Shown here: one piece after another, positions 1 to 64,000 of the stretch
Numbering within the stretch: position 1 is the first letter of the stretch
Layout: each line of letters starts with the position of its first letter
From: Macrocystis pyrifera
Taxonomy: Eukaryota > Sar > Phaeophyceae > Laminariales > Laminariaceae
Direction: 5' to 3'
Assembly (NCBI GenBank): GCA_031763025.1
Contig: JASSKH010000010.1
Span: 4,459,901-4,523,900, forward strand
Length of the DNA: 64,000 nt
The notes under the pieces: model-generated
Database searches by the model: none
What the model saw: the letters and a program-made list of their open reading frames with translations, nothing else
Told to the model about the DNA's origin: nothing
Translations under genes and position numbers: made by a program

Positions 1-759
1 TGATTAAAACTGATAGTACGACCCGATGGACCCTCCCAAATCCTATCAATAGGACGCTCATCACGGAAAAATATTGGAAATCACTACCGTAGTAATGACA
101 CTCCAACGGTATTGGGTTAAAGAACCCGGTCAGTCCCAGTGACAGTTTAGCCAACAGGTGTTAAATATCTCATTTCCAACCCCAGAGTATGACTCTGTGC
201 TGTGGACACGGATGTGCTGACCCACCCCCGAGGATCAGCCCAGCCCTTTCAAACCCGACACAGGGGTGTTCTTGGCCGCTCCTACGGCGGGAAAAAGCCG
301 GAGGGTCCCCCGAGGACCGGTGGAACTGCTGCACGTACCGCGGCAGTATATATACCGTACACAAACCTCAGGTAGATCTGCACCATCCCTAGTATGTTAC
401 GGTCGTACTTCATATTTTCTAGGCCACCTTCGCAGCCTGTGCCCCCATGCGCCCATGCACGGGAGCATCGTAAACCAAGGCGCCTTCTGGGATACGTTTC
501 TCATACTTCTGTCGGTTCCCGACCCGTTCTATTCTCGGTTAGTTTAGTTGCGGCAATACAGCTAGTAACTCCTTGGCCAAATACGGGCGCCACGGTAGGC
601 GTAGCAACCAAGATGTGTTGAGGCTACTTGCTTGAGTAGCTCGATACCTCACCCGGTAATCGAGACCCTTCATAGATATACTGAAAGCTAGGACCGACAC
701 ACTACGGTACGGACGGACTACCGCAGGCAACCGCACCGAAACACTTGGTACAAAGGCAC
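1..759. other. Gene-less left flank
   Basis: I see no convincing coding exon, RNA gene or repeat here. The short ORFs on both strands lack recognisable motifs. This is simply the DNA into which the adjacent Copia-like element inserted. Confidence 0.4.
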
Positions 760-764
760 ATCGG

Positions 765-1317
765 TATTGATAATTATTCTTGCATGTGGCAGAGGCAAGC
801 ACTTCAGTCGATGTCAACCGACTGGTAAAGCATGAGCTTCGAGCTCGAAAGAGCTGATGATGAAAGAGATGGCACTCCAAGGCCTTGTCGTTGATTATTG
901 CGGTCTCCCAGAGGAGACAGGTGGGGAGAGAAGGAGAGTGGGCGAGTGAGCCTTGTGCACGTGTGTCGCATCTCGATCTAGAACTCAAAACAAAAATACT
1001 GCAGAGGGACCCCGGACCCTCGAAATGCAGTGTAACCTCAAAACTAAAACAAGCAAAACTCGGGAGAACTCAGCCTGTTTTTTCGGGGTTCTACAGTTCC
1101 ACCGCGTACTGAACCGTAACAAGTAATCCCGCATTCTGAACAAACTGCTACTCGTATGACAGCTCAGTGTACTGTTGTACTCTACGAACTATATCAACAG
1201 ATGACTAGCTATGTCCCGACAGCGAACCGATAGGCTACTGACTACTGTTATTGTTGTTGTGTAGCAACTGACTACTGCCAACGCTGCTGTTGCGTAACAA
1301 CGTAGCTATCCTTAATA
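765..1317 (-). repeat. 3' LTR of the gag-only Copia-like element
   Basis: This is the downstream LTR in the element's own (minus) orientation. It starts TATTGATAAT and ends CCTTAATA on the plus strand, with TATT and AATA forming a short terminal inversion. It pairs with 3991-4542. Confidence 0.92.
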
Positions 1318-2667
1318 CGACCTCTCGATGGATGGGACATAAAGCCAAGTTGCTGTTCAACTATCAACCTGTTCAACTATCAACTCGAATCGTCCAATTA
1401 TGTTACTTCTCTGCGTTACATGCCATAATTCCAAGATGCACACAACAATACATTTAATTGTTGCGGGGGGAATGCTGCTGGCAGGAACCAATTCGGTATC
1501 TACGAGTAATATAATATGATATGTGTCTAAAGGAAAGACATGAATCCAAGCAAACAAAACAAAACATATTCTGCTGCTTTACTATACGTATTGTACCTAT
1601 AAATACGTGCTCTTGCATGGTTAAATGCGAGTTTACCAGTATTCTATACTAGAATCATCAGACGTCAACTATATCCCGATCATGTAATCGATCAAGAATA
1701 AATTAACCTTCCAATGTATCTCCCCAAAACTATCTGACTCTGGTTACTTGGTTAGAGTGTTCGTCTGAACTACTTGTCTGCAAATTAACGAAGTGGAATC
1801 CATTGCTATGTCGCAACAAAGTTTCATTACTCCTTTGCAACGTCGAAACAACTTCAACTGCTCCTGCTTCGCTTTCGACGGGTGATCAATCCTTCTACAG
1901 CTGACGCAAAAAACTACAACGCATAACCTGGCAACGTAAAGGCATACTACTGATGTGACGGGTTTGACGCATGGAATAGCATGCAAACCGAAAAACATCA
2001 CACACAAAACCTTGGAAACCGTGCGGGTCTCACTATACATTTACCAGACAGACACATACGGTACGATTTGTTGACCAAAAAATAGAAACAGCTACAGTAA
2101 GTAGTGGTAGCAGCGGCCGACGTTATATGCTTATGTCCGCCCCATACAGAAAAGATACGTCGTGCTACTCACTACATATAGAAACCTTTCACAAATAGCC
2201 TAGCAGCTTAACACGCTTCTGCCACCCCCCGTACAAAGAAAGCGTGTCGTGCTACGTACTACGAAACAAGAAAATCTTGCCGTTAAGTTGATGACGATGT
2301 ATGCGACCTCGGGGTGACGCAGATGTCCCTCCTGGCGTTGCAGAAGATGGTGATGTACATGGCGATCCAGCAGACGTTCTCCCCGGTAATCCCAGTAGTT
2401 GTAGTAGTTGATGCGGTGGCCCGGTCCTGAAAGATACCTCTTCAGCTAACCCCACGTTTCTGTTGTTGACGACTCCATAGCTCTGACAGTCTCAGCGAAC
2501 AGTTGCTGTGACGATTCCGGAAGGTATCTTTCCGACAATCTCAAGAGCTTTTTACAGGATCTCGTAAACTGTCATTTCGACGACCCCGTGTTGATGTGAT
2601 ACTCCAGCGTAGATAATAATTTTGCCCAAGGACCCCGGATGATGTTCCGGTGGCGAAATTTCAAGAG
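1318..2667 (-). other. Non-coding 3' interior of the gag-only element
   Basis: This 1.35-kb stretch lies between the gag stop and the 3' LTR. I find no pol motifs in any frame. The few short ORFs look like chance. A weak purine-rich run next to 1317 on the minus strand could be the polypurine tract. Confidence 0.6.
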
Positions 2668-3768
2668 CTAAAACTGAAAGCCCTTGTCAAAATCGTCGTC
2701 GAAGTTGATCGTAGGCTGCTCGTCGGTGTTCACGCGCAGTACAGCCGCCGTGTGCGTGCTGCTCTTCTGTGGGCGTTCAGCTCCTTGCGCGAAGCATTCG
2801 GTGTCACTGTGCGTAGTGGTCTTGTGAACCGAGCACCACTTTTGTCCAGCTCCACCTCCAGCGTTTTTGGCTTGCCCAGCAGCAGCAGCAGACTTCTTGC
2901 CCTTTCTGTACACCTTGCCAGGCACAGCGCAACCGCTCTTGTAGTGGCCCTCCCTTCCGCAGTTGTGGCAGATGACAACGGAGCTGGTATCCGATGATGA
3001 TGCTGTTGCTGCTGTCATGATGGTGCCGCGTCCAGCGATTTTCCCAGTCTTTCCGCGCGAAAGTCCGTCCAGATATAGGTGCCTCATTGTTGATTGGATC
3101 TTCGACAGGTCGAAATCCGGGTCCTTATACGTCGTCAGCTTGATGTCGCGGTAGCTCTCCGGGAGTCTTTGGACGATGATGTCGGTGAAGTGGCGGTCGG
3201 TGACAGGTTCATTGACCGCGGCCAGACGACTACGAAGTCGTGTTACCTGCATGATGTAGTTGTCCGGATCTTCGTCAGGCTCCATGGTCGTTGCTGCAAG
3301 TTTTGCCTGTAAGGCTCGGATCGTCTCGTTCGTCACGCGCAGGTACTTTTGCTCAAGCTCTTTGATGGCTTTCTGCCCATCGCCTCCAGTCCCACGCTCG
3401 TCGAAGGCATGGATAGCCACGAGGAGAGCCGCAGCCTTATCGGTGACTAAGTACAGGATGGCATAGAGGTCCATGTTAGCTCGGTCGAATGCAGCTTGCC
3501 GTTGCTGCAGGGTCCCTCCAGCAGTGTACAGCAACCCTGGAGTTAACAGTAGTGCTGTATCTTCAGCCTGGTCGGTATCTTCCGCGGGCCTCGCTTGACC
3601 TTCCATAACGGCAAAAATGTCAGGTCGTTGCATGCTGATGATGAAGCCAGCCTTCCTGTGCCAGTCAGCGAAATCTTCAGGCTTCTCTCCAGTGTATGAC
3701 TCGATTCCTCGCACAGCGTTGATCAGACTGTTGTTCGCGCTGTTGCCCGTCATGTTGTCCATTCTCAC
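2668..3768 (-). CDS. gag: Copia-type Gag with zinc knuckle
   Basis: The 366-residue ORF is uninterrupted. The N-terminal 230 residues have the layout of the UBN2/Copia Gag family, including a SYTGEKPEDFADWHRK stretch near residues 24-39 and a long helical region that should form the capsid-like shell. Residues 267-280 are a CCHC zinc knuckle, CHNCGREGHYKSGC, expected to bind the element's RNA. A second Cys/His-rich stretch (CSVHKTTTHSDTEC) follows. The product ends in an acidic tail. In autonomous relatives Gag is fused or adjacent to pol; here a stop follows and no pol is seen before the 3' LTR. Start choice: the first ATG of the ORF lies about 220 bp inside the 5' LTR edge. Family assignment is confident; function in trans is inferred. 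Confidence 0.88.
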   Translation of the reverse strand: MRMDNMTGNSANNSLINAVRGIESYTGEKPEDFADWHRKAGFIISMQRPDIFAVMEGQARPAEDTDQAEDTALLLTPGLLYTAGGTLQQRQAAFDRANMDLYAILYLVTDKAAALLVAIHAFDERGTGGDGQKAIKELEQKYLRVTNETIRALQAKLAATTMEPDEDPDNYIMQVTRLRSRLAAVNEPVTDRHFTDIIVQRLPESYRDIKLTTYKDPDFDLSKIQSTMRHLYLDGLSRGKTGKIAGRGTIMTAATASSSDTSSVVICHNCGREGHYKSGCAVPGKVYRKGKKSAAAAGQAKNAGGGAGQKWCSVHKTTTHSDTECFAQGAERPQKSSTHTAAVLRVNTDEQPTINFDDDFDKGFQF

Positions 3769-3979
3769 AGCAGTCAGCGACGTTGTACTCGTACGATGTT
3801 GTAGTCGCTCGCAGCAGCAGTGCTAGTTGTTGCAGCTCGTAGTAACTCCAGGTAGAGGATGGCCGTGGCAGCTCTCTCGTGAAGCTCGTTGCGGAAGCAG
3901 CAGCTCGGGGTCCTGAAGCGCAGCCTAGTACTTGGCGTACCTCGCGGCCCGCAGCTCTGCTGTTGTGCTTGAACGTCGA

Positions 3980-3990
3980 GGCTCATAACC
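3980..3990 (-). promoter_or_regulatory. Primer-binding site, half-tRNA (initiator Met) type
   Basis: The plus-strand bases GGCTCATAACC match the anticodon arm of initiator tRNA-Met, which carries the CAT anticodon. The minus-strand transcript reads GGTTATGAGCC directly after the LTR. Drosophila copia and related elements are known to prime from a cleaved initiator tRNA at this internal site instead of its 3' end. The match and its position next to the LTR support Copia affiliation. Confidence 0.75.
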
Positions 3991-4542
3991 TATTGATAAT
4001 TATTCTTGCATGTGGCAGAGGCAAGCACTTCAATCGATGTCAACCGACTGGTAAAGCATGAGCTTCGAGCTCGAAAGAGCTGATGATGAAAGAGATGGCA
4101 CTCCAAGGCCTTGTCGTTGATTATTGCGGTCTCGCAGAGGAGACAGGTGGGGAGAGAAGGAGAGTGGGCGAGTGAGCCTTGTGCACGTGTGTCGCATCTC
4201 GATCTAGAACTCAAAACAAAAATACTGCAGAGGGACCCCGGACCCTCGAAATGCAGTGTAACCTCAAAACTAAAACAAGCAAAACTCGGGAGAACTCAGC
4301 CTGTTTTTCGGGGTTCTACAGTTCCACCGCGTACTGAACCGTAACAAGTAATCCCGCATTCTGAACAAACTGCTACTCGTATGACAGCTCAGTGTACTGT
4401 TGTACTCTACGAACTATATCAACAGATGACTAGCTATGTCCCGACAGCGAACCGATAGGCTACTGACTACTGTTATTGTTGTTGTGTAGCAACTGACTAC
4501 TGCCAACGCTGCTGTTGCGTAACAACGTAGCTATCCTTAATA
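3991..4542 (-). repeat. 5' LTR of the gag-only Copia-like element
   Basis: Upstream LTR in the minus orientation and near-identical partner of 765-1317. Its inner edge abuts the primer-binding site at 3980-3990, which fixes the boundary independently of the repeat alignment. The promoter of the element should lie inside this LTR; I cannot place it. Confidence 0.92.
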
Positions 4543-4906
4543 ATCGGGTCCAACCGTAGCAAGTAAGTGTAGATCTTCCGTTGAGGAATTTCGTCAGGGA
4601 GGAATGGCTGGGCTCGAACGTGCAACCCTTGCCGTAGCACCAGCCCCACACCGTAACTTCAAATAAAACACCCTAGTTCCCGAAATAAAGCACAGCTTAT
4701 GCCCTAACAGCCGCCCCAGTACACGCTCGCCCATCGCCGAGTGTCGCCCTTTGTTGTCTTCAGGACAGTGCCCGGTTTTGATCGGCAACATCCAACTAAC
4801 AGTGCATTGGGTACCCCGAGTTTAGAACAACACTCACGCGATAAATAGGATTTGGGACACAGGGCCGGTCAAATCGGTCGGTTCCGTTTATACTACAAAC
4901 AACCTA

Positions 4907-4969
4907 TAACGGGGAACCATAGTAAATAGGATCAAATATTGTTGGTAAAAACAGGTTGGTCCTCCGTAG
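4907..4969. repeat. Internally deleted copy of MITE family 1
   Basis: The left end (AACGGGGAACCATAGTAAAT) and the right end (GGTCCTCCGTAG) match the terminal inverted repeats of the 105-bp MITE seen at 14637, 15160, 21961 and 22942. About 40 bp of the middle is missing. Confidence 0.5.
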
Positions 4970-7070
4970 TGTCTCCCACCACAGTAGAGTCGCCACGGCA
5001 GATGATCTTTACTCGGGCTACCCTTTTTATTTTTGATACGAGGACTAAAACAAGAATGGCTCCGTCACATTTTTCCCCACTTCTCGTAGCAGTGTATTCC
5101 CGCGGGACCCTATCGCGACATCTGAAATTCAATACGACAGACAGCTGGTAAACCAAACCTTGGACCCGACAAGTAATCACAAATATACTGCAGTGGAACG
5201 CGGTGACGGCGGGGCTGACAAGCCACGCCGTACCACATGCAACGTACCACAAACACTGAAATTAATTTCCGAAACATACGTCTCCAAGAATTAGGGCGTG
5301 GTACACGATACAAAAATATTGGCGGTGGAGTTCATGTCGTCGAGATATTTCCATAGAAGCACTGTTCGGCGTTGGTACTCCTTTTACTCTGTTGCCGGCA
5401 AACGTCAGATGGGCAATTTGTCTGAGGGGCTGCGTTATTTTATCACACGTGTGATACGGTGTACGATTTGTCTGTCCTCGAAGCGAATACAACTTGGTAC
5501 GTCGCAACACGTTTGCTTTGATGCCACCGGGAAGTAGCAATGCTGCAGATTCCGTGCTGCTGTAATTGCTCGTCTTGAAGAACACCTGATGATGGAAGAC
5601 CTTTGGAGTGGAAGACCTTCGGGTGCCAAACCCAATATTGGTGTCATCCTTTACACTCGGGAAATACTATTCACGGGGAGCATGCGTTCTGCCTCGGCAG
5701 CCGTATCCGAGGAAGAACTGGTGGCGTCGGCGTGGTCGGCGTGCGAATGGGGGTTTTTCTCGTGGTCTAGCCTTTCTTTGTAGTAAGACCAAGACACCTG
5801 CCAGACAGCACGATATAAATGTTGGCAAGGAATTAAAATAGTACGCGCGAAAGAAAAAGGCCGACTACTGCGGAAGTGATATTTCCCCTCCAACCAAGGG
5901 GTTGGCGTTAGTGCGCACTGGTAACGGTTGCTTCGTACAGCAGTACTAGGATACAAATATTCTAGGGCTGCGACTCAGGGAGAAGATTCGAATGTATTTT
6001 ATCAGTTTCTACGAAGCCATTCAATCTTGTTCTTGTTAGTCCCGTATATTTTCTAGTTTTGTCTTCCCCTTTCCCTCCCAATCGAAACTCAGATCTGAGG
6101 CCACAGAACACGCTCTCCTCCCCCTTCCCCACTACGGATAATGCCATGAACATATCATCAATGGGATATCACGCCCCTCTCTTCCCTCATCGACACACGT
6201 TGCATTGCGCCCACTCACGCTACTGTAGGCGTCTCAGAAGTTACTTTAGTTGATTTCTTTTTTGCTTTAAAATTTTAGGCCCTGTCTCATCTCGGCGGGA
6301 GTCGAAGTCCAGGATCAACACCTACGGTATTCGAGGGTAACAACTAGATCCCCGACGCGATCGGTGCAACGCATCGGCTCGCTCATACCCCGAGCGTCTT
6401 GGAACGAGCAAAATGATCCGGGCGAGTGAAGGCGAAACTACAACCCCCTCCACGTTCGACTGGTGCGGAAGACAGCGTAAATGGCAAAAAAACAACTTAT
6501 TTAGGCCATCGGAGAGCAATCGCATAACTTTCGCGACCTCGATATCGTTTGTGTCGTGCGATTTCACCTCAAAGAATAGGCTGCGACTCACAGCCCTACC
6601 GCTGCATACTATATTTCGAACACATCAGGTATCAGGTACTAATCGAATGCGTGGAAATAGTACTGTACCTTTATTTGAACAACCCAATATATGAGTGACG
6701 GCACTCCTTAAGGTCACTTGCGCACTGAGAACACTACCTACTATATTTAATCCCATGTTGTTTTTAGACAAGATAAGGCCTTGAAGTAGTAAAAATTCAT
6801 CCATTTTGCAGAAACTCAAGTCTGTTCAATATTTTGTCCGCTCTGTCCGCCACCAATCTCATTGTGTGCCTCGGGCGCGGGGATTACTTTGACGAAAACA
6901 ACTCACCCCCCCATACCCTCCCTCTACAACCCAAACCAAAACCGAATTAGGCCGAGGATAGGGGTCCAGTTTTTCTTATCGCGTGTTGTTGGGGGACGTA
7001 TTAAAATTGTGATATTCTAAACCTCTCCCCCCGGTAGGGATTGCACTTTGTTGGCTCGACCTTTTCTGAC
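4970..7070. other. Gene-less stretch
   Basis: No recognisable gene. ORFs on both strands are short and mutually overlapping. A T/C-rich run lies near 6240-6280. I see no tRNA or repeat beyond a weak hairpin-like piece near 5560. Confidence 0.35.
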
Positions 7071-7073
7071 AGT

Positions 7074-7250
7074 TTGAGCTCCTCGAGTGAGCAACTAATA
7101 GCATACCGGTTACTGATAATTTTACTACGTACCTGATAGTACATTTGTTTTGGGATTAGCGCGTAACAAGTTTGGTCGGGCCCTGCGTGAACAAGCTTCG
7201 TCGAAGTCGCCTGTCGAGTGAGATATTGAGCTCCTTGTTTGGGGAGCTCC
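7074..7250. repeat. Dispersed repeat with hairpin, copy 1
   Basis: This stretch resembles 7850-8025 in spaced blocks: a GAGCTCCTCGAGTGAGCAAC-like start, TACCGGTTAC, and a closing GAGTGAGATATTGAGCTCC. It ends in a hairpin (GAGCTCC, 7-nt loop, GGAGCTC at 7228-7249). It looks like a relative of MITE family 2, because a GTAGCACTCGTC-like end follows near 7305. Confidence 0.45.
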
Positions 7251-7849
7251 GACAATAAGGCACCACCCCTGAAGGGGCGTTGCTCATAGATGCTGCCCCT
7301 ACCGTAGCACTCGTCGCCACCCCAACATACGGCTAGGTCATGTGCAGGCAGCTTCAGTCCGTGGCCGTATGGCATTCTACAAATGCAAGCCGAGTTGCCA
7401 TGTCACCATTTTTTTGCGGACCGAGCCCCTCGAACTGCACGGATAAGCAAAGAAACACCAACAACAAGCAGGACAAGTGCAACAGCACTTGCCCTCCCTC
7501 GCTGAAACCCTTCTCGTAGTATCCGACTCACGTGGGGGCTACACGCCTCCTCAGATTTTCTTTTTTTTTATATGTAGCTTACACTACTGGACGGTTACGT
7601 TGTCAAGTTGTGTACACAGCAGTACCCGGCACAGCGCATAGCAGTAGATTTGGAATTTAGATAGCGTGTGTCGAAATTTTGCAAAAATCACTGAACTAAA
7701 GTATCGGGAAACATCATGCCTGTCACCAAATTGAGTCTGGCGAAACACAGAGTCTGATATGTTGGCTTCGTCTACCCGTAGGTATCTTGATGTATGCCAC
7801 GTATATACATGACTATTTTGCAGGTACCGACTCCTTCCAAGGTAGGAGT

Positions 7850-8025
7850 CGAGCTTCTCAAGTGAGCAACTACGACCGGTTACGTAGTATTCTACTTGTA
7901 CTATACGACAGCAGTATTTGTCTTGAGATCATGTAGCGCATACAATTATTGGTCGAGTTGGACAAATACAATTCTCCGAAGTCCTGCTTCGAGTGATAAA
8001 ATTGAGCTCTTCACCTGAGAAGCTC
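7850..8025. repeat. Dispersed repeat with hairpin, copy 2
   Basis: Partner of 7074-7250. It ends in the inverted repeat GAGCTCTTCACCTGAGAAGC at 8004-8025, the internal hairpin type of MITE family 2, followed by a run of A and a GC-rich short hairpin. Confidence 0.45.
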
Positions 8026-9502
8026 AGAAAAAAAAGCGACCACCCCCATCGTGGCAGCGCTTTACGTACGCACATACCGTCTGTGTGCATGAACGCATTG
8101 AACTACGACGTACATACCAGGTACGTTTTACAAACAGCAGACGTTCGCACCTTGAAGCAGTATACAACAAAGCATGTGTAAAGGAACCAATAAATTCCCT
8201 CATCGGCCACAGGCACGTGGTATTTGTCCCTCGCCGAGTGCATGCGCAGCGCCACCAGCAGTCTCAGGAAAAACTTAGGCGGCCACGAGTCCATGTACGC
8301 CTTCGCAGCCCATGTAGAGCTCCTACGAATAATGCCCGAAAGGCCGACAGCACCGGCCAAGATAGCAACGGGGCCTTCGAAAATCCAAGTTTCCATCATC
8401 AAGCGGGGCAACGACGCACACGGACGGGGCATGATCGGACACACGCAGGTACATGCGGGCATGGCACGGCAGGGGGGAAGGTCGGGCCGGGACTCACCCT
8501 TTGTAAAATTGCGGTGTCAGTGTAAGAAAGGGCTATGCTTTTGATCCGAAAATGTTTTGTCACCGGCATGTCTCCAAGGACTTACTGAACGTACGATACG
8601 GGTACCCACCTTATGTGGGTACATGCGACCTGAATTTTACTATACTATTCGCTAGAACCCCCTTGCCGATCGGGTGGTGTGTCGGGCTTATCCCCCATGT
8701 TTGTTTTTCAGGTCGGTGGTCAATAGGCGAGGCATACGTCTCTTCAAGAAAAGAGTTTCATATATATAGTATAAACCAGTAGGTGCTAATTCGCTACCAC
8801 CGTCGCACACGTCCGACGGTGTATTTTCATGTGGTATTTCGAGTTGGACGCATTTTACGGTACCATCAGTCGTTTTGAATACGTGGTGTTAGGACTGCAG
8901 CGTAGCTACAGTAGCTCTGTCTGCGTGTACCAAACCGGAACTCCATCGCAACGAAGACGGCAAAAAAACAGTTTCGAGATACATGGTACACAATTGGTTT
9001 GTACGTGCTGGAATATCCCATACTTGGCACCAACACGAGATGGGATTAAGACCGAACAGCGCGCAAGCTAATATTCCCTGGAACGAGTTTCTGAAACTTT
9101 ATCGAACGCAAGCTGAGCACACACGGCGAGCTTGGTGGCTTCGGAACGATCTCGCCAAGATATCTCCATCGGTACGTTGCTTGGCGTTTGCAGGTCGTAA
9201 CGATCTCCGCACCAAAATGGACTACTAATATGATCTCGCACATAATATACATCAGGGATGTATCTGCTAATATGATGTGGGACTATAGTAATCAGAACCC
9301 ATCGCAGATACAAATCCTATACATTTCAGTATTTTTACTGAGCATATTCGGTCCTGATTACTAGGTTCTCCCGTAGTACCTGCAGACGAAAAATCTTCAG
9401 CATATCAGGATGCAGGGATTTCATCTGTCTGACTTGTGGTTCTTCCAGTCAAGGAACACACTGCTCGGTGTATAGTTTCCCGGTCGTCGTCCAATCAGTT
9501 TC

Positions 9503-9770
9503 GACGCGTGCTACAGGAACGGTGGTAGAGGTGTTCCATATTTATTCTGAGGCTCCTCACTTGAGGAGCTCTGGCTACTATTATCACGTGATTTCGGTGG
9601 AAACTTTGCAAGCCGATAAATCATCCCATGGTGACCTACAGTACTAATAAGCAACAACAAAAAATGATCTTGTGAAATAACAACTGCATTCGGCCGATTT
9701 TCGGTGAAGGAGCCCCGTCTTTCAATAACCAGTTTTGCCGAAATGCGCTACCTCTATCGTAGCGCGTGTC
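9503..9770. repeat. MITE family 2, copy a
   Basis: It begins GACGCGTGCTAC and ends GTAGCGCGTGTC, an imperfect terminal inverted repeat. The hairpin at 9549-9571 reads GAGGCTCCTCACTTGAGGAG, and the right terminus itself folds (GCGCTAC, 7-nt loop, GTAGCGC at 9745-9765). No ORF. Length and layout match the copies at 10908, 13674, 59411 and 62592. Confidence 0.65.
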
Positions 9771-10907
9771 TAAGCCGTTCGACCCAGGAGAAACGTTTAT
9801 CTTGCGTGTTTGCGGTGTAGTTTGTACGGAGGAAAGCTTGGTGAGCTACAAATCGCAACCTACAATCAATGCCTATCGGCGTTGGATCTCTCTCCAGCTT
9901 TCGAGGGTATCGACGCTTGCGCTGTTTCGCCAGAGGTTTGATTTTCCCGAATAATGCTGTACGCACAAGTAGTCAACAAGGACGTATCGGCGGGAACAAA
10001 CGGACGATAGGTCGACCATATTTCATGGCAACATTACAGCCGACACGGAGGAGGGAACAGTCACTTGCCGTTGCTGGGCGGTAGCGGTCCGCGAGACCGA
10101 AACCGATGCGATCAATTTTAATCTGAGGTTGCCGGCTGCTCACCAACGATTAAGTCAACAAGCAGATGAAATATCCCCAGATACAAAAATCCACACCTTG
10201 CACGTATATGACCATCGGAAGGTGAGTCCATAATTGAATGTCACCCGCAGCTCGGTCCATCCTCTCCTTGAGCTCCTCGCAACTCGCCGTTGAGGTGGCA
10301 GACCCGCTGCAGTCTAGCTCGTACTGCGCTCGTAGTAAGCGTGCATGGACAACCACGCATACAGCAACGGTCCGGAATGCAAACGAAAGAACGGAAGTGC
10401 ATATTATATAGACGCAGCACATCTTACCGGTCGATGTTGTTTGATTTTCCCTTTACTCTACTGCTTGGACAGGCAGCTGTTGCTGGGAAGGATACTATTC
10501 ATAACACTCTCCACGAGATCCTGTGCTTTGTTTGCACGATAGGAAATACTGCTTGCTGTGGGTAGGCTCACCCAGGAGACTCAGTGCATGACGAAACAAC
10601 AAAACGACACCACGACCTCTGCTACGAGCTACGAGAGGGGCAGAAATGGTTGAACATTTGGGTCTCTGGTTGGCGGCGCTCCTCAATTGAGAAGCTACCC
10701 GAATCTCGTGGAACTCCCGTTTGTGTTCTTTTTATTATTGTTCGTGGTAAATCTACTGTATGTAGTAGGTCATGGCGTTGTTCTGCAATAGGTATCAACA
10801 GCCAGCTTTTGGGTGAGAAATGGATCAACCGTAGCATGCATCACTGCTACTGGTACTGGTCCTGGTACTGGGGAACACTGATACTGGTACTGGTAACTCT
10901 AGTACTG

Positions 10908-11142
10908 AGGCGTTCTGCGATAGAGGCTCATTTTCAACTATATGAGGCTCCTCACTTGAGGAATCCAAAAACCGACTTCAGCTAAAATCAAATCGCATCC
11001 CGATGAATAATCCCACGGCCCAAGTGTACAATTACGTCAGTTTTCGAAACAAGATTGGCATTACGACGATTTTGGGTAAGGAACACCGTCGTACAGAAAC
11101 CATTTTAGCGGAAATGCGCTCACATTTGTCGTAGAACGCGTC
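10908..11142. repeat. MITE family 2, copy b
   Basis: Left end GGCGTTCTGCGATAGAGG and right end GTAGAACGCGTC are inverted. The internal hairpin is at 10944-10966. The interior shares the ATCCCGATGAATAATCCCA block with copy c at 13674. Confidence 0.65.
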
Positions 11143-13673
11143 TACTGGTACTGGTGTAGACGCATCCCAAGATGGGGGTATGCAGCATTTTGTACTCAAA
11201 GCACTACGAGTACAAAATGTAGATGGGACTCCTGAACTGAAAACTCACCAAATATCATCGGATTTCCTTTTTTTGGGTTTGAAGCGTACTACGTGCGGTT
11301 GGTATCGCCCCGGCGGTAGGTGGGTGTTTCACCTTCTCAACTAGGACGCCTCAGAAAAAATAGCTGCTACTCGTACCGTAGAGTGCGTCCCACTGACAGT
11401 AGTAGTCCTAAAGAGGCAGAGACACAAAACCAAGTCAATGCGGTCGGAGTTCTGAATGAAGTTGCCAAAAACAATATTTTCTGGAGATTTATTTATTTCG
11501 TTTTCGTGCACCCCCCAGCCACTGTCTGGGCTTCGACAATTCGTACGATCGTGGTGTCGGCTTTCAATGTTTGCCTCACCTGCGATTGCATTGCCACCAA
11601 CAATCGTTGGAAATTGGACGCGAAATGGTTGCTCATGAAGAAGAACGTGCACCAGACGCCACCGAGCAAGTCGCTTGCCACCAGGAGCCCCACGCCTGCG
11701 GCCCTCAAACAGGTTGCGCATGCGTTTTTGCGGTGTGGCGTGATGTTATTTCAGCATCAGAGGGACCAAACTAGCGCGACGTAGAAGAGCGCGTTTACGG
11801 CTGTGTAAACGAGCACAGTAGATTGTCGGCATACAGAGGTTGGCGCTGGTGCACAGAACGTTTGAATCACGGACAATATGTCGATGCGAATCGGCGACCA
11901 CGGCGGAAATAAACGGAACGTAGCTCTATTAATAGCTTTACTACTACCTGGTCCAAAATCTGTATGCGACTGAAAGCAAAACCGTTTCAAACAAGTCAGA
12001 TTGCATCCTTGGGAAACGCTGACGTTGTACGCAGCGTGTGCCGGCACCAAGAAACAGCCACCGTGTGGCAAGTGCGGTGTTGACATCGGAATCTCCTTTG
12101 TAACATTGAAGTTTTTACTGCTCGTACTGCAGACACATCTAGAAATATAGAACATATTGCAAGCTCCAATGCCTTTCGCAATATCTTATCGGTCTACTCT
12201 TACGTACCGATGATCTTCCACATACACGAAATCGGCGACGAGAGGAATAAACCTGCTTACTACGTACTGCTGCCGTTTTATTCGAAATGGAGGGTACACG
12301 CTAACTACAGAACGAACATTCGAAAGGCGGCCGTATCGGGCACTCACAACGGTACGTGTGTTCCAACTGCAACACGCCGCTGTGAACCAGAACATCGCCG
12401 CTCTTACCGCCACGAAGAGAGCAGCAGAAGCAGCACCTGGACAATGGGTCCAATATTAGACCACCGATGATTCCAAGAGTATGGGCATGGACCACGTTCA
12501 GCGCAGGGGATGATGCGGGGGAAGGTCACAGTCAGAGAAAGGCCGAGAGGTACTGGTGACACTTGCGTCAAGGTTGCGTGCAAGACAGCAACATGCAACG
12601 GTTGTGGCGAGCAGCAAGAACGAGCCAGCGCCCAACCCACCATATCTGGGTAGTAGGTATATCCGTGATTTTCTGGCATCAATCCATCTCCAGCGACCAA
12701 ACCAACATAGGAGAGTGGCCTTTCCAAGCACCGTGCTGATCGAGGCATTTTGTTTTCAATACGTTCTACTCTTTTGTTGATTCAAATCAATGCGAAAAAA
12801 AGTTAAACGTTTGGTATTCGAACAAGGCGCGAAAAAACAGCGTTAACCGGATATCCTATAGGTTTATTTCTTCCTGGCAAACACAGCTGACGTGTTTCAA
12901 TTCTTATAAAATCACAGAAAGAAACAAGTGCGTGGAAACATTCGACAAAAATCTACTGGCAACCGCTGTGTGGTCATGATCACGCTGAGCACGTGGGCTA
13001 AGATAGAGGTAGCATTTGTTGTCCAACGTTACTTGCTGCAAAACAGTGTTTTGGCCACAACTTCACTGACTGACTGGGCTCCTCAATTGAAGAACTTTGT
13101 AATGTCACTGGGAATACCATTTTGGTGTACAATTTCTAAACGCCTAAGGTACGCCTGAGGTTGAGCGTGTTGTGCGTCCTTTCATTGTTTTTTTTTCCCT
13201 AATCATTTCGTGGGGGAGAAGTAAGAGGTCCTCGATCCAGGTAGGAGCCTCGGAAAAACAAACAGGTGGTACAGCTACTGTACAACGCGTCCTCGGACAT
13301 ACCGACCATTGTCCTACAATCATGCCTCACCAGCACAGGCCGATGCCGCAGTCGTAGCTTGCTCGGTATGGAGAAATGTTTCCCTCCTCTGAAGGCATAC
13401 AAGGGCAAGCAGTACTTGATCCGCAACTTCGCTGTATGTGAAGCGAATAACCTCATATACACTCTTCGTCTACACCCCCCCCCCCCCCCCCTCCCCCTCC
13501 CTGTGTACGAGAGTGACCTCAACAATATCCTTCTGTCGTGAAAAACGAATTAACAGCCAGCAAACTGCCTAATGGCCAACAAACTGCGACATCAGTGTCC
13601 AAACGCCGGCGGGGTTCTCATGAACACAAAAATCAACCAGTGAAACTAGACTACTATAGCATACACAAAATGG

Positions 13674-13907
13674 GGCGTTATACGATAGAGGTTCACCACA
13701 TTTTTTCTGAGGTTCCCCACTCGAGGAGCTCCACACCTCGCCCGAAAACTGACTTCAGCAAAATCAACTTGCATCCCGATGAATAATCCCATGGCCCAAG
13801 CACACGAAAAAGTAATTTTTCGACACAAGATTGACATTCGGTTAAGGAACCCCGTCATTCAAAACACATTATAGCGGAAATGTGCTAACTCTATCGTATA
13901 ACGCATC
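13674..13907. repeat. MITE family 2, copy c
   Basis: The termini show a perfect 16-bp inversion, GCGTTATACGATAGAG against CTCTATCGTATAACGC. The internal hairpin is at 13709-13732. This is the cleanest view of the family's inverted ends. Confidence 0.75.
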
Positions 13908-14458
13908 AAATACTAGATAGTAAATGGTGGATGGAGCGTTTACACAGCAGCGTTACAACAGGGATTCCGAAAGGGTAAGGATAGACCAGAGATATGTCGA
14001 TGGGTGGGTATTATGGGGAGTCTGATGGCTCTGAAGGTCCCTGGTTCGAGCGGAATCCGTTCACCAGCTGCAACGTTTGCTATTTGCCTGAGGCAGCAAC
14101 CGCTCTTAGCGGGGAAAAATATGCTTTGAGACACACCGGGATGTAAGCCAAGACGACCTTCGAAGTACGGTCAAGGGATATATCCAACGAAAAATGGACA
14201 ACGGCAAATTTAGAGCTCCCATGATAAAAAATTTCGGCTCCGTCAGACAGCAACGAACGGCATAAATCGTATGCAGGGAATTATGTACACGGGTGGACCC
14301 ACTCCCGTCCCCAACCCCCGTCCCTCCCTCCCTCAATCCCTCGAAATCCTACCGTGGTAGAAGGAAGAAAAATGCACGCGAGAGGGATTCTTACCACCGA
14401 TATGAAGGTTGATATTTTCGCAGAGCCGAAAGAACGCCAGCCAAGCCAGGCGACAGAC

Positions 14459-14636
14459 GACGGGCGCTATAATCGACGGAGGGTGCATCGGAACCCAATT
14501 GTCCTGGGGCTCCTCACATGAGGAGCTATATTTTCACTAAGTCACCGAAACTGTTGTTCTAGGAAACGTTTGGGCTTAGCCCGATGAGCATCCCGTGGAC
14601 TAGATGCTAACGAAAACAAATGTTGAAACACAACTA
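14459..14636. repeat. MITE family 2, partial copy d, next to a family 1 MITE
   Basis: The left end GACGGGCGCTATAATCGACG and the hairpin at 14506-14529 (GCTCCTCACATGAGGAGC) are present. The right terminus is not recognised, and a family 1 MITE begins at 14637. It may have been interrupted by that insertion. Confidence 0.45.
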
Positions 14637-14741
14637 TTACGGGGGTCCATAGTTAATAGGACCTTTGGTACACATAAAAACCTATATATTTACCTATTTT
14701 TACTCACAATATTTGGTCCTATTTACTATGGTCCTCCGTAA
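14637..14741. repeat. MITE family 1, copy a
   Basis: A 105-bp element with inverted ends of about 27 bp beginning TTACGGGGG and ending CCTCCGTAA, flanked on both sides by TA (14635-14636 and 14742-14743). The A/T-rich middle has no ORF. The TA flanks are what Tc1/mariner-type transposases leave, so this is probably a non-autonomous member of that superfamily. Confidence 0.8.
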
Positions 14742-14928
14742 TAGGATTCGGGTCGTACTTCAGTTGAGGCTCTCGGTTCAAGTGACAAAAATATTTTCGC
14801 CAAAACTAGGTACAATGCCAACACTACACCGGCACGCGCCAGACCTTCAGCGCACCGTTGGCGCCGTTTTGGGACGTAAAATAACGACACAAGGTCGACA
14901 GGATTGTAGAACAATACCCACCTTGCGT

Positions 14929-15116
14929 GACGCCAGGCTAAAAGTCGCAGACTATTAATAGTACCTCAAGCGTATCACGCTGACGGCGGTTTGGCTGCGG
15001 GTCAAATATGTTTGACTCGTCAGACGCCAGGCTAAAAGACGCAGACTAGTAATAGCACCCCAAGCGTATCACGCTGACGGTTGTTTGGCTGCGGGTCAAA
15101 TATGTTCGATTCGTCA
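14929..15116. repeat. Tandem duplication, 94-bp unit, two copies
   Basis: Units 14929-15022 and 15023-15116 both begin GACGCCAGGCTAAAAG and share GCGTATCACGCTGACGG and GGCTGCGGGTCAAATATGTT. They differ at about ten positions. Confidence 0.85.
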
Positions 15117-15159
15117 GTGTAAAAGTATCCTGAGGAGATGTGTGTGCGCATCAAGACTA

Positions 15160-15263
15160 TTACGGGGGACCATAGTAAATAGGACCTATGGTACCCAAAA
15201 AAACCTATATAGTTCCCTATTTTACTCAAAATATGTGGTCCTGTTTACTATGGTCCCCCGTAA
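15160..15263. repeat. MITE family 1, copy b
   Basis: Best-preserved copy. The ends TTACGGGGGACCATAGTAAA and its complement are perfect inverted repeats of about 27 bp. TA precedes it; CA follows, so the right target duplication has changed or the copy sits on a variant target. Confidence 0.82.
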
Positions 15264-18120
15264 CAACAACAATCGGCCACATGAAAGGGGTCGAGATAAC
15301 CTTTTTCGCGCAGTGTCCACTCTCAACAAGTGGAGTACAGGTCTACAATAACTAGGAGCGAAAGACGATTTAACTCACTTGTCAACAGGTCCTTCCTCCC
15401 ACCACCACTCCTTCCTCAGGCCACCGTCCCCGTCGGAACTGTCCTCGGCAGGCGCCTGCTGCTGTCCTTGAATGGCTTCACTGCCCGTTGCAACCGTTGT
15501 ATCGGTCTTCATGACAAACGAGCAGCCCGGCTGCCATAATTTAAGGCAGTACGAATTTTTAATAAAATAGCTAAGTCGACTATATGGCCGTTACGATTTA
15601 ATATCAAACAACTTTCCCCCTTCTGTATTTATTAATATTGAAAAGAAAAACGTGACCTTAGGGAAAGACTCGAGGAAAAGAACAAAAAAACGGGGGGGGA
15701 ATTTTGAACAAAAAGGAATTTAGGGACCAAATTCTACTCGATACTACTGTAGCGTTAGTTATTGGCGGAAGCGAAGACAACTATATATATGTCGTCCCAG
15801 GTACGAGGGGGATTTCGCCGTTGCGGGCTCACACGGCCTGCAGCTGCGTGCATGCTTGTCGTGGCCAAGGATATAGCCCAATTGAGACCGTAAGCGCGGC
15901 AAAGGTACTGCCAACGGGGGCATCTAGAAAAGAAAATGGTTGAGTGAAGACATTCCATCAGATTCAATGAACCAGAAACTTTGCTCGCGTTATCAGCACT
16001 AAGGAGCACAGAATGAGACAACTCGGAAGGAATCGATGCGGGCGCAGCCATGTCATAAGATGCTTGCCTAAAGCCCAAACACCTACGAGTACGACCATAA
16101 GTATACGAAAAACATAATTTCACACCGGGATAATGCCGTTCTCTTTCGACACCGACGTGCCGTGCGATGACAAGCGCTTAGTAGATTTTTAGGCGGGAAT
16201 GCGCATGCCGTCGTTTTGGTGGTTTGACGGTTTGACTGACATCTGTGCCTACGATGACCGCACGTACCCTCGCGCAGGCCACAGGATAGGCACTCCCCGG
16301 GTAAGGCTCAGGAAGGTGGCCGTGGTAGCGAAATAAACAAGCAAAACTGTCCACCTCGTGTCGATAGAACAGCACTCGGAATCCCGGTCCGGCGATCACA
16401 CGCATCTGGATGTTGTTTTACAGGTCTATTATATGCGACGGTAATAATTACCGTATGCCACGGGAGAACGCACACCCCGGTGATAATATTTTGACCCTCA
16501 ATACTAGTATCACCCGGTGTCCTGTTGTGGGGGGGTGTTGTCCAACGTGTCCCCGGTGATAAGCAACATACACGGGAGCCCCGCAGCTAGGGGTGTGGAC
16601 GGGCGCATGTGATAGCGAGGGAGTGTGCTATTAGTACCAAATATTGCTAAGGAGCGTTAATAGCTCACGACCAGACTGTTTGCAGATGGTGCGACAACAA
16701 GTGGGAGTAACAGAAAGGGGAACAACAACGAAGTGCGTGATATCCGGCAACAAGGAGTGGGACACCTGGGGGGGTGTACACATGTGAAAGGCTTTGGCCT
16801 GAAACCACCTTGCTTTTCCATGTTAGCGCAATACTGCCGGTGATGATAAGGCTCACGATTGAAGCCGGACATGACGACAAAGGTCCTCGCCCTACCTCAA
16901 GGCCGCAGAACGGATACCGGTAAGGCATGAAGTAGTCGTTGCCCTGCGGAACTGCCGGCTTGGAATGCATTGCTGTTGAGCGCAACAGGCGTCGCCGCCG
17001 TTCAACCCCGACCCTTTTTTGTTTCCGCTGTAGTCGAAAATACGTTTAGGAGTACGTGCCTATCAATATACACACATTGTCTTTTGGTTTGAAGGACGTA
17101 ACTTTGCGCAATTAACATGCTTTGTCGGCCTCCGGCGGCCCTCCGGGGGGCCCTGCGGGGGCACTTCACTCCTGCGGTGGGTGAGCTCAGCACGTTTTTC
17201 AACCAATGCTGCGCTTCACGGAACAGGCGCCGGAGCCCTAAAAACCATATGTCCCGATTAACGGTGTCACCATCATACTGTAGGAATTCAATCATGTCAA
17301 AACTCCCGACAATTGCACCTCAGAGACCCTTGTCCCACTGAAAGAATTTACGTTCCCTCAATCCTATGAAACCTTTTTGTTTAGCCTGCGCCATAAACAA
17401 CCACACACCGTATATGTTCAACTGGTGAACAGGTTTGCTCAAGAGATGATGCCACAACGACACGCGACAAGTTCGGCGCTCCGTCACAAATCTACTACCG
17501 GCGCCAGCGGTTGAGGCTTAGGGCACAGTAGGAGAAGTGTTGGTCGTTTCTTGACAATAATTAACAAAATTATCGACCTAACAGTGCTCAGGGCCGCGTG
17601 TCAAACCATTATTGTAGCCCACAACAGGCTGACAGTGTGCTAAACGGTCGCAAAAAACTCTCGTCGAGAACTGAAGTTCCTTGCTGGCGGTCGCATCCTG
17701 TATAAGGACGCCCCCCGCAGGAAATATGTGAATCGAGCGTTTGTTAGTCGTCTGTATTTCAAGTTGCGTTCTGCACGGTTTGTGGAGTTAGGTACGGGCA
17801 TGGAAGTCCTGCAGAACCCACAGAAGTTCCGAGCACGGGTATGAATGTCGCATACTATATACACAGAACCCATAGAAGTTCCGGGTAGGTATATTACGAA
17901 GATCTTCCCGGTAACTGGGAATAAAGTAAAGTATCCCCGAGATACAGTATTCAGTACTCGCCGTATTTGGACTTTATGTGCTTCGGGATGCTGCCAATAC
18001 TCGCAGTGTTTCGAGAATGTGTACTGAATATACTGCCATACTCGCAGTATTTCGGTGTTCAATACTGATGTGGAATACTCCCGTACTTCAAGTATTTCGA
18101 CGTTCTGTACTGCGGGCACT
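15264..18120. other. Gene-less repeat-poor stretch
   Basis: No gene recognised. A GC-rich palindromic patch lies near 17125-17165, and short direct repeats built on AGAAGTTCCGGGTA occur near 17823-17890 and again near 18848-18905. Short ORFs on both strands lack motifs. Confidence 0.35.
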
Positions 18121-18459
18121 GCCGAGTATTGACACGTTCATACTGCGAGTACTGCTATTAGTAGAACTCGGAGTACCAGAATACTATCAACATGCGCCTA
18201 TTCTCCGATTATGACGTACACTTCGACCATCTGTACACCGTTTCGGTTTTTTATTACTTAATACTGTTTTATTGTTGAAAGTATGCACGTGGTACTGCCG
18301 AGTACTAACACGTTGATACTGTGAGTACTGCGATTAATAGAACTCGGAGCACCAGAATACTATCAACATGCGCCTAAGCTCCGATTATGACGTACATTTC
18401 GACCATCTGCTTTCAGTTTTTTATTACTTAATCCTGTTTTATTGTTGAAAGTATGCACA
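18121..18459. repeat. Tandem duplication, 176-bp unit, two copies
   Basis: Units start at 18121 and 18297, each with GCCGAGTA, then GAACTCGGAG, ATACTATCAACATGCGCCTA and a T-rich end. The sequence around it is a drifted version of the motif TACTGCGAGTACT. Confidence 0.85.
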
Positions 18460-19164
18460 CGTATGGACGCATGGTCCCACGAGGTTCGGGGGGGCAACTG
18501 GAGTACGTGGGCTATCGGCAGTAGTTTGGGAGGATACACTGCGGGTACCCGCAGTACTTTCGGGTTCAATACTCTTGATACTCTCAGTGATCCGAGTGCT
18601 TCGGATGTTTGTTCTGATCGTGTTGCTTGTGCTCGAACTTTTGTAATGCTCGTACTCCCAGTGCTCGTGATACCTGGGCCTTCAATACTGCTCATAATCC
18701 AAATAAACGACGTATCTAGGCCGCCAGTACAGCAAAACTCTCAGTTCTCGGTACTGACTATCCCTCGAGTACGAGGGATACTGGAAGCATCTGTGGAATG
18801 GTGCACCCTGCACACCCGGGGATTGTAGCACTAGCGTGCAGCACTTACAGAAGTTCCGGGTACGAGCATGAATATTCTATATGACTCAAAAAAGTTCCAG
18901 GTAGGGGTAATATTCGGGAACGCACGCCGGGTGTGTTCTGTACGTACCCTACCAGCTGTTGCTACAAAACATACACTTACTTGCAGTAATTCATTTTCCC
19001 TGGGAGTGCTTTTCTTTGGAGTGAACATTTTTAGTACGTGCCTGCAAAAACAACCCATCTGTTTCGAGTGAGCCTCCGATTTGTATTTGCTGGTCAAGGC
19101 CAGGTCATATCCTCATACCCCGTTTCTTACCCACCGAATGCATTGGAACTTGTTTTTCTTATAA

Positions 19165-19387
19165 GGGTCATTCTTATCGGAGCGCTTGTTCCATATTTGT
19201 TTCGCGCGGTTTTTTTTTCATCTTCTAGATTTTCCTGTTTTTTTATCCGAATACGTGAAATTTAACTTTGCTGATTTTTTGCTTTCTAGAGAATTTCACG
19301 AGTAGTGACCGAATGCCTCCGTATTTCAATACATATATCTCCATTTTTTTCAAAACTTTAGAAATTCTGCAGAAAAAACTCTCCGAT
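19165..19387. repeat. Dispersed repeat R, copy 1
   Basis: About 225 bp resemble 28636-28866: GGTCATTCTTATCGGAG at the start, TTCCAGATTTTCCTG-like, GAATGCCTCCGTAT and CTCTCCGATA at the end. No coding potential. Divergence is roughly a fifth by eye. Confidence 0.7.
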
Positions 19388-19444
19388 AAGATCGAGCCTA
19401 AGCCTGTTTTCTTATTCATGCAGCAATATACGGAAAAGGGGTAA

Positions 19445-20738
19445 TGCGATGGAGTAGCACATCCATCGTATAGGAACGTCTCTACTCGTAGGCGAATCTT
19501 ATATGGTTCTACGTGGTGCTTTGGGAATCTTCTACACGATAACGTCCTGATAGACTGTACCTGCTGCAAGTTAGTTTTGGTCAACGTCTGGACTGAGTTG
19601 TGTCCGTGACGAAGCCCTCCTAGCTCACTCGAATTCTCTCTTTCTTCCAACTCACTTATGGGGCATCAATAAGAAGTTCGTGAACTGCGAGCAGCGTGCT
19701 CTACCCAGTTCGACATCCCTGTGCCACTGACCACTGATCAGCTTATATCTCTGCACCCTCTTCACATTTGGCCTTCGTCGGCAGGACTGGTTACCGCTGG
19801 GCTAGACGGACCTGCTGCTCACAGCCTTCTTCTACCCTCCCCGACTCCTGTCACCCTTGTGAGCATCATCATGAGAGACTTTCTATTCCTGAGTTCCGAC
19901 GGGACTTGCTTTAGATTCCATGCTTCTGTTGCAGTTTTTTACAGTAGTTGTTGTGTTGACCCTTTTGATCTTTTGATTGGGATACTTGCCTTAGCCGCGA
20001 CTAGCCTTTGTACGACCTACGTTTTTCTGCTTGCTTGTATCTGAGGAATTCCCTAATGCTCTCGTTTTTCTTAGCGTGTGTGTTTTCGGAAGAAAGACAT
20101 CGTTACTTTCTCGCTTGTGCTAGTGTGTTTACCAGCTGACCGCCCCGGATCCCTCGTCTTGGTCCATTGGCTCCACGTTCTCGTCAGCCACGAGACCCCA
20201 TGTTGTAGACTCCGTTTTAACTCCCTTCTAAGCTTAGCGGCGTACTTCCCGCCAACGTCTTGTCTTTCGCCAACATTTTACTTCGAGCCCTTGCGCCTTG
20301 TCTGGGTTCTTGCGTTTTTTTTTCTCCTTCCGGATAGTCGCTTATTTCTCGCGTGAGGTGGTCATTATATTTTTATCGTCGTGTGATCTGCATCTACGAC
20401 TTTTAAGGTTGGCTAATGTGATGGAGTAGCACATCCATCGTATAGGAACGCATTTAGTCGTAGGCGAATCTTATATGGTTATACGTAGCGCTTCGGGAAT
20501 CTTCTCTATGGCAACGTCCCGATAGACTGTATCTGCATGCAGGTTCGTTTTACTTTTACGTCTGGGCTGAGTTGTGTCCCCGACGAAGCCCTCCTACCAA
20601 TAGCTCACTCGAGTTCTCTTGCCCTCAGCTCACTTGTGGAGCAAAACTAAGAAGCTCGTGAACTTCAAGTAGCGTGCTCTACCCAGCATCGACATCCATG
20701 TGCCTTTTACCAGCTCATATCTCTTCACCCCCTTAACA
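19445..20738 (+). mobile_element. Small old LTR element (TRIM-like)
   Basis: Direct repeats of about 322 bp at 19445-19766 and 20417-20738 both start TG and end CA, share the block GATGGAGTAGCACATCCATC, and are flanked by GTAA on both sides. Directly after the first repeat lies TTTGGCCTTCGTCGGCAGGA, positioned like a tRNA primer-binding site. The 650-bp interior has no gag or pol. Size and layout fit terminal-repeat retrotransposons in miniature. LTR divergence is about 15 per cent by eye, so it is old. Confidence 0.65.
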
Positions 20739-20826
20739 GTAACCTTTTCTTGCTTCTAATTCTGCAAAAGAGTTCTTACCCACGTCTATATATACCGGGG
20801 TGGTTCGTCGGTAAATAAATACCCTG

Positions 20827-20947
20827 CCGAACCTTACCGGAGTGCTCGGTAGTATACGGCCGCAGTACCCTACCAAACGTTACTTTCCGGGTGTGTTCGG
20901 TACGGCTGTAATACGCTATCGAACATTCTCAGTCCGGTAAGGTTCGG
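20827..20947. repeat. Inverted repeat with perfect 15-bp arms
   Basis: CCGAACCTTACCGGA at 20827-20841 and its exact complement at 20933-20947, about 90 bp apart. The loop contains further CGAAC/GTTCG-type half-sites. Confidence 0.6.
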
Positions 20948-21136
20948 TATAAACTCGACACTGGTACCCGACACATCAGCAAGTTCAGTAAGACGTACAT
21001 AACAAACACCTGTAACCAATACTTAGGTAAGTCCGGTATGCCCAATACCCAGGGAATCACTCTACCCTACTCAACATGCACCGTTGGAAGCGATTCATAT
21101 TTTATATTATTCATATCAATAGGTACATTATATTAT

Positions 21137-21350
21137 AAGGATTACCCTAGGCTGGGTAATCGATCGATTTTTTTCCCCTGTTGCTCAGCAGGTAACAACG
21201 CCTTCACATTTGACGTCGTCCAGGTCACGGGTTCGATCCTCACTTCGAACGTTTCTTTTACAGAAACGCTTGCGCGTGCCTAAAAACACATCTACCTGGT
21301 TCCCCAGGTAATGAACCGAAGCGGGTAGGCCAGCGTACAGACGTATACGG
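21137..21350 (+). repeat. tRNA-derived SINE, copy 1
   Basis: The core at about 21180-21250 has an A-box-like GCTCAGCAGGTAACAACG, a CAC anticodon-like loop and a perfect B box (GGGTTCGATCC), so its head derives from a tRNA, possibly tRNA-Val. The cloverleaf stems do not pair properly, so it is not a functional tRNA. It continues into a tail also present, inverted, at 24403-24622. Pol III transcription is expected for such elements. Confidence 0.7.
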
Positions 21351-21398
21351 TTCCGACGCCCCAAATATCCCGCCGTTCAGAGGGGGACAGAGTGGTGT

Positions 21399-21470
21399 AA
21401 GGATTACCCTGGGCTGGGTATTCGATCGATCGTTTACCCTTATAGCTCAGTAGATAACACCTTCGCAATA
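21399..21470 (+). repeat. tRNA-derived SINE, truncated copy
   Basis: It repeats the head of the SINE (AAGGATTACCCTGGGCTGGG, then TTATAGCTCAGTAGATAACA) but stops before the B box. Confidence 0.6.
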
Positions 21471-21960
21471 TGTTGTGAACCGAACGCGAATGAATGTGAC
21501 TCCGTCAGGGATTCGTTTTCGTCTCGAAAAATCGGTCGGTTTCGATAGTTCGTGCTGATTAGGGTGATGTTTTTCAAGAATTAAATACACGACACGATCC
21601 CGAGCACTTATCGCTAGGGTTTTGGGCCGGTTTCTCGTCGAAACCAGGCCAATGGTGAACAGCGTTTGAAGGTTTGATTTTGAATCGACTCAGAAAAAGA
21701 GAAAAAAAAAGGGTCGCCGTTGTGTTTTTTTGCCGACCGTGTCTTGAAACGAAGAACTCAACGTGTCAAGAAGAATAACGTATGTCGTAATTCCGGAGCC
21801 GAAGATGGACAACTCAAATGCTGCACTTGATTGGTACGCGATTGACGTCGGCGTGGGATCTTCATATTTTTTGTTAATATTTCAAGTTTAGGATTTTAAA
21901 ATAAATCGGTGAAATACAAAACTGGCATTTTCGGGTTGTGTTTAGCTCATGAATCTTGAA

Positions 21961-22062
21961 TTATGAGGATCATATCAAATAGGACCTACGGTACAAACAA
22001 AAACATGTATTTATCTATTATTAAAAACAATATTTGGTCCTATTTACTATGGTCCCCCGTAA
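21961..22062. repeat. MITE family 1, copy c
   Basis: The right end GGTCCTATTTACTATGGTCC and following CCCGTAA are intact and followed by TA. The left end is mutated but still aligns (CAAATAGGACCTACGGTAC). Confidence 0.7.
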
Positions 22063-22349
22063 TAATAAGTGCTGGACCTTATCCACAGTTCACTAACCTA
22101 TTAATATTACTTTGTACAAAATGGCCGTTTACCCGGAATAGTTCACTTTTCTCGTTCGGCCGCTGCTCTTTTCTCGTGCTTTCTGCTGCGGGGGGCGGCG
22201 TGGACTGTACGGCGCAAGCGTTGGCCCCGGCCGGACTCCGTGGCACATACATGCTCTAGGTCGTCAAAGTCGCGTGACCCAGCAAGCAACTGAGAGCATG
22301 GGTTCCCACTTCCGAAAAGCCATCCAGGGGCTTCGAAACCTACCCGGAT

Positions 22350-22800
22350 CTTCGTGGTTTCAGCTGCAAAGCTTTTCTTCTTCTCGCTTCTCGCTGCAGC
22401 TGCAGCAGCACACAGTGCCTCTCGAGAGTGCTGTTCGAGTCGACTGTTGCTCGAGTGCTGCTGAGGGCTGCTGCTGCTGCTCAATGCTCGTGTGCTCGTG
22501 ACTACTCGTGCTGTTCGAGCTCATGCTCGAGCCCTCGAGTGCTGCATGAGGAGTAGACCTCATGCTCTTGCGCTCGAGTGCTGCTCGAGCAGTACGCAGC
22601 AGTACAACAACAGCAACTGTTTAACAACAGAGTGCTGCTCGAGCCGAGCTTTGTTCCTCGAGTGCTGCTGAGTGCTGCTGTTGAGTGTTCGTGTGCTCGT
22701 GGCTCCTTGGCCACGTCCTCATCGCGTTCGTCTCGTGTTCGTCGCGCTCGTGTTCGTCTCGTGCTCGTCGCGCTCGGGCAATCGAGTGATCGTGGTTTAT
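22350..22800. repeat. Low-complexity CTGCTCGAG / CGTGCTCGT tract
   Basis: Drifting short tandem motifs (GCTCGAGTGCTGCT, GTGCTCGTG, TCGTCGCGCTCG) fill this block. ORFs here on both strands are Ser/Glu- or Leu-rich by-products of the repeats, not genes. Confidence 0.7.
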
Positions 22801-22941
22801 ATCCGTACATGAATTAACACAGAGAGCTGCTTCCTACTCTTAATATTAGTATTATAGTGATGCTTTAGGTTATTGGGCGTTTCTGTATTGTTGACGCTGT
22901 GTTTGACACGCAGGTCAACAGCAGTAGTTACTACAGTAATA

Positions 22942-23046
22942 TTACGGGGGGACATAGTAAATAGGACCCACGGTTTAGACAAAAACCTATATATTTACTT
23001 ATTTTTACTAACAATATTTGGTCCTATTTACTATGGCTCCCCATAG
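22942..23046. repeat. MITE family 1, copy d
   Basis: A 105-bp copy with TTACGGGGGG at the left and GGCTCCCCATAG at the right, flanked by TA at 22940-22941 and 23047-23048. Confidence 0.75.
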
Positions 23047-23079
23047 TAGTAAAGTATAGAATATCTGTAGTATTAAATA

Positions 23080-24150
23080 ATATTAATATTGATATGTGCC
23101 CATGGTACCGAGTGCATGTTGTTTTTATTAATGCCTGTCCAATAGCAGTAGAGGTACCTGTACTATAAGTAGTAGCAACAGTAGTCGTAGCCGTTGTGCT
23201 GTCCGCCAGTGCTGTTGTTGCGGTCTGCATGCTGCTTCTACCCGGCCAATAGCAGTGGATGCCCTCAACCATATATAATACATAGCCTGTACATTTTCAA
23301 ATTATTGGTAGTCGTAGTATCAGTAGTGGACAAACGTAAAGTACTCGAGTTGTAGCGTGCATGCTCTGCTTCTATCTTTACTGCAATACATCTCTCTGCG
23401 TAGTAGTGGTAATGGTGCACATCATAAGAGTAGCAGTATAGTAGTCCTAGAGTCATGCCCCCAACCCATGCATGCTACGTTACCGTTGTATTGAAGTTGG
23501 TATCATAGGATCAGTAGTATTAATAGGAGTAGGTATAATAATAGTAGTAGTGTTTTTAATAGTATTTATTCATGCTGCTTCTACCTGCTGTACTGCATCT
23601 ACGTATTACAGGTGGTGTATAGTAACAGTATAACAGTAGTCATGCCCCTACCCAAGGTACCGCGTGGTTGTTTGACCTCTCTGTTTACCATGATGATGTT
23701 GTCTGTATATGGTACGGGCGATTATTGGTCATGCTCTAGCAGTAGATACTGTACGTAATACAGTAGTATCATAGTATAGTTAGCATAGTCGTAGTAGTAG
23801 AGTGCGGACCAGGTAGTATTTTGCAGAATGCGTGCTGCTTCTAACTGTACTACATCTGCGTAGTAGTGATAATGGTGTGTAGTGACGGTATTTATAGTAG
23901 TAATGTAGTATTCACTACAGAAAGTCTTTTCTTAGAGTAGTACTCAGTTCCTGCCGACTACTACTCTTTCTTTCAAGCAATACGCTGCTCCTACCTGTAC
24001 TACATCTGCGTAGTGGTCGTAGTAGCGGTGCATAGTGACGGCATAGTAGTCAACCCATGCTACCGCGTGCATGTAGTAGTGTGGTATTCGCCACAGAAAG
24101 AGTAGTACTCAGTTCCTGCCGACTACTATCATTACTCTTTCCTTGCAGCA
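23080..24150. repeat. TAG/TAC trinucleotide-rich block with local duplications
   Basis: The block is dominated by GTAGTA and TACTAC runs. A longer local unit (CCACAGAAAG, AGTAGTACTCAGTTCCTGCC, GCAATACGCTG, ACTACATCTGCGTAGT) recurs near 23810, 23915 and 24080. No coding sequence. Confidence 0.6.
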
Positions 24151-24402
24151 ATACGCTGACTCACGGGTCCCGTTTCCGCCAAGAACAGCTAATATTATAC
24201 GGGTGATGCCTGTGACTCCCTCTTCGCCTTGCTAAGCCCCCGGGATTTCCCGTTACCCATATCCCGAAGGGGAAGCTACACCCGATAGGCAGGGCGGGCG
24301 GGTTCTTCTTTGAAGTCGCCCAACTCCTACCCTGTGCCATACCCCAGCTCATCCACACCCACGAATAGAGCTCCGTACTGTATGCTCTTACTTTCTATCT
24401 CA

Positions 24403-24622
24403 ACCGTATACCAGATACGTCTGTACGCTGACCTACCCGCTTCGTTTCATTACCTGGGGAACCAGGGTGTGTGTTTTTAGGCACGCGCAAGCGTTTCAGA
24501 AAAAGGAGACGTTCGAAGGGAGTTTCGAACCCGTGAGCTGGACGACGTCAAATGTGAAGGTGTTACCTACTGAGCTATAGGGGCAAAAGATCGATCGATT
24601 ATACCCAATCCAGGGTAATCCT
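24403..24622 (-). repeat. tRNA-derived SINE, copy 2, inverted
   Basis: Reverse-complement partner of 21137-21350, including the tRNA-like head (TATAGCTCAGTAGGTAACA and GGGTTCGAA on the minus strand) and the tail with GCGGGTAGGTCAGCGTACAG. The pair forms an inverted arrangement 3 kb apart. Confidence 0.7.
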
Positions 24623-24964
24623 AAAAAACACTTGTTCTTCTCGACACGTTTATTGTTATTATGTAGTTCTTCGTTTCACGAATATCATATTGTCAGTCGT
24701 TTTCGGTCGACTTTTCAGGGTTTTGTTATGATACTGCTTTGTATGAGGTTGAAAGCCCGGAAATTACCTGGGTTCAGTAACTGAGAACGTATTTGTAGTA
24801 CTTGGAAGGCGTATCTTAGATGGAAAACCAGGGGTTTTCCAGAGACGCACGAGCTTGGTCTCAGTCTCTGCGTGCATGAAAGGAATAAAACTGCTCTTCT
24901 TCTGTAGCTAAGCAAACATGTGAGTCACAACGTTTACCGACTTAAAAGGCAGACCTGTCCAGGG

Positions 24965-25055
24965 ATACAAAGTGTCCCGCACCCGTTGATCTTAACAAGT
25001 GGCGTCGTCGGCAGGACAGAATATACAAAGTGTCCCGCACCCGTTGATCTTAACA
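24965..25055 (+). repeat. LTR-end and primer-site remnant
   Basis: A 32-bp direct repeat (TACAAAGTGTCCCGCACCCG and on to CTTAACA) lies at 24965-24996 and 25024-25055. Between the copies is AGTGGCGTCGTCGGCAGGAC, placed like a retrotransposon primer-binding site and similar to the one at 19767. It looks like two LTR ends brought together by loss of the interior. The outer limits are not visible. Confidence 0.4.
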
Positions 25056-26229
25056 GTTCCCATACAGATATGTAACAAACGTGTCATGCGGTGCGGAAAA
25101 CACGCAGATTAAAAACCGGCTGAAGAAGAGAGCGTCGATTTTTTTGTTTTCGGTCGATTGTCGATGCCGAAAAAATCGACCCAAAAATAGTCTTGGTTTT
25201 CGGTGGGCAAACACCGCCAAGAGAGAGGAACGAAATAATCGTCGACGGTTTTCGGTGTATCACTGCTTGTTTGTCCCAAGCAGTGAGAAGTCCAGCGGTA
25301 TAGGACTACGAGAGCACCTGGCACGAGTTTCTTACTGAGCTCAGGGTTACGGCGAAAAATAAATGTATCTTACTCGCCCTGTGTGTTGACCATTTTCATG
25401 TTGCTAGGGTCGATTAACGATACGTATCGTAGTATATTTCGTTCTGTCCTGAAATTCGGCATTTCACCAAATTCAGCGAGGGTTGAATCTTGTCGAGTAC
25501 ATACCTCAGTTGGCTCGGTAAATATTCGTCCACCCGGCACAGAAACTTCGCTACAGCAGCTGCGTTCGTGGAACCCATCCGTGCGGTAGTCTCACCGTCA
25601 TCGGTCGCTCTCGTAGGCAGGTATCGGTGCCTTGGGGAGTGAAATCCATCACCAACTCGTCACGCTACAAGCCCAACGCGACAAAGTCTCAGCAACTGCC
25701 CTGACCGAGCTCAGTCAGTCGGTCACCTCGGTGCCGTCACCTTGTGAACTCGGCCACGAGAACCTAGAATGCCTATTGCGCTTTCTGCGTTCGGCCTTGA
25801 CTTGCGAATGATCTTGGGAACGACCCTTGTCAGCCTTGTGCGCTCGCGAGTGTTGGCACAGCTCGAGCGGTGGGGCTGCCCGATTATCTACAGCCCTGTT
25901 CCTAAATTTCCTTATGAACCTTCAAAACTTCAGACGTTATTATCAGAGTCGAAGGTTTTCGCTTTTGCCGAAGAAAAAGTCGGGAAAATACAGAAAAAAA
26001 ACTGAAAAACGCTCCTCGTCGAGATCGACCCTTCTCTGGTCGAAAAAACAAGGTCTCTTTCTTAGAGGTAATTTCCTAACTTTGGTCAGAAAGTTAGCCT
26101 TATGGGTATTATTTACTTGTATGCAGGCTATTTCTTATTCGCGTGCCTACACTTCTATATCATACTACTATTAAAAATATCAGTAGCAGAGAGGGTGATT
26201 TGCACTGTGTGTAAAAAAGCGACGATCAG
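25056..26229. other. Gene-less stretch
   Basis: Short ORFs only. TCGG/CCGA-rich and A-rich runs near 25130-25250 and 25940-26060. I recognise no gene or element. Confidence 0.35.
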
Positions 26230-26640
26230 GTGTCACCCATCCTGCAACCAGCCCCCGGAATGGAGGGATGCACATTATTGTTGTCTTTTCTCGCGACATG
26301 CCGTGGCATGCCGTGGCGACACCTGCGGCAAACCTTCCACGTCATCTTCCACGGCATACCAAGGAACCTTCCACGGATCTCCACGGCATACCATGGAACC
26401 CTCACCCTAACCCTAACCCTAACCCTAACCTGGGTGCCGTGGACATTGGGGTGCCGTGGGGGTTGCCATGACATGCCGTGGGGTTGCCATGGAGTGCGGT
26501 GGCGCTTGCCGCGAGGGTGGCCATGGTACCACACATGGCATGCCGGGCACCCCCCACGGCGTGGCATGGAATCATGTGCCACGCCATGGGATGCCACGGT
26601 ATGCCGAGGGTGGGGCCATAGCAATGCTACGACATGCCCA
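26230..26640. repeat. CCRTGG/GCATGCC-type palindromic repeat cluster
   Basis: Variants of CCACGGCATACC, GCCGTGGCATGCC and CCATGGCATGCCG recur at short intervals, many self-complementary. Overlapping ORFs on both strands are produced by the motif and are His/Trp/Pro-rich. A telomere-type tract lies inside. Confidence 0.7.
26405..26430. repeat. Interstitial telomere-type tract (CCCTAA)4
   Basis: Four perfect CCCTAA units plus CC (TTAGGG on the other strand), embedded in the CCRTGG repeat cluster. Such tracts mark past chromosome-end fusion, break repair using telomerase, or plain replication slippage. Confidence 0.85.
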
Positions 26641-27560
26641 CAAAAAGGTCAAATAGTGTAGAACCCTGCCAGGATGAGAAAGAGCCTAGTTAATGATGAG
26701 AACATTAGGTTCACTTTTCCGGGGACGCTAGAAAAAAACGGGATTTCGAAAATGTCCTTAACCGGAAAGCCCCAGCGCTAGGCTGCATCCTATACAACAG
26801 TCGAAGATCAAGGTTAAACCAGGATGTCTTCACAGAGTTAATTCAAGGCTAGCTCTGGCTGAGATGCCTGCAGATCCCATTATAAAGTGCTTGTTGTTAT
26901 AGTGGGCCCCTATAGTGCTGTATGCACGTGGCCGCAGCATGCGGGGGGGTGTCACGACGACCTATCTCCCCGGCAGAAGCGGCATCTACTACAATAACAA
27001 CTTGCATCGCGTCCCTACTGTTGTACCTTTGCAGCAGTTAGTTACTGCATATATTTACTGCTGATGTTGGGCACGCCGCCCCACGTGACCGGCGTTTGGG
27101 AAAAACCCAATCACAACCCGGTTGACAATCGCATAGGGCTAGTCTTGGGTATAACATCAGTGAGTGGTGGTCTGTTAATGGAGGCATATAATTCAAAACA
27201 TACCTGGTACGCACGAGTATTTTGTGGTGCTACAGAACATTCGGTGCGTCCATACGGAAGGTACAATTGTACTTCGAGCCATTAGCCAGATGTTTTACCA
27301 CCTATCCTACCACACCGTCCTGCTGTAAAAGCAGGTACAGCAGCAGTATGTGTCAAAAACACCCGTGTCTTTGTAGCGACTTTTACTCACCTTGTCCGTA
27401 CCTACGGCGTAGCGCAAGCTTGTACTAATTTATGCAAAAAAAGGTAGGCGCTCGTCCTTGCTTGCTCGTCCTTGCTTTGTTTTACCAAATAAATGTCTAC
27501 CAGGTCTTCGATACTACCGGTGGTACTACCAGGTGTTTGCGAGTTTTGCACATGAAACCG
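26640..27560. other. Gene-less stretch
   Basis: No exon, RNA gene or named repeat recognised. Short ORFs lack motifs. Confidence 0.3.
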
Positions 27561-27564
27561 CTCT

Positions 27565-27712
27565 TTCTACCTGTCAGCACATCCAGCCCAACCAGTGTCC
27601 GTGCCGATTCGTGAATCATATAGATAACTACAAGTTTTGTCGTCACAAAAACTACGCCACAGAGATACTACAGCAGTACGTTGCTATGGAGTAAGCAGAG
27701 TCGACAATGCAA
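27565..27712 (+). repeat. Dispersed repeat X, copy 1
   Basis: It contains CACATCCAGCCCAACCAGTG, TCCGTGCCGATTC, CTACGCCACAGAGATACTAC and GACAATGCAATGCCAT. It matches 44955-45110 in the same direction and 32762-32925 and 33048-33240 in reverse. All copies lie around LINE sequence. The family is unrecognised and could be a non-autonomous retroelement. Confidence 0.6.
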
Positions 27713-28635
27713 TGCCATTTCGTCACACTTTATATTTTAAAAAAAATTGTGTGACCGTTTTCTATTTTTCATTTTTTCCCGATTCTGTTGACGTTTGCCC
27801 AGGTCCGATTGTCTCTGTCCTCTTCGTGTGTGTAGTCGATTGTGCCGTCCTTTTGACCCACCAACTGGACATATGACTGCTCGTGTTAGTTGTTGGTATT
27901 AAGAGCCCTTTGGCTCTACGCTCTTCATATTGCCTTCTTGCCTCTCCGTCTGGTGTTATCGTGTCGTCCATAATAATATTATGTTGGTCCATCAGCTGGA
28001 CATACCATATCACTGACCGTAGCAGCAAACAACAACCTTGTCCTCGGGACTCGGCCCACGCTTTGAGCGCATGATAGCTTCATTTTTATTAAAATATTTT
28101 TTTCCTTTTATTTTTTTTCCTTTCTTTCTTCTTTCTTTTCTCATTTCGTATTTTTATTTTCGTCTTTTTCACTTTTTGTTCCTCGAGTGTTGTACGTATA
28201 CATATGTTGCTGGTGTTATTTAGTTGCAAAAGTGATGCGGGATGGTATTCCACAGCTAGTTTTTACCGTTTCCCTTGCGAACTGTTATGGTAGCCATGAT
28301 GATGAGCACTATTTCGTACTTGATTGTTTTCCCCCATCGAGAGGCTTACTTGCTACAGCTTGTTTTTGCGACCAGACTCTGAGGCAGGATTTCGGGAAAG
28401 TGAGAAGTGAGCTAATGTGAGAACATCATCATCACTGGATACGACATGCACGACATAAACATTTTTGGAAAGAGACAATACAAAAGAAAAGAAAATACAA
28501 AACAAACAAAGAACCAACCCTACGAAAACAAAAACTGCCGTGCCCCCACGCAGTGGAGGTGGCAGACATTTGAATCTAACGACACTAACTACGTGTACAT
28601 ATAAACAGACAAAGTTAGATTGAAAATAATAATGG

Positions 28636-28866
28636 GTCATTCTTATCGGAGAGCTTTTTTTTTCATAATAATACATGTTTTTTCGAGCAATTTTTTTATC
28701 TTCCAGATTTTCCTGATTTTATTTTCCAAATTTGTGAAATTCAATAAACGTGATTTATTTTGCTTCCGGAGAAGTTCACGAATGGTGACAGAAAGCCTCC
28801 GTATATTGATAAATATCTCCAACTATTTCCAAACTTTGGAAATTCTGAAGAAAATGCTCTCCGATA
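28636..28866. repeat. Dispersed repeat R, copy 2
   Basis: Partner of 19165-19387, immediately upstream of the LINE endonuclease remains. It may be part of the LINE's 5' region or an independent repeat. Confidence 0.7.
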
Positions 28867-28989
28867 TGAAAGAACCAAGGGGAATAACGGACAAACCGAT
28901 TCACAACATAATTACAAAAGGCACCCTACCTACTCCAGGTAGCCGCAGCAGTCTGTTGTACGAGTACCACAGATAGCGAGGTTCTACCT

Positions 28990-31900
28990 ACTACCGTCTA
29001 TGCGCTTTGAGCTGGCTAGCAAATGCGAGGCAGTTAATTTCGTCGTTGCGTATGCTCCAACTGATTGTACCAAGGACGTTGAACTGAAACGTAGTTTCTG
29101 GCAGAAGTTGTGGAGGACTTGGTGGAAAAGATCCCTACAAAAGAGTGTCTGTTTGTACTGATGGATGCCAACGCGCGAACTGGATAGAGGATGGAAGGGT
29201 GTGTTGATGATGAAAGTAGAGTGCTTGGAGCATATGGGCGTGATGTTCGTAACGATAATGGCAGACGACTCCTGTCGTTCGCCACCAATTGCAAGTTAGC
29301 TCTCACCAACACGGTTTTCAGCACGCGCAAGGGTGGGATTTCGCATACACACAACGGCACCAGCCCGAGTGACCGTAAGCGAATCGACTACACCTAACCC
29401 GTCAAGCCCAACGACCTAGAGTACAAGATGTTAAAGTCGTCCCACAGCCTCCTGCCCCAGCTAAGGCTGACTCAGACCACAACATCTTGTATACCAAAGT
29501 CCGACTCAGTGGTCACTTTGCGTCCAACAAACAAATACGTAGACCGGCAAAACGCCGAGAGTTCGACAGGCAGCTTTTTATGTCCGATGGAAAGTGTCGT
29601 GAACGAGTAGTCGCGAGGGTAATCTCTACTCTCAACCACCTTACCCAGCCCCGTAATACGTCTGGCATGGTTGAGTTTTTCACTGCGGCTATTATTGATG
29701 CGGTCGAAAAAGAGGTACCACCCCCTCCACGTCGCCACCGCAGACATGGATGGTGTGAGTCTGCCGAAACCTTGGCCGCATTCATATTAGCATGGACAGC
29801 GAGGGGGGATGCACGGCAATTCTTGCGTGCCCACCCCGGGATAGAACCGCGTGGAAGACACTGAGATCTGCGTGTGCGAACCTGCAGAAGGTGATTGCCG
29901 CAGGACTGCATGCGTACTTCGAAGCGTACCTCGCTGAAACCGAACGACTACTAGCGAACAGCGACCAGAGAGGCTTTTACAAGCACCTTAAGAGAACGGT
30001 AGGATTGGAAGGGACTAAAGCGAGAAGCGAACAGTTCATTAGGGACGAGGATGGCACGCTGTTGCGGGATAAGGTGCGAATTCGTGAACGGTGGGGGAGG
30101 TTTCACCACAAACTTTGAACACGAAATCGCTTAAACTCGATTCCACGATCATCGACCTCTTGCCGCCACAACCGCTTAAACTGTCGCTCGGAGATGAACC
30201 ATCCATGGACGAGATGACGGAAGCACTTAAGGGGATGTCAAACTGGAAAGCTGTCGGGCCAGATGGTCTCGCGGCCGAACTCCTGAAAATCGACCACCCA
30301 GCATTCGCCCAGTGCTTTCACAACATCCTTGTCAATGCTTGGTTAAAACAGGAGAAGTCCCCCAGCAATGGAAAGATGCGATCATCAAGGTCCTTCACCA
30401 AAAGGAGGACCGAACTGATTGCAACAACTACAGAGGGATTTCGCTTGTTGCTCACGCAGGCAAAGTCTTGTTGAAAATCGTCGCGTCTCAGCAACTACTG
30501 CGAGACCGAGGAATTACTCCCGGAGGAACAGTGCGGCTTCCGCCCCGCACGATCAACGATTGATATGTTGTTCGTCGTGCGCCGGTTGCAAGAGCTTGGA
30601 AGACAGAGGAAAATCCCCCTGTACTTGTGCTTCATCGATCTGCAGAAAGCGTACGACTCTGTCGACCGAGAGCTGTTATGGGAAGTACTCACACGTTTTG
30701 GCGTACCAACTAAGATGCTGAGAATTATCCGTAATTTCCACGATGGCATGCGGGGTCGCGTGCGTACGGATGACGGCGAGCACTCGGAATGGTTTGATGT
30801 CACGCAGGGGCTGCGGCAAGGCTGTGTGCTGTCACCGTTACTGTTCAACATATTTTTCGCTGCTGCGTTGCACGTCGTACTAGTACGCTTTAGCCATGAC
30901 GAAACCATCGTAAGGGATTTGGTCCAACTCAGTGATACTGGAGTAGTCGGAACGGAGGAGCAGGAGCCGTTGGCGTGCGTGCGAAGGGCTGTATGGGGCA
31001 TGTTGTACGCCGATGACGCAGGGATAGTCTCGAAGTCGGCTGAAGGGCTCGCGAAAATGATGACAGTCATCGTGACTGTCTTCGAAGCAGCAGGCCTTAC
31101 GGTGTCGGAAAAGAAGACAGAGACTATGCTTCTACAAACGCCAGACCAGAAAACCCTCGCACCACCGCTCGTTATCGAAGCAGCAGGCCAGAGGTATAAG
31201 CAGACGGCCCAGTTCTTGTACCTAGGCGGCATTATCCACGAAAACGCTGACCTCTCGCTCGAAATCGACCGACGGATCCGTCTCATGCGAGCATGCCTCA
31301 AACGGTTCGGCCCGGAGCTGTATGATAGGACGACCGCCCCCCTTAGCCTGAAAGTCCGAATGCTGAAGGCCGAGGTGATTGAGACCCTGCTGTACGGGTG
31401 TATGACGTGGACCCTCAGAGCGGAACACTTTGCCAAGCTTCGAACGGCTCACCACCAAGTCCTGTTGCGAGTCATTGGCTCCCAGCGCCGACTTCGTACT
31501 GACCACGCCACCCTCTCGTACGCGAAGGCCCTCAAGATGACACGTTGCGAGGGCATCGAAACGACCATCCGCAAACGGCGTCTCTTCTTCGCGGGGGGGG
31601 TGGTACGGCAAAGCAAGGATCGATTACCCAGTCGGGTAATGTTCGGGACGATTGCTGGGGGGGAGAACCCGAGACCTCGCGGACAGGTTAAGACTTGGCA
31701 TAGATGCATAGTCGAGGACCTTAGGGAGTTCCGAGCCACCGAAGGGTCAACGGAACTTGCTCCCTTGGTGTTTGGAGTTGAGACCGCACTGTGGCCCACT
31801 GCTGCAAAAAAGGCGGGGAAGTGGTACCGGGGGATCCTTGAAGCAGCCGAACGGTTCATGGTGAGGTGGCACGAGGCTGAGGCTGAGCTGAGCAGGCATC

Positions 31901-32460
31901 GCCGCGCATCCGCCGTGGGTGGTGTCCAAGGGAATGGGGGCAGGGGGGGCAACAAGAGGAGTGGCAGAAAGCCCGACCAAGGGAATGCAGAGAGGGGGGG
32001 GGGGGAAGAGTAGAAGGGAAACTGCAGTGGACGAAATTAGGAAGGAGATGGCAGACAGGGTAGCCAGGTACCGGCCAGACTAGGGAGTAGAACATGCCTA
32101 TACTACTCGTACCGACTGGTGCAGCTGGTTCGAACATGGTCTTCCTTTGTATCCCTGTTGTTCTTGTTTATTTTTGTTTCATTTTATTTTCCTCTTTGCG
32201 CTGACCCTATGTGATTTTCACTATATTTTCTTTCTCTTCCTTTCCCCGATTGATAAGCCTTAGTGAAGGAGTCGTGTGGCCTGGGTGGATGACGAGACTG
32301 CTTTGCTTGTTTCGTACTGTCTGACGCCGAGGGGCTGGGCATAGTTGACGAACGCTGGACGACGGTGGCAGACACGGTAGCAAGGTACCAGGCGGGCCAG
32401 CAGGGAGACCCTGGCTGTGCTACTCGTACCATAAACTGCTGCCGCTACCTGGAGCATGCC
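28990..32460 (+). mobile_element. Non-LTR retrotransposon (LINE), 5' half decayed
   Basis: Endonuclease-like sequence (NFVVAYAPTD near 29035, LMDANARTG near 29160, DRKRIDYT near 29375) is followed by a linker, then reverse transcriptase ([14 protein letters not shown] near 30250; [26 protein letters not shown]) and a basic C-terminal region. The order APE endonuclease then reverse transcriptase is that of LINEs; the clade is undecided. The 5' half is broken: an in-frame TAG near 29184 and frame changes near 29105, 29395, 29830, 30105, 30345 and 30510. From about 30515 to 32013 the frame is open. The 3' untranslated part to about 32460 is shared with the truncated copy at 44164. Confidence 0.85.
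30565..32013 (+). pseudogene. LINE reverse transcriptase, C-terminal ORF (482 codons)
   Basis: This is the surviving open part of the LINE ORF2-like protein. The first ATG at 30565 is not the true start: the same frame is open and RT-like from about 30515. Visible motifs are [12 protein letters not shown] (residues 23-34), [14 protein letters not shown] (82-95) and the catalytic YADD (148-151), followed by the thumb-like region and a conserved C-terminal domain with LYGCMTWTL. The enzyme would copy the LINE RNA at a nicked target site. The catalytic aspartates are present, but endonuclease and fingers lie in broken frames upstream, so the copy should be inactive. The Gly/Arg-rich end coincides with G homopolymers and may be inaccurate. 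Confidence 0.8.
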
Positions 32461-32761
32461 TTGTGCTTTGTTTGGTTTTCCTGTTATTTTTCCCTTGGTT
32501 CTTAGTCTTACTCTGTTGACGACTAGTGGTGTTTTCTTCTTTTTCCTTTTCTAGCTCGTTCTTTTCAAGTGTCTGCCAGATCCCCTGCGGGGGGGGTACG
32601 ATTGTTTGTTGCTATATATACATATACCAGGTATATATTTGGTTCTTTTTCTTGTTTCTTTTCTCTTTCGAATTGTCTTCGTTTTTGTTATTATTATTAT
32701 TTTTTTCTTTTCTCTTTGTTTCGTTTTAGTTTCTCTAGGTCATGGAATGGGCATGTCGTGC

Positions 32762-32925
32762 CTGTCGTACGCAGTATGATGACATGGCATTGCATTGCAT
32801 ACGTGGCAACGTAGTATCTCTGTGGCGTAGCTTTGTGACCACAGAACTTGTATCTCTCTAGGATTGAAGAATCGGCACGGACACTGGTTGTGCTGGATGT
32901 CGACGGGTAGAAAGAACGGTTTAAT
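32762..32925 (-). repeat. Dispersed repeat X, copy 2 (reverse)
   Basis: Reverse complement of the block at 27565, with AGTATCTCTGTGGCGTAGCT and GAAGAATCGGCACGGACACT on the plus strand. It is followed by a CAA-repeat run. Confidence 0.6.
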
Positions 32926-33047
32926 GTGAAGAAAACAACAACAACAACAACCTAGTCGGTCTGGTACCTTACTACCCTGTCTACCGTCGATCTCCGTCCT
33001 GTTTTCGTCAACTATAGCAGCAGCAGTTAGTTGTGCCCCGGTAAGAT

Positions 33048-33240
33048 GACATCGCATTGCATTGCCTATACTCTGTTTACTGCATCCCTAGTGCCACGTA
33101 ATAATGTACTGGTAGTATCTCTGTGGCGTGTTTTTTTGTGAGCACAACAAAACCTTTAGTTCTCCAGGATTGAAGAATCGAGACGGACAAGGGTCGTGCT
33201 GGATGTCGACGTGTAGCACGAACGATCTAATGCAAAGAAC
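33048..33240 (-). repeat. Dispersed repeat X, copy 3 (reverse)
   Basis: Second reverse copy, with TAGTATCTCTGTGGCGTG and GAAGAATCGAGACGGACAAG. It lies in tandem with the copy at 32762, as though duplicated. Confidence 0.6.
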
Positions 33241-33249
33241 GCACAATCA

Positions 33250-34340
33250 GTGTAGTTGAAAGTGGTGCCAAGAAAGGTGCTGTAAGATTGATGCGATATA
33301 CACAGAGTAGTAGTACTCGTTTTTTATTTTTTATCGCGAAAAACATAATCGGGGCAGAATGTATTTTTCCAACCAGGCAACACAGTCACAAAAAAAAAAG
33401 TCTGAAACCAACTGAAAACCAGGGTCTGTGATTTAAGAATGTACAGGAGATGCGAGGATTTGGTGAATATTGATTGGCATTGAATTGGCTCCATGTTGTC
33501 AGGCTGATTCTTATGGGAGCCGAAACCGGAAAACAGAACAGGGTTTGTAGAGAGATCCAGGAATATTTTCGTGCAAATCCGATTTATAGATCGAATCTCT
33601 CATAGACCAAAAACAGAAATCTCTAAAGCATTTCTGCCTTTCGATCAGAAATGGCCCGGCCAGACGAAACCAGACACCAGTTTGTTCTGTACGGCCCCAG
33701 AGCTGGCCGAAACTGGTTTTGAACCCCCACACAGGAGGCATAACGTGGCGAACTTAATAATACTCGTACAATTAAAATTAAACCCGAACGATACCGTTTC
33801 CAGGCATTTTTGGGGATTGTACTCGTAGCGATGTTTGGGAAAACCAGCAATCAATTTTTGATAAACAAATTTTATAAATTTTGAAATACGTCAGCTGTGA
33901 GTTCGACTGATTAAATAGTTGATACTCACCTTTGCAAGCTGCGTAATACGCCTCGTCTATATTCCATTTTTACCGAATTTCACAAGTATTGTGATAAACC
34001 GAACGCGCGTATTCTATAGGTGATTCCTTGTCAAAGATATAGGCGAGCGGCTCCCCTGGATGCTGCCCGGGTCAACAGGACAATTTTAAATAAACATTCT
34101 GCGCACTGATACGTACTATACAATAACCCGAATAAGGGATATTGATATGATGTTGCAACATGTTGAAACCTTTTCATTTCACAAATATTTATAGATTGAT
34201 TGAGTGTTATTGATTTTCTGGGAAGGTATGGTTCTAAGTGTGAATAATTCTTCCGGAGATGAGCTGCTGCTGTTCTTGCTGCTGCTGTTTTTGTTACTTC
34301 TGTTGTTTTAATGGTATGGTTCTAAGTGTGAATAATGTGG
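33250..34340. other. Gene-less stretch with short duplications
   Basis: No gene recognised. GGTATGGTTCTAAGTGTGAA occurs at about 34225 and again at about 34313. A CTG-repeat patch lies between. Confidence 0.4.
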
Positions 34341-34342
34341 AG

Positions 34343-34541
34343 AACCAGGAAAATTACGCCGGTTGAACCACAACCATTCCGTAACAGCTAGGTCTAAAAG
34401 GGCAGGAAGGCATGAAGATTATTCCTTCAAAGAGGAGCAGCAATTTGAAGGCAAACATCTTTGCGGAAAACCAGGAAAATTACGCCGGTTGAACCACAAC
34501 TATTTCGTAACAGCTAGGTTTAAAAGGGCAGGAAGGCATGA
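34343..34541 (+). repeat. Direct repeat upstream of the small spliced gene
   Basis: Two units of about 73 bp at 34343-34415 and 34469-34541 start AACCAGGAAAATTACGCCGG and share AGGGCAGGAAGGCATGAA. The offset is 126 bp, a multiple of three, so an ORF from 34363 runs through both; whether it is translated is unclear. Confidence 0.75.
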
Positions 34542-34590
34542 ATGTTCTTCATTCTTCCTCCAAAGAGGAACAGCAACGCACCGCCGCGAC

Positions 34591-35593
34591 ATGAGCCACC
34601 CACACGCTCACAACGCAACATCACCAGCCACAGCAATACTCGCTTCCATGTCATCAGCCACTACGCCAACGACGAGTTCAACATCCAGCGTCGGTCCATC
34701 TCAGCTGTCGACCGTCCAGCCCAGTGGGCCCAGAGAAGCCATCGCCGCTACGACGCATACTCGCGTCGTAAGTTTCTTCACGCGCGGCGTCGTCTTGCGC
34801 CTAGTTGAGAGTGAGTCTATAGTTGTAGTAATCAACGGCTACGCCGTGAAAGACTACCTCCGCAGCAATTTGACAGTCAAGTACTGTACGAGGGCTCCCC
34901 CGGACAACGTCAGGAAGCTCATTCCTTCGCACTCGTGGGTGGTCCAAGCGTCACCCCCCACCAACGCAGTAAAAATTGCAAAGGAAATCAAGGCTGCCGC
35001 CTCGCTCGCAGTCGACTCGGGTGACCGTCAGTCAGAGGTGAAGGTACGATGTTGCAACACTGCCGGCGTCTCGTGGTTTTCGATTAATTACCTGAGTTGC
35101 GTCTTCGGCGTCTCGTGTTGTCTGTCTGCTTGCATGTGCGCACTTATCTTCCACGGCATATTTTTCGGTGCGACACGCGCTACGAACCACGTCTTAATTG
35201 TCATCTATCTGTCTCCTTCCATGTGCGCGCTAGTTTTCCACGTCATTTTGTTAATTGTCCTTTTTATAGCATGCGCTGATTGTCCTGTAAACAGCAGTTG
35301 TGCTTCGCCCTGCTTGCGAAGCCTCCACGGGACTTGACCGCCGCCTTCCTGTCTCGCGTTTTCGGCGTTTTGTGTTGTCTCCTTTTTGTATGTGTGCACT
35401 TGCGACAAGCGCGACCACGTCTTACTTGTCGTTAATTTACCGTTCTATCTGCAGCAAGCAAGTAACGAATGGCTTTGTATCCCACTGCTGTTCGTCTCAA
35501 TGTTCTTCTCCCCCACAGATATCTCGAGTGCGCCTCAACACTTCGCAGCGCAAAAACTTGGAAAGCTATGGCGTCATCCCCTCCAACGACTGA
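34591..35593 (+). CDS. Small two-exon gene of unknown function next to the Rep gene
   Basis: Exon 1, 34591-35043, ends at an AAG|GTACGA donor. Exon 2, 35519-35593, follows a pyrimidine-rich CCCCCACAG acceptor. Both are phase 0, giving about 175 residues: a Ser/Thr/Ala/Pro-rich head of about 50 residues, then a compact part with SFFTRGVVLRLVESESIVVV, KLIPSHSWVVQA and a KIAKEIKAAASLAVD helix, ending GVIPSND. I recognise no domain. The mixed beta/helix tail could be a small DNA- or protein-binding fold. The gene lies 850 bp upstream of, and in the same direction as, the HUH-Rep gene, which suggests but does not prove a shared element. The frame is also open upstream to 34363, but that part covers the direct repeats; I prefer 34591. 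Confidence 0.5.
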
Positions 35594-36443
35594 GATCAAC
35601 TTAATGAGGTCCTCCTTGACCTCTCCTGATTCGTCGAAGGACCTCTTCATCCCAGATGATCGTCACGCCGCGAGCACAAATATCTCCTAGTAATAACTGC
35701 TTCTGCTATTAATAGTGATGCTTGCTGTTTTTTTATGGTACTGGGTTGTATGCTTGTACTCGTACCGTAGGTAGCATGTGACATGCGAACGAGCGTATGA
35801 TATCATACGAGTACTCGTAATACTGTGGTAGTATACGAGTACAGGTACTACTGTAGTAGTACTGCTGCTGCTGTACCAACGATGCTGCTGCTGTGCGAAC
35901 GAGTACTACTTGAGGGAAAAAAAAACGGTCGAGGAGCTAGATGAGAGCGAGAGGTGGAGACAGTCTTCGAAGCATTTGAGTCGGCTTTCCTTCATCTCGT
36001 GTTGCTTCCGAGGGTGGGCAATTGGTGGGTTATTGCTTTAGCTTTTGCCAGAGCGATATTTGTTTACTGGTGTTCAGTGTTTGGTTTCTCTTTCGCGCAA
36101 AGATGATTATATTTTAATGCCGCCCTTAGCGGCACAACTACTGTGTCGCATTAACGGCCTGGATTTGCCTACGATACATACAACAAATCAACTATTTAAT
36201 CAGTCGAACTCACAGCTGACGTATTTCAAAACTTATACAAACAAATACATGCTCTTGTCATTACGGGCATCCGCGAAGCCGCAACAAAAACATTACTTCC
36301 CCTTGTGCTCTTCCACCTCTCTTTAGCTGGTATTATTGCAGGTCCATGCACCACCTTTTAAAAGTGCCTCATATATATTTCCGTTTAGTCGCTTACGCGT
36401 CGCCGCCGCTTGTCTCTTCGCGCAGCCCTCTCGGCAACAGCAG

Positions 36444-39400
36444 ATGAGCCAAGCCGCAAGAGTTGCTTTTTCTGCCGGGTGTCTTCGCCTCTTCGATGAC
36501 GAGGCGATGGGCCCTAGCGGCGACCCTGCGGAGGCTGAGGGAATGTCGGACGGTGACAAGTACGACGCGACCTTTATCGACAACCGCCCTGTGGAAGAAC
36601 TGCCGACCTACAGCGATGCAGAGATGGACGTAAGTGCAACAGCTTTCGAACGGTTTGAAGTTTTGGTCTCTGGTATTTTGTCTTCTGTCTTCATTGAATT
36701 CTGCTGAAAGACTGTTTCCACGAGAGTAAAAATATTTTACGTCGCGTGTGCGCGGGTCTTTTGTTCTCAAATTGGGCGAGTACTCCTCCGCTTCGACCGC
36801 TCAGAACTGAGACGTCTCTATGTGTGTTACGTGTATGCCAGTATTTCTTATCTTAGTTTGCTCAATTTATGCTACTGCGTTGCTCCTTTGTACCACCTTG
36901 TACCATAGTTGGTCGTTTGTTCACACGTCCATGTTGTATTTATTAGCTCTGTTTGCTCAGTTTATGCTACTACGTTGCTCCTTCGTACTATCATGTTTGC
37001 TCGTACTGTTCACAGGTCGATGTTGGAGCTCCGGTGATCTCGTCAGCGGCTGTAGCATCCGTCTCTGCCTCCTCTCCGCAGGGTCTTCAGGCTTCCGCCT
37101 CCAAATTCGCCCTCTCCAGTAGCTGCCCCAGCCGTCGCCGATGCTCACGCGACCGTCGGTGCTGCCGCTACCGATGCTCAACCTGGATCCGGGACGGATG
37201 CCGAAGTAACGTACGGACCCTACCGTCGAACTAGCGGCGACGGCCTACTTAGCGTGGAGTGGCCAAGATCACCCAACGGCACGGGAAAATCCGGCTTCAT
37301 CGACGATGAAGCCGGGATGCGTTACGCCTTTAGCTTCACCCTCACCTGCCTCAGCGGCCACACCGACGTCTCCTTCCAGTGTTTCGAGAAGCTAGGGCAA
37401 TTCGCGCATGTCTTGTGCCACCGTGCCGCTATTGGGCTGGAACGCGGCGGGGTTCGTCGCGTTCTCCATGTCCAAACGGTGTTGGAGATAGGTCTGGACC
37501 ACCACGGCGACACCTCCAAGATAGCGTCATCTCTCAGGGAGAAGATTCGGAAGCTTTGCGGCCTCGTCGGGGCCAAGATCACCGTCAAGGAACTCGCGCC
37601 TACCCAGACTTTCGCACGTGAGGCTCTTCTCTTGTATATTTTTCCCTCAGTGTTTGCCTACCCACACTTTCACCTCTCCTTGTTTTGCTTTCGCGCTTGC
37701 CTGCCTTATCCTTCTCCTTGCGAAGTCAGTTCGTGTTATCTTGTTCATTATTTTCTCGTTTCCTTTCGTTGTTTTTTTCATTGTCTCTATTGAGCATCGC
37801 ACCTGTCTTGTTTTTTTTTTATATACCCTCTCGTAGGAGTGATGACCGGTTACTTCCACATAGAGTCATGTTCGCCTGCCGTGTTGTTCTTTGGCGCTTG
37901 CCGATCTCATCCTGCTCCTAGCGAAACAATGTCGTGGCATTTTGCGTGATCCTCTTCTCATTTATTTTCCGTGTTTTTCGTTCTCCCTATTGTGCTTCGC
38001 ACCCCTCTTTTTAGTTTTTTGTCCTCTATCCTCTCGTAGTCATGACCGGCTACGTCCAAAAGGACCCCGACCGAGCGTGGTACGCCTTTGATTCTGTGGG
38101 CATTTCGCCGGAATTCGTCCGCGACACCCGCGAGAACTACGAGCGCACGGCCAGGTGAGACTTCACAAACGGTTCAATGAGTACTTGACACTTGATCAAC
38201 AGTTTAATTTGCAAGTTTTGGGCAACATGATCAACACTTACTTTCATGTTATGAAACTGTTGCATATTACCCCGCCCTTGCTGTTGTCTTCTACTTACTA
38301 TTTTCAGCGGGTGCGTCAAGGACGAGGCAAGGATCGAGGTCACCAAGAAGGCTTTCTGGGGCATCTGTCACAAAAAATGAGGCAGGAGTTCTACCCTCTC
38401 TACATGTCTCCCGTCCAAGTCCTCAAATTCTGCATCGACAGCCGCGAATACATCCCGCACTTCTCCTGGGTCTCGCCAACCAACGCTCAAGGCATCCCCA
38501 TCGATAAAGCCAGGTCGCTGTGGACGCCCTACGTCTGCCCGGAGGAGGTTCAACGCGAAGACATCTACAACGTGAGTAGCGGTTTCCTATATTTTCCCGT
38601 TATATATTATTTGTCGCGATTCTCCCTAATAAAAAAAAAAAACAATAACTAGTGCCGGTTTAGTATGTCCTGATGAGGTGGTGCCTGATTTCGACGTTAC
38701 GTGGGTTATGTGTGCCTCTATATTGCCGAATGAGGCCTGATTGCCAAGTTAATTTCGGTTACCCCGTATAGTGCCGGTTAAGTAGTGCTGGTTATATGTC
38801 GAGTTGTACCGTGGTTCCCCACTATATTCTCCTGCCCCCTATATTGTCAAGTAGTGCCCACTATTATGGGTTGGCCCCTATAGTGTCGGTTAAGTAGCAA
38901 CTGCTTTATATCTTGCCAATTAGTTCGTGCCGGTTACCTCCCACAGCGCCTGTCACATCACTCGTCACAAATGGGAACAACCAGTAGTTGGGATATAGGA
39001 GTAACTGCAGTTCCCTCGTTTTGCCTGTTTCAATAGGTACAGGTCCCTCTATAACGTCGGTTTTTATGTCCCTCTCTATACTTGGCCCGCAATTTTTTTT
39101 GCCGCGATTCGCCCGAACAAGAAAATAAATACGAAAATAGTGCCGGTTTTGTATTTTTCCAATGAAGTAGTTCCTGATTTCTACGCCGTATTCCTATTAT
39201 GCGGGTCTTGTCTTTGCCGGTTAAGTATTAGGTGGTTGCCCACCTTAGTGTCGGCTAGCCCATACCTATTATGCCGGTTTTGTCTGTTACCGGTTAAGTA
39301 TTGCCAGTTGCCCCATATTTTTGTGTTTCCGGTTGTTGACTGTAGTGCCAGTTACCCCTCACACTAGTGCGGTTTACCCCTTACAGCGTCGGTTAACTAG

Positions 39401-40183
39401 TGCAGTTTAGTATGTTGCCGGCTAAGTAGTGCCGTTTACAAAATATGGTGCTGGTAGAGCCGTTTATAAACTATGGTGCTGGTTTAAGTACTTCTGGTTT
39501 CGCATGTTGACGGTTAGTACTGCCGGTTACCCGTTATAGTGCCTATCAAAGCTCACGTCACAAATGCGAACCAACGCAGCTGTGGTACAGCTATATTTCC
39601 CACGGGCATACCACTATTACTTCGTGCCGGTTCTCATTTCCCTCTATATTGCGGTTGTGTAGTGCCGATTACCCACTATAGTGCCTGTCACATTGTTCCT
39701 CGCGAGATGCTTACTCACGTCGTGTACCTTCTTTACGTGTGACGCACGTCGTGTACATTTTCTACGTATTCCCTACCGTTGCGTCGCTTTTTACGACAGA
39801 TCTTCTTCGACACCCACCCCGGGTCCACCTGTCAAGCGTGGGAACTCTCCGACCTGCCATTCGCCGACATGACCGCTGACGGGGCGCAGTCTCAGGCTTC
39901 TCGTCGCCGCGACATCCTCACCCCTATGGCGGAGGCGGAGGTTAACCTCGCCCTCGACGCCGCTGGAGGTATTCCTAGTGCCCCTGCCACGACGGCAACG
40001 GCCTCCCCACCTTCGCCTGGCTCTCCCGCCGAAGACACCGCCACTGCTGCAGGTGCGTCCGGTAGATCTTCCCACGACTCGCAGATGTCGGCGTTCATGT
40101 CTGCCCCCGACACGCTGCTACTGTCTAACATTGGAATCGGCGAGGACAGCAGCCACGGCGAGGGGGAGGATCCAGACGCCTAG
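36444..40183 (+). CDS. Spliced HUH-type replication-initiator (Rep) gene, Replitron/CRESS-like
   Basis: I read six exons: 36444-36629, 37016 to 37617 (probably more than one piece), 38040-38154, 38308-38571 and 39800-40183, with GT donors and AG acceptors (GTAAGT at 36630, GTGAGG at 37618, GTGAGA at 38155, GTGAGT at 38572). The central part has the three Rep motifs in order: FTLT (37335-37346), a HVQ variant of HUH (37467-37475) and YVQK (38051-38062), the single catalytic tyrosine followed by Lys. CRESS-virus Reps and related plasmids share this order, as do Replitron transposases (one-tyrosine HUH transposons of algae and plants). I see no Walker A helicase motif after YVQK; instead there is a helical domain and an acidic Ser/Ala/Pro-rich tail. 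The phase across the intron before YVQK is consistent. The frame fails to carry over at about two points, so the copy is either slightly decayed or the assembly has indels. As a nickase it would cut and join single-stranded DNA. Confidence 0.6.
37685..38065 (+). repeat. 200-bp tandem duplication across an intron-exon border of the Rep gene
   Basis: Two units, about 37685-37865 and 37886-38065, both hold a GCGCTTGCC start, a T-rich stretch with ATTG(A/T)GC(A/T)TCGCACC, CCTCTCGTAG and ATGACCGG(T/C)TAC. The second unit supplies the acceptor and the start of the YVQK exon. The first is a diverged duplicate inside the intron, with its own possible acceptor at about 37835. Confidence 0.75.
38640..39700 (+). 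repeat. Degenerate GTGCCGGTTA repeats inside the last Rep intron
   Basis: Most of the 1.2-kb intron is made of drifted copies of TAGTGCCGGTTAAGTAGTGC and CCCCTATAGTG. This looks like an old minisatellite that enlarged the intron. No coding sequence. Confidence 0.7.
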
Positions 40184-40910
40184 TTGTCTTCGCTTTATCT
40201 GAATTGGATAGCTGTTCGGGCAAGTTCGCCTACCTATTCTCTCACGAGAGGTCACCAACGTCTTCCTGCCATTTCGCCACTTGTCCGTGCAGGAGGTTAT
40301 GTTGCACAGTGGTGGCACCGTCAAAGAGGGGCCGGGGCGGGGAGTGTAGATTTCCTTTCCTTTCCTAAATTAGTCAGTCGTCGGTGCAACTTCCCGTGTG
40401 CATCATTCATGGGGGTACTGACGCTTTCATATCGTGGTTACTACCTACCACGCCCACGGTGGATGCGGGGGGTGGCGCAGGTTTTCTTGCGATCTTGTCG
40501 TGAGATGTTCACCCGTCGGGGTTTACATGGGAGGGGGTTCTGTAGTGCTTTCGCTGTTGGCGTGAGTGTTAACATATGTTCGTTGTTCATCTTTTTTCTG
40601 TCGTTGCCATGTGAAGAGGAGTGTCACCAATATATTTCGGACGTGCTTCTAGACCTCCCTTCCTGTACGTTTTTAGTGCTCACGTGTTCATCTTCCGTTG
40701 TGAAACCAGTGCATCTCTGCTGTTGCACCATCCCGTCGAAGTGCATATTATTGATGGTGCATGTGATCCATATGATACATCTGAGCAGTTTTACCACAGG
40801 AGTATACGAAGTCCGTACTGCAGTACTAGAGAGATTTTCGTACAGTCCCAAAGAGTATCACCTTGGGTTGAACAAAGTTTTGCTTGACGTTCCCGTAGAA
40901 GTACATATTA
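40184..40910. other. Stretch downstream of the Rep gene
   Basis: Probably 3' untranslated and flanking sequence. A 255-codon ORF spans it on the plus strand but has no motifs, runs into a tandem array and follows the Rep stop directly, so I treat it as chance. Confidence 0.4.
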
Positions 40911-41113
40911 TACATGATGCATCATCTGTTGTACAGCAGTTTTATACATGATGCATCATCTGTTGTACAGCAGTTTTATACATGATTCATCATCTGTTGT
41001 AAAGCAGTTTTATACATGATGCGTCATCTGTTGTACAGCAGTTTTATACATGATGCATCATCTGTTGTACAGCAGTTTTTATACATGATGCATCATCTGT
41101 TGTACTGCAGTTT
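40911..41113. repeat. Minisatellite, 34-bp unit, about six copies
   Basis: Units start at 40911, 40945, 40979, 41013, 41047 and 41082. Each holds the perfect palindrome ATGATGCATCAT (one or two units carry a single change), then CTGTTGTACAGCAG. Spacing is 34 bp with one 35. The array is nearly homogeneous, so it is recent. Confidence 0.92.
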
Positions 41114-41400
41114 TACGAAGTCTGTACAGCTGTGACGGAGAGGTTTATCTTGCGTTCCCGTAGAGTCCATTCGGGTTTCCAACTAGTAGGTTTTATAGAT
41201 ACATCTGTTGTATAGTTTTCCCTTAATGCGATTTCACGAAGTCTGTACAGCAGTTGCGAAGACATTTATATTGCGTTCCCGTGGAAGCCGTTCTGGTTTC
41301 GTAACTAGTGGGTTCGTTTCTATACAGCAATAGTAGCGAACACGTTTATATTGCGTTCCCGTAGAAGCCGTTTGGGTTTCGCAACTAGTGGGTTCATCTT
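41113..41400. repeat. Second tandem array, about 80-bp unit, three copies
   Basis: Three diverged units near 41113, 41233 and 41320 share GAAGTCTGTACAGC, TTTATATTGCGTTCCCGT and TCGCAACTAGTGGGTTC. A weaker relative appears near 40806. Confidence 0.75.
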
Positions 41401-42720
41401 GGACTTTCCTACTTGATTCGCAGCATAGGGCAATACGTACGAGTAGGAAGAACGGAGTCCGCATTTTTCACTTATTGTTGTAACTTTCACGGCTGTATGA
41501 CGTCGATAGATTAGTCGGTGCACAGGTTACATTTAGGGAGTTGCTACGTAACCTGTGCAGTGCACACACTGCGTACTAACGAGAGATACATGCATCGGTG
41601 TACACAGCTTATTTACCTATAGTTTTAGCGGGGTCTGTACAACGGTGTTGTACGCTGCACTTCTCGGCGAGATTTTTTTTGCCGTTCTCCCTCGAGTTCG
41701 TTTTTTTTCTCACCGGGACAGTATTTTTCCATGGGTGTCACTTGTTTTCGTACATTTTGTCGCGTTTTTTTTCGTCCGAAGTGAGATTTCATGTTGTGCT
41801 ACTCTGTTGCGCGCATGTATTTGGCGGAGAGAAGGCCGTAATAACCTTGACGGCTAGTTTTTTTTCGGTTCTCCCTCGTGTTCATCTTTACTCGCCGGCG
41901 AGTTTTAAAAATTTGTTTTCAGGATAGGAGTCAAGGATTTTATCTTACGTCGGCGCCTTCTTTCTTGTACGTGGTGGGATTTTGGTCGATTCCGTTTTGT
42001 CCATATGTTTTCCGGGGGAAATGCGCTCTTCAGCGTCAAAACATATCAATAATAATACATGCATGTCAAAGTTACCAGTGTTTATTATCTCAAAATAACC
42101 TCCGTCGTAATTTTTCTTTTTTTCGTCTCATTTGCCACCAATTTTCTTCATCAATATAACGTTTTTCCAGCAGAAAATCAGTGTTGATGTTGGTATTATT
42201 TGCGAGATTATGTGTCTGTTGTCTTTACTGTTGTCGCATTTTGATAAAAAAAACTGTTTATTTTTCTCTCATTTTCATCAAATTTCCTTCACGGAAAGAC
42301 GTCATTCAGCCACCAATTCGCTTCACGGAAAGACACAATTTAACGTTTTGACCCCCGAAGATAGATGTGCGAATTTTGCGGGCAGGAATTGCCCACCAAA
42401 AACGAAACAAGGGGGGGGGGGGGGAAACGAAAAACAATTCTGGAAATTTCCTCGGGAGGGGTTTCCAAAAAGACAAGAAGGATTCTTTACTCCAAACTTC
42501 GCAGGCGTTTTTCACTCTCGATTTACTCCTCAACCAACCCCGACAGTGTTTTCTGTATAGCGATGCTTCGTATTAAAATAAAATGTCAGCGAGGAATCAC
42601 GCCTCTCCATCGCAACGCAGAGGATATCGTATGTCATGGGGAAAAAAATGGTACCATAGGACCAATATTTACCTTGATTTGGTAATAAAAAAAAAAGTAC
42701 TACTACTTACTGCTATCCTC
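41400..42720. other. Gene-less A/T-rich stretch
   Basis: T-rich and G-homopolymer runs (12 or more G near 42411). ORFs here are low-complexity and lack motifs. Confidence 0.35.
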
Positions 42721-42724
42721 TCCA

Positions 42725-43408
42725 CCTGTCTGTGTTGCACTGCTGTCCACAAAACACAAAATTAAATCCCGACAACCAAGACACACCTCGAATCACGTTT
42801 GCCGCCATTTTTTACGAGGACTTTCGTTCTTCCGCTCTAGCTCCGACCGTTTCCATCGAGCCTAATTTTGGCAGGGCAGATATGTGAGCTCCTTCGTGCA
42901 CTCCCGTGAGTATGCCAAAGCGACACCACTTTTCGTTTCGTCCTTCTAGGCGGACCTCGTGGCTGAAGCTTGAGAATGTGGTTCCAAGCGCTTGAATTTC
43001 CGGTTTCTTGTGCTGTAGCCAAGTTTTTTTTTTCCTGCTGTAGAACGACCAGGAGAACCCAGACACGTGTCTCCTTCTCCTTCTACACCCCAAAAAACTC
43101 TTGACTACAGTTGTACCAGAAACCGAAAATCCAAGCGCCTGGAACCACATTTTCAAACTTCAGCCACGAAGTCCGCCAGGAAGGAGGGCACTAAAAGTGC
43201 TGTCACGTTGGCACCCTCACGCGAGTGCACCAAGAAGCTCATATCTGCCCAGCCCAATTTTGGTTCGATGGAAACGTTCGGAGCTGGAGCAGAAGAACGA
43301 AAGTCCTCGTAAAAAAGCAGCGGCAGACGTGCTTCCATTGTCTTTGTTGTCGGGACTTCAGGCAATATCAAGTTGCTCTTTTTGTGGGCTGTGCAACACA
43401 GGTGTCTA
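42725..43408. repeat. Long fold-back (near-palindrome), arms about 340 bp
   Basis: The two halves are inverted copies meeting at AGACACGTGTCT (centre between 43066 and 43067) with almost no loop. Matched pairs include TTACGAGGACTTTCGTTCTT with its complement near 43300, GGCAGATATG, CGTGGCTGAAG and GTGGTTCCA. Arms differ by perhaps 15 per cent. ORFs across it on both strands are by-products. It resembles a fold-back element or an inverted gene fragment; an RNA from it would form a long hairpin. Confidence 0.85.
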
Positions 43409-44163
43409 TCGGTATCTCTGACATGGTATCCTGGCATATAGCCGTAGCTAGAGACTCCACGCTCCGGTGATGGCGAACAACCGACTACCATGCATGCTCT
43501 CGGCGGTTGTCGTTGTGTTCTTGAGCTTTCAGCAATGTCGATGCACTGACTGCTGCTTGGTGTTGCAGCAGACTGCCAAGGTTGAGAACCCGTCATCGAA
43601 CGATGCCAACCCCGTCCAGCAAGCTCTAGTCTGCGAAAGCAAGCCCGATGTTACCCGACGGGTACGAAACAGGATGCATGGGTGTCGTGTGCTGCTGAGT
43701 GTCTGCCGAATTCAAGTTTTGCGGTAACTCCTCTCCCGCCAACGTCCTCCCAACTCAATCGAAACCCCGGCGTACTTCCACGAACCACCATAAATAAGAT
43801 AGTAAAAGACGAGACTCAATATACGAATAGAATCTGGGCCATACGAAAAACACAAAAAGTGTATGCCAGTTCTGCTTTCCGGTTTCGGCTCCCACAAGAT
43901 TAAACCTCAGCGGGAATCTTGAGACAAAACAGGAAACTAAATGTTGGTAGTGTTACTCTTGCAGTGTTTTACACAGGGTTCCGGAGGCCTTTTGGCATTT
44001 TAAATATATCGTGATCGATCGCGGGAGTTTTTTTTTTTCGCGATCTCGATTGGAATATAATATATATATCGTGTTTTTATCGTTCTAGTAAAGCGCTATT
44101 TACAACACTCACTCCACACAATGCAGCTTAACAGCTTAAGGCTCAGCATGGATGCAAAATCGA

Positions 44164-44830
44164 AAACCTAGGGGAGTTCCGAGCCACTGACAGATCAACG
44201 TAACGCCCCTTCTTGGTGTTTGGAGTTGAGATAGCGCTGTGGTTCACTCCAGCAGAAACAGGGGGGATTTGTTATCGGGGGGTCCTTGAAGGTGAAGTGG
44301 CACGAGGGAGGCACACCTGAGTAGACAATGTCTCGCATCCGCAGTGGGTAGTGCCCAAGGGAATGGGGGCAGGGGGGGTAGAACGGAAACCGCGGTAGAC
44401 GAAAGTAAGAAGGAGACGGCAGACAAGGTAGCAACATGCACCAGACCGACTACAGTACTACAGTAGTAGTAGGTGCAACATGTCTAAGCTTTACTGGTTG
44501 CCGTAAATTGCTGCAGCTGATCGAACAGAGTCTTCCTTTGGTTTCTTTTTTACTTTTTAGCGATTTGCTCCTCCGTGATTTCTATATTATTAATTCCTTA
44601 TTTTTCTTTCTTCTTGACAGGAGTCTTGCGGCGTGGGTGGATGACGAACCAGCTTTGTATTGTCTGACGCATCCTCTCCGGGTGTGTGACATGGTTGACG
44701 AAAGCAGGGCGAAAACGGCAGACAGGGTAGCAAGGTGCCAAACCGACTACTGATAGTAGGCAGAACCTGTCTATGATAATGGTACTCGCACGACAAACTC
44801 CTGTGGCTACTGGAGCATGGTGTTTTTTGT
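44164..44830 (+). mobile_element. 5'-truncated second copy of the LINE
   Basis: It matches 31715-32460: GGGAGTTCCGAGCCAC, TTGGTGTTTGGAGTTGAGA, GGGAATGGGGGCAGGGGG, then the 3' untranslated GCGTGGGTGGATGACGA and GGTAGCAAGGT blocks. Only the 3' end is present, the normal outcome of aborted target-primed reverse transcription. It is a few hundred bases upstream of repeat X, as at the other LINE copy. Confidence 0.85.
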
Positions 44831-44954
44831 TACTACCTGGTATGTATTTTGTTGTGCTTCGGTTTGTCTGTTATTTCCCTTGGTTCTGAGTCTTATTCTG
44901 TTCATATGTGTGTATTATTCACAGTACTGTCTGTACACCTTTCTTTGTAATATG

Positions 44955-45110
44955 TTATCCGGCGACATCCAGCAAAACCAGTGTCCGTGCCGATTCATTC
45001 ATTCTAGAGAGGTACAAGCTCTGCCACCACAAAACTACACCAGCAGACATACTATATCGTTATCCAGTAATAAGCAGAGTAGACAATGCAAGGCCACGTC
45101 ATAATACTGG
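44955..45110 (+). repeat. Dispersed repeat X, copy 4
   Basis: GACATCCAGCAAAACCAGTG, TCCGTGCCGATTC, ATTCTAGAGAGGTACAAG and AGCAGAGTAGACAATGCAAG match copy 1 at 27565. Confidence 0.6.
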
Positions 45111-45152
45111 ATACGATACACACGACGTACATATTATATGAAGAGAGAAAAC

Positions 45153-45534
45153 TGTGGAAGCCAGGGTCGGAGATATCGTAGATCTCGTAACACGCACGCG
45201 CGAAGGACACGTCACCGGTCAAGCAATATCAAATCTCGGGTCACGAGCGGTCTCACATCATTGACGGTATTGACCCGTCCCCGAAAGATATAGCGATCGG
45301 GAGATTATCCGCCGCAGACTCTGGGGTGACAAAAAGTCTCCCCCACCGAGTCAGACTAGCTCTAGCATCTCCTTGCTAAATATCAACGAAGAGCTCTGCT
45401 CGGCTTACGTCGGCCGTAACGACGGCTACAAGGGACCCTCGCCTCGCGACCTCATCACGGCGACCTCTCCGCGACTTTGACACTGCGACTCCTCCGCGAC
45501 TACATCGGTACGAACGACGAGCACAGGAAATACA
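45153..45534 (+). repeat. Probable 5' LTR of the Gypsy element
   Basis: It runs from TGTGGAAGCC to AATACA, the usual TG and CA ends, and is followed at once by TTGGTGACCACC, placed and composed like a tRNA primer-binding site. No partner repeat was found downstream, so this is inferred from its ends and position. Confidence 0.5.
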
Positions 45535-45553
45535 TTGGTGACCACCGTGCTTT

Positions 45554-48147
45554 TTGACCATGCCACGCTCCGGGGGTCGATCGAAAAATCAACGAACGAA
45601 GACACGTCTAGCGGCTGAAGCAGCGTCCAGCAACAGCCGTGAGTCGAACTTCTTCGAGGCCCTGGCGCGCCGAGACCCCGACGGACCCGAAACGAGCGAG
45701 CAGCCTGGAGTGGAGGAGACTAAGGTGGCGGACGACGACATCGAGCCCAGCCCCGCGGACGACGACATGGAGCTCAGCCCCGCCGACGAGGAGGAACTCG
45801 AGGAAATTACAGCTCAGGCCTCCAGTCTGGCGGAGGACGTCATGGCGGGACCGAGCCCCTTCCCCCCCGGAGACCCTGTCCGCCTCGAGACAGCAGCGTG
45901 CCTCCGACGGTGTATGCTCGACGGCACGACTCCGCCGACCTGGGTGCTCCAGATGGTCATGCCAGCGAATGCGAACCCGGTGAATGGGCCCACAGCTGCC
46001 CAGATGGGAGAGGTGAGAGGAGTCTCAAAGTTGCCAACACAAAATCTCGACTTAGCTTTTGAGGGGGCCGCAAACTCACAGACTAACGCAGCCACCCCAG
46101 TCCAGCAGTCGAGCAGTTCGGACAGCAGCAGCCACTCCCCCCTCGACCTATCTGGCCAACCTGTGCACGCAGCACGCACATCCTCTGCTGTGTCCACACC
46201 CGCTAACGCTCGCTCACAGCTGCCAGTACGTACATCCTCTGCTGTAGCCCCACCCACCAACGCTTTCGTGATGCAGTCAGCACGCGTACATCCTCTGCTG
46301 TAAGTGAAGAAACTAACCAGTCAACCCCAATCTCGACTCAGCCGACTGATCACGGAAAGTTTTCAATAAAAAAGACAGACCTTCCGCCTTCACTGAAACT
46401 GATCGGGTCACTCTCGGAAGACATGCCCGAGATCATGGCACTCTTCCACTCTCGCATCCGCTTACACTCCCCTGACAATACACCGGAAGCAACTATCGAC
46501 CACCATGCAGTCAAGTACCTCCCCCTCCTAGTCAGCGGTGAAGCAGCTACAACTATGCAACAACTACAGTGCGAGACTTTAGAGTGGCGAACCGACAAAG
46601 AACTGGCAGAACTGAATGATGATGAGGAGGCGCGCGAACTCCGAGCCCCCCGCTCATACCGTGACTGGACCAACGCCTTCACAAATCTGTTCAGGCCAGT
46701 TAATCGCATCGTCTTGCTCGCTCGCACCATCGCCAACCTCAAGCAAGGGAGTAGTGAATCTGTCGACTCTTACGGATTGAGAGTAACCCAAGCTTATGCA
46801 CGACTCCTGGCGGAAGCCAAACGCACCGCTCCCCCGAACGTCTCGCCGTACAAACACGCGTGGCAAACCTCTCTGATGGCCACTTTCGAAAACGGCTTGA
46901 TTCCCCCAATACGAGTAGAGCTCATTCGCGAAGACCCCTCCCTCACATACAAAGCATCTCGTACGCGTGCCAAAAAGCACGAGACGAAAGCCTCACGCGG
47001 ACCCCCCCCACCACCCCCGACCACGTACGCATCTGCCCTCACTGGCGCCTCCCCTCGCCCTGACCGACAGCTGATTATGTCAATGGCAAATATCGAACAA
47101 TCCATTGTTTCCAACTCCACAGCAGGGCGGGGGCGAGACAACAGGGTCACCTTCGCCAAGGACTCGCAAGGCCCGGCCGAAAAACGTGGCAGGTCGGCGA
47201 GCACGGACCGCTCGCAATCCCGCAAGACGAAGGTTGCAGCGGGGGCCGAGTGCGACTACCCTATGTGCCGGCATCGAACCTCCCACTCGCGCCCCGAGTG
47301 CCGTTTGGCCAGGGCGCATGAGGAGAAGGGGTGGATAGTGAGTAAGAAGGATAAAGGAGGGGACCCGCGCCGGTTTCCTCAAACCGGTTCGGCGAGTAGG
47401 TTAGCTAGGACCACCGAGCTTGCGGTGCAAACGATAGCGCAAGCAGCTAGCGCCACCGTAGCCAGCGTCGGTAGACCTAGTGTTAAGAGGAGGGATAAAA
47501 GTGGCCGAGAAACGTTCGACACCCCTCTGGCGAACACCTGCGCAAAACACGTACATGCAGGCGACCAGTCGAATACTGTAACAGACTTATTGAAAAAGCA
47601 GCAGGTTCCGAGTGTCTTAGCAGTACAGCATGGAGTGGGACACACCGTAGAAACAACAAGCAGAGTCGAGATGCGTAGTCAGCGTCAAAGTGGTACGTTT
47701 TCACGTTCCATGGTACCGCAAGCCTTGTATGTTTCTGCTGTCAACCGCAATTTTAATGAGAAGAAGAATCATCATCAGGTTTTTTCATCATGCGACGCTA
47801 ACGAAAGGCGCTTTGATGCTTTCCACGCGTCAGCAATGAGTGGGTACCCAAAGTATCCCACCGCTTTAAACTCGTCGTCGAAACGCGTACGAGTAAACGC
47901 CAGAGTCAATAATCATCCTGCGCGCAATGTCCCCATTGACACAGCAACCGATGTACCGTGCATTTCTGTTAACTTCGTCCAGACACACCCCACAATGAAA
48001 AACACTGATAATTTTGCAGTACCCACGGAAGCGATCAACCTCAGCAGTGCTGATGGTTCACCTCTCAAAATTTTAGGATACGTTCGCTTTGAACTGACAC
48101 TAGGAGATATTACCCAGCCAGTCGAGGCGTTTGTATGCCCTCTCTAG
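45554..48147 (+). pseudogene. Gypsy Gag and protease region (fossil)
   Basis: The first part is acidic and Ser/Pro-rich. A Gag-type helical domain follows (about 46420-46980). A Cys/His cluster, CDYPMCRHRTSHSRPEC near 47255, sits where the nucleic-acid-binding knuckle is expected but does not have the usual CCHC spacing. An aspartic-protease-like segment near 47935 (VPIDTATDVPCIS) closes the region. It is part of the broken Gypsy element. Confidence 0.75.
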
Positions 48148-51100
48148 GGCCAGACATTGTGCTCCTCGATAACTCTATCATGAACGCCTTCGGCGGTGTC
48201 CTCGATTGGAGTACAGAGCAATTGTCATTCAAAACACCTCAAGTCAAAATAAAAGCATCTCACCGTAGAGTGAATGTTACGACACACCTCGAAAACACTG
48301 CGACAGCTCAGTGCTCCGTGGTCTCAGTTAATACTAGTGTCGAACCCGTACCGGTGTTTTTGAAAAACAAATGCTGCATCCCCCCTCAGAGTGAGATCGC
48401 AGTTCAAGTAGAGTCCGTGAAAGCACCGACCGAAACCACTGCTGCACTAATTGAACCACTGATCGTCACGGTCGAGGACATTGAATCTTCTGCTGTACCC
48501 AAAGCCTTTCAATTTATGATAGTTGCTCGTACAGTGTGCCACTGGTCGACCACTGATAAAACAGCAGTCGTCCAAATCGCGAACCCGTCCCATCAATACG
48601 TATACTTGAAACGGAAGACATTGCTCGGACATATTGCACCCGTATCAGTAGCCTTGAACAACACGACCAGTGCAATTCAGACCAACAGCAGGACAACAGA
48701 ATCTACTAGCAACGACCTCCGTGCAGCACATACTACAGCGTTTGATAAGACCACGTTCACACCTGGCGAATGCGCACAAGTACTGGAGCTATGCACCAAA
48801 TACCGAAGCGGTTTTTCTCTGTCACCACAAGAGCTAGGTAAATGCACCCTAGCCGAGGCAACGTTTCCCCTTGAACCTGGAACACGTCCTGTAGATAGAA
48901 CTCCGTACCGGGCAAACCCACGCGTACAGGAGACTATCGACAAATGCGCGAAACAAATGGAAAAATATGGAATCATCGAACAGCGCCCTAGTCCCTGGGG
49001 TTCCGCAGTAACTATTGCCGCCAAATCAGACGGCACTCCTCGGTTCTGCGTAGATTACAGGTCGACAATAAATAAAAGTCTGATCAAAAAGTCATGGACT
49101 ATGCCCAACTTAGAAAGCCATCTTGACACGGTTGGAGGAGCACGCTATATAACCGTGTGCGACGTATAAAATACGTATCATCAAATACCAGTAGCAGTCA
49201 GCGAACAAGATAAAACTGCTTTTGTCATGCAGAATGGAAAGTGGGTCTTCAAACGCCTACCCTTTGATATAGCTAACGCACCGTTTCTGTTCTCGCGAGT
49301 AATGTCATTAGCTTTTGCACACTTTGGTCTGAAAAGTGGTCTCTTAGTATATATGGATCACTGTATATGTTGTTCATCAACCTGGGAAGGCCACCTACAA
49401 CTGCTGGAAAGCATGTTCAAAGCATTGCAAGCAGCCGGCTTCACGCTGAAACCGTCGAAAGTACAGTTTGGACCCCGAGAGGTTAATACTCGGGACACAT
49501 TCTGACCGCCGACGGAGTTCGGATTGGTGAGGATCGCGAAAAGCTATAGTTGACCTACCGACACCTAAAACCATTAACGAGTTGTGGTCAGTACTTGGAA
49601 TGGTCAACTTTGTCCGCAAGTTCATACCAAACTTGGCTAGCGTCATCGCACCCTTGGTAGCCCTCACAAAGAAAGAGGCCGTCAAGGAGGTATCTAAACG
49701 TTGGAACTCAGAACGCGACCAGGCGTACGCAACAGTGAAACAATTGTTCACCCAGGGGCCCGTGCTACAGTTCCCCGATTTTTCTAAAGACTTTGCGATA
49801 CACGTCGACGCTTCAGAGGCGGGCGCGGGAGCATTCCTCGCCCAGCAGAAAGGCGACGACCTCGTAATAATCGCATACTTTAGTCAACGCTTCAATGACA
49901 GCCAACGCCACTACTCCGCTACACTCAAAGAATGTTACGCTGTTTTGTTGGCAATACAGCATTGGCGGCCCTATTTATGGGGACGACACTTTGTATGTGT
50001 GACGGATCATGCGGCACTACGGTACCTGTACTCAATGCAAGACACATCGAACATGTTAACACGCTGGGCGATCGCATTACAATCGTATGATTTCACCGTC
50101 CAACACAAACCCGGTAGCTACATGTCGTGCCGGACACGCTTTCACGAATGTTCGCGTTTGAGCATCAGCAAGAAATCGCTGAGCCGTCCCTTGCACCCAT
50201 TTGCCGGAATGTACCAGATGGCCCTGAACTACAAACAGCGCGAACTCCCCGTCCTTATCAGGTTTCCGTCGAAAAAACTGACTAATCTCGAGCCAGTACG
50301 CAGCGATAGAGAGCTTTTTAGTGTGAAGTCAGTATTCGCGAGCGCGACCAATGTTTTCATGTCCGTCGATCAAGAAAACCTCCGCTTGGCTCAAGCAGCA
50401 GAGCACGGTCCGTATATTGACTACATTCAGCACGCAGACGTGCCCTTACCGGAGAAAGAAACGAAAACAACCATGTCATACTATTCAGTACAAGACGGAA
50501 TGTTATTCAAATCGTACCTTCCGGGACACCTTCGAAAAAGAAGCACATTTCGCGATCAGTTGGTAGTACCAGAAGCCCTTGTCGGTCTAATTCCGTACGC
50601 TTATCACGACCACGTCATGTCAGGAGTACACCTCGCATCCAGACCAGCTTACGATAAAATCCGCCAGAAATATTGGTGGCCTACTATAAGCCGCGACGTG
50701 CGAGATTGGTGCGAAAAATGCCAAGCTTGCCAACGACGAAAAACATCACACGTCAGACCCAAACTCCCAACAGGCCATTTACCTGTCGAACGACCGTTCC
50801 AAAGAATATCGGTTGACTTGGTAGAGTACAAATCGGTATCAACTTCAGCCGCAGGCATCGAATGTAAATATGTTCTCTCGATGATGGACCGTCTGACACG
50901 TTTTGCAGTGTTGTTGCCGGTACGTGATAAGGCGGCCGACACAGTAGCCCGGGCCATCATCGAACGAATAATTAGTATTTTCGGCCCACCAGAGACCTTG
51001 CACTCAGATCAAGGCCCCGAATTTGAAAACAAGGTAATATACCAGCTGCAACAGATCCTCGGATGGTAAAAGACCCGAACGACTCCGTATCGACCTCAGG

Positions 51101-51492
51101 GCAATTCAGCATCAGAACGCGTACACTCCACCATGCACAACATGCTGGCCATGCATAGCGCGATAGATTAAAGCAACTGGGTACCACTATTACCGTTCGC
51201 CCAATTAGCTCACAACACTAGTTTTAGTGCTATGATGCATGAGACGCCATTTTTCTTGATGTTCGGGCGACAACCTCGACTTCTAGTCGATATAATTCTC
51301 GGAATTCCTCATGTAGGAACAACGGCAGATATCGAAGAATTCGCACTAAACACGCGGGACAATTTGCAGATCGCTTTCGAACTCGTAAGCCGAAATCTTA
51401 CCGAGCTTGCAGACAAACAAGCAGAAAATAACAGCAAACTCAAACCGTACCCCGTGTTCAAGTCCGGCTCAAACTTGACCCTCCTGAGATAG
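48135..51492 (+). pseudogene. Gypsy Pol region: RT, RNase H, integrase (fossil)
   Basis: Recognisable pieces are reverse transcriptase near 48880-49500 (GIIEQRPSPWGSAV, RFCVDYRSTINKS), the RT-RNase H connection near 49590 (GMVNFVRKFIPNLA), RNase H (FAIHVDASEAGAGAFLAQ, VTDHAALRYL), the integrase zinc-binding part (CEKCQACQRR near 50720) and core (ISVDLVEYK near 50810, LHSDQGPEFEN near 51000). The domain order is diagnostic of Ty3/Gypsy. The region is broken and belongs to the fossil element. Confidence 0.85.
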
Positions 51493-53250
51493 CTGCTGCT
51501 TCTGGTGCGGCATCTCCTGCCTCTCCTCTCACGTCCTTTCCTCCAGGACCTCGATCTCTTCTTCATAATTCACACGCTGACTCTCTGACTATCAATAAAC
51601 ACATCATCTAACAATAGACATGCTGGAAGCACTCTAGGTTGGCCTGGGCTACGCTTGCCAATAGAAGATCACCGGCGTTCACTAGTGTGCTGATTGATCT
51701 CTAAAGTTATAGACGCAGCTGGCACGGGAACGCGTGGCTGACCCCAGACAAAACACGGAACTCCTCTTATCTTACATCCTCGCTGTCGAGTTGACTCGCC
51801 TCATATGGAGCTACACCTAACGAGTGGCAATGGTGGGCACACTCTACCCCGATATCGCAATACCCTACTACCTGAATCCCTTTCCAGCATGGAACATCTC
51901 CGTCGTGTTTCTGAGCACAATCAATGGTATCACACCTTGGACCAGTAGCGCTGACTCTGCCGCGCTACGTGCTACACCCACCGATCAGCTACTACAAACT
52001 GACCCGAGCTGCTCAAGGCTATCCCGGTATCATTATACCCTGTGTTGATCTGATTGACTTCCGTGCGTACACCACGCAAATTCGCTAGTTGCTCGACACT
52101 TTTCGGCTTCATCCTTGCGCGGCATGGAGGGTGATTTCGGTCTTGCAGCTGCCAGACAAGGACATTGCTAAACGTCGTCGAGAAACGGGCAGTACTCGTG
52201 TAGACTTTGATTTTGGTAAACAATACCCAGCCGTCGATATGGTTCTGCTACTGTGCGATGAGTGTTGTTGCTGAGAGCTATGTATCTCCTCGATGCATTA
52301 AACATACAACCTCACCTTACACCTGTTGCGAAACGCAGAACGCAAGGAGAGCGGCACCACGACTACGGCCGCGAGTAGGCGTTTGCCAAATAACTCCCCT
52401 GCGCAGGCGAGCGGCGATGGCGGAAACGACAGACAGACGTGAATGGCGTCCAACATCTGCTCCAGGCCAACTGTTGGGCTTGGTGGTGACAGGAGGTTCG
52501 GAGGAGACAAGGAAAGTAAGAGAGCCTGCTGGACGTTGACTGTCGCAGTACCGTTAAACACCCATATAGAGGCAACCAAAGCGTCGGTGATACGCAGAAT
52601 ATTTGCGACGGAATAGACATCAGTGCGCCCAATTTGGACGCGAACGTACGCCAGTGTGGATACGAATGTCAAACCCGACTACAATGCAATGCACCTAAAG
52701 GTTCCTGGACTTTGTGTTACCCCATGTTCGTGGCGTATGCCCAATTCCAACTGCCTCTGCCATAACCGCTGCTGCAGTTTATATCAGAGTGTAGGTGCCG
52801 TAAATTGTACGTGATTCCGGTATAGCGCTCGCGGCGTTTCTGTAGTATCGATGTTTTTGTATTCTTGGGATTTGATTTCATCTATCCCCACTGCGTTTCT
52901 GTGTGTGGCTGAACGCATAGGATATCATGGCAAGAAACGAGAAGCTCAACGTCCCCAACAGCGACCGGTGACAGGGTGATATGTTCCCCGTCTTAAACGA
53001 ACTAACGATTCCATGCGGCCTATTATCGCAAGGCACCGAACCTAAACGTTTTCGGGGGGTGGCGCATATCAAATGGCTGAATCGTGGACAACGGTGATGG
53101 GTTTCGATACGTGCTGTACGCCAACAAACGTCAGAGTTGTCACCCTTGGTCCAGCCGACAGCACCACAATGCTGAGCGTATTCCATCGTCACAATATCAG
53201 GACTGAGGACACGCCCGCACGCTTTCCGCCCTCCGGCCCTATTCCGCAAA
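51493..53250. other. Stretch without a confirmed gene
   Basis: It includes the unseen right end of the Gypsy element. An AATAAA signal lies at about 51593. A minus-strand ORF at 52298-52672 (start MTFVSTLAYVRVQIGRTD) has exon-like composition but no recognised domain or clear splice sites. Confidence 0.3.
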
Positions 53251-53539
53251 TGTGTCACACGATCGATACGTTGCTTTGTCGGCCAGGACTTTATCCAGGG
53301 GGCTTAGGCGTGGATGCCCTTGTAATAGCACTCAGCCATGCCTTCGACGAAGTGCAATGGTACGTGTCAACAAGAAACTTGGAATTGGTGTGCTTGGACC
53401 TGTGCGTGGCCTGCCGGAACCTCGCGATGTCCACCAGCGTGGTCAACCATTATACCAAAAAACATTTGTACCTTCGTCCCTTGGAAGTGGCGTTCAGGAA
53501 GAATCGCGGTTATTCTTGCATTCCACCCTTGAAGGTGCG

Positions 53540-54577
53540 CTCGAAAAAATGAGAGTTTCGGAGGGGAGCAAATTGGTTCACGACGCATCTTCGTGGTTTC
53601 GAGGTTGAGTCTACGTCGTTCGCGCAAATGTGCTGCTGAAGAATGGTGGTCAGAATCGTTCGTGGGATTTGAGACTTGGACCTGCTATAAGCGAATCAAA
53701 CGACACGCCCGCGTGGTCTTCATCGCTTCGCAGCTTGGTGGTAGGGGCTGGCGTCGGCGAGCCCACTCGAGGAATCGTTTGGCCTTCTCGGCGGCGTGAA
53801 ATGTTTCAGTCGACTCTGAAGCAACTTATTCAGGTGACCGTGTGGCCGGACTCTCCCCAGCATTTGGTATTCTGGGTCAACTGGAAGCATCCGGTCAACT
53901 CTCCGGTGTGGCCGCCCTCTCTGCTGGATGTGACGTTCGGGCCCGCCTTCGACGAGCCAATCTGCAACGTGGTGTCGCCGGCCTAGCTGCGCATTATGTC
54001 ATTTGGCTGCTGCTTCACCCAACCCGTAGACGAGGTCGTGTGGCCTTCCTCGCTCAAGTGCCTGACGTTTGGGTATGGCTTCAACCATCCGGTCTACCAA
54101 TCCGAGTGGCCTACGTCACTGGAGCAGTTGAAGTTCGGTTTTTCATTCAACCAGCCAATCAAAGACGTTGTTTGGCCCCACGCGCTGAAGCACCTGGTGG
54201 TGGGGGTTTCCTTCAACCAATCCATCGAATACGTTCATTGCCCAGACTCGCTTGAACGTCTCACACTGGGGACTGTCTTCAATCAACCGATCCTTCAGGT
54301 TGAATGACCGAATTCCCTGCAGCGTTTGAGGCTGGGAGCTATATTCAACCAACCGATCCATCAAGTTGTATGGTCAACTTCCTTTCAACAGTTAGATATC
54401 GGTATTGTCTACAATCAACCCATACGTCAGGTTGTTTGGCCTTCTTCCCTGCAAAGTTTGACCTCTGGCTCTATGTTCGACCAGCCATTGGGGGATGGCA
54501 AGTGGCCAGCTTCGTTGCTGCGGCTGACGGTTGGTGGAATCGACCAACGTATCCATGACATCACCTGGCCGGTCTAG
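53540..54577 (+). pseudogene. FNIP-repeat protein, interrupted by two stops
   Basis: About eleven 22-23-residue repeats follow each other in one frame. A typical unit is FNQPIKDVVWPHALKHLVVG. The pattern FNxPI-x-x-VVWPxSLxxLxxG is that of FNIP repeats, LRR-like modules known from Dictyostelium, algae and some giant viruses. The frame contains TAG at 53984-53986 and TGA at 54305-54307, and ends at TAG 54575-54577. Everything between is otherwise in frame, so it is a recently inactivated copy, or two stops are sequencing errors. Upstream, 53540-53630 also resembles FNIP units, in more than one frame, so the array was longer. Protein-protein binding is the usual role of the repeats; no partner domain (F-box, kinase) is visible. 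Confidence 0.8.
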
Positions 54578-54779
54578 GCACAGAAGATGTCGAATGAAGG
54601 TACACCCAAGTTCCCAAACCATGACGCATGCCGGTACTGGGTAAGGTAGAAGACTTCGAAGTGTTTCGTGTCTCTGCTATAACGAATACACAGCCAAACA
54701 GCTTCAGGTCACGCGTTGCGTTTGTGTAGGTTAGGTTTTGGCGGAATAGCTTGGGTTTTGTACATATGCAAAGCACATG

Positions 54780-55225
54780 GTGCGTGGATTGGTGGGTGCG
54801 TGTGTAGATGGGTCTCAGAGTAACCCCATGTCATTTCATTGGGGTTCGGTCGTGTGGGGGTGCCCGTTGTGATGGGGCGCTCTGTGTAGGGTCGGGCTAA
54901 GTTATATTTGTATTGGGTAGGGATCTGAAATCAAAGAGTGCGTGGATGAGGGGGGGAGAGAGTGGACAGGTGAGCGAGTGGGTGGGTTATTAATGGTGAG
55001 AGTGTGGATATACCGCACGTGATTCGCGGGGGTCGGCTTGGGGTGAGGGATTTGTACTGGATGTGTTGTGTTGGGCTGGGTTAAGGTGGGTTGAGTTCCT
55101 GTCGAATGGGGATGCGGAGCATTAGCGTAAGTATTTGGTGGGTAGACCAAACGCGACTACCTCATGTTGAGTATGAGTGGGATTGGGTTCCGTTGGGCTA
55201 CGGTAGGTTGGGTTGGGTTGGGAGC
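54780..55225 (+). repeat. G/T-rich tract with quadruplex-like run
   Basis: GGGTTG- and GTGTGGGTG-type motifs dominate one strand. At about 55204-55222, GGTTGGGTTGGGTTGGG gives four G-runs that could form a quadruplex. Pro/Thr/His-rich ORFs on the minus strand are by-products. Confidence 0.55.
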
Positions 55226-55929
55226 AATGCCGAGATAGGGATCGTGCTTCGTTGTATGCGTTCTTTACACGAAGAGCTCCTTACTTCATCTCACGCGAAG
55301 CATGACTTCGACGACGTTTGTTCACGCAACTCAGCCAGGGTTTGTGTTAGATGTTTTTACTCTAAATCCAACACATGAGTAAACGTATCATACTAGTCAG
55401 AAGTTATTCACTTGAGAAGCTGAACCGTCCATACAAGATTGAGCCAAACGTTACCGAATAATGCATATATCAAGGCTTTGTCTCAATGAAGAGGGATGGC
55501 AGAGGTGGCATCGAAGTATCTGTGAAAATCACTTGTGATGAAGAATATTCGTTGGAAAAAACGCTTAGATACGTGGCATAACGATGAAAGGAGGAAGATG
55601 CGAGAAGGAGAGGAAACAAGAAAAGAGGTGTGATCGAAGTGGGTGTGACCATCACTTGATAATTTTTAGGGAAAGCGCACACACTGTACATGTTCTCGAC
55701 GTGTTACTGGCCGACAGCCGGTCTTATCGCAACCCTCCCTGAAGCTTGTCGTAGCAAGCTAGTGCAATCTAGTAAACGTTCCTATCAAGGCAAGTTGAGG
55801 TGATAGTACGCCAAAACAACGGGGAAGAACTACGTAACAGGTATAGTCTCGTCGGATGGATAATCGGAATATCCAAACCCATGCGTAGTGACTGCACCTC
55901 AAACATCTACATATAGATGTAAACGTCCC

Positions 55930-56080
55930 TACGCTAACCCTTGCCGTGGGACGAGACTAGGGTCGGCTTGGGTTGGCTTGGGCTGGGCTTGGTTGGAGTT
56001 AGGTGTGTGTATTTTGACGTGGGTGGGTGGATGGAGGGGATGGGTGTTGGATAGTGAAAGGGTGGGGAAGACACAAGCAA
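55930..56080 (+). repeat. Second G/T-rich tract
   Basis: GGTCGGCTTGGGTTGGCTTG and GGGTGGGTGGATGGAGGGGA resemble the tract at 55027-55100, pointing to a duplicated low-complexity module. Confidence 0.5.
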
Positions 56081-56329
56081 CGTCGACGGCGCTGGGGTGT
56101 GGGCTATTGTCTGTCCTTGTTCTGAGCACGAGTACGTTTGTTGTTGCTGCTTGTTGTATATATTTCGTTCCTGGTGCCGCGGTTTTTCTTGTGTTCTTTT
56201 TTTGGTGTGCTGCTGTTGTTTACCCTGAGCGGGAAGACCATACCGGACGAAACTATGGCTGCTGCTGATGAACGTAGGGGTTGATGAGACGTATGCTCTG
56301 AACGGGCCAGTGATTGGCATTGTAGTGCT

Positions 56330-56990
56330 TCTTCTGAGGTTCCCACAGAAAAGCCAATGGAGACCTGTGAGAACCCGCTGTAACCCGCGGTAAACCTTCG
56401 GTTCAACTTGGGATCGCACAAGATCCCGCAGTTATATAACGCACACCCCTCGGGTACCCGTGAGGACCCACAGAAACCCATCAACTAGATTCCGGAATTC
56501 CCACTGCGTTTCATCCCGCATGGCAAGCTGCGGCCACGACAAAGCGGCATAACTAACAAGGTGAAAATGCTTGGAGATTGTTCAAGGACCATTATGGTGT
56601 ACCCAGGTCGCTGAGTCCCTTGGGTTGCTGCGGGCAGCTAAACGAGATTTCTCGTGGAGTCCCATGGAAAATATACTGGGAACTCCGGCGGGACCCCACG
56701 GGACGATTGATAGAAATACCGTAACCGCAAACGACCCGCGGCGTGTACGGGCTGGTCCGGAGCATACTGTGGTATCCCTCGAAATGCCAAAGAATCCCGT
56801 AAATACTTGCGTAAAGCTGAGGAATCCCACTGGTCGATACTGTAAGTGCAAGGGGCACTCTGGGTTGTCGTGGGACGTCCATCGGGTTTCCGTGGATGCA
56901 TTGCGGGCAGTCATGGGATACCATGGTATTCCGTGGGTTTCCGTGAGGCTTTCCGGCAGGAACCCGTGAAAGAACACGAGAGGTACATAA
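56330..56990. repeat. CCCGYGGG-type repeat cluster
   Basis: Short variants such as AACCCGCGGTAA, GGGTACCCGTGAGGACCC, CCCACGGGACG, CCATGGTATTCCGTGGGTTT recur. The style matches the CCRTGG cluster at 26230-26640. ORFs across it on both strands are by-products. Confidence 0.55.
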
Positions 56991-58313
56991 CGGAGTGATA
57001 CGGGGTGCATTGGTTTCCTTTTTGTTTGGTTTTTCCCTTGGTTTGCTTCTTTCGGGGAAGGTTCGTTTCAATGATGACCAACATTGAAGCTCATACTGCA
57101 CATTGTTGGACGACGAGCCCGGTATTAACATACAGGATGTATGTGTGGACAAAAGTAGCGCAGGAGTAGTTTCGGACTGCACTATTGAACTAAGAGCATC
57201 ACGAACGCCGTTGACCATAACGATATATCGCACATCGACAGACGACTGTTCGTCGCGGTATAACATACCCATAACGTAGACTAGACGCGTGCGCGACGAA
57301 GCCTTGATATCATGGTGGTGTGCTCGAAATACGAAGTCGAGGCCTTGCCCGCGATTGGAAAAAGCAAACGGAAAAATGTAGCACTCTTCGTATCGCCTCA
57401 CAAACAATGTGTTGGGTCAGATCCAAGGGGCAGGCGTACTGCACCAAAGCACTTGAGAGGGAAAATGAAAGGGTCTTCACCATTCAACGTGACAGGGGAA
57501 ATCCGTCACCAGAATACCTTATATGGGCTGGTGTTTGTGGCCATGATCCGGATAGTGGTGAATTGGCCATCTAGCGCTGCTGATGGGAGGCGATTCTTGT
57601 TAAAAACCTTCCTTCTACGGGGAAATGGCGTCAACCACGACCAGTTTACCACTATATAGCTAACTAACACCCACCAAACAAGGTATTTGGTAAACCACGT
57701 AGTAATACGTTTTCGCCACCAGGGAGTACGGGCTGCGTACCGGTCTGCCGATTGAGCTGATGCATCAGCGTGCGAACGCGCTTAGCATGGACTGGTGTGG
57801 GTGGACGCAAGCCATCATCACCAACCTCTTTGAGCAACGGAACAGCGCACACTTCTTCTAGCACAATACTAAATTTAGGCGTCAATCGTTGATAAATCAT
57901 ACCATTCACCAGTTGCTACTACTACAGTAGAAGGCTTAGACCATTACTGTTACGGACCGTAGTCATCTAATCAACGCTAAGAAGTACCAGGAATCTGCTA
58001 TCGCACATAACACTATGCATATACACAGCAGCGAACGAGGCCCAGTGCAAACCAACGAGTCGCCAAGCAGCATGAAAGTGTCACTCTCTCCGAAATATTT
58101 GAAAGAAGCTAAATTACCGAGGAGCGGGGGGGGTCAGGCACGGGAGGGTCAGGCACGATACCTGGGGGCCACGGTTAGCTCAGAACGTCGCTGAGGGTGA
58201 AACCCCCCACGAATTAACCTGGAAACTGAAAGGTGAAGAAACCCTTAAACGAAAGCCTCCTTTGTGGAGACCTCAGCTTCGCGCATGGAAGGTACCCAAA
58301 AATTGATTGCCCA
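56990..58313. other. Stretch with two exon-like ORFs of unknown nature
   Basis: On the plus strand 57320-57574 ends in ERENERVFTIQRDRG and an IWAGVCGHDPDSGELAI tail. On the minus strand 57664-57909 reads MIYQRLTPKFSIVLEEVCAV and then KEVGDDGLRPPTP. Both look more protein-like than background but carry no domain I recognise, and splice sites are unclear. A 15-bp direct repeat around GGTCAGGCACG lies at 58131-58160. Confidence 0.25.
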
Positions 58314-60840
58314 TTAACTAACTAGACAGGTCCCCACTGTGACGCCCCGACTGTGCGAAGGTGCACGTACTGTGGCTGCCACTGCTGTTGGTGTCGTTGT
58401 TGAGGGTGCCTCGATGGGGAAACCAAGCGACGGTGTGGCCCTGCCAGTCCCGCTCTGAGGCGATGATTCCACCGTAGCGGCATCCCTGCCGTCGAGTCTC
58501 AAATTGGCCATCTGCAGGACAGCGCTGACGAGTTTATCTCCGGCAACAACAGCCGCCCTGTTTAGCCTACCACCGTCCAGACACCCCTGAAGAACGATTT
58601 TCGTATGGCCTTGGCGAATGGGGAATTGGGCGTAGTAGTCGACCACCTGTACCGGCGACGCAGACTCCGATGGCGAAGGGAGCATGGCGACGACAAGCTG
58701 TCCCCCTGACGATCCCGTAGGCGGCGAAAACTCGAGCGAGGCGCCCGGCAACAGAATGAATTCACTCACAGTGGTGCCGGTTGCTAGCTGTTGCCGTGTT
58801 GTCGCGCGCTCTCGCTCTCCCCTGTACGCAGCCCCGAGGGTACCTCCGACCGCGGCAACGCTTCCGCCAACGCTGTGGTTGTCTCGAACCAGGTTGACAG
58901 TGTCGAAGGATGTAGGTACGAAAACAAAGTATGCCTTGACGTTTGACGCGTTTCCCAACCCGATCATGCCTTTCATCTTGCACACCTCTGTGTGAAAGGG
59001 ATCGACGCTGTTGACTACGGCCGCGATCGAGAAGCAGGTGAAATGCTTGACCTCTGCACGCAAGAAGTGTCGTCCCCACTCGTCCACGTGCACTGTTGAT
59101 GCGAGCTTGCGCCAGCGGCTTGCTTCTTGCTCACGAACTAGCACCTGGCACAAAGCCGACCACGTGTGTGAGAGAAAGGGATGAGTGATGCCTCAGTCTT
59201 TGCGCTTCTAGAAAACAAAAACATTCAACACATCCATCACAACGCCGATCTTTACACAACCATCTACAAATGTCAGGGTACATATGTGTTCCTATTCAGT
59301 ACAAGGTATGATGTACATAGAGCCCATGTTGTCGGGTGGAAGTAATAACATCTGCATGCTAAAGCGATTTTTTCTCGAGATTGGATCTGAACCGTACAGA
59401 TCCTGCACACGACACGCGTTACGGTAGAAGGAGAATCCATGTGTCTGAGACTCCCAACTTGAAGAACCCCATATCTCTCCCGAAATATGTTTTCAAGCAA
59501 AAATAGACGCTTAAGTTGGGCCTATCGTCGGTGTTCGAACAAAATACTGTAAACCTTACAATGAGACTAGTGATATTGGGTAGTTCCATACTTGAGGAAT
59601 CCAGTCAGTCAGAAACCGAAATACCCTAAAACGGCTACCTCTAGCGTAGCATGCGTCGCACCATGCCGTCACAAAACGTTTGGATCCAGACTACTGTAGA
59701 TTATCTATTTGTCCGATGTGTAAAATATTCGTTGTCCTGGTGCGATACTAAATACCGGAATATCGACCAGGGCTACGGTGGGGGGGATATTCCCTATTTG
59801 CACTATAATACCCGGCATTATCGCGGGTAGACCTGCATCTCGCTCAAAAACTGACTATCTATCAGTCTTCGCGGGGCATATCGCGAAACGATGCATGGTT
59901 CGCTAGAGGTGCGCCTACTGCTTTCCCACGCTAGCTCATTCGAGAAGTGATGTACCCCACCCACAACCTGATCGTGATGAAAGCGAAGTAGGAAAATGCA
60001 ATCAGATGAACAATGCCATAGCCCACGTAGATATATATCGAAAAATATTGTTAACACTTTTATCAAACGTATATACTGCACTTCCGTTTGGGAAACAAAC
60101 CGGTCAAATTCTAAGTAGTGTCCATAAAACGGAACTGCAGTCCTGAAAGAGTTGAACAAAAATGACGTCCCGAAAATATTATCCCAGCAGTGCCTCATTT
60201 TTTGACCGCCAATCATAAATATATCTGCCGAGCAATGTACCGTACCCCTATCATTGCAGCCCAAAAAACAAACAACGCAAGAGCTTGAGACTTGTAAAGA
60301 GGTAAGGTAGCCAGTAGATGCGAATGTCCCCGAGCCGCCGAATTTGGCAGCCCTAAAATGTGTTCACCCGGCGTCCGTTCGTGCCCTTGGAACTTACGCA
60401 AGTTACCATCTCCTGCCGTTGTCCTACTGGGAGCGACGACAGTATTCACAGTAGAATGTCTGTAGGTAAACCTGTACCAACGGACTAGGACGAAGAAGCG
60501 CGTAAATCGCTTGATCGAGACTATCATGTTCCGTGGAGATACAAGTAGGGCACACACGCACTCACCTGAAATTGTTGCGAAATCACTGCGGTGGCAGGAG
60601 CATCTTCCACAAAAAAGTCCAGAAGAAGAGGTTTCCCAGCAAACTTGATTCCCGAGGGCTGACAGTCGAGAACTGTTGTCAATAGGTACCCCGTTCTGTC
60701 GTTTCTGCATTTGACCACCCGAGCTAGCTCATGAACCATGAGAGGCCCGATAGGCTTGTTCAGGCTGTCGTCTTGAATGATGATGCGGAAGCCACGCCTT
60801 CTGGACCAAAGCTTCCTTGATCCCGGGTCCACACTTGTGC
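58314..60840 (-). CDS. ZU5-domain protein, two 3' exons
   Basis: Exon 60840-60566 follows a TTTATTCTAG acceptor and ends CAG|GTGAGT. Exon 59144-58314 follows TTTGTGCCAG and ends in TAA. The join is phase 0. Together they spell a ZU5 domain: GFRIIIQDDSLNKPIG, TVLDCQPSGIKFAGKPLLLD (the typical P-x-G-x-x-F-x-K-P core), then in the last exon ASRWRKLASTVHVDEW and EVKHFTCFSIAAV. ZU5 domains in ankyrins, UNC5, PIDD and NLRP1/CARD8 end in such a segment, and in PIDD, UNC5CL and NLRP1-type proteins an F|S bond there is self-cleaved. Here the triplet is HFT (residues 34-36 of the last exon). About 170 residues after it are beta-rich (YFVFVPTSFDTVNL, FILLPGASLEFSPPTGSSGG), where a UPA domain sits in relatives. 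A MITE lies in the intron (59411-59657). Confidence 0.72.
59411..59657. repeat. MITE family 2, copy e, in a ZU5-gene intron
   Basis: The left end GACACGCGTTACGGTAGAAG and right end CTAGCGTAGCATGCGTC are inverted. The internal hairpin relic is at 59448-59470. It lies wholly between the two ZU5 exons. Confidence 0.6.
59700..60565. other. Intron of the ZU5 gene
   Basis: No separate gene seen. ORFs on the minus strand here are not exon-like. Together with 59145-59699 this is the intron between the ZU5 exons. Confidence 0.5.
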
Positions 60841-62045
60841 CTAGAATAAAGCTAGTTGGGCCCCGCGCCTAAGGTGGGTAAAACGCGCGAAAAGTACAGA
60901 TACACAGGTATTCAGTACCAGGTATATACTACATCAGGTACGTGTTGGATAGTGGTGTAGGAACATAAACTATTACTATGACAATGTCATACCCGTATAT
61001 GGTTCGTGCTGTTGTTTCTACGGTCACGTATACGTTCCGGCTCACGTCGCAGGAGGCCCTACACCCAACGACCCTCTGGACAAACCGTGGTTGCAGGTGC
61101 CCTCCCTTCTGTCGCCCCGTACGCGCGCTCACTTTGATCGAGCATAGAGTGCAACATCCCAACTGCTGTAGTACTGCTATGATAGTCGATTGGCCTCAGT
61201 GTTTGTCCGCTCGTGTCTCGGACATGACAACAGTTCACAGGTACGTACACCCTTTGCTTTTCTAATTCAAAGGGATTGAAAGTAAAGTAGATGGTCAATT
61301 TTGGAATAACAATGCCGACCACCCGACATCTTGAAAACACAATCAGTCGCCGCAGGCGGTAAGAACCTCTCGAGCATGACCCTGCGCCCCGCGATGTTGT
61401 CGTAAACACCACCCCGATCTGATGGCTAACCGAAACGAGAGTGGGAGCGTAGACTATGGATCGAGTGGGCGGCAACCAGGCAAAGGCGGGCACACGGGGA
61501 AACCAGATGTCGGATGCACGATTTCGTGGTGAGGAGTCCGGATCGGGCCCTGGTAGTACGTATTTTGTATCGTGTCTTGGAATCCCCTCTCCCCTGTTGT
61601 AGGCGTCCCCCTGTCATGCCTGGAAAGCGTTACCACCGGCCTGAATGAGAATGCACAGCACCCTTCGTTCAAAAGACTTCCGGCAGCCAAGGGCATAATA
61701 GAATAATCTGTACCAGGTAGCTATAACAAATACGAGGTGAGAGGTGGGGACGATGGGCTGGGAACTCCAACATGCCTCCTTGGAAAATGTAACGCCGAAA
61801 CGCTCATAACGCACATCACCTCCGCCTGCGCTGTATCTTGCGGCCGGTACTATACTCGTCCTATATGTTCGACGCTTGCTTCTTTCCCTCTGAAAATAAA
61901 TAATTTTCAACTTAGGAAACAAAAAACAATATGCCGGCCGGGCTACATTCTACTATGAGAAAACCCCGAGGATGCACACCCGGGTGTACCCTGACGACCA
62001 CCATTTTCACTCCGCAACACAATCAAGTACTATAGCGGTCCTTAC
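60841..62045 (-). other. Intergenic or intronic stretch between the HeLo-like and ZU5 exons
   Basis: It may hide one or more small exons. The best candidate is minus strand about 61617-61460, after a TTTCCAG acceptor (HDRGTPTTGERGFQDTIQNT in one frame), but the phase does not fit a simple join. Nothing else is recognised. Confidence 0.3.
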
Positions 62046-62507
62046 CGGTGTCTGTGAAATGTCTTCAACCTGATGCCAGATGTTCACCACATCAATGCGC
62101 TTGCGTAGGTTCTCGATACGATCGCTCAGACGTCGGGCACCAGACACTGTCGTCCCATTCTTACCGCACAACTCGGCCACTTTCTTCAGGTTCCCGATGT
62201 GCTCTCGCAGGGGCGAGAGGTCGACCCTGGTGGAATCGGCGCGGGCCTTTTGGATCACGTTACCCGTAATGTTCTTGCAGTGCACTAACAACTCGCCCAT
62301 CTCGACTTCGTTGAGGACGGCCTTTTGCACGGCACGAACGGTCTCCTTTAAGCCGACAAACAACGGAGCGATAAAAGGGGCGACCGTCTCGGCTTCCATC
62401 GCTGCCAGGCTCTCTAGAAAGTCCTCTGGTACAACTCCCGCTGATTTGCAGGTCACCACGTGGTCATTATACGGGAAGGCCTCCGCAGAGACACTGGATG
62501 ACGTTGC
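62046..62507 (-). CDS. Exon with HeLo/MLKL-like helical segment, probably 5' part of the ZU5 gene
   Basis: The exon follows a pyrimidine-rich acceptor (ending GAGCAG) and ends CCG|GTAAGG; it is 154 codons, phase 0 at both ends. It reads as amphipathic helices: FLESLAAMEAETVAPFIAPL, LKETVRAVQKAVLNEVEMGE, LLVHCKNITGNVIQKA, LREHIGNLKKVAELCGKNG and LSDRIENLRKRIDVVNIW. The heptad spacing, conserved Cys and order resemble the N-terminal four-helix domain of MLKL, plant RPW8 and fungal HeLo proteins, which act at membranes in cell death. The ZU5 exon starts in a different phase, so at least one more exon must lie between 60841 and 62045 if this is one gene; I could not fix it. It could instead be a separate gene. 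Confidence 0.5.
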
Positions 62508-62591
62508 CTGCTCGAAGTTGTCGCACGAAGAGAAAAAGACAGCAGGAGAACGACATGCAGTGGGGTACCCGATTTAAGGACACGCTCAGTG

Positions 62592-62835
62592 GACGCGCGC
62601 TACGACAGAGGCTGCACGTTTTAGCAGAAACATTTTTTGAATGACGGGGCTCTAACCCAAAATTGTGGGAATTTAATTCTTGTGTTGGAGTATATTGCGT
62701 TGTAGGCTTAGTTCATGGGATTTCTCCTCGAGCGGCACATACACTATCCTCCAAGATCAGATTTTAGGTGAAGTGTTGAGCTCCTCACGTGAGACTCGGG
62801 GAAAAAAATGGCGCCCCTCCACCGTAGCAGGCGTC
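62592..62835. repeat. MITE family 2, copy f
   Basis: It begins GACGCGCGCTACGACAGAGG and ends CCTCCACCGTAGCAGGCGTC, a clear inverted pair. The internal hairpin relic GAGCTCCTCACGTGAG is at about 62779. The interior on the minus strand matches copies a-c (GCCCCGTCATTCAAAA). It lies immediately upstream of the HeLo-like exon. Confidence 0.75.
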
Positions 62836-63088
62836 TATAAGAGAAGCAGACCTTAAGGCCGGTTTCTTCGGCTTGACACGAACACTCGAATAACCGTTTC
62901 GCCCGTCTTCTAGCGCTTTACGAGCTGTTGCGTTCTTCACTGCAAAACTAAATCCCAATTTAAGAAGTGTTTCGCTCTCATCCCGGGCTACCATAACAAT
63001 AAATCGCTCTTGAAGGGATACGATCGGTTCCTTGATTAGAACGGTGGCACTGGCTTGATCCGAGGGTCGCTTCAGCCGGGTACCCGCT
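62836..63088 (-). CDS. Possible further upstream exon
   Basis: After a TTGTAATAG acceptor the minus strand reads RLKRPSDQASATVLIKEPIV, then SLQERFIVMVARDESETLLK and FAVKNATARKALEDGRNG, with exon-like composition. The frame runs on into the MITE, so the true exon probably ends before 62836, near CTTAAG|GTCTGC. It could be the preceding exon of the HeLo-like/ZU5 gene or the end of another gene. No domain recognised. Confidence 0.35.
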
Positions 63089-64000
63089 CTATTACAATGC
63101 AGGACAAGTAATATACTTTGCCAACTGTGCATGCAGTGGGCTGCACCATAGTACAACCGCTATGTCTGTCGTTCATTGCGTCTACTGTAGCATCACACTA
63201 TCGTACGACCAAGATACCTATTGGGTTCTGGTGGGTCGTAATACATCAAGCCTGTAGCCAACGGATGAAGATTGCAGCTTGCTAACAAAAGCTGCAAGGC
63301 GAGAATAAGCTATAATCCTATACCCAAAGCAGGTGAGGTCTCGAATAGCTACGACGAACGAGACAACGCATTCTGAGGATCGATACATCCATGTCCAGGC
63401 TGCAGAACCCGAGAAAAGTTGTTTTGATTCCGCTATATATCACGCTAGGTCGACCAACTGAAGGTGGAATACGTACCAGAAACAGTATCCTTCATCGTGG
63501 GTCGGCTGCTGTACTGCTGTATACTCCGACCCACCCTCAGTACGAAACCAGGGTAGATTGCTTGCTACAGGCTGTTTTAAGTTAAACGACCGAACCTTGT
63601 TCCCTGGCCAAAGTCCTCGCGGTCGTTTCGAGTAAGACCATGAATTTTTGCATACGTCCCCCATGAATCCTTACAACCACCTGACCTCACCATGTATTTT
63701 AGTTCTTGTTTTTTCGCTGCTTTTTCGTTTTCTGTTTGCTTTTGTGTTTTTTTTTTACCACTTTAGACCAAATATTATCAACGAAAAATAAACGTAAAAA
63801 CACCCCTCAGGTCAGTCCTCGAGAGGCACGTAAATAGCACGTGTGCAGAATTTCAGGGTCTATGTCTAAACCTCGAGGTGCAAATTTGGATTTTAGTGCG
63901 GAAAAAGTGCAAAAAATATGTAACTGCCTCGGAATTACTTAGTTTCAGAGTAAGATCAATTTTTGGGACGCAGGTCAGATTCTAAAAGTTTTGTGCGGCA
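63089..64000. other. Gene-less right flank
   Basis: No gene recognised. A hairpin (GGGTCGG, loop, CCGACCC) lies at about 63499-63532. A T-rich run lies near 63690-63760. Confidence 0.35.

Follow-up and report, generated by a model that had tools for sequence, protein, structure and literature searches.

The window analysed here is a stretch of 64,000 nucleotides from the giant kelp, Macrocystis pyrifera (positions 4459901-4523900 of C190; the assembly comprises 537,376,219 bases in 223 contigs). Between 36444 and 40183 it carries a Rep gene of five exons separated by GT-AG introns. This gene lies within an element whose two ends recur elsewhere in the genome; a second gene, ORF1, is found upstream of it in the same orientation and between the same shared ends. 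Both the element and ORF1 are additions to the initial annotation, which concerned the Rep gene. The features are as follows.

33777-42536, plus strand: element, read here as a Replitron, delimited by the shared ends; 8760 bp, about 8296 bp without the 464-bp insertion
33777-33805, plus strand: left end, a 29-base sequence common to other copies (genome match)
33801-33811, plus strand: subterminal CAGGCATTTTT, 24 nt from the left end, a candidate Rep binding site
33872-34335, no strand assigned: 464-bp insertion, missing at the same place in the C200:10624k copy
34591-35043, plus strand: ORF1 exon 1 (in-frame synonymous excess, homologues)
35459-35629, plus strand: proposed ORF1 exon 2 (three-periodic differences in bin 35490-35639, frame read by eye)
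36444-36629, plus strand: Rep exon 1, its donor GT present in 9 of 10 copies
37016-37617, plus strand: Rep exon 2, bearing motifs I (FTLT) and II (HVQ); the frame changes in the 5' part
38040-38154, plus strand: Rep exon 3 with motif III (YVQK) and the proposed catalytic tyrosine
38308-38571, plus strand: Rep exon 4 with the Replitron_C domain; frame change near its start
39800-40183, plus strand: Rep exon 5, a low-complexity tail without family match
40908-41115, plus strand: 34-bp tandem repeat within the element, 6.1 copies
42502-42512, plus strand: subterminal CAGGCGTTTTT, 24 nt from the right end
42515-42536, plus strand: right end, a 22-base sequence common to other copies (genome match)

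Other open frames in the window were judged by eye: a long one at 30475-32013 has the look of a LINE-type reverse transcriptase, those at 45542-51069 resemble gag, protease, reverse transcriptase and integrase of an LTR retrotransposon, and one on the minus strand at 2668-3822 resembles a Copia-type gag with a CCHC finger.

The Rep gene and its companion ORF1

The motifs FTLT, HVQ and YVQK occur, as the initial annotation held, in the order of Rep motifs I, II and III, in frame and flanked by GT-AG introns, the former two on exon 2 and the latter on exon 3. Taken alone they are weak evidence, because the six frames of the window contain six hits to a loose pattern of motifs I and II, five of them outside this gene. 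The profile match settles the identity of the Rep where the motifs alone would not: against the Pfam family Replitron_HUH (PF21859), exons 2 and 3, when joined, score 53.2 bits with an E of 5.1e-14 and cover positions 8-127 of 128, no other family being listed up to an E of 10; the unjoined exons score 24.6 bits (exon 2) and 15.7 bits (exon 3), both below the cut-off of 28.5. Exon 4 matches Replitron_C (PF21860) with 27.3 bits, barely above the cut-off of 27. The annotation's remark that no Walker A helicase motif follows motif III agrees with the absence of any Pfam helicase family from the frames tested, that is, the Rep exons, the ORF1 pieces and ten further frames across the element; the latter ten matched no family at all. 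Searched by sequence, the PDB gave only matches with an E of 0.58 or worse, for Rep as for ORF1.

The tyrosine of YVQK is proposed to be the single catalytic one; it is present in 9 of the 10 copies compared (L029 has FFQK), and a second tyrosine follows ten residues further on. The HVQ of motif II had been called unusual; it is there, but it is not peculiar to the window copy, since all nine rows of an alignment (A2) have the same H and Q; this alignment takes in two loci of a second kelp family (see below) and omits one copy without the motif II stretch (L028).

An AlphaFold2 model of exon 2, computed from nine rows and of low confidence (mean pLDDT 50.5; about 56-75 per ten-residue block for residues 91-180), places a strand at 88-98, a helix at 107-120, strands at 123-130 and 137-147, a helix at 153-168 and a strand at 174-179, with a further predicted strand at 64-69. 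Motif I (residues 94-97) lies on the first strand of this core and HVQ (138-140) on its third strand, in agreement with the order found in Reps. The Rep fold expected in the initial annotation is thus borne out in topology only, the model being of low confidence; a Foldseek search with it gave a best E of 0.007 and no Rep was named among the 50 PDB matches listed.

ORF1 carries an early stop in the window (35591-35593). It has 35 matching stretches in the genome, with identities down to 27%. Four of five ORF1 pieces had no Pfam match at an E of 1 or below and the fifth had a sub-threshold match only; two diverged ORF1 relatives had no Pfam match, and Foldseek with a low-confidence ORF1 model gave a best E of 0.18. 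That ORF1 is a neighbouring or captured gene, carried along without being a working part of the element, would account for its presence at places where the Rep exon 2 is not listed (for example C200:1350332 and C199) and for its being found in the fetched stretches of only 6 of the 10 further copies. We consider this unlikely, as ORF1 lies between the shared ends in all three copies for which both ends are known, and in a diverged family a homologue precedes the Replitron-like gene in the same orientation. The latter homologue (C223:7458645; 31% identity, E 1.1e-5) is located on the same strand as a 35.7-bit match to Replitron_C, some 3.2 kb upstream of it; between the two lies a piece reading HLQG, whose alignment to the HUH exon is weak (E 0.5) and which the Replitron_HUH profile does not match. 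From this arrangement we infer that the locus may represent a diverged Replitron-like family with the same gene order.

Copies in the kelp genome, coding signal and decay

The protein encoded by Rep exon 2 matches 19 stretches of the genome, the window copy included. Fourteen belong to ten further copies with 76-90% identity over the exon 2 pieces, two to a more diverged copy on C219, and two to the loci of the second family, at 24-30% identity. Around each of the 13 loci besides the window 10 kb were fetched. The ten copies resemble the window over introns and exons alike, mostly with 85-97% identity per 200-bp bin, and splice sites are retained in most of them and lost in some; several carry stops. 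As the copies are alike across introns and have mostly kept their splice sites, the element has moved and multiplied as DNA, introns included. A search of the kelp genome with the Replitron_HUH profile gave 18 matches, 12 of them above the cut-off, and none in 14 control genomes; with Replitron_C, 8 of 10 matches in the genome were above the cut-off.

Synonymous and non-synonymous differences between the copies and the window were counted in the proposed frame and in the other two. For ORF1 exon 1 the ratio is 169:169 in frame versus 75:262 and 55:278, for Rep exon 2 it is 177:212 versus 97:290 and 79:308, and for Rep exon 4 68:112 versus 40:139 and 36:141. There is no coding signal in Rep exon 1 (38:85 versus 38:84 and 31:91) and little in exon 5 (66:140 versus 55:149 and 46:158); exon 3 points in the opposite direction (16:55 versus 40:31 and 10:61). 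A three-base periodicity of the differences was flagged in 11 bins of 150 bp, two of them outside the predicted exons and a third mostly outside; its significance is overstated because differences are shared by descent (an intron bin reached a p of 1e-9), and the periodicity is only supportive.

The preference for synonymous sites in exons 2 and 4 and in ORF1 would also be expected of a domesticated host Rep gene that is no longer mobile, an alternative which the initial annotation had allowed for. Such a gene would hardly exist in eleven copies, the window's included, which have common ends and differing flanks wherever the ends were found; in addition, stops or lost splice sites occur in several copies and the window copy itself is broken. 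The ten further copies, which include the introns, make the element a transposon rather than a domesticated gene, the latter being very improbable.

The frame of the window Rep gene is interrupted about twice, as had been noticed: once within the 5' part of exon 2, where the open frames change and the variable codon position shifts, and once near the start of exon 4, with nine insertion cells among the nine copies that cover this exon. Judged from the frames, the window copy appears unable to make an intact Rep or an intact ORF1 protein. The description of this copy as a young relic is right only in part: in most bins its difference from the other copies is roughly 4-12%, and larger for L020 and L021.

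On C223 (C223:9250318; L022 5719, L024 19) exon 3 of a first copy is adjoined, across a few extra bases, by a second copy in inverted orientation, and the sequence past exon 1 of the second copy resembles, by eye, a retrotransposon. This arrangement was considered as one element nested in another and the idea was rejected, as the far side of the first copy was not found in the fetched stretches and the junction holds a few extra bases.

Ends and target sites

The genome-wide search for copies with shared ends, suggested in the initial annotation, yielded, besides the ten further copies, the left-end sequence at 8 places (up to 3 mismatches) and the right-end sequence likewise at 8 (up to 2 mismatches); reversed patterns, used as controls, gave 0 in both cases. 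Not all of these are independent insertions: about 20 bp of flank are common to two left ends on C192, and one locus (C200:10632k) holds two right ends at a distance of 410 bp. The remaining flanks differ between copies. A right-end match on C208 has, by eye, no element sequence upstream and may be due to chance. From end to end the element measures 8760 bp in the window, 8388 bp in C200:10624k (counted up to the first of its right ends) and 7761 bp in C202; the exact ends are uncertain by some bases.

In the C200:10624k copy (L037; C200:10632500-10633500) the last 0.4 kb of the element stands twice in tandem, with the same 14 bp after each; either rolling-circle copying that ran past the end or a simple tandem duplication could account for this. 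The stretches 33874-34135 and 36187-36236 of the window match the same places beside two other copies (L025, L027) in opposite orientation and are probably pieces of a small non-autonomous element.

The terminal 20 nt of the two ends share no direct repeat of at least 5 bp, the longest common word being AACC (4 bp); the 5-bp AACCC is common to both only if 12 nt outside the element are allowed. The 100-nt terminal pieces, folded as DNA on both strands, gave no unusual hairpin (z -0.33 to 0.87). CAGGCRTTTTT is found 24 nt inside both ends, left and right differing by one mismatch, a similarity equalled by 56 of 1000 shuffles and thus weak; the left subterminal sequence may serve as a binding site for Rep, and is put forward as a lead only.

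The three copies for which both ends are known show no target-site duplication at these exact ends (0, 0 and 1 bp) when the ends are slid by up to 15 and up to 8 bases, a test blind to the reading of C200:10624k with 16 added bp that is given below. For two of these copies unoccupied counterparts of the target were found. The flanks of the C202 copy, when joined, match across the junction at 38 other places out of the 40 matches listed, the remaining two being its own flanks; of 61 candidates 40 were scored, and 14 of the matching places were aligned. The empty target reads mostly CTCG followed by ACAGACAT, the occupied site CTCG, ten extra A/T-rich bases, the element and then ATATACAT, so compared with the reconstructed empty site this insertion has no duplication of at least 2 bp. 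For C200:10624k the right flank was read from behind the second right end; of the 40 matches listed for its joined flanks, 38 are again other places (40 of 160 candidates scored, 14 aligned). Here the empty target is ATTGAAATATGTGC in 12 of the 14 aligned sites, L064 and L066 being slightly different; the occupied site has ACTATTGAA on its left side, and on its right GAAATATGTGC follows 16 bp past the usual right end. If the 16 bp were added to the right end, a target duplication of 2-5 bp would be possible. The search for an empty site of the window copy gave no reading, because the left flank of this copy belongs to a dispersed repeat, most matches to which stop about 17 bp before the junction, and the right flank is not in that repeat.

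Relation to Replitrons and other HUH elements

Eukaryotic HUH transposons were, to our knowledge, long thought to be Helitrons only; the paper that defined Replitrons is reportedly that of Craig (2023, PNAS). The kelp element resembles Replitrons in its HUH domain with the tyrosine in motif III, its Replitron C-terminal domain, the lack of a helicase in the frames tested, its presence in many copies and its algal host. The initial annotation's main reading, a Replitron transposase without helicase, is upheld by both Replitron Pfam domains and the ten further copies, and we regard the window element, with a probability of about 0.92, as a decayed representative of an autonomous Replitron about 8.3 kb long, which encodes a Rep with the Replitron C-terminal domain and no helicase and, in addition, ORF1.

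A copy-and-paste route is the most likely one for such an element. Rep would hold a metal ion through the HxQ motif, and the exon-3 tyrosine would nick one strand at the end of the element and remain bound to it; host replication would displace a single-stranded copy, which Rep would then join into a new site. ORF1 might help to bind the strand, the ends or the target.

HxQ is also the form of motif II in circovirus Reps, and the Reps of CRESS-DNA viruses have motifs I-III in the same order and form, so that FTLT, HxQ and YxxK could be taken for the mark of an integrated CRESS-type virus or its remnant. We hold this to be about as improbable as domestication, since the kelp Rep has introns common to the copies and a Replitron C-terminal domain, and since neither a viral Rep family nor a helicase was listed up to an E of 10 for the joined exons. 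In addition, a pattern scan of IMG/VR viral contigs with the HUH alignment confirmed no relative (45 stretches matched, 0 confirmed). With ORF1 190 stretches of IMG/VR matched and 0 were confirmed; among prokaryote genome contigs 102 stretches matched the HUH alignment, and again 0 were confirmed. Helitrons are eukaryotic transposons with an HUH enzyme fused to a helicase and with a close pair of tyrosines, and a Helitron or Helitron-derived element, to which the large size, the HUH enzyme and the C202 insertion without target duplication might point, is the least credible explanation, there being no helicase in the tested frames, one YVQK tyrosine with the next one ten residues on in place of the close pair, and scores for both Replitron domains.

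A second Replitron family is present in the kelp genome at two loci (C196:4959k and C200:14145k), with Replitron_HUH above and Replitron_C below the cut-off. It shares with the window Rep an HxQ in motif II and an exon break directly before motif III, but it is only 24-30% identical to the window exon and no ORF1 match is listed there. In these loci (L031 on C196; L032, C200:14140000-14149999) motif II reads LHCQ, and the last frame has repeated cysteine/histidine stretches with a zinc-binding, PHD-like look by eye and one sub-threshold Pfam zinc-finger match.

According to the available part of a plant review, Replitrons measure 0.9-4 kb, occur in green algae and some land plants, have short direct terminal repeats of 5-11 bp and can generate target duplications of 2-8 bp. 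Measured against that part of the review, the kelp element differs in its length of about 8.3 kb, its two genes and its five-exon Rep, and also in its ends, which lack a direct repeat of at least 5 bp, one of the two empty sites moreover pointing to insertion without target duplication. By the domain tests the element is a Replitron. It forms a long variant with two genes, and its ends depart from the published description to the extent that this part of the review gives it. The term "brown algae" does not occur in the three searched papers that name Replitrons, the plant review among them. A 2025 curation of Ectocarpus transposons lists Helitrons, and its main text contains no match for "Replit-" or "HUH"; as far as this main text goes, brown-algal annotations may therefore lack the Replitron class.

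Whether the kelp element stands for a distinct two-gene Replitron lineage in brown algae, with a Rep and a conserved ORF1, termini without direct repeats and little or no target duplication, is a possibility that we raise tentatively and would not yet favour. If this were true, ORF1 would be a new transposition factor, perhaps one that binds the single strand or the target. Among the parts of the element, ORF1 merits further work. It provides a companion gene to test, and the unoccupied target sites offer a reference against which the mechanism of insertion can be read. A long, intron-rich, two-gene Replitron from a brown alga would widen the architecture of these elements beyond that given in the available part of the plant review.
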